NCBI GenBank assembly: GCA_003285105.1
Contig: CP030158.1
Coordinates: forward strand, 977,447-1,041,446
Direction of reading: 5' to 3'
Origin: Roseithermus sacchariphilus
Lineage (GTDB): Bacteria > Bacteroidota > Rhodothermia > Rhodothermales > MEBIC09517
Length of the DNA: 64,000 nt
Shown one piece after another: positions 1 to 64,000 of this stretch. Numbering within the stretch: position 1 is the stretch's first letter; every line of letters begins with the position of its first letter. The translations under genes and the position numbers were made by a program. Below the pieces are notes generated by a model. That model saw nothing but the letters and a program-made list of their open reading frames with translations, was not told the DNA's origin and ran no database searches.

Positions 1-981
1 GTCTTCCTCACGCGCCTGCTGCAACACGCTCCGGGCTGCCCGGTCGGGCCGGAGCGCGCTGGGGTACGGCAGGGCGTTGTACGTCGTCACCGCATCGTAG
101 ACGTCCCCGAAGGCGGGATGCGCCAGCGCCAGCTGGCCGTAGACCTCCTCCAGGACGGCCAGCAGCGCCCGCGCCGGACCGAGCCCGGCCTCTCCCCGCG
201 CCGAGCGGCCGCGCAGCACCGCCGGAATCAGCTCGACGGCCGGGCGCTCCCGGAAGGGCTGCCGGGGCGAGGAGCGGATGAAGACGAAGTACGCGGCGTC
301 GCCGAGGTGGGGGTAGACCCAGATCTCGTTGGCGGGGATTGGCGGGATCGGCGGCACCTCGCGCAGGTCGAACGCAGACAGCGCGGGCGAGAGCCGGACC
401 GTCGCCGTCCGCCCCGGCGGTCCCAGCCGGAGGTACCGCGTGCCCCGGTCGTCGAAATCACACGTCTCGCCGATCCAGGGGAAGTGCCGGCGCACATGAG
501 CCAGGCGGCGCAGGTGCTCTTCGAGGCGCTCGTTGGCCGCCGTGCCCGGCAGCGGGTCCTGCCGCCGCCACCACCGCACGAGGCCGGTGCCGGTGCCCGC
601 CGGCAGACGGCCGAGGTCGCAGGCGGCCAGGGCCGGCTCCAGCCGCGCCCGGATCGGCTCGGAGGGCGGCAAGACGTGGGCCACCGCCCGCAGATGCCGC
701 AGCAGGATGGAGGCCTCGGCGGCGGCCACGGGGGCATCCAGGCGGGCCAGCAACGCCAGGTAGTGCCCGGCCGCTTCGGCCGTCGGCCCGGCGGTGCCAT
801 CCGCAGAGCGATCCGCAAAGACGTCCAGGATCCAGGCGTCGGCGTGGGCGACCGAGAGCGACTCGGGGCCGACGAGCGCCGCCGGGGCCGCGCCGCCGCG
901 TGGCTGGGCCGAGGCCGAGGACCACACCAGCAGCCCCACCAGTAACCCCACGAGCAACCCTGCGTGTCGAAGACCAACCAT
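1..981 (-). CDS. GWxTD-like domain secreted protein (3' end missing)
   Basis: The reading frame is open from 981 to the left edge, about 327 codons, so the C-terminus is outside the window. The start at 981 is preceded nine bases upstream by GGAGG. Residues 1-26 form a signal peptide ending SASAQ. Residues 139-153 (RRQDPLPGTAANERL) and 178-189 (DRGTRYLRLGPP) match the conserved core of GWxTD-domain proteins, which are common secreted proteins of unknown function in Bacteroidota and Rhodothermota. The GW-x-TD tetrad itself is not intact here (GETCDFDDRG). A later WVYPHLGDAAYFVFI stretch also fits the family. The family assignment is likely; the function is unknown. Confidence 0.6.
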   Translation of the reverse strand, partial: MVGLRHAGLLVGLLVGLLVWSSASAQPRGGAAPAALVGPESLSVAHADAWILDVFADRSADGTAGPTAEAAGHYLALLARLDAPVAAAEASILLRHLRAVAHVLPPSEPIRARLEPALAACDLGRLPAGTGTGLVRWWRRQDPLPGTAANERLEEHLRRLAHVRRHFPWIGETCDFDDRGTRYLRLGPPGRTATVRLSPALSAFDLREVPPIPPIPANEIWVYPHLGDAAYFVFIRSSPRQPFRERPAVELIPAVLRGRSARGEAGLGPARALLAVLEEVYGQLALAHPAFGDVYDAVTTYNALPYPSALRPDRAARSVLQQAREED

Positions 982-1220
982 GGCGCCATGCCTCCGCAAA
1001 CTCCGGCTCCGACCGGCTTCCCGGCCGGCGTCGCAGCCGGCTACGGGATTGGACTCGCCGGCCGCCCTGCTGTTCTGCCGCCGTTCTGCCCGATGCGCGC
1101 TGCGGGGTTTCCCCCGGATCTTGTGCGACCGGTACGGTTTAAGAGGCTGTTCCATCCGTATCGCCCGGCCCCGCGCGGCGACCCGGCGGCCCCGTACCCG
1201 CCTCCGACCCCACCCCTGCC

Positions 1221-4200
1221 ATGCGGCCTCTGTCGTACCTGCTCCTGCTGGCCGCCGGCCTGGCTGCCGGCCTGGCGGCCTGCCGGCCGGCCCCCCCACC
1301 CGCCACACCCGGCTTCACCCTCCTCCCGCCCGACTCCACCGGCGTGACGTTCGTCAACGAGATCGTCGAGGACGACGGCTTCAACGTGCTCGAGTACGAG
1401 TACTTCTACAACGGCGGCGGCGTGGCCGTGGGCGACGTCAACGGCGACGGCTTGCCCGACCTCTACTTCACGGCCAACATGCGCCCGGATGCCCTCTACC
1501 TGAACCGCGGCGGCTTTCGCTTCGAGGACGTGACCGAGGCCGCCGGCATCCGGGCCGAGCCCACCTGGACCACCGGCGTCACCATGGCCGACGTCAACGG
1601 CGACGGCCACCTCGACATCTACGTCTGCCGCTCCGGCCGCGTCGGCGAGGAGCGCCGCCGCAACGCGCTCTACCTCAACAACGGCGACGGCACCTTCTCC
1701 GAGCGCGCCGCCGCCTTCGGCCTGGACGACCCCGCCTACTCCACCCACGCCACGTTCTTCGACGCCGACCGCGACGGCGACCTCGACCTGTTCCTCCTGA
1801 ACCACCCCATCCGGCGCTTCGCCCACTTCGACGTCGACCTCATCCGCCAGCAGCGCGATCCGCTGGCCGGCGACAAACTCTACCGCAACGACGGCGACGT
1901 CTTCGTCGATGTCAGCGAGCAGGCCGGGATCATCCAGAACCCCATCGGCTTCGGCCTCAGCGCCCAGGTCAGCGACCTCAACGGGGACGGATGGCCGGAC
2001 CTCTACGTCGCCAACGACTACATCGAGGACGATTACCTCTACCTCAACAACGGCGACGGCACTTTTACCGAAGCCATCCGGGCGTTCCTGACGCACACCT
2101 CCCTCTCGTCGATGGGCACCGACATCGCCGACGTCGACAACGACGGCCGGCCGGACATCGTCACCCTGGACATGCTGGCCGAAGACCCGCGGCGGCAGCA
2201 TCGCCTGAAGGGACCCGAGGGCTTCGCCTACTACCGCCAGCTGCGCGAGCGCGGCTTCCACGAGCAGTACATGCGCAACATGCTGCACCTCAACGGCCCC
2301 CTGCCGTTCGTCGAGATCGGGCTGCTCGCCGGCATCGCCACCACGGACTGGAGCTGGGCCCCGCTCCTGGCCGACTTCGACCTGGACGGCTGGAAGGACC
2401 TCTTCGTCACCAACGGCTACCTGCGGGACTACACCGATCTCGACTTCCTCTCCACCACGCTGAAGCAGGCGCAGGACCTCTCTCGCATGCGCGGGCAGGC
2501 GCTCTCTTCGAAGGCGCTGGTCGGGCAGATGCCCTCCACGCCCATCCCCAACTACCTCTTCCGCAACACCGACGGCCAGCGCTTCGAGGACGTCACGGCC
2601 GCCTGGGGGGTGGATCAGCCCGGCTTCTCGGCCGGTGCCGCCTATGCCGACCTGGACGCCGACGGGGACCTCGACCTCGTCGTCAACAACAGCAACGCAC
2701 CGGCGGCGCTGTTCCGCAACGAGGCCCAACGCACCGGCCGCCGCTGGCTGCGGGTCCGCCTGCTCGGCGAGGGGGGCAACACCGCCGGCATCGGGGCGGC
2801 GGTGACGCTGACCACCCCGGACGGCCGCACGCAGCACCAGGAGCAGATCCCCGCGCGCGGATACCAGTCGTCCGTCGAGCCGCTGCTGCTCTTCGGCGTC
2901 GGGGCGGCCACGCAGGTGACGGTGGCGGTGACCTGGCCGGACGGCTCCTTCCAGCGGCTCGAGGACGTGGCCACCAACCAGACGCTGACGCTTCGGCAGG
3001 CCGAGGCCCTTGCGCCCGAACCGTCCCCGGAGCCGCTCCCCACGCCGCTGTTCGCTCCCCTCCCGGACGCCCGCGGCCTCGACTTCGTCCACCGGGAGAA
3101 CGACCTGGACGACTTCGAGCGAGAGCCGCTGCTGCCGCACCAGCTCTCCCGGCTCGGCCCGGCTCTGGCCGTGGCGGACGTCAACCGCGACGGGCTGGAC
3201 GACGTGTTCTTCGGCGGGGCCCGGGACCAGCCGGCCGCGCTCTACTTCCAGCAGGCCGACGGCGCCTTCCGGCGCATCCCCACGCCGGCCTTCGAGGCAC
3301 ACGCCCGCTTCGAGGACGTCGGGGCGCTGTTCTTCGACGCCGACGGGGATGCCGACCTCGACCTTTACGTGATCAGCGGCGGGGCCTTCGCCGACGGGGA
3401 GGACGCCGCCTATCAGGATCGGCTGTACCTGAACGGGGGCTTCGGCGCATTCACCCACGCGCCCGAGGCCCTGCCCCCCATCACCGCCAGCGGCGGCGCC
3501 GTCGCCGCCCACGACGTCGACGGCGACGGCGACCTCGACCTGTTCGTCGGCGGGCGCGTGCTGCCCGGACGCTACCCGATGCCGCCGCGCAGCTACCTGC
3601 TCGAGAACACCGGCGGCCGCTTCGTGGATGCCACTCCCGAGCCGCTCCGGCACCCCGGCCTCGTCACCAGCGTCGTCTGGGCCGACCTCGACGGCGACGC
3701 CACGGCCGAGCTGATACTGGCCGGTGAGTGGATGCCCATCCGGGTGTTCCGGTACGACGACGGCGCGTTCACCGAGCACACGGCGGCCGCCGGCCTCTCC
3801 GACACCGGCGGCTGGTGGTCCGCCCTGGCCGCCCTGGACCTCGACGCCGACGGCGACCTCGACCTCGTGGCCGGCAACCGCGGCCTCAACGGCGTCCTGC
3901 GCGCCACCCCGGACCAGCCCGCCCGCATCCATGCCGCTGACTTCGACCGCAACGGCTCGGTAGATGCCGTGATCAGCCACGTCGTCCACGGCCTCCGCTA
4001 CCCCGTCGCGAGCCGGGACGAGCTGCTGGCGCAACAGCCGCGCCTGGCCATCCGCTTCCCCACCTACGCTGCCTATGCCGACGCGACCCTGGACGACCTG
4101 CTGACGCCCGAAGAGCGCGCCCGGGCGCTCGTCCTGGAGGCCCACACCTTTGCCTCGGTGGTGCTGGAGAACCGGGGCAACGCCACGTTCCAGGTCCACC

Positions 4201-4535
4201 CGCTGCCGGTGGAGGCCCAGCTGGCCCCGGTCCGTGCCATCCTGCCGGGTGACCTGGACGGGGACCGCCTGCCGGAGCTGCTGCTGGCCGGCAACGACTT
4301 CACGGTGCGCCCGCAATGGGGCCGGCAACAGAGCGGACGCGGGGTGCTGTTGCGCAACCGTGGCGGGCTGGACTTCGCCCCCATGCCGCCGGAGCAGAGT
4401 GGCCTGTGGCTGCCCGGAGACGTACGCCGGGTGGCCGCCGCACGCACGCCCGCAGGGCCGCTACTCCTGGCCGCCTACAACGATGCTGCCCCGGTGCTCC
4501 TCGGCCCCTACCGCCCCGCGATGGCCGCCCGCTGA
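1221..4535 (+). CDS. FG-GAP/VCBS repeat lipoprotein with ASPIC/UnbV domain
   Basis: This 1104-residue protein is probably an outer-membrane or surface lipoprotein: the N-terminus is a type II signal with the lipobox LAAC, giving lipidated Cys21. From about residue 40 it has two sets of beta-propeller-type repeats with repeated DVNGDGxxDLY and DLDADGDLDLV calcium-binding loops (FG-GAP/VCBS). An ASPIC/UnbV domain lies at about residues 507-593, between the sets. Proteins of this design are abundant in Bacteroidota and are often linked to polysaccharide uptake or surface attachment, but no SusCD pair is visible here. The next gene begins about 130 bases downstream behind its own promoter-like boxes. 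Confidence 0.9.
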   Translation: MRPLSYLLLLAAGLAAGLAACRPAPPPATPGFTLLPPDSTGVTFVNEIVEDDGFNVLEYEYFYNGGGVAVGDVNGDGLPDLYFTANMRPDALYLNRGGFRFEDVTEAAGIRAEPTWTTGVTMADVNGDGHLDIYVCRSGRVGEERRRNALYLNNGDGTFSERAAAFGLDDPAYSTHATFFDADRDGDLDLFLLNHPIRRFAHFDVDLIRQQRDPLAGDKLYRNDGDVFVDVSEQAGIIQNPIGFGLSAQVSDLNGDGWPDLYVANDYIEDDYLYLNNGDGTFTEAIRAFLTHTSLSSMGTDIADVDNDGRPDIVTLDMLAEDPRRQHRLKGPEGFAYYRQLRERGFHEQYMRNMLHLNGPLPFVEIGLLAGIATTDWSWAPLLADFDLDGWKDLFVTNGYLRDYTDLDFLSTTLKQAQDLSRMRGQALSSKALVGQMPSTPIPNYLFRNTDGQRFEDVTAAWGVDQPGFSAGAAYADLDADGDLDLVVNNSNAPAALFRNEAQRTGRRWLRVRLLGEGGNTAGIGAAVTLTTPDGRTQHQEQIPARGYQSSVEPLLLFGVGAATQVTVAVTWPDGSFQRLEDVATNQTLTLRQAEALAPEPSPEPLPTPLFAPLPDARGLDFVHRENDLDDFEREPLLPHQLSRLGPALAVADVNRDGLDDVFFGGARDQPAALYFQQADGAFRRIPTPAFEAHARFEDVGALFFDADGDADLDLYVISGGAFADGEDAAYQDRLYLNGGFGAFTHAPEALPPITASGGAVAAHDVDGDGDLDLFVGGRVLPGRYPMPPRSYLLENTGGRFVDATPEPLRHPGLVTSVVWADLDGDATAELILAGEWMPIRVFRYDDGAFTEHTAAAGLSDTGGWWSALAALDLDADGDLDLVAGNRGLNGVLRATPDQPARIHAADFDRNGSVDAVISHVVHGLRYPVASRDELLAQQPRLAIRFPTYAAYADATLDDLLTPEERARALVLEAHTFASVVLENRGNATFQVHPLPVEAQLAPVRAILPGDLDGDRLPELLLAGNDFTVRPQWGRQQSGRGVLLRNRGGLDFAPMPPEQSGLWLPGDVRRVAAARTPAGPLLLAAYNDAAPVLLGPYRPAMAAR

Positions 4536-4541
4536 TTCCCC

Positions 4542-4570
4542 GTGCATCGGGCCCTCCGCGTGTGTACCTT
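4542..4570 (+). promoter_or_regulatory. Promoter-like boxes GTG-N20-TACCTT
   Basis: GTG at 4542-4544 and TACCTT at 4565-4570 are separated by exactly 20 bases, the same arrangement seen upstream of the genes starting at 10676, 30739 and 38804. It resembles the Bacteroidota -33/-7 promoter (TTTG, then TAnnTTTG). It begins just after the stop of the preceding gene and lies about 95 bases before the next start. The call is based on motif and spacing only. Confidence 0.35.
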
Positions 4571-4664
4571 GCCCCGTCGAGACGAATCGCCTTCGGGGCG
4601 GGTGCGCGCCGGGTCGCGTGGCATCCCGCCCGAACGAGGGCCGGGTTCCCTGCCGCTCCGCCCC

Positions 4665-6488
4665 ATGCGTGTCCGCCTGCTGATCCTCCTGCTCCTCGGA
4701 GCGCTCCCCGCCCTGCCGACGCCGGCCCAGCCCTTCCGGCACCTGCGGCAGGAGCATACCCCACACCCCCCTCCGACGCTGGAAGCCTGGCTCGGCCGGG
4801 CCTCGGCCCTGCGCACTCGCATCCGCGTCAGCACGGGCCTGTGGCCGCTGCCGGAGCGGACACCGCTGAACCCACGCCTCTCCCCGCCCACGACGGGCGA
4901 CGGCTACACCGTGCAGTCCGTCGTACTGGAGACGTATCCGGGGTTCTACCTGACGGGCAACCTCTACCGCCCCCTCGACGGCCCCGGCCCCCATCCGGCG
5001 GTGCTCTCCGCTCACGGCCACTGGACGCAGGGCCGCTTCGAAAACACGGACACCGGCTCCATCCCGGGCCGGGCCGTCCAGTTCGCCCGCATGGGGTACG
5101 TCGTCTTCAGCTACTCCATGGTCGGCTACAACGAGACGGCCGACCTCCTGCCGCATCGCTTCGACGCGCCGGCCTTCCAGCTCTGGGGCTTCACGCCCAT
5201 GGGCCTCCAGCTCTGGAACAGCCTGCGCGCCCTCGACTTCCTGAGCAGCCTGCCGGATGTGGACCCGCACCGCATCGGCATGACGGGGGCCTCCGGCGGG
5301 GCTACCCAGACCTTCATGCTGACCGCCATCGACCCCCGCATCCGGGTGGCCGCACCGGTCAACATGATCTCGGCCCACTTCCAGGGCGGCTGCGTCTGTG
5401 AGAACGCCCCGCTGCTCCGCCTCACCACGCACAACGTCGAGATCGGCGCCCTCGCCGCCCCACGGCCGCTCCTGCTGGTCTCGACCAGCGGCGACTGGAC
5501 GCGCAACACGCCGTCGGTCGAGTACCCCGCCATCCGCGCGATCTACCGCCTCTTCGACGCCGAGGACCGGGTGGCGAACGTGCACCGGGACGATCCGCAC
5601 AACTACAACCGGGGCAGCCGCGAGGCCGTCTATGCGTGGTTCAACCGCTGGCTGAAGAACGACCCGTCGCCCGTCGCCGAGCAGCCTTTCCAGATCGAAC
5701 CGCCCGAGGTCCTGACCGCCGAGGTGCCGGACGACGCCCTCGGCCTGGAGGCGCTCTTCGCCCGGTTCCGCGCGCGAGCCCGGCAGCAGATCGAAGCCGC
5801 CCGGCCGGACGGCTGGCCCGCCATCTATGCCTACCGCGACACGTTCGGCCGGGCGCTGGAGGAGGTGCTCGACCCCGGCCCGGCCACCCCCGCGTTCACG
5901 CTGGAAGCCGCCCTTCCCGCCGACCGCACCGGGGCCGGACGGGCCGTGCTGATCGTCCATCCCGACGACACGACGGCCGCGCGCGAGGCGCACCGCCGGG
6001 CCGATTCGCTCCGGGCCGCCGGGGTCCTCGCCTTCCTCCTCAACCCCGTGCCCCGACCCGCCTCCCCGCCCGACTCGATCGCCCACGCGACGACCTACAA
6101 CCCGACGACGGCCAGCCTCCGCGTCAATGCCATCCGCGCCGCCGCCACCTCGATCCTGGCTCGCCCGGATGTGACCCGCCTCGACCTGGTCGGCCTGGAG
6201 GTCGCCGGCCCGTGGACCCTGCTGGTTCGCGCCCTGCTGCCGGACGTCCATGCCACGGAGGTCGACCTCGCCGCGCTGGCCGACGACACCGACATCCCCT
6301 TCCTGAGCGACCTGTTCATCCCCCTGCTGCGCCGTGCCGGAGACGTACGCACGGCAGCGGTGATGATCGCTCCGGCTCCGCTCACGCTGCATGGCCTGCC
6401 GGAAGGACCGCTCCGCACCTGGTTCGAGGACGTTTACCGGGCCGCCGGCGCCCGGCCCATGCTCTCGGTCCACGGCCCCCGGCCATGA
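4665..6488 (+). CDS. Secreted alpha/beta hydrolase, acetyl xylan esterase-like
   Basis: The 607-residue product starts with a clear signal peptide (MRVRLLILLLLGALPALPTPAQ), which favours ATG 4665 over in-frame codons further upstream. Residues about 80-330 form an alpha/beta-hydrolase domain with nucleophile motif GASGG (Ser210) and a DDPHNYNRGSREAVYAWFNRWL-type C-terminal block containing the likely catalytic His312, as in acetyl xylan esterase and dienelactone-hydrolase relatives of Bacteroidota. The C-terminal 230 residues look like a second, degenerate hydrolase-like domain without an obvious GxSxG. Extracytoplasmic deacetylation of a plant polysaccharide is plausible but not shown by the sequence. 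Confidence 0.72.
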   Translation: MRVRLLILLLLGALPALPTPAQPFRHLRQEHTPHPPPTLEAWLGRASALRTRIRVSTGLWPLPERTPLNPRLSPPTTGDGYTVQSVVLETYPGFYLTGNLYRPLDGPGPHPAVLSAHGHWTQGRFENTDTGSIPGRAVQFARMGYVVFSYSMVGYNETADLLPHRFDAPAFQLWGFTPMGLQLWNSLRALDFLSSLPDVDPHRIGMTGASGGATQTFMLTAIDPRIRVAAPVNMISAHFQGGCVCENAPLLRLTTHNVEIGALAAPRPLLLVSTSGDWTRNTPSVEYPAIRAIYRLFDAEDRVANVHRDDPHNYNRGSREAVYAWFNRWLKNDPSPVAEQPFQIEPPEVLTAEVPDDALGLEALFARFRARARQQIEAARPDGWPAIYAYRDTFGRALEEVLDPGPATPAFTLEAALPADRTGAGRAVLIVHPDDTTAAREAHRRADSLRAAGVLAFLLNPVPRPASPPDSIAHATTYNPTTASLRVNAIRAAATSILARPDVTRLDLVGLEVAGPWTLLVRALLPDVHATEVDLAALADDTDIPFLSDLFIPLLRRAGDVRTAAVMIAPAPLTLHGLPEGPLRTWFEDVYRAAGARPMLSVHGPRP

Positions 6489-6509
6489 ACCGGACCGGCC
6501 CCAAAAACA

Positions 6510-6539
6510 AACCGGTGGCTTCGCCCCAAGCCACCGGTT
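6510..6539. terminator. GC-rich hairpin, U-tract only on the minus strand
   Basis: Arms AACCGGTGGCT (6510-6520) and AGCCACCGGTT (6529-6539) form an 11-bp stem with an 8-base loop, 22 bases after the esterase stop. There is no T-run on the plus strand. The bases before the stem are CCAAAAACA, so read on the minus strand the hairpin is followed by a T-rich tail. It is probably a transcription stop for the upstream gene or a bidirectional block. Confidence 0.5.
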
Positions 6540-6665
6540 CGCAGAGACCCACTCGGATGTGCTGAGTGAGATGTGCTACGCCCCAACATACGCGATGCCT
6601 CACCGGCGCGTATCACCATACTGTTAGCCTTCTGTTACGCCTGCGCAACCCGTTGCCGCCCCGCC

Positions 6666-7679
6666 ATGGCCCTGCGTCTCGTCGAGTTCACGGCCCCGGC
6701 CGACTTCCGCGTACCGGACGACATCGTGGACACCTACGCCATCGCCCACCAGGACCGGCTGGCCACGGCCGAGGGCGAGGTGCTGCTCCGCATCCTGCTC
6801 CAGGCCGAACAGACCGAACGCTTCATCGAGTGGCTGCACGAGGCGGTCGGATTACCCGAGGATCTCCGCATCGTGATGCTCCCCGTCGAGGCCACCGTGC
6901 CGCGCCTGGAGGCCCCGGAAGAAGCCGAAGCCGAGGCCGCCTCCGCCGGTCCGGCCGGGCGCATCAGCCGCGAAGAGCTGTACGAAGACCTCAACGACGC
7001 CATCCGCGTGAGCGGGGTATACCTGGCGATGGTCGTGCTCTCCACCATCGTGGCCGCCGGCGGGATGCTGCGCGACAGCGTCGCCATCGTCATCGGGGCC
7101 ATGGTGATCGCCCCGCTCATCGGCCCGAACATCGCCCTGGCCCTCGGCACGACGCTGGGTGACATGGACCTGGTGGGACGCGCCCTGAAGATCAACGGGC
7201 TCGGGCTGCTGCTGGCGCTGGGCCTGTCCGTGGGCATCGGGCTACTGGTGGACGTCGACCTGCAGCAGGCCGAGATCGCCTCCCGCACGCAGGTGCAGCT
7301 CGGCGACCTGCTGCTGGCGCTGGCCGCCGGGGTGGCCGGGGCGCTGTCCGTAACGCGGGGCTACCCGTCGGCGCTGATCGGTGTGATGGTGGCCGTGGCG
7401 CTGCTGCCGCCGCTGGTGGCTCTGGGCATGCTGCTGGGCGACGGGGCCTTCGGCGCGGCCTACGGGGCCGGGCTGCTGCTGCTGACCAACGTCGTGGCCA
7501 TCAACCTGGCGGCCGTCGGCACCTTCCTGGTCCAGGGCATCCGCCCGATGAACTGGTACGAGGCCGAACAGGCAAAGAAAGCCACGCGCATCGCCCTCGT
7601 GCTGTGGACGATCGCCCTGGCGCTGCTCATCACCGCCATCCTCCTCGCCCCCGGCCCCACCCTTCCCATCGCCCCCTGA
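6666..7679 (+). CDS. DUF389 / TIGR00341 family membrane protein
   Basis: This 337-residue protein has an N-terminal cytoplasmic-type region of about 100 residues and then at least six hydrophobic segments, with the conserved block VAAGGMLRDSVAIVIGAMVIAP followed by GPNIALALG and VSRG-like TRGYPSALIGVMVAVALLPP. This is the DUF389 (TIGR00341) pattern, and the length matches that family. ATG 6666 (MALRLVEF) was preferred over ATG 6573 because the extra 31 residues have no similarity to the family. The function of DUF389 proteins is unknown. The gene appears monocistronic. Confidence 0.85.
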   Translation: MALRLVEFTAPADFRVPDDIVDTYAIAHQDRLATAEGEVLLRILLQAEQTERFIEWLHEAVGLPEDLRIVMLPVEATVPRLEAPEEAEAEAASAGPAGRISREELYEDLNDAIRVSGVYLAMVVLSTIVAAGGMLRDSVAIVIGAMVIAPLIGPNIALALGTTLGDMDLVGRALKINGLGLLLALGLSVGIGLLVDVDLQQAEIASRTQVQLGDLLLALAAGVAGALSVTRGYPSALIGVMVAVALLPPLVALGMLLGDGAFGAAYGAGLLLLTNVVAINLAAVGTFLVQGIRPMNWYEAEQAKKATRIALVLWTIALALLITAILLAPGPTLPIAP

Positions 7680-7698
7680 GGCGCCCCCGCCGGCCCGC

Positions 7699-7766
7699 TT
7701 CAAATTGAACCAGACTTCACACCCGTACCGTGCACCGATCCCTATTAAAGACACAAAAGTCTTAAA
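7699..7766. promoter_or_regulatory. AT-rich regulatory region with two small inverted repeats
   Basis: This is an island of low G+C between the DUF389 gene and the next start. It contains a perfect palindrome TTCAA-A-TTGAA (7699-7709) and a second inverted repeat AAGAC/GTCTT (7748-7752 and 7759-7763). Operator or promoter function for the gene at 7807 is an inference from base composition and symmetry. Confidence 0.3.
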
Positions 7767-7806
7767 TTGAGGTTGCCGTACCGACCTCCTCTGGTGTTAC
7801 ACGTCC

Positions 7807-9003
7807 ATGACGGATCGCTCCTTTCTCCTGGCCTGGCGGGGTGCCCTGGGCGCGTTCGTGCTCGCCGGGTCGACGGGTGTGCTGTACCGGATCGGGCTGG
7901 CCACGGGGTGGACCGCCGGATTCGACCTGGTCAACATCCGCCACGCCCATTCCCACCTGATGTACTTCGGCTGGGTCATGCCGGCGCTGTTCGCGCTGAT
8001 GGGCACGTACCTGAGCCCCGCCCCCTCGACCCGCCGGCTGCCCCGCGTGATCGGGGCCTGTTTCGCGGCGGCGCTGCTGGCCTATCCGCTGTTTCTGGCC
8101 TTCGGCTACCGGCCCGTCGACCTGGGCGAGGCCCGGCTACCGCTCGCCGTCATCGCCGCCTCGCTGAACATGCTGGTCTGGTACGGCTTCGTCCTGTATT
8201 ACCGCCGGGCACGACGCGGCCGGCCCCGCAGCCACGCGCTGCACCTGTGGGATGCGGCGGTCACCTTCCTCGTCCTGGCCACGCTGGGGGCCTGGGGGCT
8301 GGCGCTGCTTCAACCGTTCGGCATCGACGACCCCCGATGGACCACGGCCCTGACCCACGTCTTCCTCGATTATGTGTCCGAGGGGTGGTTCGTACTGGCC
8401 GTGCTTGGGCTGGCCTATGCCGTGCTCGCGCCGCGCACCGGATGGTGGGATCGCACGAGCCTGTATCTGATGGTGGCCGGCCTGCCGGTCACGTTTGCGC
8501 TGGGCATGCCGGGCTCGCTGGTGCCGGCCACGTTGCGGTGGCTGGCCGGATTCGGCGGGGCGCTCGTCGGCACCGGGCTGTGGATCGCCGTGGTGCGGCT
8601 CTGGGGGGTAGCAGACGGGCGGTGGCGGGTCCCCCTCGCCTTCCTGGCGCTGAAGGCCACCGGGCAGGTGATCGTGGGGCTGCTGCCGGGCCTGTGGTGG
8701 GCCGATCTGCACGGGCTTCGGGTCCTCTACCTCCACCTGATGCTGCTCGGGTTCGTCTCCACCGGCCTGGCGGCGGCGGCCGCGATGCTCCGGCGCCGTG
8801 TGGCCGGGCGCGGCACGGCCGTGTTTTACCTGGCCGTCGGGGTGGTGCTGGCCTCGCTGCTCCCGTTCACCCCACTGTGGCCGGCGGGCTGGCGTGGGCC
8901 GTGGGCCTTCGACGTCGCGGCGTGGCTCAGCCCGCTTCCGGTGCTTGCCGCCGCGTGGCTGATCGTGCGGACCCGCCCCGGCCTGGATCAGGAGCCGCGC
9001 TGA
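7807..9003 (+). CDS. Polytopic membrane protein with conserved histidines
   Basis: The 398-residue protein has roughly 11-12 predicted membrane segments. Histidines are clustered at the ends of helices: RHAHSHLMYFGW near residue 45, THVFLDYVSEGWFVLA near 185, and YLHLMLLGFVSTGL near 310. The arrangement resembles haem-copper-oxidase-subunit-I-like and NnrS-like membrane proteins, in which helix histidines bind haem, but no specific family could be assigned by eye. An AT-rich region with inverted repeats precedes it. It is convergent with the DoxX gene, leaving only 12 bases between stops. Confidence 0.6.
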   Translation: MTDRSFLLAWRGALGAFVLAGSTGVLYRIGLATGWTAGFDLVNIRHAHSHLMYFGWVMPALFALMGTYLSPAPSTRRLPRVIGACFAAALLAYPLFLAFGYRPVDLGEARLPLAVIAASLNMLVWYGFVLYYRRARRGRPRSHALHLWDAAVTFLVLATLGAWGLALLQPFGIDDPRWTTALTHVFLDYVSEGWFVLAVLGLAYAVLAPRTGWWDRTSLYLMVAGLPVTFALGMPGSLVPATLRWLAGFGGALVGTGLWIAVVRLWGVADGRWRVPLAFLALKATGQVIVGLLPGLWWADLHGLRVLYLHLMLLGFVSTGLAAAAAMLRRRVAGRGTAVFYLAVGVVLASLLPFTPLWPAGWRGPWAFDVAAWLSPLPVLAAAWLIVRTRPGLDQEPR

Positions 9004-9015
9004 CGGCCCCCCTGC

Positions 9016-9447
9016 TCACGCTCCCGGGGCGGCTCGTTTCCCGAACCACAGGGCATCCAGGCTGTAGCGGCCCGGCCCCAGCGGCAGCAGCCCCACGAGC
9101 ACGAACAGGTTCTTGAACGCGTGGGCAGGCGTGCCCTGCCCCGAGACGAAGTGGCTCACCGTGGCCACGAACATGGTGAAGGCCAGCAGCGCGCAGACGG
9201 GACGGTAAAACAGCCCGACGGCCAGCAGCACGCCGCCGATCGACTCGGCAAACGCGGCCATGAAGCCGAAGAACGTGTGGCCGAAGCCGATGCCGAACAA
9301 CTCCATCGCCTGGCCCAGCCCGGCCCATCGCTCCGGCCCGCCGACCAGCTTGCCCCATCCGTGGAAGAAGAGGAAGCCCAGGCCGAAGCCGAGGCGGAAA
9401 ATCAGCAGTCCGGCATCGCTGTACTTTGCAAGTCGATCGCCCATCAT
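9016..9447 (-). CDS. DoxX family membrane protein
   Basis: This small protein (143 residues) has four hydrophobic segments and the DoxX signature: LLIFRLGFGLGFLFFHGWGKL near the N-terminus, a central FGFMAAFAESIGGVLLAVGL, and a C-terminal HAFKNLFVLVGLLPLGPGRYSLDALW. DoxX-family proteins are inner-membrane proteins linked in various bacteria to thiol-redox or quinone chemistry; the role here is unknown. A second Met one codon downstream could be the true start. The gene follows the dienelactone hydrolase on the same strand with a gap of about 43 bases and may be cotranscribed with it. Confidence 0.85.
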   Translation of the reverse strand: MMGDRLAKYSDAGLLIFRLGFGLGFLFFHGWGKLVGGPERWAGLGQAMELFGIGFGHTFFGFMAAFAESIGGVLLAVGLFYRPVCALLAFTMFVATVSHFVSGQGTPAHAFKNLFVLVGLLPLGPGRYSLDALWFGKRAAPGA

Positions 9448-9490
9448 CGGTTGGTGTCGGTCAGGTGATAAAGGAACGCATGGCGCGTGC

Positions 9491-10381
9491 TCATCGCAGA
9501 CGTTCGTTGAAGAAGTCGATGGTGCGCTGCCAGGCCAGGCGGGCCGAGGCCGCGTCGTAGCGCGGGGTGGTGTCGTTGTGGAAGCCGTGGTGGACGTTCG
9601 GGTAGAAGTGGACGGTGTAGGCCTTCTGGTGGGCCATCAGCGCGGCTTCGTAGGCCGGCCATCCGGCATTGACCCGCTCGTCCAGGCCGGCGAAGTGGAG
9701 CATCAGCGGCGCCCGGATGGCCGGCACGTCCTCCGCGGTCGGCTGGCCGCCGTAGAACGGAACCGCCGCCGCCAGATCCGGCACCCGAACGGCCATCATG
9801 TTCGCCACCCATCCACCGAAACAGAACCCGACGACACCGACGGCCCCGCTGCACGCAGGATGCGCGCGGAGGTAGTCGAACGCCGCGATGAAGTCCTCCA
9901 GCATCTCGTCCCGGTCCCGCTGCCGCTGCAGGGCACGCCCGTCGTCGTCGTTGCCGGGATACCCGCCCAGGGGGGTCAGCGCATCGGGAGCCAGGGCGAT
10001 GAAGTCCGCCAGCCCGGCCCGTCGGCACACGTCCTCGATGTGCGGGTTGAGCCCCCGGTTCTCGTGGACCACCACGACCCCCGGCAGCCGGGCCTCGTTA
10101 CCGGCCGGCATCGCCAGCAGCCCGCGGATGGTCCCGCCGCCCCGCGGGGAGGCGTAGGTGACGTACTGCTCGTCCAGCCGCGCATCGCCGGCCCGGACCT
10201 GCTGGGCCGCGGCATAGTCCGGCAACAGATAGTCGAGGAGGGCCGACACCGTGAGGCCGCCCACGGCATAGGCCGAGAGCCGGTCCACGAACTCCCGCCG
10301 GCTGATCTGGCTGTGGACGTAGCGGTCGTACAGGTCGAAGACCTCTGGACGCAGATCTTCGTTGCGGAGCTTCTCGGGCAT
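9491..10381 (-). CDS. Tat-exported dienelactone hydrolase family protein
   Basis: The product is 296 residues long. Met at 10381 is preceded by GGGAGG seven bases upstream. The N-terminus carries SRREFVDRLSAYAVGG, a twin-arginine export signal. The mature part is a dienelactone-hydrolase-type alpha/beta hydrolase: GVVVVHENRGLNPHIEDVCRR, nucleophile motif GFCFGG with Cys in place of Ser as in true dienelactone hydrolases, and HGFHND near the end supplying the catalytic His. It lies divergently from a TetR regulator whose operator-like palindrome sits between the two genes, so regulation by that repressor is likely. The natural substrate is unknown. Confidence 0.87.
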   Translation of the reverse strand: MPEKLRNEDLRPEVFDLYDRYVHSQISRREFVDRLSAYAVGGLTVSALLDYLLPDYAAAQQVRAGDARLDEQYVTYASPRGGGTIRGLLAMPAGNEARLPGVVVVHENRGLNPHIEDVCRRAGLADFIALAPDALTPLGGYPGNDDDGRALQRQRDRDEMLEDFIAAFDYLRAHPACSGAVGVVGFCFGGWVANMMAVRVPDLAAAVPFYGGQPTAEDVPAIRAPLMLHFAGLDERVNAGWPAYEAALMAHQKAYTVHFYPNVHHGFHNDTTPRYDAASARLAWQRTIDFFNERLR

Positions 10382-10536
10382 GGGGCAGCCTCCCGGAGGA
10401 TGAGCACGGAGCACGGAACGCGGCGGAACTCCGCCTGGACGCTGCGTGCGGGCCTTCCAGAATAACGGGATACCCCTGCACGGACACAAGCCGCGCCACG
10501 AACGGCACCGGGATGCCATGAACGGCACGCGTGCGT

Positions 10537-10583
10537 CCGGCAACGCGCCCGGCAACGCGCCCGGCAACGCGTCTGGCAACGCG
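10537..10583 (+). repeat. Four tandem copies of a 12-bp unit
   Basis: Four near-perfect units of the form CCCGGCAACGCG lie head to tail between the divergent dienelactone hydrolase and TetR genes. Only the first three bases vary between units. The array is just upstream of the tetR promoter and could be a protein-binding array or a slippage-prone minisatellite. Confidence 0.8.
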
Positions 10584-10615
10584 GCCGCCTCCGCGGCAGG
10601 AACGCGGACAGCCCA

Positions 10616-10644
10616 TTGACTGACCGGTCAGTCACACCTATCTT
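10616..10644 (+). promoter_or_regulatory. tetR promoter overlapped by an 18-bp TetR-type operator
   Basis: TTGACT (10616-10621) and TATCTT (10639-10644) are 17 bases apart; read as TTG-N20-TATCTT this also fits the Bacteroidota-like spacing seen elsewhere in the window. The perfect palindrome TGACTGACCGGTCAGTCA (10617-10634) covers the -35 box and spacer. TGACCGGTCA-centred palindromes are typical TetR-family operators, so the downstream regulator is probably self-repressed and may also control the divergent dienelactone hydrolase. Confidence 0.75.
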
Positions 10645-10675
10645 CCCGGTTCACGCTGCCATTACCTCCCGCCCC

Positions 10676-11278
10676 ATGCCGTCTTCATCCGCCCCGGCCG
10701 TTCGCTCCCGCCCCGGGGTTACCGACAAGCGCGCCGCGCTCCTCGAGGCCGCGCTCGAACTCATGGCCCGCCACGGTCTCCAGAACGTGCCGACCTCCGC
10801 CATCGCGCGGCGGGCGGGGGTGGCCAAGGGGACGCTGTTCGTGTATTTCGAGACGAAGGAGCACCTCCTCAACGAGCTCTATCTGACGATTGCCACCCGG
10901 TTCAACCAGGCCGTACAGGCCGCGTTCGACCCGCAGGTCCCGCCGCCGGCCCGGTTGAGGCCATTCTGGTTCGCCTTTGCCCGGTGGTACCTCGACCACC
11001 CGGCCGACGCCTCCGTCCTGCTCCAGTGTGAGGTCGCGGCCGTGCTGACGCCCGAGACGCAGGCCCGCAAAGCCGAGATGGATACCGCGCTGGCGCGCGC
11101 GTTCTTCCCGGACGTGTTCGAGCGCGTAGCCGGCTCCTCGCTCCGCTACGTGGGCTATGCCCTGATCGCCGGCCCGATCCAGGCCCTGGCTCAGATGCGC
11201 GACAAGGGCGAGATCGAGATCACGGACGACCTCCTGGAGGAAACCTTCGCCCGCGTGCAGCAGGCGCTTCAACCCTGA
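10676..11278 (+). CDS. TetR/AcrR family transcriptional regulator
   Basis: The 200-residue protein has an N-terminal TetR helix-turn-helix (residues about 17-63: KRAALLEAALELMARHGLQ, TSAIARRAGVAKGTLFVYF, ETKEHLLNELY) and an all-helical ligand-binding C-terminal half. ATG 10676 follows the promoter/operator by about 30 bases; an upstream TTG in frame lies inside the operator and is rejected. An 18-bp perfect palindrome overlaps the promoter, so autoregulation is expected. The neighbouring divergent hydrolase and DoxX genes are the likely targets, and the inducer is unknown. Confidence 0.92.
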   Translation: MPSSSAPAVRSRPGVTDKRAALLEAALELMARHGLQNVPTSAIARRAGVAKGTLFVYFETKEHLLNELYLTIATRFNQAVQAAFDPQVPPPARLRPFWFAFARWYLDHPADASVLLQCEVAAVLTPETQARKAEMDTALARAFFPDVFERVAGSSLRYVGYALIAGPIQALAQMRDKGEIEITDDLLEETFARVQQALQP

Positions 11279-11294
11279 CCCCCTCACACGCCCC

Positions 11295-14200
11295 ATGTTC
11301 AAACACCTCCGCATTCATCTGCTCGCCCTGCTGGTCCTGCTCCTGGCCGCCGGTGGCCTGTGGCTGACGCGCCGCACCGAACCGCCCCGCCTCCTCGTCT
11401 TCTCCCGGACGGAAGGGTTCCGCCATACGTCCATCGAGGCCGGCATCGCCGCGGTGCAGCGCCTGGGCGAGACGCACGGCTTCGCCGTCGAGGCCACGGA
11501 AGACCCCGGCGTCTTCTCCGAGGCCACGCTGAAACGCTACCGCGCCGTCGTCTTCCTCAACACGACGGGGGACGTCCTCGACGAGGCGCAGCAGGCCGAA
11601 TTCGAGCGCTTCATACAGGCCGGCGGCGGCTACGTCGGCATCCACTCCGCCGCCGACACGGAATACGACTGGCCCTGGTACGGTCGCCTGACCGGGGCCT
11701 ACTTCGAGAGCCATCCCATGGACCCCAACGTGCGCACGGGCACCTTCCGCGTGCTCGACGCCAGCCATCCCTCCACGCAGGGCCTCCCGGAGCGATGGGA
11801 GCGCACGGATGAGTTCTACAACTTCCGGTCGGTCCAGCCCGACCTCCACGTGCTGATCGACATCGACGAGACCACCTACGAGGGCGGCACCCACGGCGAG
11901 CATCACCCGATGAGCTGGTACCATGACTACGGAGGCGGCCGCGCCTGGTACACCGCCATGGGCCATACCGAGGAGACCTTCTCCGAGCCCCTCTTCCTGC
12001 AACACCTCCTCGGAGGGATCCGCTACGCCATGGGAGACGCCGCGGTGGACTACACCCGCGCCCGGCCGGCCGAGAACCGCTTCACCCGCGTGGTGCTCGC
12101 CGAGAAGCTGAACGAACCCATGGAACTGGCCGTCCTCCCGGACGAGCGGGTCCTCTTCATCGAACGCGGAGGCCGCGTCCGGCTCTACAGCCCCGCTACC
12201 GAGCAGGTCACGCAGATCGCCACCATCCCCGTCTCCACCCGGTACACGGACGGCTCCATCGCCGAGGACGGCCTGCTCGGCCTGGCCATCGACCCGGCCT
12301 TCGAAGACAACGGGTGGGTCTACCTCTACTACTCCCCCGCCGGCGACGAGCCGAAGAACGTCCTCGCCCGCTACCGGATGCAGGGCGACGCGCTCGACCT
12401 GGGCTCGGAGCAGCTCCTGCTCGAGGTGCCCGTGCAACGCGACCAGTGCTGCCACACCGGCGGCTCCATCGCCTTCGATGCCGACGGAAACCTCTACCTC
12501 TCCACGGGCGACAACACGAACCCGCACGGCACCGGCTACGCCCCCATCGACGAGCGGCCGGGCCGGGCCCCCTGGGATGCGCAGAAATCCGCCGCCAACA
12601 CGAACGACCTCCGCGGCAAGATCCTGCGTATCACGCCCCGCCCGGACGGCTCCTACGCCATCCCGGAAGGGAACCTCTTCCCCCCCGGCACCCCGAAGAC
12701 CCGGCCCGAGATCTACACGATGGGCCACCGAAACCCCTTCCGGATCAGCGTCGACTCGCGCACGGGCTTCCTCTACTGGGGCGACGTCGGCCCCGATGCC
12801 GCCCGCGACTCGTCCGCGCGCGGACCGGCCGGCCACGACGAGTTCAACCAGGCGCGGCAGGCCGGCAACTTCGGCTGGCCCTACTTCGTCGGGGACAACA
12901 AACCCTACTACGACTACGACTTTGCCACCCACACTCCCGGCCCCGCCTTCGACCCGGCGCACCCGGTCAACACGTCTCCGAACAACACCGGGCTGACGGA
13001 GCTGCCCCCGGCCCAGCCGGCCTTCCTCTGGTACCCGGCCGGCCCCTCGCCGGAATTCCCCCTGCTGGGCACCGGCGGCCGCTCGGCGATGGCCGGCCCC
13101 GTCTACCACCGGGACGACTTCGCCGACGCGCCCCGTGCCTTCCCGGCCTACTACGACGGCAAGCTCTTCCTCTACGAATGGATGCGCGGCTGGATCATGG
13201 TCGTGACGATGGACGAGCAGGGTGATCTGGTCGAGATGGAGCGCTTCATGCCGAGCCACCGCTTCAGCAACCCGATCGACATGGCCTTCGGCCCCAGCGG
13301 CGACCTCTACGTGCTGGAATACGGGACGGGCTGGTTCACGGCCAACGACGACGCCCGCCTGCTCCGCATCGAGTACCAGGCCGGCAACCGGAAGCCCTCC
13401 CCGCATCTGGCCGTCGACCGCAGCGCCGGCGCCACACCCCTGCGCGTGTCGCTGTCGGCGGCGGGAACCTCCGACCCGGACGGCGACGCGCTCCGCTATG
13501 CCTGGACGATCTCGGGGCCGGACGGCGACGTGCTGGCCACGCTGAACGAGCCGGACCCCACCTTCACCTTCGACCAGCCCGGCCTGTACACGGCCACGCT
13601 CACGGTGACCGACGCACAGGGCGCCCAGGCCACGGCCGAAACGCAGATCGTCGCAGGGAACGAACCGCCGCAGGTGCACATCGACCTGGCCGGCGGCAAT
13701 CGCTCCTTCTTCTTCCCCGGCGTCCCGATCCACTACAGCGTCCGCGTGCGTGACCACGAGGACGGGTCGCTGGCGGACGGGCAGATCGATGCCGCGCAGG
13801 TGGCCGTCACGGCGGATTACCTGCGCGAAGGGTTCGACCAGGTGGCGATGGCGCAGGGGCACCGCTCGGCAGACGCCGCGGTGGCCCAGGCGGCGGGCCG
13901 CGCACTCGTCGAGGCCGGCACCTGCCTCTCCTGCCATCGGCTCGACGCGCCCTCGATCGGGCCGTCCTACCGGGACGTCGCCCGGAAATACGACGGGGAT
14001 CCGACCGCCGCCGAGCATCTGGTGGCGAAGATCCGCGAGGGGGGCTCCGGCGTCTGGGGCGAGGTGATGATGCCGCCGCACCCCCAGCTTTCCGAACAGG
14101 AGGTGCAACAGATGGTCGATTACATCCTCAGCCTGGCCCATGCACAGCCGGCGACGCCCTCGCTGCCCGTGGAAGGCACGTACACCCCGCCCGAGCACCC

Positions 14201-14969
14201 CACGCCGCAGGGCCTCGTCGTGCTCCGGGCGGCCTACACGGACCGGGGCGCCAGCGGCCTGCCCGGCGCCACGGCGGAGGAAACCCTGGTGCTCCGCCCC
14301 CCGACGGTGGTCGTCGCCACCGGGGAGCTCTCGGAGAGCGTCCGCCGCATCTCGACGCCGCAGATGCCCACGGAACTGACCATCGCCTCCGAGCCCGGCT
14401 CGTACGTCCGGTTCGCCGGGCTCGACCTGTCCGGGCTCTCCGAGATCCGGTTCCTCGCCGTGGCACCCGCCCAGATCCAGGCCCGGGGCGGCTTCATCGA
14501 GGTCCGGCTGGACGCGCCCGACGGCCCCCTCGTAGGCCGGACGCCCTTCATCGAACCCGGTGGGGCGCCCACGCCCGTCACGGCCGCCCTCGAACCCACG
14601 AGCGGGGTGCACGACGTCTACTTCGTGTTCCGCAACGACCGGGAGGCGGAGCCGGGCAGCCTCTTCCTGGTGATGACCGCCGAGTTCGCCGGCCCTCAGG
14701 CCACGGCCCCGGCCACGGCCATGGCGCCCACCCCCCGGGCCGGCACCGGCCTGTCCACACGCAGCCCCCTCCGGGACCTGCTGGCCCACGAGCAGGCCCG
14801 GGCCATCCTGGAACGCTACGTGCCCGGCATGACGACCAACCCGCAGTTGCAGCAGGCGCTGGACCTCTCGCTCCGCGACCTTGCCACGTACGCGCCGAAT
14901 GTGTACACAGACCAGGTGCTCGCCGCCATCGACGGCGATCTGGCGCAGATCGACCCATCCACACCCTGA
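11295..14969 (+). CDS. Modular ThuA / sugar dehydrogenase / PKD / cytochrome c protein
   Basis: This 1224-residue exported protein begins with a signal or anchor helix (residues 7-25). Its modules in order are: a ThuA-like domain (about 30-245, with FSRTEGFRHTSIEAG and GGGYVGIHSAADTEYDWPWY); a glucose/sorbosone-dehydrogenase-type beta-propeller (about 259-688, with EDGLLGLAIDPAF and HTGGSIAFDADGNLYLSTGDN), whose relatives use PQQ; a PKD domain (about 698-790); a class I cytochrome c (CLSCH at about 877-881, axial Met near 925); a beta-sandwich carbohydrate-binding-like region (about 970-1150); and a short helical C-terminal domain. The haem could take electrons from the dehydrogenase. It is followed by a sugar isomerase/epimerase and a GH79-like gene, pointing to extracytoplasmic sugar oxidation. 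Confidence 0.85.
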   Translation: MFKHLRIHLLALLVLLLAAGGLWLTRRTEPPRLLVFSRTEGFRHTSIEAGIAAVQRLGETHGFAVEATEDPGVFSEATLKRYRAVVFLNTTGDVLDEAQQAEFERFIQAGGGYVGIHSAADTEYDWPWYGRLTGAYFESHPMDPNVRTGTFRVLDASHPSTQGLPERWERTDEFYNFRSVQPDLHVLIDIDETTYEGGTHGEHHPMSWYHDYGGGRAWYTAMGHTEETFSEPLFLQHLLGGIRYAMGDAAVDYTRARPAENRFTRVVLAEKLNEPMELAVLPDERVLFIERGGRVRLYSPATEQVTQIATIPVSTRYTDGSIAEDGLLGLAIDPAFEDNGWVYLYYSPAGDEPKNVLARYRMQGDALDLGSEQLLLEVPVQRDQCCHTGGSIAFDADGNLYLSTGDNTNPHGTGYAPIDERPGRAPWDAQKSAANTNDLRGKILRITPRPDGSYAIPEGNLFPPGTPKTRPEIYTMGHRNPFRISVDSRTGFLYWGDVGPDAARDSSARGPAGHDEFNQARQAGNFGWPYFVGDNKPYYDYDFATHTPGPAFDPAHPVNTSPNNTGLTELPPAQPAFLWYPAGPSPEFPLLGTGGRSAMAGPVYHRDDFADAPRAFPAYYDGKLFLYEWMRGWIMVVTMDEQGDLVEMERFMPSHRFSNPIDMAFGPSGDLYVLEYGTGWFTANDDARLLRIEYQAGNRKPSPHLAVDRSAGATPLRVSLSAAGTSDPDGDALRYAWTISGPDGDVLATLNEPDPTFTFDQPGLYTATLTVTDAQGAQATAETQIVAGNEPPQVHIDLAGGNRSFFFPGVPIHYSVRVRDHEDGSLADGQIDAAQVAVTADYLREGFDQVAMAQGHRSADAAVAQAAGRALVEAGTCLSCHRLDAPSIGPSYRDVARKYDGDPTAAEHLVAKIREGGSGVWGEVMMPPHPQLSEQEVQQMVDYILSLAHAQPATPSLPVEGTYTPPEHPTPQGLVVLRAAYTDRGASGLPGATAEETLVLRPPTVVVATGELSESVRRISTPQMPTELTIASEPGSYVRFAGLDLSGLSEIRFLAVAPAQIQARGGFIEVRLDAPDGPLVGRTPFIEPGGAPTPVTAALEPTSGVHDVYFVFRNDREAEPGSLFLVMTAEFAGPQATAPATAMAPTPRAGTGLSTRSPLRDLLAHEQARAILERYVPGMTTNPQLQQALDLSLRDLATYAPNVYTDQVLAAIDGDLAQIDPSTP

Positions 14970-14979
14970 GGAACCGACC

Positions 14980-15906
14980 ATGACCCATCGCCCCCCCCTC
15001 GACGGCCCCGGCCGTCGCGCCTTCCTCAAACGCCTGGCCGCCGCCACTGGCACGCTGCTCATCGGCCGTCAGGCCCTCGCCTCGGACGCCCCGCAGACGG
15101 ACCGGCGCATCGGCGTTCAGCTCTACACGCTCCGGGATCGTATGCAGGAGGACTTCGAGGGCACGCTGGAACGGGTGGCCGCCCTCGGCTACCGGGAGGT
15201 CGAATTCGCCGGCTACTACGACCGCTCCCCGGATCAGGTGCGCGCGATCCTGGACCGCCTCGGCCTCGCCGCGCCGAGCGCCCACGTCAGCCTCGACCTG
15301 CTGCGGGACGACCTGGAGGGACAGATCGCCAGCGCGCAGACCATCGGCCACCGCTACCTGACCGTCCCGGTGCTGATGGACGGCTTCCGCGGGACGATGA
15401 CCCCCGCCTCCTGGACGCAGTACGCGGCCGAGTTCAACCGGATCGGGGAAGCCCTCCGCAACGCCGGCCTGCGCTTCGCCTACCACAACCACGCCTTCGA
15501 GTTCGTCCCGGCCGGCGAGGACCGCACGGGCTTCGACGTGCTGCTTCAGGAGACGGACCCCGAGCTCGTCGCCTTCGAACTCGACCTCATGTGGGCCGTC
15601 GTCGGCGGGCAGCAGCCGCTCGACCTGATCCGCCGCTACCCCGGCCGCTTCGAGATGTGGCACGTGAAGGACATCCGCGACGTGGCCGGCGCCCGGGAAG
15701 CGAACGGGAAAGGCATGGCCGGTATGCGGGACATCATGCAGCGCATCACGGCCGTGGGAGAGGGGGAGATCGACTTCGCCGCGATCTTCGCCCGAGAGCA
15801 GGAATCCGGCCTCCGGCACTTCTTCGTGGAGAACGACGCCCCGGCCGACCCGATCGCCAACATCGAAACCAGCTTCCGCAACCTGAGCGCGCTGCTGGAC
15901 GGATGA
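14980..15906 (+). CDS. Tat-exported sugar phosphate isomerase/epimerase (AP endonuclease-2 fold)
   Basis: The product has 308 residues. ATG 14980 is preceded by GAGG and begins ten bases after the upstream stop, so the two genes are probably cotranscribed. A twin-arginine signal (GRRAFLKRLAAATGTLLIG) precedes a xylose-isomerase-like TIM barrel: IGVQLYTLRDRMQEDFEGTL, FAYHNHAFEF (metal-site His), FELDLMW, MWHVKDIRD and a C-terminal Glu in HFFVENDAP. Such exported TIM-barrel proteins commonly accompany ThuA and oxidoreductase genes in Bacteroidota sugar catabolism. The exact sugar is unknown. Confidence 0.85.
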   Translation: MTHRPPLDGPGRRAFLKRLAAATGTLLIGRQALASDAPQTDRRIGVQLYTLRDRMQEDFEGTLERVAALGYREVEFAGYYDRSPDQVRAILDRLGLAAPSAHVSLDLLRDDLEGQIASAQTIGHRYLTVPVLMDGFRGTMTPASWTQYAAEFNRIGEALRNAGLRFAYHNHAFEFVPAGEDRTGFDVLLQETDPELVAFELDLMWAVVGGQQPLDLIRRYPGRFEMWHVKDIRDVAGAREANGKGMAGMRDIMQRITAVGEGEIDFAAIFAREQESGLRHFFVENDAPADPIANIETSFRNLSALLDG

Positions 15907-15951
15907 GCGGTGCACCGCAGGCATGCCTTCCTGCAGACGACGAACGGAACG

Positions 15952-17547
15952 ATGAAACAGCCTCCTGACGGATCCCTGCGGCCCCTCGGCCTCCTGCTGC
16001 TGGGCCTCCTGGCCGGGTGCGCCCCGGCCGAACGGCCCGACGGCCCGACCGCCGCCGTCGACCCGGCGCAGCTACCCGCGATCGGGACGGTCGACGAACG
16101 GTACCAGTCCTACAACGTCGAGATGGTCGAGGTGACGGGCGGGCGGTTCTGGCGGCCGTACGACAGCACGGGCGAGGCCGCCGACGCGGGCGGCGGGGAG
16201 GGGACGCCCACCGGGATGGACCCGAACCTCTACGAGTACCGCCCCCCGGTGGACCTCTCCAACCCCCGCCTGCGCCGGCTGGCACGGGCGCTCGGGCCGG
16301 CCTACGTGCGCGTGAGCGGCACGTGGGCCAACCGAACCTACGTGCCCGCCCCCGGCGAGACCCCTCCCACCGACCCGCCGGACGGCTACGGAGGGGTGCT
16401 GACGCCGTCGCAATGGCAGGGCGTGATCGACTTCGTGCAGGCCGTCCGCGGCGAACTCGTCACCTCCTTCGCCGTGGGCACCGGTGTGCGCGACGCCGAC
16501 GGCGCCTGGACACCCGTCCAGGCCCAGCGCCTGCTCGACCTCACGCGGGCCTATGGCGGCACCATCGTGGCCGCCGAATTCTTCAACGAACCCAACCTGG
16601 CCCGCATGGGCGGGGCCCCGGAAGGCTACACGGCGGCCGACTACGGCCGCGACGTCCGCCGCTTCCACGCCTTCATCCGCCGCGCCGCCCCGGACCTCAA
16701 GATCGCCGGACCGGGCTCGGTGATGGAAGCAACGGGAGACTGGATCCCCACCGGGGGCGTCCTGCCCTTCCTGCCCACGCCCGACCTGCTCGAAGCCTCG
16801 GGCGAGGCCCGCCTCGACCTCTTCTCCTACCACCACTACGGCGCCGTCTCGCAGCGCTGCCCGGGCGCCCTGCACACCACGCCGGAGGCCGCGCTCTCGG
16901 AGTCCTGGCTCCGCCGCACGGACGAAACGCTCGCTTTCTACAAGCCGCTGCGCGACCGCTACGCCCCCGGGGCGCCCATCTGGCTGACGGAAACGGCCGA
17001 GGCGGCCTGCGGCGGCAACCCCTGGGCCAGCTCCTTCCTCGATACCTTCCGCTACCTCGACCAGCTCGGCCGCCTCGCCCGGCAGGACGTCGACGTCGTC
17101 ATGCACAACACGCTCGTCGCCAGCGACTACAGCCTCATCCACGAAGCCACGCTCACGCCCAAGCCGGCCTACTGGGCGGCCTGGCTGTGGCAGCAACTCA
17201 TGGGCACGACGGTCCTCGACAGCGGCGTCGAGATCCAGGAAGGCCTCCACCTCTACGCACACTGCACCCCGGAGCGGCCGGGCAGCGTCACGCTGCTGGC
17301 GATCAACAACAGCCTCACGAAGCGCTCCGCGGTGCGCCTTCCCGTCGGTGGAGAGCGCTACACCCTCTCGGCCGACCGCTTGCAGGCGATGCAGGTATCG
17401 CTCAACGGGCACCCCCTCGGCCTCGGCACGGACGACGCACTCCCCACGCTTTCCCCGGCCTCGTTCCCGCCCGGCACCGTCCGGCTCGAACCGGCGACCC
17501 TCACCTTCCTGGTGCTGCCCGAGGCCCATCACCCCGCCTGCCGATGA
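15952..17547 (+). CDS. Glycoside hydrolase lipoprotein, GH79-like
   Basis: ATG 15952 was chosen because it starts a lipoprotein signal with lipobox LLAGC; an upstream GTG gives an unusable N-terminus. The 531-residue protein is a TIM-barrel glycosidase with acid/base Glu213 in AAEFFNEPNL and probable nucleophile Glu347 in IWLTETAEA, followed by a small beta-domain. The pattern, with an N-terminal VRVSGTWANRTY block, resembles family GH79 (heparanase/beta-glucuronidase). It is the third gene of the group starting at 11295 and would act at the cell surface on uronic-acid-containing glycans. Family assignment is by motif only. Confidence 0.72.
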   Translation: MKQPPDGSLRPLGLLLLGLLAGCAPAERPDGPTAAVDPAQLPAIGTVDERYQSYNVEMVEVTGGRFWRPYDSTGEAADAGGGEGTPTGMDPNLYEYRPPVDLSNPRLRRLARALGPAYVRVSGTWANRTYVPAPGETPPTDPPDGYGGVLTPSQWQGVIDFVQAVRGELVTSFAVGTGVRDADGAWTPVQAQRLLDLTRAYGGTIVAAEFFNEPNLARMGGAPEGYTAADYGRDVRRFHAFIRRAAPDLKIAGPGSVMEATGDWIPTGGVLPFLPTPDLLEASGEARLDLFSYHHYGAVSQRCPGALHTTPEAALSESWLRRTDETLAFYKPLRDRYAPGAPIWLTETAEAACGGNPWASSFLDTFRYLDQLGRLARQDVDVVMHNTLVASDYSLIHEATLTPKPAYWAAWLWQQLMGTTVLDSGVEIQEGLHLYAHCTPERPGSVTLLAINNSLTKRSAVRLPVGGERYTLSADRLQAMQVSLNGHPLGLGTDDALPTLSPASFPPGTVRLEPATLTFLVLPEAHHPACR

Positions 17548-17603
17548 GCGGCCATGCGCTGCCGGGTGCGCCGGGATCCGCCGTTGGCCCGGCGCGGCCC
17601 GGG

Positions 17604-18575
17604 CTACTCGCGGTGGGCCTCCGGCTCGGGGCTCGCGCCGCCGGGCTCCCCCTCGGCCCGCAGGCGCTTCACGTCCTGCATCGGCGGGCGGCCGAAGAAC
17701 CGCCGGTACTCCCGCGTGAAATGCGAAGCATCGCGATAGCCCACCCGAAAGCCGGCCGTCGTGGCGTCCAGCCCCTCGGCCAGCAGGAGCCGCCGCGCCT
17801 CCTGGAGCTGTAGCTGCTTCTGAAACTGGAGCGGCGTCAGCCCGGTGACGGCCTTGAAGTGGTGATGGAAGCCCGAGACGCTCATGCCGACGTACCGGGC
17901 CAACCGCGCCACCGGGATCGGCTGGTCGAAGGCCTCCTGAATCCGCCGGACGGCCCGCGCGATGCGGTGTTCCTGCCCGCCCAGCACCGCCAGATGAGCG
18001 AGGCGGGCGCCCTGGTCGCCCCGCAGGAGGCGATACACGATCTCCCGCGTGATCAGCGGCGCCAGGACGGATTGCTCGTCCGGCCGCTCCACCAGCCGGG
18101 CCAGCCGGAGCACCGCCTCCAGCAAGTCCATGCCGAGCGGGTGCACGTCGAGGGCACGCACGTCCGCGCCCGGCCGGGGCACGGTGTAGCCGGCCTCGAC
18201 CATGACCGCGCTGACGACGGACGGGTCGAGATCCAGCCGGAGGCTCAGGTAGGGCCGTTCCCGCGAGGCCTGCCGGACGTACCCCAGCAGGGGCAACGGC
18301 GTGGTGATGAGCAGGTAATGCCCGGGATCGTACGGGTAGCGCCGTTCGCCCAGCTGTACCACCTTGCCCCCCTGCGCGATCACGCAGAGGCAGGGCCGCG
18401 CCACGGCATGCACCGGCCCCTGCGGCGCCGAAGCGCGGCCGAAGACCAGACCGGCCATCTGCTCCACCCGGCCGTCTTGCGGGACGGCCCGCGCGATGCA
18501 CGCCGCCAGTTCCTCCCGGGCGGCCTCCCACCGTCGCGCCAGCCGGTCTGCCCGGTCCTCCTGCGCCCGTTCCAT
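17604..18575 (-). CDS. AraC family transcriptional regulator (AraC_N type)
   Basis: The 323-residue protein has an AraC_N (pfam06719-like) N-terminal domain (about 35-190, with PCLCVIAQGGKVVQLGERRYPYDPGHYLL) and two C-terminal helix-turn-helix motifs (about 215-310; IPVARLARYVGMSVSGFHHHFKAVTGLTPLQFQK and AGFRVGYRDASHFTREYRRFFGRPP). The start at 18575 has a strong AGGAGG seven bases upstream. Regulators of this subgroup usually sit beside the oxidoreductase genes they control; here the divergent neighbour encodes a molybdenum hydroxylase. The gene is convergent with the GH79-like gene. Confidence 0.92.
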   Translation of the reverse strand: MERAQEDRADRLARRWEAAREELAACIARAVPQDGRVEQMAGLVFGRASAPQGPVHAVARPCLCVIAQGGKVVQLGERRYPYDPGHYLLITTPLPLLGYVRQASRERPYLSLRLDLDPSVVSAVMVEAGYTVPRPGADVRALDVHPLGMDLLEAVLRLARLVERPDEQSVLAPLITREIVYRLLRGDQGARLAHLAVLGGQEHRIARAVRRIQEAFDQPIPVARLARYVGMSVSGFHHHFKAVTGLTPLQFQKQLQLQEARRLLLAEGLDATTAGFRVGYRDASHFTREYRRFFGRPPMQDVKRLRAEGEPGGASPEPEAHRE

Positions 18576-18600
18576 GTCGTTCCTCCTGCAGGTGATCGTC

Positions 18601-18642
18601 TGCCTGTGGCATCTGCCTGGCAGATGCCTGTGGCAGGATAAT
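18601..18642. promoter_or_regulatory. Operator-like repeats between araC-type regulator and Mo-hydroxylase
   Basis: Two direct copies of TGCCTGTGGCA (18601-18611 and 18625-18635) begin 24 bases apart. The bases between them form a perfect inverted repeat, GGCATCTGCC (18608-18617) and GGCAGATGCC (18619-18628), around one T. A GATAAT box follows at 18637-18642. Direct half-sites about two helical turns apart are what AraC-type proteins bind, so this is probably the operator of the divergent regulator. Confidence 0.55.
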
Positions 18643-18782
18643 ACAACGATCCGGTGCCTCTCATGCGCTCTTTTGCAGAATGAGACAAGAATTGTGGAGG
18701 ATCATCATACCTGCACCCCGCCCCTGTGCCCTACCCTGTAGATGGACGCGACTCCTCATCCCATCGACAAGCCCCCGGAACC

Positions 18783-19241
18783 ATGGCACGCTTCCAGTTG
18801 ACCGTCAACGGCCGAGACGTCGAGGTAGACGTCGACCCCGGCACCCCGGTGCTGTGGGTGTTGCGCGACCACCTGCAGCTGGTGGGCACGAAATACGGAT
18901 GCGGCATCGCCCGGTGTGGCGCGTGCACCATCCACCTGAACGGCGTGGCGGTGCGGTCGTGCGTGCTGCCCGTCTCGAGCGTGGGCGAGCAGGCCATCAC
19001 GACCATCGAAGGCCTTTCGGCCGATGGCACCCACCCGCTGCAGCAGGCGTGGCTGGAGCACGACGTGCCCCAGTGCGGCTACTGCCAGGCCGGGCAGATC
19101 ATGAGCGCGGCCGCCCTGCTCGCCCGGAACCCGTCTCCCTCCGACGAGGAGATCGACGCGGCGATGAACGGCAACCTCTGCCGCTGTGGGACCTACCTGC
19201 GCATCCGCGCCGCCATCCGCACGGCCGCTGCCCGCGGGTGA
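18783..19241 (+). CDS. (2Fe-2S)-binding subunit of a molybdenum hydroxylase (IorA/CoxS-like)
   Basis: The product has 152 residues, the usual length for this subunit. It contains a plant-type ferredoxin domain with [13 protein letters not shown] (residues about 40-52) and an all-helical second cluster domain with CGYCQAGQ and NLCRCGTY. It would pass electrons from the molybdopterin subunit encoded next. ATG 18783 gives the family N-terminus [16 protein letters not shown]; the in-frame ATG 18726 adds an unrelated 19 residues. The gene is divergent from the AraC regulator. Confidence 0.93.
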
Positions 19242-19376
19242 GGGCGGCAGGCCGGAGAGGCCGGGCGATCTCCGCTCCGGCCCCGCGGCCCCGGCCCCCC
19301 GCGCCCCCCGGGGACGGCGCACGCCCCTGCGATCCGTCCCTCCTCCCGCTTCCGTTCACGACACAAGGAGAACACC

Positions 19377-21647
19377 GTGGCTACCGTTAAAACGACCCTC
19401 AACAGGCGGTCTTTCCTGAAAGCCTCGGCCCTGGCCGGCGGCGGGCTGATGCTCGGCTTCAACTGGCTGGCCGGCTGCCAGACGGATCCCACCCCGGCCC
19501 CCCTCACGCTGCCGGAGGACTGGTTCGAGATCAACGCCTTCGTGAAGATCGGTGACAACGGCGTGGTCACCATCATGTCCCCGAACCCGGAATTCGGGCA
19601 GAACGTGAAGACGTCCATGCCGATGATCGTGGCCGAGGAGTTGGACGTGGACTGGCAGCGGGTGATCGTCGAGCAGGCCCCGTTCAACCCGGCGATCTAT
19701 ACGCGCCAGTTCACCGGGGGCAGCCAGGGCATCCGGCAGGGCTGGACGGGGCTGCGCATGGCCGGTGCGGCGGCTCGCCACATGCTCCGCCAGGCGGCGG
19801 CCCGGGCCTGGCAGGTGCCTCTGGAGGAGGTCACCACGCACGCCGGCGTCCTGCACCACGCGGCCAGCGGCCGCTCGGCGGGCTACGGCGAGATGGCCTC
19901 GGCGGCGGCGACGATGCCCGTGCCCGAGGAGGTGGAGCTCAAGGACGTGGCGGACTTCACGATCATCGGCACCTCCCGCAAGAACGTGGAGGCCCGCAAG
20001 ATCGTGACGGGCCAGCCGCTCTACGCGATGGATCAATACCGGGAGGGGATGCTCGTCGCCATGGTCGTCCACCCGGGTCGGTTCGGGATGCGGCTGAAGT
20101 CGGTCGATGACACGGCCGCACGCGCGATGCCCGGCATCCGCGACGTCTTCCCGATCCAGACGTTCGCAGACGGCTACGAGCGCAATTACTTCGACACGAA
20201 CACCTTCCCGGAGCTGGTCGCCATCGTCGGCGACACGACGTGGCAGGTGATGAACGCCCGGAAGGCGCTGCGCATCGAGTGGGAGCCGATCGAGGACACG
20301 GAGATCCGCGTCGCCGGGTTTGGCGGCACGCAGACCGTGCGCATCCCCGCCGGGCTCGAAAGCACGCCGGACCACGCCGCACGCATGGCCGAGCAAGCCG
20401 CCCGCCCCGGCCGGGTGGTCCGCCGCGACGGCAACCCGGAGGCGGCCTTCCGCCGGGCCGCTCGCGTCATCGAGCGCACCTACACGGCGCCCTTCCTGGC
20501 GCACAACTGCATGGAGCCGATCAACTGCATCGCCCATGTGACGGCGGACCGCGCGGAGCTCGCCGGCCCGATCCAGGCCCCGGAATTCATCGAGCGGACG
20601 CTGGCCGCCCGCCTGGGCCTGCCGCCCGAGCGCATCGACATCCAGATGACCCGCATGGGCGGCGGCTTCGGCCGCCGCGCCTACGGGCACTACCTCGTCG
20701 AAGCGGCGCTCATCTCACAGCGCATGAACGCCCCCGTCAAGCTGATCTACACCCGGGAGGACGACATGACCTTCGGGGTCTACCGTCCGGCCTACCATGC
20801 CACGTATCGGGCGGCGCTGGACGAAGCGGGCCGCCTGATCGCCTTCCACGTGAAGGCCGGCGGCATCCCGGAAAGCCCGCTCCACGCCAACCGCTTCCCC
20901 GCCGGTGCCGTGGACCACTACCTCGCCGAGGAATGGGCGCTCGACTCCAACATCACCATCGGCGCCTTCCGCGCACCCCGGTCCAACTTCATCGGGGGCG
21001 TCGAGCAGGCCTTCCTGGACGAGGTCGCCGAGGCCGCCGGCAAGGACCCCATCGCCTTTCGCCTCGAACTGCTGGAACGAGCCCGGACGCGCCCCGTCGG
21101 CGAGCGCAACGACTATGACCCCGTGCGCTTTGCCGGGGTGCTCGAACGGGTGCGGGACGCCTCGGGCTGGGGCACGGACGACCCGCCGGGCGTCCATCGC
21201 GGCGTGGCCGCCTACTTCTGCCACAACTCGTACGCAGCGCACGTGCTGGACCTCGTGATAGAAGACGGCACCCCCGTCATCACCCGCGTGTGCAGCGCCA
21301 TCGACTGCGGCATCGTCGTCAACCCCGACGCCGCCACCAACATGGTCGAGGGCGCCGTCGTGGACGGCATCGGGAACGCGCTCTACGGCGCCATGACCTT
21401 CACCGACGGCCTGCCGGACCACCGCAACTTCGACACGTACCGCATGATCCGCCACGCCGAAGCGCCGAAGGCCATCGACGTGCACTTCGTGGAGAGCGAC
21501 GTCGCCCCGACGGGCCTGGGCGAGCCGCCCTTCCCGCCCGTCTTTGCCGCCCTCGCCAACGCCCTCTACAGGGCGACCGGCACGCGGCTCTACGAACAGC
21601 CCTTCGCTCCCCATCTGGAAGCCTTCGTCCAGCAGACGACGGGCTGA
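19377..21647 (+). CDS. Molybdopterin-binding subunit of aldehyde/isoquinoline oxidoreductase family (IorB-like)
   Basis: A GTG start at 19377 lies behind AAGGAGAACACC. The N-terminus is a Tat signal (NRRSFLKASALAGGGLMLGFNWLAGC), as in the periplasmic IorB branch of xanthine-dehydrogenase-family proteins; the Cys could also be lipidated. The 756-residue length fits. Molybdopterin-binding segments include GGSQGIRQGW, MEPINCIAHV, RMGGGFGRRAYGHY, GAFRAPRSNFIGG and the terminal GLGEPPFPPVFAALANA, where the active-site Glu is expected. Together with the upstream 2Fe-2S subunit it would hydroxylate an aldehyde or N-heterocycle; the substrate cannot be read from the sequence. Confidence 0.92.
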   Translation: MATVKTTLNRRSFLKASALAGGGLMLGFNWLAGCQTDPTPAPLTLPEDWFEINAFVKIGDNGVVTIMSPNPEFGQNVKTSMPMIVAEELDVDWQRVIVEQAPFNPAIYTRQFTGGSQGIRQGWTGLRMAGAAARHMLRQAAARAWQVPLEEVTTHAGVLHHAASGRSAGYGEMASAAATMPVPEEVELKDVADFTIIGTSRKNVEARKIVTGQPLYAMDQYREGMLVAMVVHPGRFGMRLKSVDDTAARAMPGIRDVFPIQTFADGYERNYFDTNTFPELVAIVGDTTWQVMNARKALRIEWEPIEDTEIRVAGFGGTQTVRIPAGLESTPDHAARMAEQAARPGRVVRRDGNPEAAFRRAARVIERTYTAPFLAHNCMEPINCIAHVTADRAELAGPIQAPEFIERTLAARLGLPPERIDIQMTRMGGGFGRRAYGHYLVEAALISQRMNAPVKLIYTREDDMTFGVYRPAYHATYRAALDEAGRLIAFHVKAGGIPESPLHANRFPAGAVDHYLAEEWALDSNITIGAFRAPRSNFIGGVEQAFLDEVAEAAGKDPIAFRLELLERARTRPVGERNDYDPVRFAGVLERVRDASGWGTDDPPGVHRGVAAYFCHNSYAAHVLDLVIEDGTPVITRVCSAIDCGIVVNPDAATNMVEGAVVDGIGNALYGAMTFTDGLPDHRNFDTYRMIRHAEAPKAIDVHFVESDVAPTGLGEPPFPPVFAALANALYRATGTRLYEQPFAPHLEAFVQQTTG

Positions 21648-21705
21648 CGACGCGGCGAGGACGGTGACCGGCATCTGCGACGCCCGACGACCCGCTGCGA
21701 CGACG

Positions 21706-23447
<1,742 letters not shown>

Positions 23448-23516
23448 GCCGCCGGCGCACGGAGCCGTTCTTCCACACCACGCCTTGCCAGACGTACAGC
23501 GCATCCTGAAAGAACC

Positions 23517-24643
23517 ATGCATACACGAAAAGCCCGGCCTCCCAGGGGGGGCTGAGGGTACACCGGCACATCCTGCTGGCCGGTGTGTTGCTGGCCGGCC
23601 TTCCGGGTACGACGACCTCGGCCCAGGCGCTCGAAGACCTTCAACAGCCGGAGACGCCCCTGGTGCTGAAGGCCCAGGGCAGCTTCTTCGTGGGCGGCGA
23701 ACAGGTCGAACAGACCCATGTGGAGCTGGGCAGTTTCGGGCCTGCCGGTCACATCAGCGTAGGCCAGATGTACGTGCGGTACATGATCCCGTACGAAGGC
23801 CGGGTGCCGGTGGTGATGATCCACGGCATGGCCCTCACCGGCAAGTCGTGGGAGACCACGCCGGACGGCCGGATGGGCTGGGATGAATACTTCGCGCGCA
23901 AGGGGCATCCCGTTTACGTCCCGGATCAGGTGGGTCGCGGGCGGTCGGGTTTCAACCAGGCCGTCTTCAACAACGTGCGCGCGGGGATCACCCCGCCGGG
24001 CGAGCAACCTGCCCTGCCCCGCTTCAGCGACGAGGTCGTCTGGCCGAACTTTCGCTTCGGCTCGCGCCCCGGCGTTCCCTATGCCGGCACCCGGTTTCCG
24101 GTGGAGGCCGTGGACGAGTTGTCGAAGCAGGGCGTGCCGGACCTGAACGCGACCCTCCCCACGCCCAATCCAACGATACGGGCGCTATCCGACCTCGCGG
24201 CCCGGCTGAATGGGGCGGTGTTGATGGGACACTCGCAGTCCGGGTCCTTCCCGCTGGAGGCCGCCCTGCTCGATCCCGATGCCGTGCGGGGCCTCGTGCT
24301 GCTTGAGCCGGGCAGGTGCCCGGCTACGTATACGGATGAGCAGATCACCACCCTCGCCACCATCCCGATCCTGATCGTCTTCGGGGATTACCGCGACACC
24401 CCGACGGGCATAGCCCGGTTTGGCGATGAGCACTTCTGGCAGATTTCCTTTGAAAGTTGCCAGGCGTTCATCGGCCGTATCCAGGCCTCGGGGGGACGTG
24501 CGGACATGCTCGACCCGACGACGGACTCCCGCCTCCGCGGCAACAGCCACATGATCATGCAAGACAAGAACAACCTGGAGATCGCCGACCTGATCCTGGA
24601 GTGGATCGATGAGCACGTGGGCGAGGAGGGCACCCATGAATAG
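23517..24643 (+). CDS. Secreted alpha/beta hydrolase, signal peptide split by a G7 tract
   Basis: The main frame (GTG 23585 to 24643, 352 residues) encodes an alpha/beta hydrolase with VVMIHGMALTGKSW oxyanion region, nucleophile motif GHSQSG, and a late LRGNSHMIMQDKNN block with the likely catalytic His. The frame is open upstream and encodes most of a signal peptide (HILLAGVLLAGLPG, SAQA) but has no good start. ATG 23517 (MHTRKARPPRGG) is in another frame and hits a stop just after a run of seven G (23545-23551). One extra G would join both parts into a perfect signal peptide. This is either a sequencing indel or slippage. The stop overlaps the next gene by 8 bases. Confidence 0.8.
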
Positions 24644-26882
24644 TCTCGCACCGCGCCGGGGGGTCCCTTCCTCCTCAGCGGCCTTGATCTGCGCGAGCGT
24701 TCTCTTCGTCCTCCTTTTCCAGGCGGGGCCTCTGTTCGCACAGGACGAGCGGAGGACGGCCCGCGCCACTTATTTCGACGGGGAAATCACCGTCGATGGG
24801 GTGATGGACGAAGCGGCCTGGGAGATGGCCCCACCCACCGGCGACTTCTGGCAGTTCTTCCCGGCGGATTCGGTCCGTGCCGCCTATCAGACCGAGTTTC
24901 GCATCCTCTACAACGACCACACGCTGTACGTGGGCGTGCGGGCCGAGGCACCGGCCGGGGCCTACGTCGTCTCCACCCTCCGGCGCGATTTCAGCGGCAC
25001 CAGCAACGACAACGTCACGCTGATGTTCGACACCTACAGCGACGGGACGAACGCCTACCTGTTCGGGGTCACTCCCTACGGGGTGCAGCGCGACGTGCTC
25101 ATCTCGGGCGGCGGGAGCGACGTCAGCGGGTTCAACACCACCTGGGACGAAGCATGGCACGCCGAAGCCCGCCGCCACCCGGACCATTACGTCGTGGAGT
25201 TCGCTATCCCCTTCAGCGCGCTGACCTATCCGGCCGGCAGCACGCGGTGGCGGTTCCAGGCCTACCGGTGGGATTTCCAGACGAACGAGCGAAGCGTCTG
25301 GGCGCGCGTGCCGCAGAACCAGTTGATGACCAACCTGGCGTTTCTCGGCGAGGTGGTCTTCGACCGGCCCCTGGGATCTCCCTCGGCACCGGTGGCCGTC
25401 ATTCCGTACGTGCGCGCAGGCGCCGAATCCGATTTCGGGCAGGACGAGACGCGCCTCCCCTTCGCCGTGGGCGGAGACGCCAAGGTGGCCGTCGGGCAGG
25501 GGCTGACGCTGGACCTCACCGCCAACCCGGATTTCTCGAACGTGGAAGCCGACGACTTCATCACGAACCTGACCCGCTTCGAGATCCTGCGTCCCGAAAA
25601 ACGGCAGTTCTTCATCGACAACAGCGACCTCTTCGGAAATTTCGGCAGCCGGCTCGACGACATCCCGTTCTTCTCCCGTCGCATCGGCATCGCCCGGGAC
25701 ACGACCGGCCTGTTCGTCGAGAACCGGGTGCTGGGAGGCCTACGCCTCAGCGGCAACCTGAGTGACCGCTGGCGTCTCGGGTTCCTGAACCTCCAGACCG
25801 CCGCGGACCGGCCCCTGGGAATTCCCTCCAACAACAACATGATGGTGGCCCTGCAGCGGCGTGTCTTTGCCCGGTCCAACGTCGGGGTGTTCCTCGTCAA
25901 CCGGCAGGCGCTCGGCGACTACGACTTTCTCGACCCGGCGCGGGAATACAACCGGGTGGTGGGCATCGATTACAACCTGGCCTCGGCGGACAACACCTGG
26001 ACCGGCACGTTCTACCTCCACAAGTCCTTCCAGCCGGGCGACCACACCGGGAATTATTCGGCCCAGGCGATCATCCGGTACAACACCCGGCGCTGGGCGT
26101 TCACGTCGGACTTCGTCTACGTGGACGGGGACTACCGGGCGGATCTCGGCTTCGTCCCCCGCCGGGACCTGTTCAAGTCGGGCAAGGCGGTCAGCCACAC
26201 ATTCTGGCCGGAAAGCGGCGTCATCAACAACCACAGCATCCGGCTGCTGGCGCTGCACTTCTGGCGTCCCTCGCTCGGCTACAAGCTGACCGATCACCAG
26301 TACCGGGCCACCTGGCGCGCCGTCTTCACCGACCAGTCGGAATTCGAACTGGAGTACATCAACCACTTCATTTTCCTGACGGAGCCGTTCGATCCCACCC
26401 GCTCGGCCGGCAGCGTGCCCCTGCCCGGCGATACGGGATACTACTTCAACGACCTGACGGCCTCCTATGCGTCGGACGCCTCCGACGATCTGTACGTCAA
26501 TGTGGAGGTGACGGCCGGCGAGTTTTTCAACGGCAACCGGCTCTCGGTCAACGGGCAGGTCAACCTCAACGTGCAGCCGTGGGCGGTGTTCACCCTCGGC
26601 GGCGGCTACGACCGCCTGCGCCTGCCGGCCCCGCACCCAGACGCCGATCTCTGGCTGGTGAGCCCGGCCTTCGACATCACCTTCAGCAAATCGCTGTTCT
26701 GGTCCACCCTCGTTCAGTACAGCACCCAGCTCAAAAACGTCGGGATCAACTCGCGCCTGCAATGGCGCTTTGCCCCGCTCTCCGACCTGTATCTGGTCTA
26801 CAACGACAGCTACCGGACCGATGGCTTCGTGCCGCGCTTCCGGGCCGTCACGCTGAAAATCACCTACTGGCTAAATATGTAA
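24636..26882 (+). CDS. CBM9-like / DUF5916 outer-membrane beta-barrel protein
   Basis: ATG 24636 overlaps the stop of the preceding hydrolase gene by eight bases and starts a signal peptide ending GPLFAQ, giving a 748-residue protein. Residues about 38-225 match the family-9 carbohydrate-binding-like fold (ITVDGVMDEAAWEMA, TEFRILYNDHTLYVGVRA, DNVTLMFDTY). The following region (PNPDFSNVEADDFITNLTRFEI-type segment, RPEKRQFFIDNSDLF) is the DUF5916 signature, and the rest consists of alternating strands ending in an aromatic-rich C-terminus typical of an outer-membrane barrel. DUF5916 proteins are widespread in Bacteroidota and of unknown function. Confidence 0.87.
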   Translation: MNSLAPRRGVPSSSAALICASVLFVLLFQAGPLFAQDERRTARATYFDGEITVDGVMDEAAWEMAPPTGDFWQFFPADSVRAAYQTEFRILYNDHTLYVGVRAEAPAGAYVVSTLRRDFSGTSNDNVTLMFDTYSDGTNAYLFGVTPYGVQRDVLISGGGSDVSGFNTTWDEAWHAEARRHPDHYVVEFAIPFSALTYPAGSTRWRFQAYRWDFQTNERSVWARVPQNQLMTNLAFLGEVVFDRPLGSPSAPVAVIPYVRAGAESDFGQDETRLPFAVGGDAKVAVGQGLTLDLTANPDFSNVEADDFITNLTRFEILRPEKRQFFIDNSDLFGNFGSRLDDIPFFSRRIGIARDTTGLFVENRVLGGLRLSGNLSDRWRLGFLNLQTAADRPLGIPSNNNMMVALQRRVFARSNVGVFLVNRQALGDYDFLDPAREYNRVVGIDYNLASADNTWTGTFYLHKSFQPGDHTGNYSAQAIIRYNTRRWAFTSDFVYVDGDYRADLGFVPRRDLFKSGKAVSHTFWPESGVINNHSIRLLALHFWRPSLGYKLTDHQYRATWRAVFTDQSEFELEYINHFIFLTEPFDPTRSAGSVPLPGDTGYYFNDLTASYASDASDDLYVNVEVTAGEFFNGNRLSVNGQVNLNVQPWAVFTLGGGYDRLRLPAPHPDADLWLVSPAFDITFSKSLFWSTLVQYSTQLKNVGINSRLQWRFAPLSDLYLVYNDSYRTDGFVPRFRAVTLKITYWLNM

Positions 26883-26898
26883 ATATGTAATCGCCGCC

Positions 26899-28740
26899 AT
26901 GAACCGCCTTGCTTCTGGCCTCCCCATCGGGGTCCTTCGCGCGCTCTCCCTCCTTCTTCTGCTCCTGGTGACGACGACCGCCGGTGCACAGACGCCGTAC
27001 CCCGGTGGCACGTGGGAGCCCGGTCCCGCCCGGTACAGCACGACGGCTCCCGACAGCCTGACGATCACGACGTTCGACGGCGTCGGGCTCCAGGCGCTGG
27101 TGTGGTATCCGGCGGATCCGGCCACCGGTGAACGCGCCGGGGGGGACTTCCCCGTCATCATGGAGATGACACCGTACCCGCGGCTCCGGGCGCCCCTCTC
27201 GCCGATCGAATTCCTGACCGGGCACGGGTATATCTACCTCGTCGTCCGCCCGCGCGGGAGCGGGGGGTCGGAGGGGAGGCTACAGCAGTTCTCGTCCATC
27301 GACGGGCGCGACGGGGCCACCGTCGCGGCCTGGGCGGCCCGCGACCTTCCCGGCTCCGACGGGCGCGTCGGGCTCATCGGGTGCTCCTACCCCGGCGGGA
27401 CGGCGCTGGCAACGGCGGCCTACGCCGGGCCGGGCTCGCCGGTGAAGGCGGTCGTGGCGGCCTGCATCGGGCTCGACATGCAGCACCGCCAGGTCTGGAC
27501 GACGAACGGGCTCCCGAACGCGGCTCTCTCGGCCTATGCCCCGCGTGCCGCGGCCATCATGGGGGGCGTCGAATCGGCCGCCACGTATTTTGCGGATTTC
27601 TATGCCAGCCTCATGGCCGGCGGCCCCGAGGCCTACGACGGGTACTGGGATCACCGCCTGCCGCTGGCTTGGGCCGGCGACATCGCCCGGAACGAGATCC
27701 CGACGCTCCTCTGGTCGGGGTGGGACGACATCAACGAGACCGGCGCGCTCCACGCCTTCGTGGCCCTGCAGAACGCCGCCGCCGGCCGGCCGATCCAGGC
27801 GCCCATGGCCGGGGAGCAGCCCCCGGATCCACGCTACCAGCTCCTCATGGGCAACTGGGGCCACGCGCAGGGCCTCGACGCGGGCGTCATGCTCCAGTGG
27901 TTCGAGACGTGGCTGAAGGGCGTCGAGACGGGCATCGGACGGACGGAGACGCCGATGCATCTCTTTGAGACCGGGACCAACCGCTGGGTCAACGTCGCGC
28001 GCTACCCGCTGGTAGCGGCGTATACCGACTGGTACCTCGCGCCGGGCCACGCCCTTGTGGATACGGTGCCTGATGCCGAAGGCACCGCCGGGCTGCGCTG
28101 GGCCCCGCCCGATGCCGAAGGGGGACGGCTCGTGTTCGAGACGCCGCCCTTCGCCGAAGGGGCCACCCTCGCCGGTCCGATCAGCGTGACGGCCTATGCC
28201 CGCTCGAGCAACACCAACCTGGCGTTGATTGCGAAGCTGTACGACGTGGCGCCGGACGGCACGGCCGAGCGGGTGAGCTTCGGCGCCCTCCTCGGCAGCC
28301 AGCACCGGCTCGACGCAGACCGGTCGTGGACGGGCGACGACGGTACCGTCATCAGGCCCTGGCCTATGCTCCGCCGCGACGAGTTTCTCACCCCCGGTGA
28401 GGTATACCGGCTCGAGATCCCGCTCGCGGCCCGCCAGTGGGCCGTCGCTCCGAACCACCGGCTACGGCTGGAGTTGACCACCCAGAGCCCCAGCGAGATC
28501 TGCCCGGACGAGGGCGACGTCGCCCTCGTCTCCGAGCCGTGCCGCCTGACGCTTCCGCAGCGAGAGACCCTTCCGGGCGGACGATACACCCTCCTCTTCG
28601 GCCCGCAGTACCCCTCGGCGCTCCACCTTCCCCAGCTGCCGTGGCACGCCTTCGAGACCGCGCGGTCCGGCCCGCCGCCCGCAGACTGGACGGACGAGCC
28701 CTCGCCCTACCTGGATTTCACCCTTCCCCTGGTATGGTGA
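26899..28740 (+). CDS. Secreted CocE/NonD family hydrolase
   Basis: The 613-residue product has a signal peptide (residues 1-32, ending TTAGAQ). It has the X-Pro dipeptidyl-peptidase/CocE architecture: an N-terminal alpha/beta-hydrolase with IGCSYPGG (Ser163), WSGWDDINETG (Asp276 or Asp277), a GNWGHAQG block with His321, and a C-terminal jelly-roll (about 370-610; RLRLELTTQSPSEICPD). All triad residues are present, so it should be an active esterase or peptidase in the periplasm or outside. It starts only 16 bases after the DUF5916 gene and is probably cotranscribed with it. Confidence 0.9.
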   Translation: MNRLASGLPIGVLRALSLLLLLLVTTTAGAQTPYPGGTWEPGPARYSTTAPDSLTITTFDGVGLQALVWYPADPATGERAGGDFPVIMEMTPYPRLRAPLSPIEFLTGHGYIYLVVRPRGSGGSEGRLQQFSSIDGRDGATVAAWAARDLPGSDGRVGLIGCSYPGGTALATAAYAGPGSPVKAVVAACIGLDMQHRQVWTTNGLPNAALSAYAPRAAAIMGGVESAATYFADFYASLMAGGPEAYDGYWDHRLPLAWAGDIARNEIPTLLWSGWDDINETGALHAFVALQNAAAGRPIQAPMAGEQPPDPRYQLLMGNWGHAQGLDAGVMLQWFETWLKGVETGIGRTETPMHLFETGTNRWVNVARYPLVAAYTDWYLAPGHALVDTVPDAEGTAGLRWAPPDAEGGRLVFETPPFAEGATLAGPISVTAYARSSNTNLALIAKLYDVAPDGTAERVSFGALLGSQHRLDADRSWTGDDGTVIRPWPMLRRDEFLTPGEVYRLEIPLAARQWAVAPNHRLRLELTTQSPSEICPDEGDVALVSEPCRLTLPQRETLPGGRYTLLFGPQYPSALHLPQLPWHAFETARSGPPPADWTDEPSPYLDFTLPLVW

Positions 28741-28782
28741 TACCAGGACCCGCTATTCCCTGACCTGCAAACAGACAACCAG

Positions 28783-28872
28783 GCAAACGCGCACACTCGG
28801 AACCGGCCTCGACGTCTCGGCCCTCGGCTTTGGCTGCATGGGCCTCAGCTTCGGCTACGGCCCCGCGCCGTG
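28783..28872 (+). pseudogene. Fragment of an aldo/keto reductase 5' end
   Basis: About 81 bases from 28783 repeat the start of the intact aldo/keto reductase at 29489 with only two differences. The fragment reads [19 protein letters not shown] and onward to a stop after GPAP; the start codon is AGG instead of ATG. It is a short, recent duplication scar and cannot encode an enzyme. The fragment and the intact copy flank the small NTF2-like gene as direct repeats. Confidence 0.8.
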
Positions 28873-28955
28873 ACGGCCATCGGCCTGGCCCGGGAGGCCT
28901 TCGATCAGCCCTGAACGGCTCGATCCCGATCATTCTACCCGCAACCCGACCCGAC

Positions 28956-30490
<1,535 letters not shown>

Positions 30491-30526
30491 GCAGCGGGGA
30501 GGATGTCGCCGGGCGGGGGGCTGCGC

Positions 30527-30555
30527 TTGTCGCAGCGCCGGGGTTTCCGTAGCTT
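30527..30555 (+). promoter_or_regulatory. Promoter-like boxes TTG-N20-TAGCTT
   Basis: TTG (30527-30529) and TAGCTT (30550-30555) have the same 20-base spacing as the candidate promoters at 4542, 10616 and 38576. The TTG lies in the loop of a small hairpin with arms GCTGCG and CGCAGC (30520-30536). It would drive the amino-sugar/chitin group beginning at 30739. Confidence 0.35.
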
Positions 30556-30738
30556 CTTGCCGAGGAGAAGGCGGCTCCCGCCCCCGGTGGGCGGACCGAA
30601 CGGCCTGCCAGCGATTCCGCGACGGCCGCAGAGGAGGGAGATCCCCCACGTACCCCCCGCTCACCCGCCACCGCGTTGAACATCTCGTCCGGCTTCGTCA
30701 TCCCCCTGACGGTGCGCCCCGTGCAGCGGCCGGCTCTG

Positions 30739-31833
30739 ATGCCCGCCGCCGCACGGGTCTGCTACGGCCTCGTCGCCGGCCTGCTGGCCCTCGCCCTGGC
30801 ACCGACACAGGCCGCCGCCCAGCCCGTCCCCCGCCACTACGTCGCCTACCGCACCGCCGCCCCCCTCACCCTCGACGGCCACCTCGACGAACCCGCCTGG
30901 CAGGCCGCCCCGTGGACCGACGCCTTCACCGACATCGAGGGGGACCGCCGCCCACCGCCCCGCTTCCGCACGCGGGCCAAAATGCTCTGGGACGATGCCC
31001 ACTTCTACGTGGCCGCCATCCTGGAGGAGCCGCACCTGTGGGCCACCCTCACCGAACGCGACGCCGTCATCTTCCACGATAACGACTTCGAGGTCTTCAT
31101 CGACCCCGACGGCGACACGCACCTGTACTACGAGGTCGAACTGAACGCGCTGGGCACGGTCTGGGACCTGCTGCTCGTGCGCCCCTACCGCGACGGCGGC
31201 CCGCCCATCGACGCCTGGGACGTGCGCGGCCTCGGCCTCGGCCTGCACCTCGACGGCACCCTCAACGACCCGTCCGACACCGACCGGGGCTGGACCGTGG
31301 AACTGGCCCTCCCGTGGGAGGCCCTCCGCGAGGCCGCCCCCGGCAACCGGCCCCCGCGTCCGGGCGAGACGTGGCGCGTCAACTTCTCCCGCGTGCAGTG
31401 GCACACCGACGTGGCCGACGGGCGCTACGTCAAACGCACCGACCCGGCCACGGGACGGCCGCTCCCTGAGGACAACTGGGTGTGGAGCCCGCAGGGCGTC
31501 ATCGACATGCACCGGCCCGAGCGCTGGGGCTTCGTGCTGTTCTCGGACCGCATCGCCGGCACGGGCACCACGCCGTTCGTCCCCGACCCCAACGAGCGGG
31601 TCAAGGACGCCCTGCGGCATCTGCACGAGGCCCAACGCGCGCACTTCCGCACGCACGGGCGCTACGCTGACGACCTGGCCGCCCTCGGTGCGGACACCCT
31701 GCGCGTCGACGGGCTCGCCTTCACCCCCACCCTGTACGTCACCCCGACCCTCTACGAGATCACCGCCCCCGGCTTCGACGGCGCCACCGTCCACATCCGC
31801 CACGACGGGCGGGTGTGGGTGGAAAAGCCCTGA
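30739..31833 (+). CDS. Secreted carbohydrate-binding family 9-like protein
   Basis: ATG 30739 gives a 364-residue protein with a signal peptide ending PTQAAAQ; a TTG start at 30676 would bury it. Residues about 30-250 form a CBM9-like domain (LTLDGHLDEPAWQAAPW, RTRAKMLWDDAHFYVAAIL, DNDFEVFIDPDGDTHLYYEVELNA is the core region), followed by ETWRVNFSRVQW. The C-terminal 100 residues have a short helical segment and a small beta-domain. Such proteins bind sugars at the cell surface. It heads a run of four genes dealing with chitin or other amino-sugar polymers. Confidence 0.85.
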   Translation: MPAAARVCYGLVAGLLALALAPTQAAAQPVPRHYVAYRTAAPLTLDGHLDEPAWQAAPWTDAFTDIEGDRRPPPRFRTRAKMLWDDAHFYVAAILEEPHLWATLTERDAVIFHDNDFEVFIDPDGDTHLYYEVELNALGTVWDLLLVRPYRDGGPPIDAWDVRGLGLGLHLDGTLNDPSDTDRGWTVELALPWEALREAAPGNRPPRPGETWRVNFSRVQWHTDVADGRYVKRTDPATGRPLPEDNWVWSPQGVIDMHRPERWGFVLFSDRIAGTGTTPFVPDPNERVKDALRHLHEAQRAHFRTHGRYADDLAALGADTLRVDGLAFTPTLYVTPTLYEITAPGFDGATVHIRHDGRVWVEKP

Positions 31834-31916
31834 CCGTTCCCCGCCCCGGCACACCCATCGTGCCTGACGCCCCGGGCCCCATCTTCAATTTGCCATCTGC
31901 AACCCGAAACCCTCTC

Positions 31917-32990
31917 ATGAACCGCAAAGACTTCCTCCGCCTGATGGCCGCCGGCGCGATGAGCCTAGCGGCGGGCCGCGTGCCCACGCCGGGACCGCGC
32001 CCTCGCGCCGAGCGCAAGCACTTCGCCTGGCTCCGCGGCGACTTCTCGACGATGGAGCCGTGGAAGCCGAAGTTCGCCCGGTGGAAGGCGGCCGGCATCG
32101 ACGCCCTGCTGCCCAACGTGAGCGAGCCCGAGGTGCTGGCCCGCGTGGCCGAGGCCGCCGCCGCCGAGGGGCTGGAGACGCACGCCTGGATCGTGACGAT
32201 GATGCGGGGCGGCATGGAGGAGGAGCACCCCGAGTGGTACGCCGTCAACCGGCTGGGGCAGTCCACCGCCACCGACCCGCCGTACGTCCCCTATTACAAG
32301 TTCCTCTGCCCGAACCGGGAGCCCGTGCGCGCCCACCTGGCCGACCACTACGGCCGCATGGGCGAGGTGCCCGGCGTCGCCAGCCTCCACCTCGACTACA
32401 TCCGCTTCCCCGACGTCATCCTCCCCGTGGCGCTCTGGGACAAATACGGGCTGGTGCAGGACAAAGAGTATCCGCCCTTCGACTACTGCTACTGCGACGT
32501 CTGCCGGGCGAAGTTCAAGGCGCAGACGGGCCTCGACCCGCTCGACCTCGACGACCCGCCCTCGAACGAGGCCTGGGTCCGCTTCCGGTACGACAGCATC
32601 ACCGAGGTCGTCACGATGCTGGCGGACGTGGCGCACGCGAAGGACCGGGCCCTCTCGGCGGCCGTCTTCCCCACGCCGACCATCGCCCGGCGGCTGGTGC
32701 GGCAGGACTGGCCTAGCTGGCCGCTCGACGCCGTCCACCCGATGATCTACCACAGCTTCTATAACGAGCCGGTGTCGTGGATCGAGCAGGCCACGCGCGA
32801 GGGCGTCGCGGCGCTGGGCGGCCGCATCCCGCTCTATGCCGGCCTCTACGTGCCGGAGCTCTCCCCGGCCGAACTGGCCGAGGCGGCCCGCAGGGCGCTG
32901 GCCGGCGGCGCCGACGGCATCACCCTGTTCGAAGCGCAACACCCCACCGAAGCACACTGGCAGCAACTGGCCCCCGTCCTCGCGTCATGA
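31917..32990 (+). CDS. Tat-exported GHL10-like putative glycoside hydrolase
   Basis: The 357-residue product starts MNRKDFLRLMAAGAMSLAAG, a Tat-like signal with RK. The body is a TIM-barrel related to the GHL10/DUF187 group of putative glycosidases: WKAAGIDALLPNVSEP, EGLETHAWIVTMM, GVASLHLDYIRFPDV with the conserved Asp/Arg pair, and MIYHSFYNEP. A CYCDVC motif near residue 192 may bind metal or form a disulphide. Its stop overlaps the start of the next gene (ATGA), showing translational coupling. Hydrolysis of a surface glycan is likely but the bond is unknown. Confidence 0.75.
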   Translation: MNRKDFLRLMAAGAMSLAAGRVPTPGPRPRAERKHFAWLRGDFSTMEPWKPKFARWKAAGIDALLPNVSEPEVLARVAEAAAAEGLETHAWIVTMMRGGMEEEHPEWYAVNRLGQSTATDPPYVPYYKFLCPNREPVRAHLADHYGRMGEVPGVASLHLDYIRFPDVILPVALWDKYGLVQDKEYPPFDYCYCDVCRAKFKAQTGLDPLDLDDPPSNEAWVRFRYDSITEVVTMLADVAHAKDRALSAAVFPTPTIARRLVRQDWPSWPLDAVHPMIYHSFYNEPVSWIEQATREGVAALGGRIPLYAGLYVPELSPAELAEAARRALAGGADGITLFEAQHPTEAHWQQLAPVLAS

Positions 32991-34156
32991 CCTCGCCCAC
33001 CGCCCCCGCCCCGGCCACCCCCGTGGCCTCGACCGACGCCGCCCCCCTCCTGGCCCGCCGCTACGACGCCCTCGACGTCTTCCGCGGGCTGACCATCGCC
33101 GGGATGATCCTGGTCAACACCCCCGGCAGCTGGGCGCACGTCTACGCGCCGCTGCGCCATGCCGCCTGGCACGGCGCCACGCCCACCGACCTCATCTTCC
33201 CCTTCTTCCTGTTCATCGTCGGGGTGGCGATGTGGTTCTCGTTCTCGAAGTTCGAGCATCGCCCCTCGCCGGCCGTGCTGAAGAAGATCGCGCGGCGGGT
33301 GGTGCTCATCTTCGCCGTGGGGCTGCTGATCCTCAACGCCCACCCCTACGTGCGCGACTACGGCACCCTCCGCATCATGGGGGTCCTCCAGCGCATCGCC
33401 CTGGCCTACGGGCTGGCGTCGCTCCTCTGCCTCTACCTCCGCCCGAAGGCGCTGATAGCGACCGCGGCGGGCCTGCTGCTCGGCTACTGGGCCCTGCTGT
33501 GGGCCGGCGGCGGCCCCGACCCGTACGCCCTCGAAACCAACCTGGCCCGAAAGATCGACCTGTTCATCTTCGGGGCGGATCATCTGTACAAAGGCTTCGG
33601 CGTGCCGTTCGACCCGGAAGGGCTGCTCGCCACGATCCCGGCTGCGGTGACGGTGGTGCTGGGCTACCTGGCCGGCCGCACGCTCCGCTCCACGGCTCCC
33701 CTCGAAAAGGCGCTCCTCCACCTGTTCCTGGCCGGGACGGCCCTCCTGCTGGCGGGGGTCGCGTGGAACCCGCTCTTCCCCATCAACAAGCCGCTGTGGA
33801 CCAGCTCGTACGTCCTCTACACCGGCGGCATCGCCATGATCGGCCTGGCGTGGGCGGTCTGGCTGATCGACGTGAAGGGGTGGCGCCGCTGGGCCGAGCC
33901 GTTCCGGTGGATGGGGCTCAACCCGCTGTTCCTCTACGTCCTCTCGGGCCTCTGGGTGCTGGCACTCCTCCGCTGGGTGCGCCTGCCCGCCGGCGACGGC
34001 ACGACGATGAACGGCTACGCCTGGCTCTACGAGAAGGTGTTCGTCCCCCTGGCCGGCCCGCTGAACGGCTCCCTCCTGTTCGCCCTCGCGCACGTGGCCG
34101 TCTTCATGCTCCTGGGCTGGCTCCTCTACCGGCGGCGGCTCTTCATCAAGCTATGA
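32987..34156 (+). CDS. NagX/HGSNAT-type membrane acyltransferase (DUF5009-like)
   Basis: This 389-residue membrane protein has about ten hydrophobic segments. It starts RRYDALDVFRGLTIAGMILVNTPGSW, the conserved first helix of the heparan-alpha-glucosaminide N-acetyltransferase/NagX family, followed by the H-x10-D type segment (LRHAAWHGATPTDLIFPFFLF) containing the expected catalytic His. It overlaps both neighbours by four bases (ATGA). In other bacteria NagX acts in chitooligosaccharide use, and its position directly before a chitinase gene fits that role. Confidence 0.88.
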   Translation: MTSPTAPAPATPVASTDAAPLLARRYDALDVFRGLTIAGMILVNTPGSWAHVYAPLRHAAWHGATPTDLIFPFFLFIVGVAMWFSFSKFEHRPSPAVLKKIARRVVLIFAVGLLILNAHPYVRDYGTLRIMGVLQRIALAYGLASLLCLYLRPKALIATAAGLLLGYWALLWAGGGPDPYALETNLARKIDLFIFGADHLYKGFGVPFDPEGLLATIPAAVTVVLGYLAGRTLRSTAPLEKALLHLFLAGTALLLAGVAWNPLFPINKPLWTSSYVLYTGGIAMIGLAWAVWLIDVKGWRRWAEPFRWMGLNPLFLYVLSGLWVLALLRWVRLPAGDGTTMNGYAWLYEKVFVPLAGPLNGSLLFALAHVAVFMLLGWLLYRRRLFIKL

Positions 34157-35301
34157 CGCCGATGCGACCGATCCGCTCCCTGCTCCCGCTCCTGCTCCTC
34201 CTGCCGCTGGCAGCGTGTGAGCAGGCCCCGCCGCCCGAACCCGCCGTCCCGGCCTACCGGCTCGTGGGCTACCTCCACGGCCCCCGCGGCGTGCAGCTCG
34301 ACGACGAGGCCGCGGCCCGGCTCACCCACGTCAACTACGCCTTCGCCAACGTGCGTGACGACGCGGTGGTGCTCGAACACCCCGAGGACCCGGCCCGCCT
34401 CGCCGCCCTGACGGCCCTCCGCGACCGCCATCCCCACCTCCGGATCCTCCTATCGGTGGGCGGCTGGACGTGGTCCGAGAACTTCTCCGACGCCGCCCTC
34501 ACCGAGGAATCCCGCGAGACGTTCGCCCGGAGCGCGGTGGCCCTCGTAACCCGGCACCGCCTCGACGGGCTCGACATCGACTGGGAATACCCGGGGCAGC
34601 CCGGCGAGGACAACGTGTACCGCCCCAAAGACCGGGAAAACTTCACCCTGCTGCTCCAGACCCTCCGCGAGCACCTCGACGCGCAGGCCCGGCAGGACGG
34701 CCGCCCCGCCGACCGGCCGTACGAGCTGACCATCGCCGCGGCCGCCGGGGAGACCTACCTCGAACACACCGACATGCGGGCGGCCGCCGCGTACCTCGAC
34801 TTCGTCAACCTGATGACGTACGACTTCCACGGCCCCTGGACGGCGCGCACGGGCCACCATGCGAACCTGTACCCGCCCGCGGACGTCGTGGCGCCCTCCG
34901 GGGCGGCCGCGGTGGAGGCCATGATGCGAGCCGGCGTCCCCGCCGACAAGATCGTGCTCGGGGCAGCCTTCTACGGGCGCGGCTGGCGGGGCGTCCATCC
35001 CGAGCACAACGGCCTGCACCAGCCCTACGAAGGGCCGTCCGTGAGCTACCCGTATCACGTCCTCGCCGCGCAGTACATCGACCGGAACGGGTTCGTCCGC
35101 CACTGGGACGAGGCCGCCCGCGCCCCCTACCTCTGGCATCCGGACTCGCTCGTGTTCATCTCGTACGAGGACGAGGCCTCCCTCCGCGAGAAGGCCGCGT
35201 ACGTGCACGAACACGGGCTGGGCGGCGTCATGTACTGGGAGCACCACGGCGACGCCGATGGGCGCCTGCTGAAGGCGCTCCACGAGGCCCTCCGGCCCTG
35301 A
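34153..35301 (+). CDS. GH18 chitinase lipoprotein
   Basis: The 382-residue product has a type II signal with lipobox LAAC (Cys22), so it is surface- or periplasm-anchored. The catalytic barrel contains LRILLSVGGWTW and DGLDIDWEYP, the DxxDxDxE motif of glycoside hydrolase family 18, with proton donor Glu145; the substrate-binding NLMTYDFHGPW and the late GGVMYWEHHGD (Trp at the base of the -1 site) are also present. It should cleave chitin or chitooligosaccharides with retention. The start overlaps the stop of the NagX-like gene, making it the last member of a coupled operon. Confidence 0.93.
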   Translation: MTPMRPIRSLLPLLLLLPLAACEQAPPPEPAVPAYRLVGYLHGPRGVQLDDEAAARLTHVNYAFANVRDDAVVLEHPEDPARLAALTALRDRHPHLRILLSVGGWTWSENFSDAALTEESRETFARSAVALVTRHRLDGLDIDWEYPGQPGEDNVYRPKDRENFTLLLQTLREHLDAQARQDGRPADRPYELTIAAAAGETYLEHTDMRAAAAYLDFVNLMTYDFHGPWTARTGHHANLYPPADVVAPSGAAAVEAMMRAGVPADKIVLGAAFYGRGWRGVHPEHNGLHQPYEGPSVSYPYHVLAAQYIDRNGFVRHWDEAARAPYLWHPDSLVFISYEDEASLREKAAYVHEHGLGGVMYWEHHGDADGRLLKALHEALRP

Positions 35302-35332
35302 CTACCCACCGCCCGAACGGCCGTCCCGGCGA

Positions 35333-37540
35333 TCAGCGGAGCTTGACCAGGGGCCGTGTCCACGTCCGGCTGCCGGCCTGCAGGCGGCACCCGTAGATGC
35401 CCGGCGGCAGGTGCGCGGCCTCCCACCGCACCGTGTGGCGTCCGGGCGACCGGGGCGCCTCGATCATCCGCTCCACGACACGGCCCAGCACGTCGTACAC
35501 CGTCAACGTCACCACCGCCGGCTCGGCCAGTTCGTACGCCAGCGTGGTGCCCTGCGTGAAGGGATTCGGATAGGCAGCGAGCAGCCCCGGCGTGAACGGG
35601 CGCTCGGCCTCCTCCCGCGCCACCGCGCTCGGAGCCGGCCCGAAGAGAAACAGGCTGTTGGAAAACTTGAACTCGCCCACCCAGAGCCGGCGGCCGTCGA
35701 AGCTGAGGTATCCCGGGAAGTTCATCCGCCCCGGTCCGGTGCCGGGCCGCGTGTCGAGATAGCCGGGTTGCCCGAGGACGACCACCCGGTCCGGGTCGCC
35801 CACGTCGTCGAGATGAGCCCACACCAGCACCTGGTTGTTCGAGGTGTTGGCCACGAACACCGTGTCGCCGTAGGTGATGGCGTGCTGAGGCAGGTTGAGC
35901 GGCACGTCGTCCGGGTTCTGGGGGATCGAGCCGCGCTCGTAGACCGCCCGCGGCGTAGCGCCGGCATGCAGGGTGGCTACGTCGTAGAAGGCGATGTAAG
36001 GCGGTTCGTAGACCGAGACGGTCAGCGTCCGGCCGTCGCTGTGGAGCCGCGCCGCACCGGGCACGTCCAGGCTGAACGCGGGCGGCTGGCTCGGGTCGGC
36101 GGGGACGTCGTCCCAGACGAGGACCCGGCGGCCTTCGCGGTCGGCCAAGTAGAAGTGATGCGCATCCTTCGCGACGCCCGAGAAACGGCGCACACCGGCC
36201 ACCTCGGCATGGGTGCGGCTGGGCGGCTGGCCGGCGGTGGGCAGCACATCCCAGATCGCGAGCCCGTCGCCCGTCGCCATGAACAACTGCGCCCCCCAGA
36301 GGCTCAGGTCGGCAGGGGCGAACGGCAGAGGAATCTGGTAGGCCGATTTCTGCCCGTCCTCCGTGGGCAACGTGGGCCACACGTAGAGCATCCGGTCGAA
36401 GTCCGAGGCGACGAACAGGCTCGTGCCGTCGGATACCGGCATGGGGTTCGTGATGAGCCCGTAGGTCTTCAGCGTGTTTTCCTCCAGCGTGCTGCCCCCG
36501 ATGAAGAAATCAGGCGCCTGCTCGGGCTCGGTGGGAAGCGTCAGGTAGCCGACGATCTTGTTGAGGTTGTGCGCCGCTATGTACACGCGCTGCCCGATGA
36601 CCTCCACGTCCGGCCCGTCACCGCCTTCGAACGACCAGTTTACCCGCACGTCTGCAGGGTCCACGGCGGAGGTGGGGGTATGGCTCCAGACGACCAGCGT
36701 TCGCGCCAGCATCACCAGGTGACCGTCGTCGGTATAATCCCCCTGAAACCAGGCAAAATTCCGGTCGAAGTCCTGCAGGAAGAAGTCGGGCGGCGTGTTG
36801 CCGGTGGGAAAAGTTTGCCAGACGTGATTGCCTTTCTGGCCGGGGTAGTCCGGGTGGTTGTGATCTCCGACGATCAGGCGGGTACCGTCCGACACGATGC
36901 CGCGCGGGGTGCCGATGACGTCCGGCTGCCGGATGATGAAATCGGCCTTCTGGTTGGTCTGTGTGGGGAACGTATTCCAGAAGAAGAGCGCACCGCCGAG
37001 CGTGGAGGAGGCCACGAGGCGGGTGCCGTCCGTCCAGACGCCCCACGGCCAGCCGAAGGCCCCCATCGCCTGAGGATCGGGATGCGCCGCCCGGAAGTCG
37101 ATGGAGAGGTCGGCGGGTTGCCCGTTCTGTGTGGGGAACGTGTTCCAGATGAGCAGGCGGTCGTTGTTCGTATCGGCCACGATGAGGCGTCCGTCCGCCG
37201 TTACGGCCGCCTCGCCCGGGAAATTCATCTCGTGCAGGCCCGAGCCGGACTGTTTGGTGTCGAAGTTCGGCTGGCCGAGCACCAGGTCGGGTGGGACGTT
37301 GTCCGTGGGGGCTTCGTGCCAGACGAGCACGCGGTTGTTCCAGCGGTCACAGACGATCAGGCGGGTGCCGTCGCTGGCCAGGCCGGTGGGGTGGTTGAAC
37401 ATCAGGCCGCCGCCGGTGGCGTTCAGCCCCATCGACGAGAGAACCATCGAAGGCACCTCGCCCGTGGTGAAGGAGGTCTGGGCGGTCACGGGCAGGGAAC
37501 CGAGCCCGATCAGCAGGCCCAGCAAGAGCGCGGGACGCAT
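35333..37540 (-). CDS. T9SS-sorted protein with NHL-like beta-propeller repeats
   Basis: The 735-residue product starts at 37540 with a signal peptide (MRPALLLGLLIGLGSLPVTAQ). The central 550 residues contain repeated VWHEAPTDNVPPDLVLGQPNFD-like, WNTFPTQNGQPADL-like and WPTLPTEDGQKSAY-like units, a beta-propeller similar to NHL repeats. The last 80 residues (AAYPNPFTQGTTLAYELAE, VTLTVYDVLGRVVERM, PPGIYGCRLQAGSRTW) are a type A C-terminal sorting domain for the type IX secretion system, so the protein is expected on the surface or outside. It is convergent with the chitinase gene. Its ligand is unknown. Confidence 0.88.
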   Translation of the reverse strand: MRPALLLGLLIGLGSLPVTAQTSFTTGEVPSMVLSSMGLNATGGGLMFNHPTGLASDGTRLIVCDRWNNRVLVWHEAPTDNVPPDLVLGQPNFDTKQSGSGLHEMNFPGEAAVTADGRLIVADTNNDRLLIWNTFPTQNGQPADLSIDFRAAHPDPQAMGAFGWPWGVWTDGTRLVASSTLGGALFFWNTFPTQTNQKADFIIRQPDVIGTPRGIVSDGTRLIVGDHNHPDYPGQKGNHVWQTFPTGNTPPDFFLQDFDRNFAWFQGDYTDDGHLVMLARTLVVWSHTPTSAVDPADVRVNWSFEGGDGPDVEVIGQRVYIAAHNLNKIVGYLTLPTEPEQAPDFFIGGSTLEENTLKTYGLITNPMPVSDGTSLFVASDFDRMLYVWPTLPTEDGQKSAYQIPLPFAPADLSLWGAQLFMATGDGLAIWDVLPTAGQPPSRTHAEVAGVRRFSGVAKDAHHFYLADREGRRVLVWDDVPADPSQPPAFSLDVPGAARLHSDGRTLTVSVYEPPYIAFYDVATLHAGATPRAVYERGSIPQNPDDVPLNLPQHAITYGDTVFVANTSNNQVLVWAHLDDVGDPDRVVVLGQPGYLDTRPGTGPGRMNFPGYLSFDGRRLWVGEFKFSNSLFLFGPAPSAVAREEAERPFTPGLLAAYPNPFTQGTTLAYELAEPAVVTLTVYDVLGRVVERMIEAPRSPGRHTVRWEAAHLPPGIYGCRLQAGSRTWTRPLVKLR

Positions 37541-37733
37541 GATTCCAGCCGAGATCTGTTGAGATAACGAGGACCGGCCACGATCCCCGGGGAAAACCAT
37601 GCCGATCGGACGCCCGGCCATGCCCGGCAGGGCCGTGGGAGAGGCCCCGGTCCGGCCGGACGGCGTGGTTTACCTGCGGTCTGTTCGTTATCATCCGGAC
37701 GAGCCGCATTGCTTCATCCGACGTATTCCGACG

Positions 37734-38534
37734 ATGTCCACGCCCCCGTTCCCTGCTCCGTACGACCTGGCCGGCCGCACCGTCTTCATCACCGGCACCT
37801 CCTCCGGCATCGGGGCGGCCTGCGCCGAGGCGTTTGCACGCCTCGGCGCCCGGCTGCTGCTGTGCGCGCGCCGGCTGGAGCGCCTGCAGCAGGAGGCGGA
37901 CCGGCTCCGCACCGCGCATGGCATCGACGTCCACGCCTTCGAACTGGACGTCCGCGATGCCGATGCGGTGACGCGGGCCATCGCCGGGCTGCCGGCGGCC
38001 TGGAAGGCCATCGACGTGCTGGTCAACAACGCCGGACTCGCCCGCGCCCTGGACAAGGTCTATGAGAACGACCGTGCCGACATCGAGCAGATGATCGACA
38101 CCAACGTGAAGGGGCTGTTGTACGTGACGCAGGCCGTCGTGCCCGGCATGGTCGAGCGCGGTTGCGGACACGTCATCAACATCGGGTCGACGGCCGGGCA
38201 CGAGACGTACCCCGGCGGCACCGTCTACTGCGCCACGAAGCACGCCGTCGGCGCCATCACGCGCGGGCTGAAGATGGACCTGCACGGCACGCCGATCCGC
38301 GTCTCGACGGTCGACCCCGGACTCGTCGAGACGGAGTTCAGCCTCGTCCGCTTCCACGGCGACGCGGCGCGGGCCGGCCGGGTCTACGAGGGCATGACGC
38401 CGCTGACGGGCGCCGACGTCGCCGACGCCGTGGTCTGGTGTGCCACGCGGCCGCCGCACGTCAACATCAGCGAAGTGATCCTCATGCCCGTCGCCCAGTC
38501 CTCGGCCACGATGGTGCACCGGGACCCGGCCTGA
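37734..38534 (+). CDS. Short-chain dehydrogenase/reductase (YdfG-like classical SDR)
   Basis: The product has 266 residues. It shows the cofactor motif TGTSSGIGAACAEAF, then LVNNAGLA, the catalytic Ser in INIGSTAGHETYPGG and the YCATKHA (YxxxK) motif, all intact. The Arg-rich ARRLERLQ after the second strand favours NADP(H). The overall pattern is closest to the YdfG/serine 3-dehydrogenase branch. It starts at ATG 37734; the in-frame codons upstream from 37599 have no family similarity. It is divergent from the T9SS-sorted gene. Confidence 0.9.
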   Translation: MSTPPFPAPYDLAGRTVFITGTSSGIGAACAEAFARLGARLLLCARRLERLQQEADRLRTAHGIDVHAFELDVRDADAVTRAIAGLPAAWKAIDVLVNNAGLARALDKVYENDRADIEQMIDTNVKGLLYVTQAVVPGMVERGCGHVINIGSTAGHETYPGGTVYCATKHAVGAITRGLKMDLHGTPIRVSTVDPGLVETEFSLVRFHGDAARAGRVYEGMTPLTGADVADAVVWCATRPPHVNISEVILMPVAQSSATMVHRDPA

Positions 38535-38575
38535 GGCCGCGCGCGCGGGCCGCGCAGGGCAAAGGCGGCCGTTCC

Positions 38576-38604
38576 GTGCTTTTCTGGCCGGGCCGTCGTA
38601 TCTT
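38576..38604 (+). promoter_or_regulatory. Promoter-like boxes GTG-N20-TATCTT
   Basis: GTG (38576-38578) and TATCTT (38599-38604) have the 20-base spacing shared with the sites at 4542, 10616 and 30527. The site lies immediately upstream of two consecutive hairpins, the second of which has a terminator-like T tract. Confidence 0.4.
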
Positions 38605-38616
38605 CCGGCCGTCCAC

Positions 38617-38687
38617 GTAGCTGATCCTCCCTCCCTCTTCAGCTACATGTGCGCCCGGTCTCCACTCCCCAGAGGCCGGGCGTTTTT
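38617..38687 (+). terminator. Two hairpins ending in a T5 tract (leader, small RNA or terminator)
   Basis: The first stem pairs GTAGCTG (38617-38623) with CAGCTAC (38640-38646). The second pairs CGCCCGG (38652-38658) with CCGGGCG (38676-38682) and is followed directly by TTTTT (38683-38687), a standard intrinsic terminator. A promoter-like site ends at 38604, so a short transcript of about 80 bases could be made here. Alternatively the second hairpin only ends transcription of the upstream SDR gene. Confidence 0.65.
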
Positions 38688-38803
38688 GGTCACCGCACTC
38701 TGACCGCCTCGCCCGCCGACAACCGATGCGCTCGCCGTGCGTTAGCCGCACCGGGGCGCTGCCCCGTCCCCCGGCCCGTTTCCGTTCGATCCGAGATGCC
38801 CCC

Positions 38804-39496
38804 ATGCGGCCCGCTGCTCTCCGCCTCCTCGCGCCCGCGCCGGCGCTGGCCCTCGCCCTGCTGCTCTTGACCGGCTGCGCCGCACAGAAGCGGCTCATCG
38901 CCGACCAGCACGCCGCCATCGACTCGCTGATGGCCCTCAACGACCGCTACCGCGCGCAGATCCAGATGCTGGAAGACTCTCTCCAGTTCTATGACGACAT
39001 CGACTCCGGGATCTACCACCGCCGCCTCCGCCAGCTCGGCGACCGCATCAACAAGCTGGAATACGACCTGGCCGTCAGCCGGGACGGCGGGACGACGCTG
39101 GCCGTCCTGCCGGCCGATGCGCTGTTCGAGCCGGCCAGCGCCCGGCTGACCGACGCCGGCCGGGAGCGCCTCGCCGCGCTGGTCGACACCCTGACCGGGC
39201 CGCTGGCGACGTACCGCATCCGCGTCGAGGGGCATTCCGACAACATCCCCATCGGCCCGAACCTGGCTGAAACGTATCCGAGCAACTGGGAGTTATCTGC
39301 TGCCCGGGCGGCCGCCGTCGTGCGGTACTTCCTGGAACGGCATGACGTCCCGGCCGATCGGTTCGAGGTGGTAGGGCTGGGACCGACCCGCCCCGTCGCC
39401 TCCAATGCCACGGCGGCCGGGCGCCGCCAGAACCGCCGGGTGCGCATCGCCGTGCAACCCGCCGGATCCGACACCCAACCGCGGGCCGCGCACTGA
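38804..39496 (+). CDS. OmpA family lipoprotein with coiled-coil region
   Basis: The 230-residue product has a lipoprotein signal with lipobox LTGC (Cys25). Residues 35-95 form a heptad-rich segment ([25 protein letters not shown]), followed by an OmpA/MotB peptidoglycan-binding domain (about 110-220): [45 protein letters not shown] and NRRVRIAV. It should tether the outer membrane to peptidoglycan. Its start lies about 115 bases after a terminator-like hairpin; the clpP-like gene follows after 29 bases. Confidence 0.92.
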
Positions 39497-39525
39497 CGCG
39501 GCCCTCCCGTTCATCCGAACCCGGT

Positions 39526-40182
39526 ATGCCAACCATGACGCTAGATCCCAACGCCCTCCCGTTTCCACCCCACCTCGACGAGGACGACGACGAAGACGAC
39601 GACCTGGAGCCCGATACGCCGGAGGCACAGGCAGCGGCCTTCAACCCGCTCGCCAAACGGCTCTTCGACGCCCGCATCATCATCATCAGCGGCCCCATCG
39701 ACCAGAAGCTCGCCGCCAGCGTCACGGCCCAGCTCCTGGCCATGGCTGCCGAGTCGGACGACGACATCACCATCGTCATCAACTCGCAGGGCGGCCACGT
39801 CGAATCCGGGGACACGATCCACGACATGATCCGCTTCGTGAAGCCGCGCGTGAAGATCATCGGCACCGGCTGGGTCGCCAGCGCCGGCGCGCTCATCTAC
39901 GTCGCCCCGCCCGTCGAGGACCGCTTCTGCCTGCCCAACACGCGCTTCCTGCTGCACCAGCCCGCCGGCGGCATGCGCGGCACGGCGGCGGACATCCAGA
40001 TCGAGGCCGAGGAGATCGTCAAGATGCGGCACCGGCTCAACCAGATCTTCGCCCGCCAGACCGGCCAGCCCCTCGAGAAGATCGAGCAGGACACGAACCG
40101 CAACTTCTGGCTCGATGCCGACGATGCCAAAGCGTACGGCATCGTCGGCCACATCGTCGAGTCGATGGACCAGGTGAAATAG
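39526..40182 (+). CDS. clpP: ClpP-like serine protease with Asn at the catalytic Asp position
   Basis: The 218-residue protein has the ClpP fold throughout: [38 protein letters not shown], then nucleophile Ser119 in GWVASAGA (usually ASMG) and His144 in FLLHQPAGG. The third triad residue, Asp in the usual TERD motif, is replaced by Asn193 (DTNRNFW). Some firmicute ClpP1 paralogues also have Asn here. The N-terminus carries an acidic extension ([15 protein letters not shown]) absent from ordinary ClpP. No clpX is adjacent. It is likely a secondary paralogue with conditional or altered activity. Confidence 0.87.
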
Positions 40183-40263
40183 GGACGCCGGGCGAAGGGC
40201 GGCTCCGGGAGGCCTCGCCGCCCGCCCTTCGGTCGGCCCTCGTCGCCCTTCCCCCCGTCGCCC

Positions 40264-41996
40264 ATGCCTCGCCCGGCCCTGCTCGTCGTGCTGCTGCTGC
40301 TGGCTGCCTGCGGTGCGCCCGACTACGACGTCATCCTGCGCGGCGGGACCGTCTACGACGGCAGCGGCGCCCTCCCCGTGGTGGCGGACGTCGCCCTCAA
40401 CGCCGACACCATCGCCGCCGTCGGGGACCTGCGCGGCCGGCGGGGGCGTGTGGAGCTCGACGTCACGGGCCTGGCCGTCGCCCCCGGCTTCATCAACATG
40501 CTGAGCTGGGCCACCGAGACGCTGCTGCTCGACGGGCGCTCGCAGAGCGACATCCGGCAGGGCGTGACGCTGGAGGTCTTCGGCGAGGGCTGGTCGATGG
40601 GGCCGCTGAACGAGGCGATGAAGGCCGAGGAGATCGGCGACGCGATCGCCCGGTTCGGCTCGGCCGAGGCCGCCGCCGACGCGCTCGGATGGACCCTCGA
40701 CGCCGACGGGCAACTGGTCCTGCCGTGGACGACGCTGGGCGAGTACCTGGCCCATCTGGAAGCGCGCGGGGTCAGCCCGAACGTGGCCTCGTTCGTCGGG
40801 GCCACGACGCTGCGCATCCACGAAGTCGGCTACGCCGATCGGCCGGCCACGCCGCCGGAGCTGGAGCGGATGCAGGCGCTCGTCCGGCAGGCGATGGAAG
40901 AAGGCGCGCTCGGCGTAGGGTCGTCGCTCATCTACCCGCCGGCGTTCTTCGCCCCCACGGAGGAGCTCATCGCGCTGGCCGAGGCCGCCGCGGCCTACGA
41001 CGGGATGTACATCTCCCACCTGCGCAGCGAAGGGGCGCGGCTGCTCGAAGCGCTCGACGAGCTCATCACCATCGCCCGGGAGGCCGGCATCCGGGCCGAG
41101 GTCTATCACCTCAAGGCGGCGGGCCGGGCGCACTGGGGGAAGCTCGACGCCGCCATCGCCCGCATCGAGGCCGCCCGCGCCGAGGGCCTCGCCATCACGG
41201 CGGACATGTACACCTACACGGCCGGCTCGACGGGCCTGACGGCCACCATGCCGCCGTGGGTGCAGGACGGCGGGTTCGCCGCGTGCCTGGAGCGCCTGCG
41301 CGACCCGGACACCCGCCGCCGCATCGCCGAGGCCATGGTCACACCCGCGGAGGACTGGGAAAACTTCTACGTCGGGGCCGGGCCGGACCAGATCCTGCTC
41401 ATCGGCTTCAACCAGCCCGCGCTGAGGCGGTACACCGGCATGACCCTGGCCGAGGTCGCCGCCGAGCGGGGCACGTCCCCCCCGAGACGGTGATGGACCT
41501 CATCCTGGAGGACAGCAGCCGCGTCGGCGCCGTCTACTTCCTGATGTCCGAGGACAACGTCCGGCGGCAGATCACGCTGCCCTGGATGAGCTTCGGCTCG
41601 GACGCCGGCTCGATGGCGCCGGAAGGCGCCTTCCTGGACCGCAGCACGCACCCGCGCGCCTATGGCAACGTCGCCCGGCTGCTGGGCCGCTACGTGCGTG
41701 AGGAACGCCTCATCCCCCTCGAAGAAGCCATCTACCGCCTGACGCGCCTGCCCGCGGAGAACCTGCGCCTCCACCGGCGCGGGCAACTCCGGCCGGGCTT
41801 CTATGCCGACGTTGCCGTCTTCGACCCGGCCACGATCCAGGACCGGGCCACCTTCGAAGACCCGCATCGGTACGCCACCGGCATGGTCCACGTCTTCGTC
41901 AACGGCACCGCCGTCCTGCGCGACGGCGAACACACCGGCGCCCGTCCCGGCCGCGTCGTCCGGGGTCCCGGCTGGACGGGATGGGGCGGACGATGA
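40264..41996 (+). CDS. N-acyl-D-amino-acid deacylase, frameshifted at a C7 tract
   Basis: The first frame (40264-41493) encodes a lipoprotein signal (LLLLAAC) and an amidohydrolase resembling D-aminoacylases: DYDVILRGGTVYDGSG, VAPGFINM, YISHLRSEG, EVYHLKAAG. It ends abruptly at RGTSPPRR. The remainder (VMDLILEDSSRVGAVYFLMSEDNV, SFGSDAGSMAPEG, HPRAYGNVARLLGRYV, FVNGTAVLRDGEHTG) continues in another frame to 41996. The switch is at seven C (41477-41483); one added or two removed C restores one protein of about 577 residues. The gene is either mutated or misread at the homopolymer. A D-amino-acid oxidase gene follows. Confidence 0.82.
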
Positions 41997-42036
41997 GGGC
42001 GGCGCCCTTCGAACCCCATCCCCCGGCGCTCGCCCC

Positions 42037-42996
42037 ATGATCGTCCTCGGAAGCGGCGTGATCGGGCTGACCACGGCCATCCGGCTCCAGGAGGCCGGCT
42101 TCGCGCCCCGCCTCCTCACCCGCGACCGGCCGGAGGCGACGACCTCGGCGGTGGCCGCGGCCGTCTGGTACCCCTACCGGGCCTACCCGGCCCACCGCGT
42201 CCTGCCCTGGAGCCGGCGCACGCTGGAGGTCTGCTATGACCTGGCCGCGGACCCGGCCTCGGGCGTCTCGCTGATCCCGTTCGTGGATCTGTTCGACCGG
42301 CCCACGCCACCGCCCGCCTGGCGGACGGCGGTGCGGGCCTTCCGCCGCGCCCGCCCGGACGAGCGGCCCGCCGGCTACGTGGACGGCTTCGTGGCGGAGG
42401 TGCCGCTGATCGAGACGCCGGTGCACCTGCCCTACCTCGTCGACCGCTTCGAGGCCGGCGGCGGCACCATCGAGGTGGTGCCCGGGGGGGTGACGGACCT
42501 GGCCGCGCTGGCCGCCTCGGCCGGGCTGGTGGTCCACTGCACCGGCCTCGGAGCGCGCCGCCTCGTGCCGGACCCGTCCGTCTACCCGATCCGGGGGCAG
42601 GTGGTGCGCGTGACCAACCCCGGGCTGACGCACGCCCTCGCCGACGACACCGGCCCGCTCGCGATCAGCTACGTGATCCCGCGCCGCGGCGACGTGATCC
42701 TGGGCGGCACCGCGCAGGACGGCGTCTGGGACCGCACGCCCGACCCGGAAACCACCCGGGAGATCCTGCGCAAGGCCCGCCTCCTGGAACCTCGCCTGGC
42801 CGATGCCGCGGTGCTCGAGGCCCGCGTCGGCCTCCGGCCGGGCCGGCCCACGGTGCGGCTGGAGGCGGAACGCCTGCCCGGCGGCGGCACGGTGATCCAC
42901 AACTACGGCCACGGCGGCGCCGGCTTCACCCTGGCCTGGGGCTGTGCCGACGAGGTGGTCGCGCTGGTCCGGGCACACCACGCCCGCCCGGCCTGA
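42037..42996 (+). CDS. D-amino-acid oxidase family FAD protein
   Basis: The 319-residue product begins with the FAD Rossmann motif VLGSGVIGLTTAIRLQEAG and includes ATTSAVAAAVWYPYRAYP, HCTGLGARRLVPD, YPIRGQVVRV, YVIPRRGDVILGGTAQ and the C-terminal signature IHNYGHGGAGFTLAWGCA, all typical of D-amino-acid oxidase. It would oxidise free D-amino acids to keto acids with release of ammonia and hydrogen peroxide. Its position 40 bases after an N-acyl-D-amino-acid deacylase makes a sensible two-step route from N-acyl-D-amino acids. Confidence 0.9.
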   Translation: MIVLGSGVIGLTTAIRLQEAGFAPRLLTRDRPEATTSAVAAAVWYPYRAYPAHRVLPWSRRTLEVCYDLAADPASGVSLIPFVDLFDRPTPPPAWRTAVRAFRRARPDERPAGYVDGFVAEVPLIETPVHLPYLVDRFEAGGGTIEVVPGGVTDLAALAASAGLVVHCTGLGARRLVPDPSVYPIRGQVVRVTNPGLTHALADDTGPLAISYVIPRRGDVILGGTAQDGVWDRTPDPETTREILRKARLLEPRLADAAVLEARVGLRPGRPTVRLEAERLPGGGTVIHNYGHGGAGFTLAWGCADEVVALVRAHHARPA

Positions 42997-43021
42997 GCCC
43001 CCGCCCGGGCCGCGTCCGCCC

Positions 43022-43312
43022 TCAGTTGGCGAAAAGCCGCGGGCGGTTCTCGTCGATCACCTCCAGGTCCTGAATGGCGAACCACCCCTCGTTTTCCTCC
43101 CCGGCGCTGTTGCGGTAGGGCGTCTCGGGGTCCGGCGAGGCGATGTCGACGACGTAGGCCAGGTCCTTCCGCACCGCCGTGCCGTCCGGGTGCTTGCCGA
43201 CCTCCACCGCCTCGGCCACGTCGGCCACGCGGCCTTCGATGCTGCCCAGCACGAGGCCGTCGCGGGAGTAGAGGTGTACGCGCACGCGCTTTCCAATGAG
43301 ATCGTAGGTCAT
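43022..43312 (-). CDS. Small hypothetical beta-rich protein
   Basis: The 96-residue product (start MTYDLIGKRVRVHLYSRDG) has no recognised family. The pattern of short strands (KRVRVHLYS, LVLGSIEGRVADV, DLAYVVDI) and the final GWFAIQDLEVIDE suggest a small SH3- or PRC-barrel-like domain. There is no signal peptide. It lies between the D-amino-acid oxidase gene and pgeF, convergent with the former and on the same strand as the latter. An in-frame extension up to 43396 would overlap pgeF and looks non-coding. Confidence 0.65.
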   Translation of the reverse strand: MTYDLIGKRVRVHLYSRDGLVLGSIEGRVADVAEAVEVGKHPDGTAVRKDLAYVVDIASPDPETPYRNSAGEENEGWFAIQDLEVIDENRPRLFAN

Positions 43313-43383
43313 GGCCGTCGGGGTCTGCGTGAGAAGACCGGGACAGAACGCCGGACCCGCCCCGCCGGGTTTCGTGCCCGGCC

Positions 43384-44130
43384 TCAGGGCCGCCATCCGA
43401 TCACTCCCATCATCCGCCCGGTCTGCCCCTGCTCGCCCCGGTAGGAGAAGAACGTGTCCGTGTCGGTCATCGTGCAGGCGGGATCGACGTCGACGGCCTC
43501 GACCCCGGCGGCCTCCAGGTGGGCCCGGATCGCCGCCTTGAGATCCACGTGCGGCCGCGGCCAGGTGGCGTTCCGTCGTACGAACGCCGGCGCAAACGCC
43601 GCCGCCACCTCTTCGCCGACCTCGAACCGCTCGGCCGAGATGCAGGGGCTCACGTAGGCGCGCATGCGGGCGGGGCGGGCGCCCAGGGCCTCCATCGCCG
43701 CCACCGTGTTCGGCACGATGCCGGCCACCGTTCCGCGCCAGCCGGCATGGCAGGCCCCGATCACGCCGGCCTCGGGGTCGGCCAGCAGGACGGCCGCACA
43801 GTCCGCCGCGCTGATGCAGAGGAGCACCCCGCGCGCGCGCGTCACCAGTCCGTCGAGGCCCGGATACAGACCGGGGCCGCTCACCGAAGCGACGTCCGCG
43901 CCGTGCACCTGCCCGGCGATGGCGAGCGCCGCCGCCGGGAGGCCCAGCGCGGCGGCCACCCGGCGGCGGTTCTCCTGCACCGCGGCCGGGTCGTCGGCCG
44001 TGCTCAGCCCCAGGTTGAGCGTAGCGAAGGGGGGCCGGCTCACCCCGCCCCGGCGCGTGGTGAAGGCTACGGCCAGATCCGGCACGTCCGCAAACACGGC
44101 CGGGCGGCGCAGCGGGAGCGGATCAGGCAT
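43384..44130 (-). CDS. pgeF: Peptidoglycan editing factor PgeF (multicopper-oxidase-like laccase-domain protein)
   Basis: The 248-residue protein matches the YfiH/PgeF family in length and motifs: TTRRGGVSRPPFATLNLG, QVHGADV (metal His), ISAADCAAVLL (Cys) and GACHAGWRGTV (His), then YVSPCISAERFEVG and FFSYRGEQGQTGRM. PgeF removes misincorporated residues such as L-Ser from UDP-MurNAc peptides; some relatives act as purine nucleosidases. Its start at 44130 lies inside the end of the Rieske oxygenase gene by eight bases, so the two are translationally coupled. The preceding D-amino-acid genes give the area a cell-wall or D-amino-acid flavour. Confidence 0.92.
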   Translation of the reverse strand: MPDPLPLRRPAVFADVPDLAVAFTTRRGGVSRPPFATLNLGLSTADDPAAVQENRRRVAAALGLPAAALAIAGQVHGADVASVSGPGLYPGLDGLVTRARGVLLCISAADCAAVLLADPEAGVIGACHAGWRGTVAGIVPNTVAAMEALGARPARMRAYVSPCISAERFEVGEEVAAAFAPAFVRRNATWPRPHVDLKAAIRAHLEAAGVEAVDVDPACTMTDTDTFFSYRGEQGQTGRMMGVIGWRP

Positions 44131-45280
44131 GGGACGACGGGGGCTCAAACGGCGCCGGCGGCTCGGCCGCGGGCTGCGCGGCCCGCCACGTCCGGTAGTG
44201 CGCCTTGAGCAGGGTTTGAAAATGGTAGACGCCCGCCTCACACTCCACCGAGAAACGCCCCCGGTCGTACGCCCGCGAAGCCAGCCCACGCTGCACGTGC
44301 TCGCAGATGGCGATGTCCTCCTGCTGCACCCGGTCGCTGAAGGCCTGATCCGCCTCGATCCGGCGCCGGGCCTCCGGCGTGGCGACGTCGTCGTAATAAT
44401 AGTCGAAGATCACTCGTGTGCGGTCCGGAGCCAGCGGCTCGACGGCGTTCATCTGCAACCGTCCGGGCAGGATGTTCAGCATGATGTTGGGAAAGACGAA
44501 GTAGTAGAAGGCCTGCCCGTCGCCGGTGTTGTAGCGGGTGTCGTCCTCTCGAAGGGGGCTGTGCTGGAGCGAGTAGAAGGGAAACGTCTCGGTGACGTAG
44601 GCGCGCACGTCGAGCACGTTGCACAGCTCCGGGTGGACGAGCGGGAGGTGATACCCTTCGAGGTAGTTGTCGACGTACACCTTCCAGTTGCAGGCGACGT
44701 CATAGACGACGCGGCGGTGGAAGTGCAGGTCGTCCAGGCGCAGCGGGGCGATGCGTTCGGCGATGCCGTCGAGCACGGTCTCCAGCGGGGTGCGTTCGGC
44801 GGCCGCCTCGTCCAGGTTGACGAACACCAGCCCCTGCCACGTGGCCAGCGGAATCGAGACGAGGCCGTGGTCCTTGCGGTCGAACAGCTCGGTGCGGTCG
44901 AAGCGGGGCACGCCGCGCAGGGCGCCGTCGAGCCGGTAGGTCCAGCCGTGGTACTGGCACTGCAGGACACGGGCGCGGCCGCAGTCCTGCGTCACGAGCG
45001 GACCGCCCCGGTGGCGGCAGACGTTGTAGAAGGCCCGCAGGCGGTCGTCCGCGTCGCGCACCACCACGACCGGGTGGCCGGCGACCTCGGCGCGCAGGTA
45101 GGCGCCTGGGCCGTCGAGGCGGCTGCGGTGGCCCACGTACTGCCAGCAGCGCTCGAAGAGCACGCGGCGGTCGGCCTCGTGATACGCCGGATGGGTGTAC
45201 CAGCTCGAGGGGATCGTCTCGGCACGGGCGAGCGGTGCGATGCGCAGCACCTCGTCCGTCAGATCAGGCAGAGCATCCAT
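44123..45280 (-). CDS. Rieske aromatic-ring-hydroxylating oxygenase alpha subunit
   Basis: The 385-residue product has a Rieske [2Fe-2S] domain with CRHRGG (about 88-93) and CQYHGWTY (about 107-114) and a catalytic domain with the mononuclear iron motif EGYHLPLVHPEL (about 207-218) and a later acidic ligand. The overall look is closest to choline-monooxygenase or glycine-betaine-type oxygenases rather than two-subunit aromatic dioxygenases; no beta subunit or reductase is nearby. On the minus strand TATCTT at 45315-45310 lies about 30 bases before the start and may be the -7 box. Confidence 0.9.
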   Translation of the reverse strand: MDALPDLTDEVLRIAPLARAETIPSSWYTHPAYHEADRRVLFERCWQYVGHRSRLDGPGAYLRAEVAGHPVVVVRDADDRLRAFYNVCRHRGGPLVTQDCGRARVLQCQYHGWTYRLDGALRGVPRFDRTELFDRKDHGLVSIPLATWQGLVFVNLDEAAAERTPLETVLDGIAERIAPLRLDDLHFHRRVVYDVACNWKVYVDNYLEGYHLPLVHPELCNVLDVRAYVTETFPFYSLQHSPLREDDTRYNTGDGQAFYYFVFPNIMLNILPGRLQMNAVEPLAPDRTRVIFDYYYDDVATPEARRRIEADQAFSDRVQQEDIAICEHVQRGLASRAYDRGRFSVECEAGVYHFQTLLKAHYRTWRAAQPAAEPPAPFEPPSSHA

Positions 45281-45377
45281 GGGGTCGGCAGGCAGGGAAG
45301 GCTTGCCGAAAGATACGCGCTCTACCCCTGTGGCGCCCGCTCCCCGGGGCCTGCCGACAGTCGTTCAGCGTGGTGGT

Positions 45378-46304
45378 TCAGAGCAGCGAGGCGGCGTAGC
45401 CTTCCAGCCCCTCGCGGGCCTCCTGCATTGCCTCCTGCATTGCCTCCGGGCCGGGGTAGCCGGACAACTCCACCAGCGCCTCCCAGGCCGCCGCATCCGC
45501 CGGCTCCACCGTGTCCGTCTCCACGAGCGCATAGCCCATGGCCCGGGCCCCCGCGTTGGCCGCGGCCACGACCGCCGCCAGGTAGCGAACGAGGTCGTCT
45601 TCGATGGCATAGAGCGGACACGCGTGATGCAAGCCCACCACGCTCGTCAGCACGTCCGAGGCATGGATGCGCTCGGCCAGCAGCATCCAGGCATCCAGGT
45701 GGTTGATCCCCAGGCGCTCCCGCTCCGCCTCCGGCGTAGGAGGCGGGTCGTCCGGACCGGGCTGATACAGCGCCGCCGTCTCCTCGGGGAAGCTGTAGAG
45801 CAGCACCACCTTGCCGAAGTCATGCAGCAGCCCCGCCGTGAACGCCCCGCTGGCCCGGTCCCGCAGGTCCGCGGCGTTCTGCAGGGCCGGGTCTTCCTGA
45901 ACGAGATGCCGGGCCAGATAGGCCGTTGCGATGCTGTGCTGGATCAGGTTCAGGAACGGGAGGGCCGTGGTCGGAGTCAGGGCCGTCTGCATCTCCAGCA
46001 GGTTCATACTCATCACGATGCCCGTCACCGAAACCGGCCCCAGCGCCACCACCGCCCGCCGCACGTCCTCGATCCGCCGGGACAGGCCGTAGTAGGCCGA
46101 GTTGACCACGGACAGGAGCCGGGACACGACCATCGGGTCCCGCTCGACCATCTTGACCACCTGATCGACGTCGGGACCTCCGGGCAGATCCATCAACTGG
46201 ACGGCTTCGAGGAGGGTCTGAGGCAGAGGGGGGAACCGGAGCTTCAACGGCTCGGTGGCGGCATTCGGGCGGCTGTGCAAGGTATGCATGTCTTCCCAAC
46301 GCAA
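45378..46304 (-). CDS. HDOD domain protein
   Basis: The 308-residue protein is a single HDOD domain: LPPLP-like RFPPLPQTLLEAVQLM, VVKMVERDPMVVSRLLSVVNSAYYG, VRRAVVALGPVSVTGIVMSM and AGLLHDFGKVVLLYSF with a degenerate HD site, then VGLHHAC. HDOD proteins act in signalling rather than as confirmed phosphodiesterases. The C-terminus contains a 12-bp repeat encoding EAMQEAMQEA. Met at 46289 (MHTLHS) is an alternative start. The gene is just downstream of aroE on the same strand, with a palindromic promoter-like site between them. Confidence 0.88.
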   Translation of the reverse strand: MRWEDMHTLHSRPNAATEPLKLRFPPLPQTLLEAVQLMDLPGGPDVDQVVKMVERDPMVVSRLLSVVNSAYYGLSRRIEDVRRAVVALGPVSVTGIVMSMNLLEMQTALTPTTALPFLNLIQHSIATAYLARHLVQEDPALQNAADLRDRASGAFTAGLLHDFGKVVLLYSFPEETAALYQPGPDDPPPTPEAERERLGINHLDAWMLLAERIHASDVLTSVVGLHHACPLYAIEDDLVRYLAAVVAAANAGARAMGYALVETDTVEPADAAAWEALVELSGYPGPEAMQEAMQEAREGLEGYAASLL

Positions 46305-46325
46305 TGGGTACTGGAAGAAAGGACC

Positions 46326-46338
46326 CCGATACTATCGG
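46326..46338. promoter_or_regulatory. 13-bp palindrome before the HDOD gene
   Basis: CCGATA and TATCGG flank a single base, 22 bases before the HDOD start, in the short gap after aroE. On the minus strand it overlaps a TAGTAT box and has TTTTAG about 19 bases further upstream, so it may be an operator placed on a -7 element. Confidence 0.35.
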
Positions 46339-46379
46339 CCCGGCGGCAGAGGACTAAAACCGGGGGCCACAGAATGTGC

Positions 46380-47270
46380 TTACGCCCCCCGGCCGGCCCC
46401 TCCCTCCAGCACCTGCAACCGGCGGCGCACGATTGCCGTGGGCATGGGGCGGCCGGTCCATTGCACGTACGAGGCAGCCGCCTGCTCGATGAGCATGTCC
46501 AGCCCGCCCAGGGGCGTAGCCCCGTGGGCCGCGGCCTCCCGCAGTAGCCGCGTCTCCCGGGGGTTGTAGACGAGGTCGTAGACGATCTGCCCGGCCTGGA
46601 AGTCGGCGGCCTGTGGCCAGGGCGTGCCGTCGCGGTTCGGATGCATACCCAGCGGGGTGGTATTGACCAGGAGACGGCTGGAGCGGACGGCCGGGCCGGC
46701 GTCGGCCAGGGCGACGGCGGCCAGCGCGCCGTGGTCGTCGTAGGCGGCGAAGTCTTCGGCCAGCGCGGCGGCCTGCTCCGGGCGCCGGGCGGCCAGGGTC
46801 AGGCGCGCCGGGCGGTAGGTGCTCAGCAGCGCGTAGACCACCGCCCGCGCCGCCCCGCCGGCCCCGAAGACCAGCATCTCGGCCCCCTCCAGCACGCCCG
46901 CGTGCGGCGTCAGCGGCGCCAGAAAACCCGGCACATCCGTGTTGTCTCCGAAGAGCCGCGGCCGCTCGCGGCGCTCTGTCGGACGGCACACCACGGTGTT
47001 CACCGCCCCGACGGCCCGGGCACGGGGCGATAGCTCGTCCATCAGCGCACCCATCGCCTGCTTGTGCGGGATCGTGACGTTGGCCCCGAGCCCGCCGATC
47101 GCCTGCAACCCCTCCACGGCCGCCGCCAGGTCTGCCGGCGCCACGTCGGCCGCCAGGTAGACGGCGTTGATGCGCTGATGCCGAAACGCGGTGTTGTGCA
47201 TCAGCGGGGACTGCGAATGCCCCACGGGATGGCCAAACAGCAGGACGAGCCGCGTATGGGCGTCGATCAT
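46380..47270 (-). CDS. aroE: Shikimate dehydrogenase
   Basis: The 296-residue enzyme reduces 3-dehydroshikimate with NADPH in aromatic amino-acid synthesis. Substrate-binding HPVGHSQSPLMHN, the catalytic Lys in NVTIPHKQAM, the NADP motif GAGGAARAVVYALL, NTTPLGM and the terminal YNPRETRLLREAAAHG with GLDMLIEQAA are all present. Start at 47270 gives the standard N-terminus (MIDAHTRLVLLFGHPVGHS). No other shikimate gene is adjacent. Confidence 0.95.
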   Translation of the reverse strand: MIDAHTRLVLLFGHPVGHSQSPLMHNTAFRHQRINAVYLAADVAPADLAAAVEGLQAIGGLGANVTIPHKQAMGALMDELSPRARAVGAVNTVVCRPTERRERPRLFGDNTDVPGFLAPLTPHAGVLEGAEMLVFGAGGAARAVVYALLSTYRPARLTLAARRPEQAAALAEDFAAYDDHGALAAVALADAGPAVRSSRLLVNTTPLGMHPNRDGTPWPQAADFQAGQIVYDLVYNPRETRLLREAAAHGATPLGGLDMLIEQAAASYVQWTGRPMPTAIVRRRLQVLEGGAGRGA

Positions 47271-47313
47271 GGCAACAGATCCTCCAGAACCAGAAGGCGC
47301 ACGCCGCACCGAA

Positions 47314-48084
47314 TCACAGTCGCCGGGCCACCCCGAATCCGATGTAAAAGTCCGGCGTGATGCCGTTGAGGCCCAGCCCCCCGTTGATGTCGAGTTGCGT
47401 ATCGAGATCGGGCAGGTAGGTCAGGCCGGCCTCCATGTAATGCACGGGATCACCCACCTCGCCGGCCGGGAACGACCCGCCGTAGCCGACGAACGCGCCG
47501 ATCCCGTCCGTTCCCGGCACGGACGTCCCGATTGAGGCCGTCAGGTCGACGGCGTCCGGGCCGGGCTGCCGGGCATAGCTCAGGTTGAGCGAGAGGGCCT
47601 GTGCCGACGTCAACGCCCAGTCCGAGGCGAGCTTGATCCCGGACCGGACGTCGTCCTCGCCGAACGGCGCGGTCCCGGTCGGCAGCATCGCCGTCAGCAC
47701 GAGCGTCAGGCTCGGGACTCCCAGCGGCCGGCCATCTCCCGGGGCCACGGCAATCTTGAGCCCGATCCCCGCATCCTCGAAGCCGGAGGCCTCTTCCGGG
47801 CGCGGCTGCACCACGTACGAGTTCAGCAGCCCGCGCACCTCCACCCGATCACCTAGGCCGTACCGCACCAGCACCGCCCCCAGCGCGTGCCGCCGAACGG
47901 CCCCGACCGAGGAATACGCATAGCCGGCTTCGACCTGAACCTGCCGCGCCCCCATCAGCGCCGAGCCGTCGCCCAGGCCGGGCCGGTCCGCCGCGATGGG
48001 GGCGGCACGCTGCGCGACGGACGGCCCTGCCCCGGAAAGCAGGATGACCGCTGCGAAGAGTCTGACGACGTGAATCCGACGCAT
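47314..48084 (-). CDS. Outer-membrane beta-barrel protein (transporter-like, pfam13557 type)
   Basis: The 256-residue protein has a signal peptide (MRRIHVVRLFAAVILLSGAGPSVAQ) followed by IAADRPGLGDGSALMGARQVQVEAGYAY, then alternating amphipathic strands and a C-terminal strand ending in a hydrophobic pattern (DFYIGFGVARRL). The IAADRP opening is typical of the Bacteroidota MetA-pathway/phenol-degradation-like transporter family. Specific cargo is unknown. It is divergent from the glutamate dehydrogenase gene across a heptamer-repeat array. Confidence 0.75.
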   Translation of the reverse strand: MRRIHVVRLFAAVILLSGAGPSVAQRAAPIAADRPGLGDGSALMGARQVQVEAGYAYSSVGAVRRHALGAVLVRYGLGDRVEVRGLLNSYVVQPRPEEASGFEDAGIGLKIAVAPGDGRPLGVPSLTLVLTAMLPTGTAPFGEDDVRSGIKLASDWALTSAQALSLNLSYARQPGPDAVDLTASIGTSVPGTDGIGAFVGYGGSFPAGEVGDPVHYMEAGLTYLPDLDTQLDINGGLGLNGITPDFYIGFGVARRL

Positions 48085-48166
48085 GGCACGAGATCGTGGT
48101 GAATCGGGCGACAACGGCGTCAATTACGGCGCGGCGCGGCTCCGATGCAACCGTGCCGAAGGAATG

Positions 48167-48264
48167 CTGTGCGCTGCTGGCTGTGCGCTGCTGGCTGCTC
48201 GCTGATTGCTGATCGCTGAAAGCTGATCGCTGAAAGCTGATCGCTGATCGCTGATCGCCACTCG
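48167..48264 (+). repeat. Heptamer tandem repeat array (CTGATCG/CTGAAAG)
   Basis: Fourteen consecutive 7-bp units begin at 48167: two CTGTGCG-CTGCTGG pairs, then CTGCTCG, CTGATTG, and alternating CTGATCG and CTGAAAG, ending in a degenerate CCACTCG. It fills most of the gap between the divergent barrel-protein and glutamate dehydrogenase genes. Related arrays occur at 49761-49895 and 59734-59810. Confidence 0.85.
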
Positions 48265-48332
48265 CTTTTCGACCCCTGCCCGCGTACTTTCTCCCCGAAT
48301 CCTCGCTCTTTCGCCACCTGCCGCTGCCCTGC

Positions 48333-49739
48333 ATGTCTACCCCGACCTTTTTCGACGATGTCAACCGGATGTTCGAGCGGGCTGCCGCGCACACGACGCA
48401 CCCCCGCGGGCTCCTCGATCAGATCAAGATCTGCAACGGGCTCTATCAGCTCGAATTCCCACTCAAGCGGGACGACGGCTCCATCCAGGTGATCCGGGCC
48501 TGGCGCGCCCAGCACAGCCATCACAAGCTGCCGGTCAAGGGCGGCATCCGCTACGCACCGACGGTCAGCGGCGACGAGGTGATGGCGCTGTCGGCGCTGA
48601 TGACCTACAAGTGCGCCATCGTCAACGTCCCCTTCGGCGGGGCCAAGGGCGGCGTGCAGATCGACCGCCGGCAGTACTCCGAGGCCGAGATCGAGCGTAT
48701 CACGCGCCGGCTCACCTACGAACTGACGCGGAAGAACTTCCTCGGCCCCGGCACCGACGTACCGGCGCCGGACTACGGCACCGGCGCCCGGGAGATGGCC
48801 TGGATCCTGGACACGTACCGCACCTTTTCCAACGACCCGCTCGATGCCCTTGCCTGTGTGACGGGCAAGCCGCTCGGCCAGGGTGGCATCCGGGGGCGCA
48901 CCGAGGCCACCGGGCGGGGCGTCTACTTCGGCGTCCGGGAAGCCTGTTCCGTCAAAGAGGACATGCAGGCGCTCGGCCTGACGACCGGCCTGGAGGGCAA
49001 AACCTTCGTGGTGCAGGGCCTCGGCAACGTCGGCTATCATGCGGCGCGGTTCATGGAAGAAGCCGGGGCCGTGCTCGTCGGCGTGGCCGAGATCGAGGGG
49101 GCCATCCACAACCCGAACGGACTGGACCTGGCGACCGTCCGGCGGCACCGCCAGGAAACCGGATCGATCCTCGATCTGCCCGGGGCGACGAACCTGCCCT
49201 CTTCCGCCGCGGCGCTGGAACTGCCGTGCGACATCCTGATCCCGGCGGCGCTGGAGGGGCAGATCACCGCAGACAATGCCCCCCGCATCCAGGCCCGGAT
49301 CATCGCCGAGGCAGCCAACGGCCCCGTGACCGCCGATGCCGATGCCATCCTCAACGAACGGGGCATCCTCATCATCCCGGACATCTTCCTGAATGCCGGC
49401 GGCGTGACGGTTTCCTACTTCGAGTGGCTGCGCAACCTCTCGCACGTGCGCTTCGGCCGCCTGAGCAAACGCTTCGAGCAGAGCAGCAACGTGCGGCTGC
49501 TCCGGGCCGTGGAGCAACTCACCGGCCGGCACTTCCCCGACGGGGTCGTGGAGGACGTCGCCCACGGAGCCGACGAGGAGGACCTGGTGAACTCGGGCCT
49601 GGAAGAAACCATGATCGGCGCCTACCAGGAGGTCCGGGAAATCAAGGCCCGCCGCGGCGTGGACCTGCGCGTGGCCGGATTCATCAACGCCATCGACAAG
49701 GTGGCCCTGGCCTACCTGGAACTGGGCATCTTCCCGTGA
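48333..49739 (+). CDS. gdhA: Glu/Leu/Phe/Val dehydrogenase, probable glutamate dehydrogenase
   Basis: The 468-residue enzyme has the dimerisation/substrate domain with [27 protein letters not shown] (catalytic Lys in the GGAKGG block) and [13 protein letters not shown], then the NAD(P) domain with [17 protein letters not shown] and [11 protein letters not shown]. It interconverts glutamate and 2-oxoglutarate plus ammonia. An insertion-like C-terminal segment ([20 protein letters not shown]) is common in Bacteroidota-type enzymes. TACTTT at 48285-48290 is a candidate -7 box 43 bases before the start, just after a heptamer array. Confidence 0.95.
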
Positions 49740-49760
49740 GGAAGGCGGGTTGAGGGCCGC

Positions 49761-49895
49761 CAGCTTTCAGCGATCAGCCGTCAGCCGTCAGCCAGCAACG
49801 CGCAGCGGACGGCTGACAGCAAGCACCATCGTGTCAGGCCAGGACGCCGATCGCTGAAAGCTGATCGCTGAACGCTGATCGCTGACGGCTGCTTC
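49761..49895. repeat. Two opposed heptamer arrays forming an inverted repeat
   Basis: From 49761 seven units of the CAGCnnn type run rightward (CAGCTTT, CAGCGAT, CAGCCGT twice, and so on). From 49854 six units of the CTGAnnG type run in the complementary sense. AGCTTTCAGCGATC (49762-49775) is perfectly complementary to GATCGCTGAAAGCT (49849-49862). The arrays lie between the convergent glutamate dehydrogenase and acyltransferase genes, where the hairpin could act as a bidirectional transcription block. Confidence 0.8.
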
Positions 49896-50481
49896 ACCCG
49901 GCCCACGCCGGGCGGCGGGGCGTCACGGTCCGGTAGAAGGCCCGGAGCGCCGCGATGTCGGCTTCCATGTCACCCGTCGGGGTGAAGAGCGGCGCCGCAC
50001 CGACGACCTTCCGGGCATAGTCGAAGTAGACCGGCAGGATGGGCACGCCGGCCCGGCAGGCGATGCGGTAAAAGCCGGTCTTCCAGCGGGGCGTGAAGCG
50101 GCGGGTGCCTTCGGGCGCGATGCCGAGGACGAACCGCTCCCGCTCCTGCAGGTGCGCCACCGCCCGCTCGACCAGCCCGCCGGGCCGGCGGCGGTCGACC
50201 GGCACGCCGCCCAGCCAGCGCATCACCGGGCCGAGCGGCCCGCGAAAGAGGGTGTGCTTGCCCAGCCAGCGCACGTCGATGCCGAGGGCCAGCATCGTCG
50301 CCATGGCGTAGAGGAAGTCCCAGTTGGACGTGTGAGGGGCACCGATGATGACGAAGTGGGAGCGGTTCGGGATGACGCCTTCGAAGTCCCAGCCCGTCGC
50401 TCGCAGCACCGCCCGGCCGAGCCGGCGGCTCAGCGCCGTGCCCCGCTGCGGGACGGCCGGTCCGAGGTCGGGCACAGGCAT
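49894..50481 (-). CDS. 1-acyl-sn-glycerol-3-phosphate acyltransferase-like protein
   Basis: The 195-residue protein carries the lysophospholipid acyltransferase motifs HTSNWDF (HxxxxD, residues about 48-53) and GIAPEGTRRFTPRWKTGFYRIA (about 118-139) and ends in a short helix. There is no clear membrane anchor beyond a mildly hydrophobic N-terminal region, as in the small single-domain members found in Bacteroidota. It would transfer acyl groups to a lysolipid. It is 13 bases downstream of queD and probably cotranscribed with it. Confidence 0.87.
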   Translation of the reverse strand: MPVPDLGPAVPQRGTALSRRLGRAVLRATGWDFEGVIPNRSHFVIIGAPHTSNWDFLYAMATMLALGIDVRWLGKHTLFRGPLGPVMRWLGGVPVDRRRPGGLVERAVAHLQERERFVLGIAPEGTRRFTPRWKTGFYRIACRAGVPILPVYFDYARKVVGAAPLFTPTGDMEADIAALRAFYRTVTPRRPAWAG

Positions 50482-50494
50482 GGGACGCCCCGGC

Positions 50495-50980
50495 TCAGGA
50501 AACCGCCGAGAGGATCGCCCGGGCCTCGCGGGCCGGCGTCGGAGCCTCCGGCGGGGGGACGGCCTGCACGGCCTCGGCGTAGCAGGTCTCCGTCTCCTCG
50601 ATGCGCACGCGGACGGTGTGGACCCGCCGCGCCTGCAGCACCGCCCGCCCTTCGGTGCAGAGGTGCGCGGCCACGTAGGCGCTCAGGTTCTCCGAGGTGG
50701 TGTCCCCCGGCAAGACGGCCCGCTTCCAGTCGGTCTGCGCCAGGAGGGCCAGCAGTTCGGCGTCGTCGGCCGCCACCAGCACAGCATGGTCCCAGGCCTC
50801 CACGAGCGGCTTCAGGATGCGCTTGAGGTCCTGGAAGTCGAGCAGCATCCCCCGTTCGTCCGGCTCGCCGGTGAGTTCGACGGTCATCCGGTAGGAATGG
50901 CCATGCAGGTTACGGCACGGCCCCTCGTGCCACGGCAGGCGATGGGCGGCCTCCCAGCGAAAGCGTTTGGCGATGGTCAT
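50495..50980 (-). CDS. queD: 6-carboxy-5,6,7,8-tetrahydropterin synthase
   Basis: The 161-residue protein is a QueD/6-pyruvoyl-tetrahydropterin-synthase homologue. Zinc-binding histidines are in WEAAHRLPWH and LHGHSY; the catalytic Cys lies in GPCRNLHGH; the Asp/His pair is in AWDHAV, and the substrate Glu is in RIEETETCYAE. It makes CPH4 for queuosine and other deazapurines from dihydroneopterin triphosphate. The C-terminus has an unusual Pro/Ala-rich tail of about 20 residues. No other queuosine gene is nearby. Confidence 0.92.
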   Translation of the reverse strand: MTIAKRFRWEAAHRLPWHEGPCRNLHGHSYRMTVELTGEPDERGMLLDFQDLKRILKPLVEAWDHAVLVAADDAELLALLAQTDWKRAVLPGDTTSENLSAYVAAHLCTEGRAVLQARRVHTVRVRIEETETCYAEAVQAVPPPEAPTPAREARAILSAVS

Positions 50981-51273
50981 GGCAGGATCCGGTGGAGCGT
51001 CGATGCGGGACGGAACCGCCTATACCCGCCGCCCCCCGCGTGCGATCCCGCGGCCGCCCGGAAGAGACGGTGAAACGCGCCGGCCCCGTCGGATTCGCAC
51101 AACGGGAGCGCCGACACGGGACGACTCGTGCTAAGGGGTGCCATGCTTTTCCTTTTAACCCGCCGGGCCCCCCGGAAGAGGCCGCCTCAGGGCTCTGGAT
51201 CGTCGTCTGGCACCGCGTACAAGTGAACCGTCGCGCATCGGCGCTCCCTACCGAAGCGTATGCCGATTCCCGC

Positions 51274-51440
51274 GCCGGGTTTCCGTGCCGGGTTTCCGTG
51301 CCGGGTTTCCGTGCCGGGTTTCCGTGCCGGGTTTCCGTGCCGGGTTTCCGTGCCGGGTTTCCGTGCCGGGTTTCCGTGCCGGGTTTCCGTGCCGGGTTTC
51401 CGTGCCGGGTTTCCGTGCCGGGTTTCCGTGCCGGGTTTCC
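51274..51440 (+). repeat. 13-bp minisatellite, about 13 perfect copies
   Basis: GCCGGGTTTCCGT is repeated twelve times without a single change, plus an eleven-base partial copy. The perfect conservation implies recent expansion or strong homogenisation. Since 13 is not a multiple of three the array runs open in several frames, which creates long spurious ORFs on both strands. It lies downstream of nrdJ and upstream of queD. Confidence 0.97.
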
Positions 51441-51445
51441 GCCGA

Positions 51446-51489
51446 CACGAAACGAACGCGCCCGGCCCTCACAGCGAGAGCCGGGCGCG
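51446..51489 (-). terminator. Probable nrdJ terminator hairpin
   Basis: CGCGCCCGG (51457-51465) and CCGGGCGCG (51481-51489) pair perfectly and the stem extends inward to about 14 bp with one mismatch and a 5-base loop. On the minus strand it begins 35 bases after the nrdJ stop and is followed by the T-rich TTCGTTTCG. Confidence 0.7.
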
Positions 51490-51523
51490 CAGAGACGACG
51501 CGGCGGGAACGGCGCTCCGCGGA

Positions 51524-54500
51524 TCAGCCGCACCCGCTGGAGGTGCCGCACTGCGTGCAGACGTAGCACGCGCCGCTGCGGACGGTGATGGCCCCGCAGT
51601 TCGGGCAGGGCGGCGAGTCGGCCTGGTTCTGATACGTCCCCGTGGACGGCTCAGCGGCGGCGACCGGCGCCGGGGCGGCGCGCTCCATCGTCTGCATGAA
51701 CGTCTCCACCGTGCTGCCCACGAGCGCATCCCGCATCGACGGCGCCGTCGGCTCGTCAAAGGAGAGCTGCATCTGCGTCTCGTCCCGGGCGGGGCCGCTG
51801 CGGCGCACCTCTGCCGCAACGGCCTCCTTAGGGTTTACAGCGTCCTCCGCGACCTCCTGCGGCTGCCCGAGGAACTTCAGGCTGAGGTAGCGGAAGATGT
51901 AGTCCATCATCGACTTGGCGATGGGGATCTGCTTGTTGTTCGTGAAGCCGCTCGGCTCGAAGCGCATGTGGCTGAACTTGGTGCACAGATCCTCCAGCGG
52001 CACGCCGTACTGGAGCGCGATGGAGATGCTCGTGGCGAAGGCGTCCATCATGCCGGCCAGCGTCGAGCCCTGCTTGGCCATCGTGATGAAGATCTCGCCC
52101 GGCTGCTTCGTGTCCGGGTAGAGGCCGATGGTCAGGTAGCCCTCATGCCCGGCGATGGAGAACTTGTGCGTGATCGAGGGCCGCTCGTCCGGCAGCCGCT
52201 TGCGCACCGGCTTGTAGACGATCTTCTCCACCTCGCGGACCACCTCTTTCTCCACGATCTGCGGCTCGGCCGAGGCCATGCCGTCGCCGCCGGTCACGCC
52301 CTCCTTCTGCTTCGTGTTGCCGTCCTTCGACGTCGAGAGCGGCTGGCTGCGCTTGGAGTTCTCGCGGTAGATCGCCACGGCCTTGAGGCCGAGCTTCCAC
52401 CCCATCATGTACGCGTCGGCGATGTCCTCCACCGTCGAGTCCTCCGGCATGTTGACCGTCTTGCTGATGGCGCCGGAGATGAACGGCTGGCACGCCGCCA
52501 TCATCTTGATGTGGCCGCTGTGGTGGATCGACCGGGTGCCGTTGAACGGCTTGAAGGCGCAGTCGAAGACCGGCAGGTGCTCCTCCTTCAGGATGGGCGC
52601 GCCCTCGATGGTGTCGTGATGGTCGATGTACTCGACGATCGCCATGATCTGGTCTTCGTCGTACCCCAGACGACGCAGGGCCTCGGGCACGGTGCGGTTG
52701 ACGATCTTGAGCATGCCGTCGCCCTTGCCGGCGAGCAGCTTGTACTTCACCAGCGCGATGTCCGGCTCGATGCCCGTCGTGTCGCAGTCCATCATAAAGG
52801 CGATGGTACCCGTCGGAGCCAGGACCGTGGCCTGGGCGTTGCGGTAGCCGTGGCGCTCGCCCAGGGCGACCATGCGCTCGGCGCTCTGCCGGGCCGCCTC
52901 CTTCAGGTAGGCCGGGCAACTCGGGTGGATGTCCTCGACGGCCGCCCGGTGCATCCGCATGACCTCGAGCATGGACTCGGCATTTTCGGGATAGGCCGGG
53001 AACGGCCCGATCTTCGCGTTGCCGGCGATCTCGGCCGAGCGGGCGTAGGCCTCACAGTGCTCGATGGCCATGATGGCGCCGGCCACGGCCCGGCCCTCGT
53101 CGCTGTCGTAGGGCAGCCCCATCGCCATCAGCAGCGCCCCCAGGTTGGCGAAGCCGAGCCCGAGCGGCCGCAGCAGGTGCGAGTTGTAGGCGATCTGTTT
53201 CGAGGGGTAGCCGGCGTTGTCCACCAGGATCTCCATCGCCGTGATGAAGATGCGCGTGGCCGCCCGGAACCGCTCAACGTCGAACGTGCCGTCCTCCTTC
53301 TGGAACTTGCGCAGGTTGAGCGAGGCCAGGTTGCACGCCGTGTTGTCCGGGTGCATGAACTCCGAACAGTTGTGCACGGCGATGCCGCCGGCGACGAAGT
53401 GATCCGTCACGGGCTCCGTCAGGTCGTAGACCGGCTCTTCCCCGAGCAGTTCGAGCGAGGCTACCCGATCGACCATCCGGTCCTGGTACGTGCTTACGCG
53501 GGCATTCAGCGCTTCGAGGGCCTGCTGTTTTTCACTGCCGGGCAGAAAGCCGATTTCCTGCTCGAACCGCACGCGGCTCGACCGGGTGATCCGCAGGCTG
53601 TGCATCTGCTGCACCGTGTATTCCTTCAGCCCACCCTGTCCGTCCGGCAAGAGTGCCCGGTTCGTCAGGCGGCGGTTGCGGTAGAGCTTGGATTTGATGC
53701 CGAAGCCGAGCAGCAGGAGTTGCACCTGCTCCAGAAGCACTTCACTGGTCGAGTCAAGCCCGACGTACTGGGTCTTTTCCCCGACGTCCACCACGGTCCC
53801 GTCGGCCGTGAAAAGACCCTGCAGCAGGGCTACGACGCTTTCGCGGTCGAGTTGAAGGGCCGCATCGGTCAGACGCTTTTCGGCTGCACCGGCATCGAGA
53901 ACGGCCCAGTGAGCGAGCATCGAGCGCACGGCCTCAGCGTTCGTGGCGACGGCCAGGCTGGTGGGGCGCTCCGTCACGTGCACCGGCCCGCCCCGCCGTT
54001 CGAAGCGGTTCACGACCTGCCGGGCCACCTCGGCCAGAGCCGGCTCGTGTTTGCCCACCGTCAACGTAGACAGAGTGCCCGAGACGCAGCCGTCCCCGAG
54101 CATGAGGCCGACGTAGGCCGCCTCGTCCGGGTCGATGTGCCGTGTGCCGAAGCGCGGCTGCACCAGACGCACGACGTCGTCCTTCGTGAGCTCGCAGGCG
54201 GGGACGTCGCCCCGGTTCTCGGTCCAGACGCGGTGGTCGGCGGTGAGCTTGATCGTGTAGCCGCTCTGCGTGCGCAGCCGGTACACGGGCTTCGTGCCGG
54301 TTTCGATGACCCGCGTGGTGCGGTGCAGCCGGCCGTCCAGACCGACGACGCGCGGCGTCTCACCCACCATGCTGTCGATGCGGCGGAGCCCGTCTTCGGT
54401 GGCCACGAGCGTGTCGCCCGTCACGCACGGGTTGCTCGAGTTGATCGGGCCGAAGGCTTTGACGGTGTTCCAGCGCTGGATCGTGTCCTCGTACTGCATC

Positions 54501-55642
54501 CCCGGGTCGCCACAGACCCAGGTGCCCTCGGCGATCTTGTCCAGGATCGTCCGGGCACGCACTTCCTCGACCGGCTCGCCGGAGAGGACGGCGCGCAGCG
54601 TGAAGTGGTCGTCGTGCTCGGCGGCCCGCATGAACTCATCGGTCACCCGGACGCTCTGGTTGACGTTCTGGAAGGCGACGCTGCCATAGGCCGGGCCGTT
54701 GAAGGAGCCGTCGTAGCCCTGCTCGATCAGCGCCCACGCCTTCTTCTCCTCCTCCATCTTGGCCTCGACGAACTCCATGATGTCCGGGTGCCACACCTTC
54801 AGCGTCTGCATGATGGCCGCCCGGCGCGTCTTGCCGCCGCTCTTGATCGTGCCGCCCGTGGCGTCCTGCACCCGCATGAAACTGACCGGCCCGGAGGGGG
54901 TCCCCCCGCCGGAGAGCTTCTCCTTCGACGAGCGCAGCTTCGACCAGTCCGCCCCCACCCCGGAGCCGAACTTGAACAGCCGGGCACTCTCGGCCATCAG
55001 CTTCCAGATGTCGTCGATCGAGTCGTCGACCGAGATGATGAAGCAGGCCGAAGCCTGCGGGCGCTCGTAGGGGTCGACCTCGACGACCTGCTTCTTCTTG
55101 CGGTCCCACCCGTAGATGGTCTTGCCCCCCGTGTCCCGCACGCCGTACTGATGATGCAGGCCGACGTTGAACCAGACGGGGCTGTTGAAGGCGCCATACT
55201 GGTTGACGCACAGCCAGGTCAGCTCGTCGTAGAACCGCTCGCCGTCGGCTTTCGTGGCAAAGTACTGCTGCTCGATGCCCCAGTCCGCGATCGTGCGCGT
55301 GACGCGGTGGATGAGCTGCTTGAGGGAGCTCTCGCGCCCCCCCTCGGCCGGGTGCTCGCCGGCGCGGGTGACGTCGCCGTAGAAATACTTGCTGGCGACG
55401 ACGTTCGTGGCGAGCTGGCTCCACGAGGTGGGGAACTCGACGTTCTTCTGCTCGAAAATCGCCTCCCCCCGGGGGTTCTTGATTGCCGCGTCGCGGCGCT
55501 CCCATTCGACGGCATCGAAGGGGTGCTGCCCGTCTTTCGAAAACACCCGATCGATGGTCAGGCCTTTCTTCAGGGCTTCGGGATCCGGGAGCGGGGTCGC
55601 CTCCGCATCGGTCGCAAAGAGCGTCTTGTTCGCCTCAGGCAT
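51524..55642 (-). CDS. nrdJ: Adenosylcobalamin-dependent ribonucleotide reductase with intein
   Basis: The 1372-residue precursor starts at 55642 behind GGAGGTATCC. It is a class II ribonucleoside reductase (NrdJ), reducing nucleotides with a B12-derived radical. Recognisable parts are VNQYGAFNSPVWFN, QASACFIISVDDS (a redox Cys), GSGVGADWSKLR, GGKTRRAAIM, NPCSEF split by the intein, LANLASLN-like CNLASLNLRKF, LAPTGTIAFMMDCDTTGIEP and SQPLSTSK-type substrate loops. The C-terminus is a four-Cys zinc ribbon (CPNCG, CTQCG). Removing the 353-residue intein (residues 406-758) leaves about 1019 residues, normal for the family. Promoter and operator elements are probably in the large upstream gap. 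Confidence 0.96.
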   Translation of the reverse strand: MPEANKTLFATDAEATPLPDPEALKKGLTIDRVFSKDGQHPFDAVEWERRDAAIKNPRGEAIFEQKNVEFPTSWSQLATNVVASKYFYGDVTRAGEHPAEGGRESSLKQLIHRVTRTIADWGIEQQYFATKADGERFYDELTWLCVNQYGAFNSPVWFNVGLHHQYGVRDTGGKTIYGWDRKKKQVVEVDPYERPQASACFIISVDDSIDDIWKLMAESARLFKFGSGVGADWSKLRSSKEKLSGGGTPSGPVSFMRVQDATGGTIKSGGKTRRAAIMQTLKVWHPDIMEFVEAKMEEEKKAWALIEQGYDGSFNGPAYGSVAFQNVNQSVRVTDEFMRAAEHDDHFTLRAVLSGEPVEEVRARTILDKIAEGTWVCGDPGMQYEDTIQRWNTVKAFGPINSSNPCVTGDTLVATEDGLRRIDSMVGETPRVVGLDGRLHRTTRVIETGTKPVYRLRTQSGYTIKLTADHRVWTENRGDVPACELTKDDVVRLVQPRFGTRHIDPDEAAYVGLMLGDGCVSGTLSTLTVGKHEPALAEVARQVVNRFERRGGPVHVTERPTSLAVATNAEAVRSMLAHWAVLDAGAAEKRLTDAALQLDRESVVALLQGLFTADGTVVDVGEKTQYVGLDSTSEVLLEQVQLLLLGFGIKSKLYRNRRLTNRALLPDGQGGLKEYTVQQMHSLRITRSSRVRFEQEIGFLPGSEKQQALEALNARVSTYQDRMVDRVASLELLGEEPVYDLTEPVTDHFVAGGIAVHNCSEFMHPDNTACNLASLNLRKFQKEDGTFDVERFRAATRIFITAMEILVDNAGYPSKQIAYNSHLLRPLGLGFANLGALLMAMGLPYDSDEGRAVAGAIMAIEHCEAYARSAEIAGNAKIGPFPAYPENAESMLEVMRMHRAAVEDIHPSCPAYLKEAARQSAERMVALGERHGYRNAQATVLAPTGTIAFMMDCDTTGIEPDIALVKYKLLAGKGDGMLKIVNRTVPEALRRLGYDEDQIMAIVEYIDHHDTIEGAPILKEEHLPVFDCAFKPFNGTRSIHHSGHIKMMAACQPFISGAISKTVNMPEDSTVEDIADAYMMGWKLGLKAVAIYRENSKRSQPLSTSKDGNTKQKEGVTGGDGMASAEPQIVEKEVVREVEKIVYKPVRKRLPDERPSITHKFSIAGHEGYLTIGLYPDTKQPGEIFITMAKQGSTLAGMMDAFATSISIALQYGVPLEDLCTKFSHMRFEPSGFTNNKQIPIAKSMMDYIFRYLSLKFLGQPQEVAEDAVNPKEAVAAEVRRSGPARDETQMQLSFDEPTAPSMRDALVGSTVETFMQTMERAAPAPVAAAEPSTGTYQNQADSPPCPNCGAITVRSGACYVCTQCGTSSGCG
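53369..54427 (-). mobile_element. LAGLIDADG intein in NrdJ
   Basis: A 353-residue in-frame insert starts with Cys (CVTGDTLVATEDG, block A) directly after extein SSNP and ends VHN just before extein CSEF. Splicing blocks are complete: TADH in block B, block F VYDLTEPVTDHFVAGG and block G with penultimate His, terminal Asn and Cys+1. Blocks C (YVGLMLGDGCVSG) and E (LLQGLFTADGTV) are LAGLIDADG homing-endonuclease motifs with both acidic residues intact, so the endonuclease may be active. The insertion point is the thiyl-radical cysteine of the reductase, so the enzyme cannot function until splicing. Confidence 0.96.
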
Positions 55643-56184
55643 GGATACCTCCGCAGAACTTGGTGTGATGGAGTAGGGATGGGTGGGCCGACGGGGTGGC
55701 CGGTGCATCGCGCCCAACCCGGCGCCCCATCCGCGGACTGCACACCCGGGCACGGCGGCGTGCGGCCGAACGACGGCAGGGTCCTGGAAACGATGCGGGC
55801 CGAGGAGGGCGATGCCAGACAAATAACGGTTTATCGCCGGCGGGCAATAAACCGCTATCGGGTTGTCGCGCTACGGTTCCCAATTAACCCCCCCATGGGC
55901 CGTTATGCAAGCACATTTTTTCCACAACCAACCCACGCCCCGAACCGGGCCGAATGCATAACGGATATCGCCATTTCGGGCCTCGGACGCCCCTCAACAC
56001 CCCGTCATCCCCATAAAAATGCCGTTATTGAGCCCGGATGCCCCTCCGCCCCACTCCCGGCCTCAGATTATCCACATTCGGATACCAGCCGGGTGTCAAT
56101 AACGGAGACAATGCCTGGCACAATAACGGCACATCATCGGGGGAAGGCGATGCGATGCCTGCCCCGACGCGCGGTTAGGGCCGC
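55643..56184. other. 542-bp intergenic region upstream of nrdJ with ATAACGG cluster
   Basis: No gene was found. The part from 55820 to 56130 is much lower in G+C than its surroundings. It contains ATAACGG or its complement at 55823, 55900, 55958, 56022, 56099 and 56123, several as perfect inverted pairs (CCGTTATGCA at 55900 with TGCATAACGG at 55955; CCGTTATTGA at 56022 with TCAATAACGG at 56096). There is also a hairpin with arms CGGTTTAT and ATAAACCG (55827-55854), a consensus DnaA box TTATCCACA (56068-56076) and a near-match TTTTCCACA around 55917. Confidence 0.7.
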
Positions 56185-56442
56185 TCAGAAATCTTCGTCG
56201 AAATCGTCGTCGTCCTCGAAGTCGAAATCCTCGTCATCCTCGAAGTCGTCGTCCTCGAAGTCGAAATCGTCATCGTCCTCGAAATCCTCGTCGTCTTCGA
56301 AGTCGTCATCGTCTTCGAAGTCGTCGTCCTCGTCGAAGTCGAAGTCGTCGTCCTCAAAGTCGAAATCGTCGTCGTCCTCGTACGCAAGCGGCATCAGCAC
56401 GTCGAGTTCGGCGTCGGACGTAGCGTAAAGGAGGTCAGTCAT
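56185..56442 (-). CDS. Asp/Glu/Phe low-complexity protein
   Basis: The 85-residue product begins MTDLLYATSDAELDVLMPLA and then consists almost only of Asp, Glu and Phe in repeats of the type FEDDDDF and DFDFEDDDF to the end. It has no signal peptide or known domain. The charge is extremely negative with regularly spaced aromatics, as in disordered polyanions or nucleic-acid mimics. Codons alternate GAC/GAT and GAA/GAG, so the protein repeat is not just a simple DNA repeat. The start at 56442 has a good promoter candidate about 70 bases upstream. I regard it as a real small gene, function unknown. Confidence 0.65.
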   Translation of the reverse strand: MTDLLYATSDAELDVLMPLAYEDDDDFDFEDDDFDFDEDDDFEDDDDFEDDEDFEDDDDFDFEDDDFEDDEDFDFEDDDDFDEDF

Positions 56443-56746
56443 GAGCGTGGCAGGATTGGATGAACGCGCACACCGGGGCGACGTCTGCACCCGGTGCCGA
56501 GGGGGAGGTAATGTACAGCACGGGCGTGCCAGACAAAACCGCCGCTCCCGAATCCACCGCAAAATTATGCCCGGAGGGTGTAAAAAAACAATGTAGCGAA
56601 CCGGCCCCGGCGGCCGTCGTTTACGGCTCGCGGCGGGCGCCGCGGCGGGAACAAGCGCCTCGGACACCGTTTCCTTCCCCCCCACGCGCCGCCTTGCAGG
56701 CCACGCAGCACCCTTCTTTCACGATCTCAGGTACCTCTCTCCTCCC
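56443..56746. other. 304-bp divergent intergenic region
   Basis: No gene was found. The region separates the Asp/Phe protein (minus) from the 134-residue protein (plus) and contains AT-rich patches, including an A7 run near 56583-56589, a GCACG/CGTGC palindrome (56518-56529), and a minus-strand promoter candidate. Confidence 0.5.
56510..56538 (-). promoter_or_regulatory. Promoter-like TTTTG-N18-TACATT for the acidic protein
   Basis: On the minus strand TTTTG (56538-56534) and TACATT (56515-56510) are 18 bases apart, near the Bacteroidota -33/-7 arrangement. The spacer contains the GCACG/CGTGC palindrome. It lies about 68 bases before the start of the 85-residue acidic protein. Confidence 0.4.
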
Positions 56747-57151
56747 ATGCGCGACTTCAACGAACGCAGCGCGTATCCGCACCCCGGCGACTTCAAGGTG
56801 ATGCGCCCGGAATACACGGAAACCGAAGACGGCTACTTCCAGGCCACCATCACGATCACGCCCTTCAAGGTGACCGGCCGCAGCACGTCGAAGCCCGGTG
56901 CCCGGCGGGCGGCGCTCTACGAGGCGGAAAAAACCTACCGCTCCTACCACCCCTCCTATCGGATCCAGAACCCGTACCCGGACACGTTCGTCGACCGCGA
57001 GGGCATGCGCTGGAAGCGCGTCCCGCCGGCACAACGCGCCGAACTGGGAGACTACATCTTCATCGACGAGGACGGGGAGGAGGACTACGCCAACATCGAG
57101 CAGATGCTGATGTGGGACGTCCGCCCCGTGCCGGAGGAGGACGAGGACTGA
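56747..57151 (+). CDS. Hypothetical protein with acidic C-terminus
   Basis: The 134-residue product (MRDFNERSAYPHPGDFKVMRPEY) was not recognised. Residues 20-75 look like a beta-hairpin plus helix (GYFQATITITPFKVTGRSTS, RRAALYEAEKTYRSYHPSYRI), followed by a predicted coil and an acidic tail (DEDGEEDYANIEQ, EEDED). It has no signal peptide or membrane segment. It is divergent from the Asp/Phe protein and convergent with the nuclease gene. The coding quality (steady codon use, clear start) supports a real gene. Confidence 0.65.
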   Translation: MRDFNERSAYPHPGDFKVMRPEYTETEDGYFQATITITPFKVTGRSTSKPGARRAALYEAEKTYRSYHPSYRIQNPYPDTFVDREGMRWKRVPPAQRAELGDYIFIDEDGEEDYANIEQMLMWDVRPVPEEDED

Positions 57152-57167
57152 CGACGCCCCTCCGGGC

Positions 57168-58064
57168 TCAGCGCCAGGACACGTCGGCGAAGACCGGCAG
57201 GTGGTCGGAGATCGCACGGGCTTCCCGGAGGGTGCGGAACTGCTCCGTGAAGTCGAGCACCCCGGCCCGGCCGATGTGGAACGGGGCGATCTCGTAGAAG
57301 ATGTTGTCGTACTCGTTGGCCAGGTGATCGCCGTCGTCACGGCGGCGCATGCGCAGGCTCGTCTTCTGCCCGACGAGCACGGGGGCGTAGCCGGCCTGTT
57401 TGAGTTCGTCGAACGCCTCGTCGTCCGGGCTCTCGTTGAAATCGCCCAGGATGATCAGGTGGTCGTCCAGATACCGCGTGTGCAGGTCGTCGAGCAGGAC
57501 GATCTCCCGGGCGGGGTCTTTGCCCTGGGGCACGGCGTGGAAGCTGGCCAGTAGCATCCGCCGGCCGCTGGCCCGATGTTCGAACCGGGCCATGTAGGGC
57601 TCACGGTCGATGGGGTCGGCCAGGGAGGCCTCCAGCCAGGCCGGATCGACGAGGCGCACCCGCGACGGCTTCCAGAGGTACGCATACCGCTCCGACCCGT
57701 CGCCCGTGGTGGGGTCGCTGACGACGTACTCCCAGGCGGCGCCGGTGCGGTCGAGCGCGGCATCGAGCCGGGCGACGGCCTGCACGCCGGCCTCGCTCGT
57801 GGACACTTCCTGGATGGCGACGAGGTCGAAGTCGCGGAGCACCCCGGCCATCACGGCGATCTCGCCGGCGTCTTTGGAGCGGCCGAAGTTGTAGAGGTTC
57901 CACGTCGCCAGGCGGACGGCCTCGCCGGCTTCGCCCGCGAGAGGCGAGGGCGCCGTGCCCGGCCCGCGGGTGAGGATCCAGAACGCCAGCGCCAGCGCCA
58001 GCAGGATGACCAGGACGCTGGCCACCTTCCAGAACGAGCGGCTGCCGGGGGAGGTCATGGGCAT
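57168..58064 (-). CDS. Membrane-anchored endonuclease/exonuclease/phosphatase family protein
   Basis: The 298-residue protein starts with a single transmembrane anchor (about residues 13-32) and then a DNase-I-like fold: LATWNLYNFG, VAIQEVS (metal Glu), LLASFHAVP, LIILGDFNESPDDEAF (Asp/Asn site), NEYDNIFY and AISDHLPVFADV (catalytic Asp-His pair). All motifs needed for Mg-dependent phosphodiester or phosphomonoester cleavage are present. Exported members may degrade extracellular DNA or lipids. Met at 58058 is an alternative start. Confidence 0.9.
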   Translation of the reverse strand: MPMTSPGSRSFWKVASVLVILLALALAFWILTRGPGTAPSPLAGEAGEAVRLATWNLYNFGRSKDAGEIAVMAGVLRDFDLVAIQEVSTSEAGVQAVARLDAALDRTGAAWEYVVSDPTTGDGSERYAYLWKPSRVRLVDPAWLEASLADPIDREPYMARFEHRASGRRMLLASFHAVPQGKDPAREIVLLDDLHTRYLDDHLIILGDFNESPDDEAFDELKQAGYAPVLVGQKTSLRMRRRDDGDHLANEYDNIFYEIAPFHIGRAGVLDFTEQFRTLREARAISDHLPVFADVSWR

Positions 58065-58284
58065 TGGGGCTTGTGGATGGGCCGGAGCAATCTACGAAAC
58101 CCGTCCCGGCGAGGACAGCCTCTGGCGCGGCGAGCAGGGCAGCGGGCAGGACAGCGGGCGGGGCAGCGGCCCTCCGGCCCGCGCGTGCCGCGCTCACGCC
58201 GGGCTTGTAGCTCCGGTGCCGCTCGCCGATCTTTCGCTCGATCGGTTCACGCCGGCCTCTCTCCGCACCGCCCGGACCTCAGCC

Positions 58285-58878
58285 ATGGACGACCTCCCAG
58301 ACACGGACCCGCGGGGCGCGCCGCCGGAGCGGGGGCAGCGGCTGCTGGCCGCGCTCCGGCCCGTGGCCCGGCAGGCAGCGTTGCTGATCGACCGGCTGCG
58401 CGTGCTGGCGCTGGCCGCGGGAGCGGCCGGCGCCTGGCTCTGGGGCCTGCTGTTCTGGCCGCTCGACGTGGGTTCGGGGTGGACGCTGGCCGGGGCGCTG
58501 CTGGTGCTCCTGGCCTTGCTGGGACCGGCCCTGGTGCTCGGCCTGTTCGCCCGCGGGTTGCAGGAGCTGGTGGCTCTGCCGGGGCGTCTGGTAGCGACCG
58601 TCCGCGCCGGGCAGGGCGAGGCGGCGGCGGTGTATGCCGGCGCCGGGGAAGCCCGCCCCGCACGATCCGGGCGCATCCGGCGGTTCTGGCAGGTGGTGCG
58701 GGGACTGTGGGCCCTGCGTGCCGCATTGCTGGAAAGCCGCGACCTGCTGATCGGCTCGGTGGCTCTGATCCGTCTGGCGAGCCCGGTCGTGCTGGCCGTC
58801 GTCGTCGTGGCGGCGGGCCTCGGGCTGCTGCTCATCGCCGGGGCGGTGGCCGGCACGCTGATCGCGCTACTGGCCTGA
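58285..58878 (+). CDS. Hypothetical membrane protein
   Basis: The 197-residue product has about four hydrophobic segments: two adjacent ones near residues 39-95 (LALAAGAAGAWLWGLLFWPL and LLVLLALLGPALVLGLF) and a strongly hydrophobic C-terminal stretch (VVLAVVVVAAGLGLLLIAGAV). Between them is a basic amphipathic loop. No family was recognised. ATG 58285 was preferred because the in-frame sequence upstream, back to 57955, runs through the region antisense to the EEP gene. It is convergent with the methyltransferase gene. Confidence 0.6.
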   Translation: MDDLPDTDPRGAPPERGQRLLAALRPVARQAALLIDRLRVLALAAGAAGAWLWGLLFWPLDVGSGWTLAGALLVLLALLGPALVLGLFARGLQELVALPGRLVATVRAGQGEAAAVYAGAGEARPARSGRIRRFWQVVRGLWALRAALLESRDLLIGSVALIRLASPVVLAVVVVAAGLGLLLIAGAVAGTLIALLA

Positions 58879-58895
58879 CCGGCGAGCCGGGACGC

Positions 58896-59726
58896 TCAGG
58901 AGCGGTCACGGCCGAGGAAGTGGGAGTGAAACGCCTCACCGATGGTGAAGGAACGGCCCACGGTGAAGGAGGCGTCCGGGGACGGCTCGGGGCGGGGCAC
59001 CTGCATGGCGAAGAAGGCATAGCTGTACCAGCCGCCATAGGCCCGGTACATGGCGATCTCGCGGCGCTCCCGGTCGATGGTCTGCCGCAGCGCCTCATCG
59101 TCGGCCGCGGCCTGAGCATCGAGGGCATCCAGGCGTGCTTCGAGGGGGCCGTAGTAGTTCCACCAGGCCGGCTCGGGCAGGATGAGGTGGCCGAGCGGCC
59201 GGTAGCCGGCCTCCCGAATGTGGGCCTGACAGGTGGCGAGGGAGCCCATGCCCGGGTAGGCCTCCGCCCAGAACGCCCGCAGCGCCTCGGGGGGATCGGG
59301 CCGCAACCAGATGAGGTCGCTCACGACCAGGAACCCGCCGGGGGCGAGCAGGCGGCGCCACCGGCGCAGCCCCTCGGCAAAGCCGATGCAATAGATGGCT
59401 CCCTCGCACCAGATGAGGTCGAACACCTCGTCCTCGAAGGGCAGAGCGGCCATGTCGTGCCGGAGACAGGTGAGGCGATGCCCGAAGCCGTGCGCGTCCA
59501 TCGCCTCCCGGACGCGCTCCAGGTACGGTGCGTGCAGGTCCACGGCCGTGATGGGTCCGCTGGTCAGGCGGGCCAGTTCCAGCGTCTGTGCCCCCGGACC
59601 ACAGCCGAGGTCAAGGATCCGCGGCGCGTTCAGGCAGGGCAGCAGCTGGAAGGCCTGGCGGGTGAAGACGTCGCCGCCCGGGCTTTCCCGCGGCAGCCCG
59701 GTGTGAATGCGAAACAGGGGGTCCAT
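58896..59726 (-). CDS. Class I SAM-dependent methyltransferase
   Basis: The 276-residue protein has motif I ILDLGCGPGAQTLELAR (about 37-53), ITAVDLH (motif II), LTCLRHDMAALPF and FDLIWCEGAIYCIGF (motif IV region), followed by LLAPGGFLVVSDLIW, as in small-molecule methyltransferases. The C-terminal 90 residues are aromatic-rich (WWNYYGPLEARL, YGGWYSYAFFAMQ). The substrate is unknown. The start lies directly beside a heptamer-repeat array. Confidence 0.87.
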   Translation of the reverse strand: MDPLFRIHTGLPRESPGGDVFTRQAFQLLPCLNAPRILDLGCGPGAQTLELARLTSGPITAVDLHAPYLERVREAMDAHGFGHRLTCLRHDMAALPFEDEVFDLIWCEGAIYCIGFAEGLRRWRRLLAPGGFLVVSDLIWLRPDPPEALRAFWAEAYPGMGSLATCQAHIREAGYRPLGHLILPEPAWWNYYGPLEARLDALDAQAAADDEALRQTIDRERREIAMYRAYGGWYSYAFFAMQVPRPEPSPDASFTVGRSFTIGEAFHSHFLGRDRS

Positions 59727-59733
59727 GTCGAGC

Positions 59734-59810
59734 GGTCAGCGGTCAGCAGTCAGTGGTCGGCCAGAAGCCAGAAGCCAGCAGCCAGCAGCCAGAAGCCAGA
59801 AGCCAGAAGC
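59734..59810 (+). repeat. Heptamer tandem repeat array (GGTCAGC / CAGAAGC)
   Basis: Eleven contiguous 7-bp units: GGTCAGC twice, AGTCAGT, GGTCGGC, then CAGAAGC twice, CAGCAGC twice and CAGAAGC three times. It fills the gap between the cca-type gene and the methyltransferase gene on the minus strand and resembles the arrays around glutamate dehydrogenase in unit length and CAG/CTG content. Confidence 0.9.
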
Positions 59811-59816
59811 TTCACC

Positions 59817-61436
59817 CTACCGTACCGGTTCGGCCAGGGCGTCTTCCTTGACCTGCATCAGGTAGGCGATGGCAGCATCGGGATCGGCGGGGATGTCGTC
59901 GTGAAAGAGCGCGTCTTTGATGGCGCCCATGGCGGCCCGTTCCCGGCCTTCCAGGCGGCGCATCATCTCCTCGAAGAGCCGTCCTCGCCGGAGGGCCTCG
60001 TCCTTGATCCGCATCATCAGCGCGTAGGCGGCATCGTGCTCGTTCGGGATCTCCCCCTCCAGGATCGCCTCGCGGATCGTCTCCTTGATGAGCCCCACCG
60101 CCAGCCCTTCCCGGATCCCCAGCACCTCCATGATCTCGTAGCCGTCCACCGGCGGCTGGAAGTTGCGCAGGCGATCCTTCTCCTCGACCTCGGCGAACTT
60201 CTGCTCGACGCGGTCGAAGGCGGCCAGGTAGCGGCGCACCCGGCGCGGGTTCTTCGAGGTGATGTCCGCACGGACGAGCGTCATCAGGTCATCCAGGTCT
60301 TCGCCAGCATCGAAGAGCAGCCGGCGCACGGCGGAGTCGGTCACCTCCTCGTCCACGAGCGCCACGGGGCGATGGTGGAGCTGGACGAGCTTCTGGACGT
60401 AGCGCATCCGCTCGTCGGTGGGCAGCTTGAGCCGGCGGAAGAGCTTCGGGATCATCCGCGCGCCGCGGTCCTCGTGGCCGTGGAACGTCCAGCCCGTTCC
60501 GGGGACGAAGCGCTTGGTGAGCGGCTTGGCGATGTCGTGCAGGAGCGCGGCCCAGCGCAGCCAGCGCGTCTGCTCGCACGGCCGGTCCGCCGTCAGCGCC
60601 GCCACGTTGTCGACCACCTGGAGGGTGTGGTAGAAGTTGTCCTTGTGCCGGTGGCCGTGCACCTCCTCGACGCCCTTGAGGTCGACCAGTTCGGGAAAGA
60701 GGTGAACGAGGATGCCGGTGGCCTCGAGGATCTTGAAGCCGACGGACGGCCGCCCGGCACAGAGGATCTTCTGGAGTTCATCGGTGACGCGTTCCTGGCT
60801 GAGGATGCGGACACGGGCGGCCCGGTCGCGCATGGCCTGGAAGGCGGCCTCATGGATGCGGAAGTCGAGCTGGGCGGCGAAGCGGGCCGCCCGGATCATG
60901 CGCAGGGGATCGTCCTCGAACGTCTGGTGCGGGTCGAGCGGGGTACGCAGGAGCCGGTCGTGCAGGTCGCGTAGGCCGTCGAAGGGGTCGATCAGCTCGC
61001 CGAAACGGGCGGGGACGAGGTGCAGGCCCATCGCGTTGATGGTGAAGTCGCGACGGCGCTGGTCGTCTTCCAGCGTGCCGTCCTCGACGAGGGGTTTGCG
61101 GGAGTGGCGGCGGTAGCTTTCCCGACGGGCAGCGACGAACTCCAGCACCAGCACCTCGTCGCCGGAGCCGTGGAGGCGGATGGCAGCGGTGCCGAAGTTG
61201 GGGTAGGTGTGGACGGTCTGCCCGCCGAGGCGCGCGGCGACGGCCTCGGCCAGGCGGATGCCGGTGCCGGGGCCGACGGTGACGAAGTCCAGGTCCGTGG
61301 TGGGGCGGTCCAGCAGCACATCGCGCACGAGCCCGCCGACGGCGTAGGCCTCGATGCCTTCGTCGGCGGCCACCTCACCCACCTGGCGGAGGACGGGCGT
61401 GAAGGAGCGGCCTTCGAGTCGATCGGTGAGATTCAT
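59817..61436 (-). CDS. cca: CCA tRNA nucleotidyltransferase / polyA-polymerase family with HD domain
   Basis: The 539-residue protein has the class II nucleotidyltransferase head (YAVGGLVRDVLLDRPTTDLDFV with the DxD metal site, EFVAARRESY, EDDQRRRDFTINAM), the RNA-binding neck (DDPLRMIRAARFAAQLDFRI) and an HD phosphohydrolase domain (HTLQVVDNVA, WAALLHDIAKPLTKRF, HGHEDRGA). The C-terminal 120 residues contain an extra helical region (LMMRIKDEALRRGRLFEEMMRR). In Bacteroidota such enzymes are annotated as CCA-adding or polyA polymerases. No tRNA gene is nearby. Confidence 0.9.
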   Translation of the reverse strand: MNLTDRLEGRSFTPVLRQVGEVAADEGIEAYAVGGLVRDVLLDRPTTDLDFVTVGPGTGIRLAEAVAARLGGQTVHTYPNFGTAAIRLHGSGDEVLVLEFVAARRESYRRHSRKPLVEDGTLEDDQRRRDFTINAMGLHLVPARFGELIDPFDGLRDLHDRLLRTPLDPHQTFEDDPLRMIRAARFAAQLDFRIHEAAFQAMRDRAARVRILSQERVTDELQKILCAGRPSVGFKILEATGILVHLFPELVDLKGVEEVHGHRHKDNFYHTLQVVDNVAALTADRPCEQTRWLRWAALLHDIAKPLTKRFVPGTGWTFHGHEDRGARMIPKLFRRLKLPTDERMRYVQKLVQLHHRPVALVDEEVTDSAVRRLLFDAGEDLDDLMTLVRADITSKNPRRVRRYLAAFDRVEQKFAEVEEKDRLRNFQPPVDGYEIMEVLGIREGLAVGLIKETIREAILEGEIPNEHDAAYALMMRIKDEALRRGRLFEEMMRRLEGRERAAMGAIKDALFHDDIPADPDAAIAYLMQVKEDALAEPVR

Positions 61437-61510
61437 GGGAAGGGAGAGACTGCGGGGGCATCGGCCGGCCGCGCCCGTGCTCAGCGAGACGCTAAAGACT
61501 CAGCGAGCGC

Positions 61511-62362
61511 TCAGCGAAGTCGCTGCATGAGCCGCTCGACGAGCCGCATCGTCTGGAGGGCCTCGAGGATCGAGACGGGGGCAGGCTGCCGGGCGGCGAG
61601 GGCATCCAGGAAGGCGTGGACCTCGGCCGTCACGAGCGCGGCGGTTTCCGTCTCCAACGCATCGGGACGGTCCTCGTTCTGCCTGGCTTCGAGCACCGCC
61701 AGGCGGGCCTGCATGCCCGAAAAGTCGACCTCCAGGCGGCCACCGGGTCCGGCGGCATAGAGGCTCGCGCGGTCCACGGGGCCGCGGCGGAGGCTGACCT
61801 GGGCGAGGGTGCCGCGAAGGAACCGCAGGGTGAAGGCCATCGCCTCGGGGTGGGCCGCCCGGCGCACGGCGGCGGCTTCTACACGCCGGACGCCGCCGCC
61901 TCCAGCCACGGCCGTGCACAGATCCACCGCATCGGCCAGCAGGCGTGGCCAGGGCCGCCCATCCGGCACGTCCTGCTGCAACAGCACCAGCGACGGACGG
62001 AGGGCGGGCGGGCCGTCCCGCAACGCCGGCTGCCACCGCAGCGGCCGCTGCACGCCGATCTCGACGCCGGCTTCCTCGGCCAGGCGCACCAGCGCCTCGG
62101 CCTCCGGGATGGAGGCGGCCGGGGGCCAGGCCAGCAGCAGATGGCAGCCGTGCCGCGCCGCCGCCTCGGCCAGCCGGAACCGATCCGCCGGGGCTCCGTG
62201 GATCACCAGCACCGCGCTCCGCGCCAGCACGTCGGCCAGCACCGCGCGGTCGTGCGGGGCCACGTCGGCCGGGCCCACCGCCTCGGCACCGCCGGGCCAC
62301 GCCGCCACGGCCCGGGCCTGCCACGCGGCGAGGTCATTCGATCCAAGCAGAGCAACGCGCAT
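61511..62362 (-). CDS. Gfo/Idh/MocA-like oxidoreductase, divergent
   Basis: The 283-residue protein begins MRVALLGSNDLAAWQARAV, a Rossmann-type strand-loop-helix, followed by VLVIHGAPADRFRLAEAAARHGCHLLLAWPPA, where canonical family members have the EKP motif; here the Lys is missing (AWPPA). It ends with the typical ALVTAEVHAFLDALAARQPAPVSILEALQTMRLVERL helix region. It is shorter than active dehydrogenases (about 330-380 residues), so it may be a non-catalytic or sugar-binding relative. It is the next gene upstream of cca on the same strand, about 75 bases away. Confidence 0.65.
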   Translation of the reverse strand: MRVALLGSNDLAAWQARAVAAWPGGAEAVGPADVAPHDRAVLADVLARSAVLVIHGAPADRFRLAEAAARHGCHLLLAWPPAASIPEAEALVRLAEEAGVEIGVQRPLRWQPALRDGPPALRPSLVLLQQDVPDGRPWPRLLADAVDLCTAVAGGGGVRRVEAAAVRRAAHPEAMAFTLRFLRGTLAQVSLRRGPVDRASLYAAGPGGRLEVDFSGMQARLAVLEARQNEDRPDALETETAALVTAEVHAFLDALAARQPAPVSILEALQTMRLVERLMQRLR

Positions 62363-62479
62363 GCGGGAGACAGGGGCGGGAGACAGGATGCGGAGGGGGG
62401 AAGTTGCGCGTCGCCGCCGCCCCTGTCAAGACGCCCCCGCGTCAAGACGGCCTCCGTCTCTGCCACACCCGACCCGGCC

Positions 62480-63784
62480 TCAGCGAACGATGGCGAGCGG
62501 CCGCGTGGCCTGGAACGTCGTGCCCACGATCCGCAGCAGGTAGAGCCCGGCGGGCCAGCGCCGGACCGGCACCGTGAGCCGCAGCGGCTGCCCGGCCGGC
62601 AGGTAGCCGTCGTACACCCGCGCCACGTGGCGCCCCCGGAGGTCGTAGAGGTCCACCCGCACGGTCTGCGGGACGGCCACGGTGAGTTGTGTCGAGACGG
62701 TCTGCCGGGCCGGCTGCGGGTAGAGCGGAGTCAGCGTAAACGCCGGGCCGGACCGGGCGAGCCCCTCGGCGGCCGTGGCCCGGGACCCTCCGGCCACCGC
62801 CAGCTCGCCCGCCGGCACGAGGCCGTCGGCACAGAGGCGCTCGGGGGCGGCGGCCGAGGGCTCGAAGCGCACGGCCCGCGGCTCCCAGGGGCTCGCGGCG
62901 TCGGCCCGTTGCACGAGAACCAGCGCCGAGGGCCGGCCCACCCAGTCCAGCACCCCCTCCAGCGGGATGCACACCCCGGCGGCCGGCACCGTCCCCTGTG
63001 TCGGCTCCAGTTGCCAGAAGCCGGGCAGGGCCAGGCGGTCGTAGGCCTCCGGAAGCGGAGTGCCGGCCGGAGCACGGTACACCCGCGTCACCATCAACTC
63101 GGCCGCCGCGGCCAGCGGGTCGGCATCGAGGCGCAGCCCACCGAGCGCCGGCAGCACGACGGCCGGCGGGTCGCCGGCCTCCAGGCGAAGGCGGCGGGCG
63201 CGCCGGTCCATCGCCACCAGCACCGCGTCGTCGTCCATGGCGGGCTGCACCAGCCCGGCCTCGTCCGTCACGGGATCGAGCGTCCAGACCTCGGCCGCCC
63301 GCACGCGCAGCGGGTACAGCCCCGGCACGGCAGACGCGCGGACCACAAAGGCCACCTGCAGGACCGTCCCGGCCGCCGAGGCCACCGGATCGGCCGCGCC
63401 CCGATACAGCGTCAGGCCGAGGTGCAGGGTCCGCTCGGTGCCGGCCGTCGTCTCCTCCATGAACATCGTGCCCTGCGGGCTCGGGCCATCGAACGTGAAG
63501 CCATCGAAGAGTGGCCCCCGCACGACCCCTTCGACCACGAGGGCGGTGGTATCGTAGAGCACCTCCAGCCCCACCCCGAACAGGTGCGCCACGGGCGGAC
63601 CGTCCAGCCGGATCGCGACGACCAGCGTATCGCCGGGCTGCACGATGGGCGCTTCGTTCCAGACCCGCAGCAACGGCGTCGTCTGCGCGAGCGCACCGCC
63701 GGCCGGCAGCGTCAGCATCCCGCAGAAAAGCACCCACCAGGCGGCCCGCACCCGGCGAGCCCGTCGCATCCAGGACCCGATCAT
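62480..63784 (-). CDS. T9SS-sorted cohesin-like surface protein
   Basis: The 434-residue product has a signal peptide (MRRARRVRAAWWVLFCGMLTLPAGGALAQ; the true start may be 63769). Residues about 35-165 (PIVQPGDTLVVAIRLDG, FGVGLEVLYDTTALVVEGVV, GTVLQVAFVVRASAVPGLYPL) match the cohesin/dockerin-module type beta-sandwich. The last 85 residues (LTPLYPQPARQTVSTQLTV, VRVDLYDLRGRHVARVYDG, WPAGLYLLRIVG) are a type A sorting domain for type IX secretion. The ATGA overlap with the upstream gene's stop shows translational coupling. The protein is expected at the cell surface. Confidence 0.85.
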   Translation of the reverse strand: MIGSWMRRARRVRAAWWVLFCGMLTLPAGGALAQTTPLLRVWNEAPIVQPGDTLVVAIRLDGPPVAHLFGVGLEVLYDTTALVVEGVVRGPLFDGFTFDGPSPQGTMFMEETTAGTERTLHLGLTLYRGAADPVASAAGTVLQVAFVVRASAVPGLYPLRVRAAEVWTLDPVTDEAGLVQPAMDDDAVLVAMDRRARRLRLEAGDPPAVVLPALGGLRLDADPLAAAAELMVTRVYRAPAGTPLPEAYDRLALPGFWQLEPTQGTVPAAGVCIPLEGVLDWVGRPSALVLVQRADAASPWEPRAVRFEPSAAAPERLCADGLVPAGELAVAGGSRATAAEGLARSGPAFTLTPLYPQPARQTVSTQLTVAVPQTVRVDLYDLRGRHVARVYDGYLPAGQPLRLTVPVRRWPAGLYLLRIVGTTFQATRPLAIVR

Positions 63785-64000
63785 TTCACCAGCAGCATTT
63801 TACGGGACTGCACGAAGTCCCCGGCGCGGAGACGGTAGACGTAGACGCCGCTGGCCAGGCGGCGGGCGTCGAACGGCACGGCGTGCCAGCCGGCCTTCAG
63901 CGGCTCGTTGCGGAGCAGCAGCGCCACACGGCGCCCGATGACGTCGTAGACCTCCAGCGTCACCGGCCCGTCCTCCGGCAGCGCAAAGCGGATCGTCGTC
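63781..64000 (-). CDS. C-terminal part of a T9SS type A sorted protein (5' end missing)
   Basis: Only the last 72 residues are in the window; the frame is open from the right edge to TGA at 63783-63781. They form a textbook type A sorting domain: TTIRFALPEDGPVTLEVYD, VIGRRVALLLRNEPLKAGWH, LASGVYVYRLRAGDF and the terminal QSRKMLLVK. The protein is exported by the type IX system. It lies upstream of, and coupled to, the cohesin-like T9SS cargo. The N-terminal domain and function are not visible. Confidence 0.85.
   Translation of the reverse strand, partial: TTIRFALPEDGPVTLEVYDVIGRRVALLLRNEPLKAGWHAVPFDARRLASGVYVYRLRAGDFVQSRKMLLVK

Follow-up and report, generated by a model that had tools for sequence, protein, structure and literature searches.

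The window analysed here, a 64-kb stretch of the Roseithermus sacchariphilus chromosome, includes nrdJ (51524–55642, minus strand), whose product is identified by Pfam as an intein-containing class II (B12) ribonucleotide reductase. Directly upstream of this gene, six exact copies of ATAACGG are found in 307 bp (55823–56129), with one further copy in the whole window. The preliminary description of this DNA had drawn attention to this cluster, to the perfect inverted pairs within it and to an island of lower G+C, and all three are confirmed: the array region has a G+C content of 57%, against about 70% for the window, and contains two perfect 10-bp inverted pairs, CCGTTATGCA/TGCATAACGG (55900–55909 and 55955–55964, separated by 45 bp) and CCGTTATTGA/TCAATAACGG (56022–56031 and 56096–56105, separated by 64 bp). 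An Rfam search of the window matched no family, so that the gap is not explained by a known riboswitch. The nrdJ intein is of the LAGLIDADG type, and many relatives have an nrdJ without intein, judging from split matches around it. Beyond the 3′ end of nrdJ, towards a PTPS/queD-like gene, lie short tandem repeats (about 51260–51480), with 7-mers such as GGAAACC repeated as many as 13 times within 310 bp.

Two small reading frames border the array on its other side. A very acidic, D/E/F-rich ORF of 85 aa (56185–56442, minus strand; start region MTDLLYATSDAELDVLMPLAYE) has no Pfam or NCBIfam match, and similar acidic ORFs adjoin the arrays of several relatives. It is followed by the gene of a 134-aa protein (56747–57151, plus strand), which occurs in 20 of 20 Rhodothermales tested and in none of 7 sister-order genomes and has no sequence match in Pfam, NCBIfam or the PDB. 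Residues 12–72 of this protein are predicted to adopt an alpha-beta-beta-beta-alpha fold resembling a dsRBD (Foldseek best E 0.0085; VIA Z at most 6.4). Such folds usually bind dsRNA without sequence specificity, and the protein is thus a weak candidate for the ATAACGG binder. No Rep-type initiator was recognized by Pfam among the neighbouring proteins scanned.

The array has a defined internal order. On its nrdJ side, a repeat search delineated a near-palindrome (block 1; 16 bp; 55823–55858) made of two ATAACGG-type sites, an exact one on the plus strand (55823–55829) and ATAGCGG, with one mismatch, on the minus strand (55852–55858); its arms, ATAACGGTTTATCGCC and GGCAATAAACCGCTAT, are kept in our alignment A2 as AATAACGGTCTATCGCC..GGCCATAAACCGT. 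Two matches to the DnaA-box consensus TTWTCCACA come next, both on the plus strand: box 1, TTTTCCACA (55918–55926), which is conserved in relatives, and box 2, TTATCCACA (56068–56076), 150 bp further along. DnaA binds this consensus, oligomerises and opens oriC. These are the only two TTWTCCACA of the window, among 22 in the genome, and they fall within 159 bp, where 0.08 would be expected in the entire window. Each is bracketed by a converging pair of ATAACGG sites. Site 2 (55900–55906, minus strand), of a GC-subtype TTGCATAACGG, precedes box 1 by 18 bp, an offset that recurs in relatives, and converges with site 3 (55958–55964, plus strand), of the same subtype. Around box 2, site 4 (56022–56028, minus strand), of a CA-subtype CAATAACGG, converges with site 5 (56099–56105, plus strand), also of the CA-subtype; site 6 (56123–56129, plus strand; CA-subtype) repeats site 5 in the same orientation, 24 bp further on.

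A candidate DNA-unwinding element extends from 55880 to 55917, from AATTAA/AATAAA via CCGTTATGCAAG to the T-run that precedes DnaA box 1. In relatives, the least stable DNA is the stretch separating block 1 from DnaA box 1; the mean over 15 genomes is lowest at about −40 to +20 from the TTATGCAAG anchor, with a weak contrast in R. sacchariphilus, whose 70% G+C genome has no strongly AT-rich element here. The basal unwinding system of bacterial origins combines DnaA boxes and DnaA-trios (PMC8287927, PMC6669920), and DnaA-box-guided opening is the presumed core function of the present array as well. However, no above-chance trinucleotide repeat run is found within 16 nt of its boxes: runs of 0 and 1 were counted here, where a DnaA-trio would comprise at least three such motifs, and the runs beside the boxes of relatives are distributed much as in shuffled sequences. 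The lack of trios would be compatible with another unwinding architecture. GATC is absent from 55583–56722, hence there is no SeqA-type cluster, and a pattern scan found no parS.

The position of the array on the chromosome is that of a replication origin. GC skew, sampled chromosome-wide in 20-kb stretches, is mostly negative before about 1.03 Mb, mostly positive up to about 3.4 Mb, and mostly negative again thereafter. With the array at 1.033 Mb, a further half of the 4.808-Mb chromosome (about 2.4 Mb) leads to about 3.44 Mb. In a contiguous 264 kb around the window, the cumulative G−C minimum falls at window position 57064, about 1 kb from the array; the dnaA gene is 110 kb from the array, and the skew minimum is not at dnaA. 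Between dnaA and the array, a 20-kb stretch (L088; G000:C1:937447–957446) has 58.6% G+C in a genome of about 69% and is possibly a genomic island. The strand asymmetry switches at the array in the Salinibacter-like genome G012 too (3,551,823 bp), in which the array, at 3.547 Mb and without nrdJ, is found at the record end, where the skew changes sign. In the coarse sampling of relatives, G002 and G012 agree with this placement, and G010, G024 and G040 do so only to within a few hundred kb. The skew minimum, like the DnaA boxes at 55918 and 56068 and the near-palindrome at 55823–55858, was missing from the preliminary description.

The same layout recurs across the Rhodothermales. That earlier account had called for an alignment of nrdJ upstream regions from related genomes, and among the 36 compared from this order, 35 contain ATAACGG, against 3.2 expected; the top 9-mers found de novo are GCATAACGG (24 genomes), CAATAACGG (24) and TTATCCACA (21). 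A common order and orientation is repeated across families, with the palindromic block, CCGTTATGCAAG, DnaA box 1 and often an ATAACGG, followed by CCGTTATTG, DnaA box 2 at a distance of about 150 bp from box 1, and two successive CAATAACGG. Across families, DnaA box 1 starts 18 bp after the start of CCGTTAT. As read from the site lists, the subtype goes with the place: 12 of 12 genomes have a GC-subtype site ahead of box 1, and 13 of 13 have a CA-subtype site ahead of box 2. A search for the last two sites as CAATAACGG-N15..17-MATAACGG in 114 genomes of the order gave a single match in each of 31 genomes, with a spacing of 23 bp in 30 of them and of 24 bp only in R. sacchariphilus, and with an unconserved spacer sequence. 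Such a constant distance across a changing sequence suggests proteins that occupy the same face of the helix.

A search of 195 genomes of the class found the module of CCGTTAT and DnaA box in the Rhodothermales alone, and viral contigs contained no copy of the CCGTTATGCAAR-box module. Around 30 DnaA-box clusters from 14 sister-order genomes, a single ATAACGG occurs in 31.5 kb, compared with 128 in 31.2 kb around 29 Rhodothermales loci. Sister-order genomes show a recurrent layout of their own, with four DnaA boxes, two of them 11 bp apart and the others about 150 and 250 bp off, and without ATAACGG (L353, L360, L361, L364, L366, L370, L373); this is probably an origin or a dnaA promoter. Within the Rhodothermales, the array is eroded or was not found at the expected place in family f15 and in some genomes of f4 and f13, and the motif may therefore be dispensable in places. 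In members of f3 and f13, ATAACAG substitutes for some sites, from which the tolerated motif is probably ATAACRG.

Although the array is directly upstream of nrdJ in most families, nrdJ is a frequent rather than an obligatory neighbour. The Salinibacter-like genomes G012 and G023 lack a close homologue of nrdJ and keep the array beside the gene of the 134-aa protein. In G040 the array adjoins a uvrA-like gene, assigned by eye, 766 kb from the 134-aa gene that borders it elsewhere, and in G183 the nrdJ side is occupied by a gene that by eye is glycerol-dehydrogenase-like. In genome G107 the array is present twice. Contig C5 carries a copy beside nrdJ, and the copy on contig C1 belongs to a mobile element, with a phage-type integrase gene (PF00589) on one side and an ORF on the other; a gene for an Mrr-type endonuclease (PF04471) follows farther on. 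Over 71 bp the two arrays share 91.5% identity. The mobile element (L314 5670–11652; G107:C1:569669–575654) also encodes a 663-aa protein with family-A-polymerase-like motifs, as judged by eye. It is possibly an oriC-carrying mobile element, and the presence of the array on an integrase-bearing element is no more than suggestive of autonomous replication.

The location at the skew switch, the conserved architecture and the independence from nrdJ together lead us to conclude that the array is a bacterial oriC with a lineage-specific second motif, an identity that is close to settled computationally. The possibility raised initially, that the cluster was part of a replication element, is strongly supported by the skew switch, the DnaA boxes and the conservation; DNA looping, also considered at the outset, is compatible with an orisome. 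We put at about 85% the probability of the overall reading, in which the 307-bp cluster is the chromosomal oriC core and ATAACGG would be bound by a protein whose target is not the canonical DnaA box. Like a canonical bacterial oriC, the region is intergenic, carries TTWTCCACA boxes and lies at a skew switch, and origins that are not next to dnaA occur in other species (PMC10225481). It departs from the canonical case in having only two consensus DnaA boxes and no DnaA-trio, and in being dominated by a second, more numerous motif.

Other origins also combine DnaA boxes with additional sites. Iteron origins, as in plasmids and with RctB on Vibrio chromosome 2, have repeated initiator sites in regular helical phase beside DnaA boxes. 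The present array shares this phased arrangement but has one close direct pair only, mixed orientations and no adjacent rep gene, its flanks being nrdJ, the acidic ORF and the dsRBD-like protein. It also resembles Caulobacter Cori, with CtrA, and the M. tuberculosis oriC, with MtrA, in that regulator motifs are interleaved with DnaA boxes; the MtrA boxes of M. tuberculosis are direct-repeat pairs between DnaA boxes (PMC4285127). The motifs differ, however, being TTAA-N7-TTAA and GTCACAGCG in those origins as opposed to ATAACGG here, where the direct repeats have a 23-bp spacing and the rest of the genome shows no enrichment of the motif. TTAA-N7-TTAA is absent from the window, and the MtrA, Spo0A, AdpA and HP1021 consensuses (PMC4285127), compared by inspection only, are unlike ATAACGG.

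Could the cluster have arisen without an origin function? Chance or low-complexity clustering might be expected of a region that is AT-richer than the genome, yet at most three copies of ATAACGG appeared in any of 20,000 dinucleotide-preserving shuffles of the 311-bp region, and the position and spacing are conserved across the order; we regard this explanation as negligible. A multi-site operator of nrdJ, for example for a dedicated regulator of ribonucleotide reductase, was another of the initial proposals. Coupling the expression of this enzyme to initiation would make biological sense, and the array is indeed upstream of nrdJ in most families. This proposal is not supported by the finding of arrays that lack nrdJ (G012, G023), lie at a distance (G040) or are duplicated on a mobile element (G107), and it leaves unexplained both the skew switch and the interleaved DnaA boxes. 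Two NrdR-like patterns gave 0 matches, as the initial reading that this is not an NrdR box pattern had implied. An nrdJ operator is thus very improbable.

The identity of the protein that reads ATAACGG within oriC is a separate question. The main rival to a distinct binder is that ATAACGG constitutes a second class of DnaA site, such as a lineage-specific weak or ATP-DnaA box, which we consider unlikely though worth taking seriously. The ATAACGG sites are placed among the DnaA boxes at constant distances from them, the complement CCGTTAT has a TTAT core in common with TTATCCACA, and degenerate DnaA boxes are known (PMC10225481). However, the conserved CGG and the CCACA of a DnaA box fall on opposite sides of TTAT, and the ATAACGG flank is variable (GCA, TGA, TTG). 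Moreover, canonical TTWTCCACA boxes are kept beside the sites, the two kinds of position never swap between species in alignment A2, and the near-absence of ATAACGG around sister-order DnaA-box clusters also speaks against a DnaA site. A global regulator or nucleoid protein, either IHF-like or a response regulator of the CtrA/MtrA kind, with oriC as part of a wider regulon, is a rather improbable reading. It has precedents in CtrA, Spo0A, AdpA and MtrA, all of which act at other origins (PMC4285127), and proteins of the HU/IHF family are encoded in the genome. The genome-wide count of ATAACGG, a check suggested along with the initial observation, is 93 in 4,807,988 bp against 107 for the reversed control pattern, which indicates no overall enrichment, yet six copies cluster in the 307 bp of the array. 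Furthermore, in a survey of 60 genomes limited to paired sites, no gene recurs beside close pairs outside oriC, and thus no context typical of an autoregulated binder gene was seen.

Based on the above data, we propose that ATAACGG is recognized by a sequence-specific origin-binding protein acting otherwise than by canonical DnaA-box recognition. The 23-bp direct repeats and the fixed offsets to the DnaA boxes would place this protein on a fixed face of the helix. It could either aid DnaA assembly, by bending or looping the origin, or compete with DnaA and thereby time initiation; sites that bracket the DnaA boxes would suit cooperative bending or looping for DnaA loading as well as an occlusion that delays it, in the manner of CtrA, MtrA, Spo0A and AdpA elsewhere (PMC4285127). 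Whether the putative protein is specific to the Rhodothermales and dedicated to oriC, controlling origin recognition or initiation together with DnaA on a fixed helical framework, is a tentative proposal to which we give slightly less than even odds.

Mentions of ATAACGG in the literature are incidental only, and no description of a Rhodothermales or Salinibacter oriC was found in the literature outside most subscription journals and DoriC. The present analysis locates oriC in an order for which genetic tools are scarce and provides, in the array, a marker of oriC that is usable in draft Rhodothermales genomes. With an exact bait sequence and non-ori controls now defined, direct fishing for the putative binding factor is feasible. 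A mobile element carrying the origin module of its host, as in G107, is a notable case by itself. Lastly, a second origin motif that outnumbers the DnaA boxes has been maintained with helical phasing across the families of this order, and its understood counterparts, CtrA, MtrA and Spo0A, have shown how lineages time their replication.
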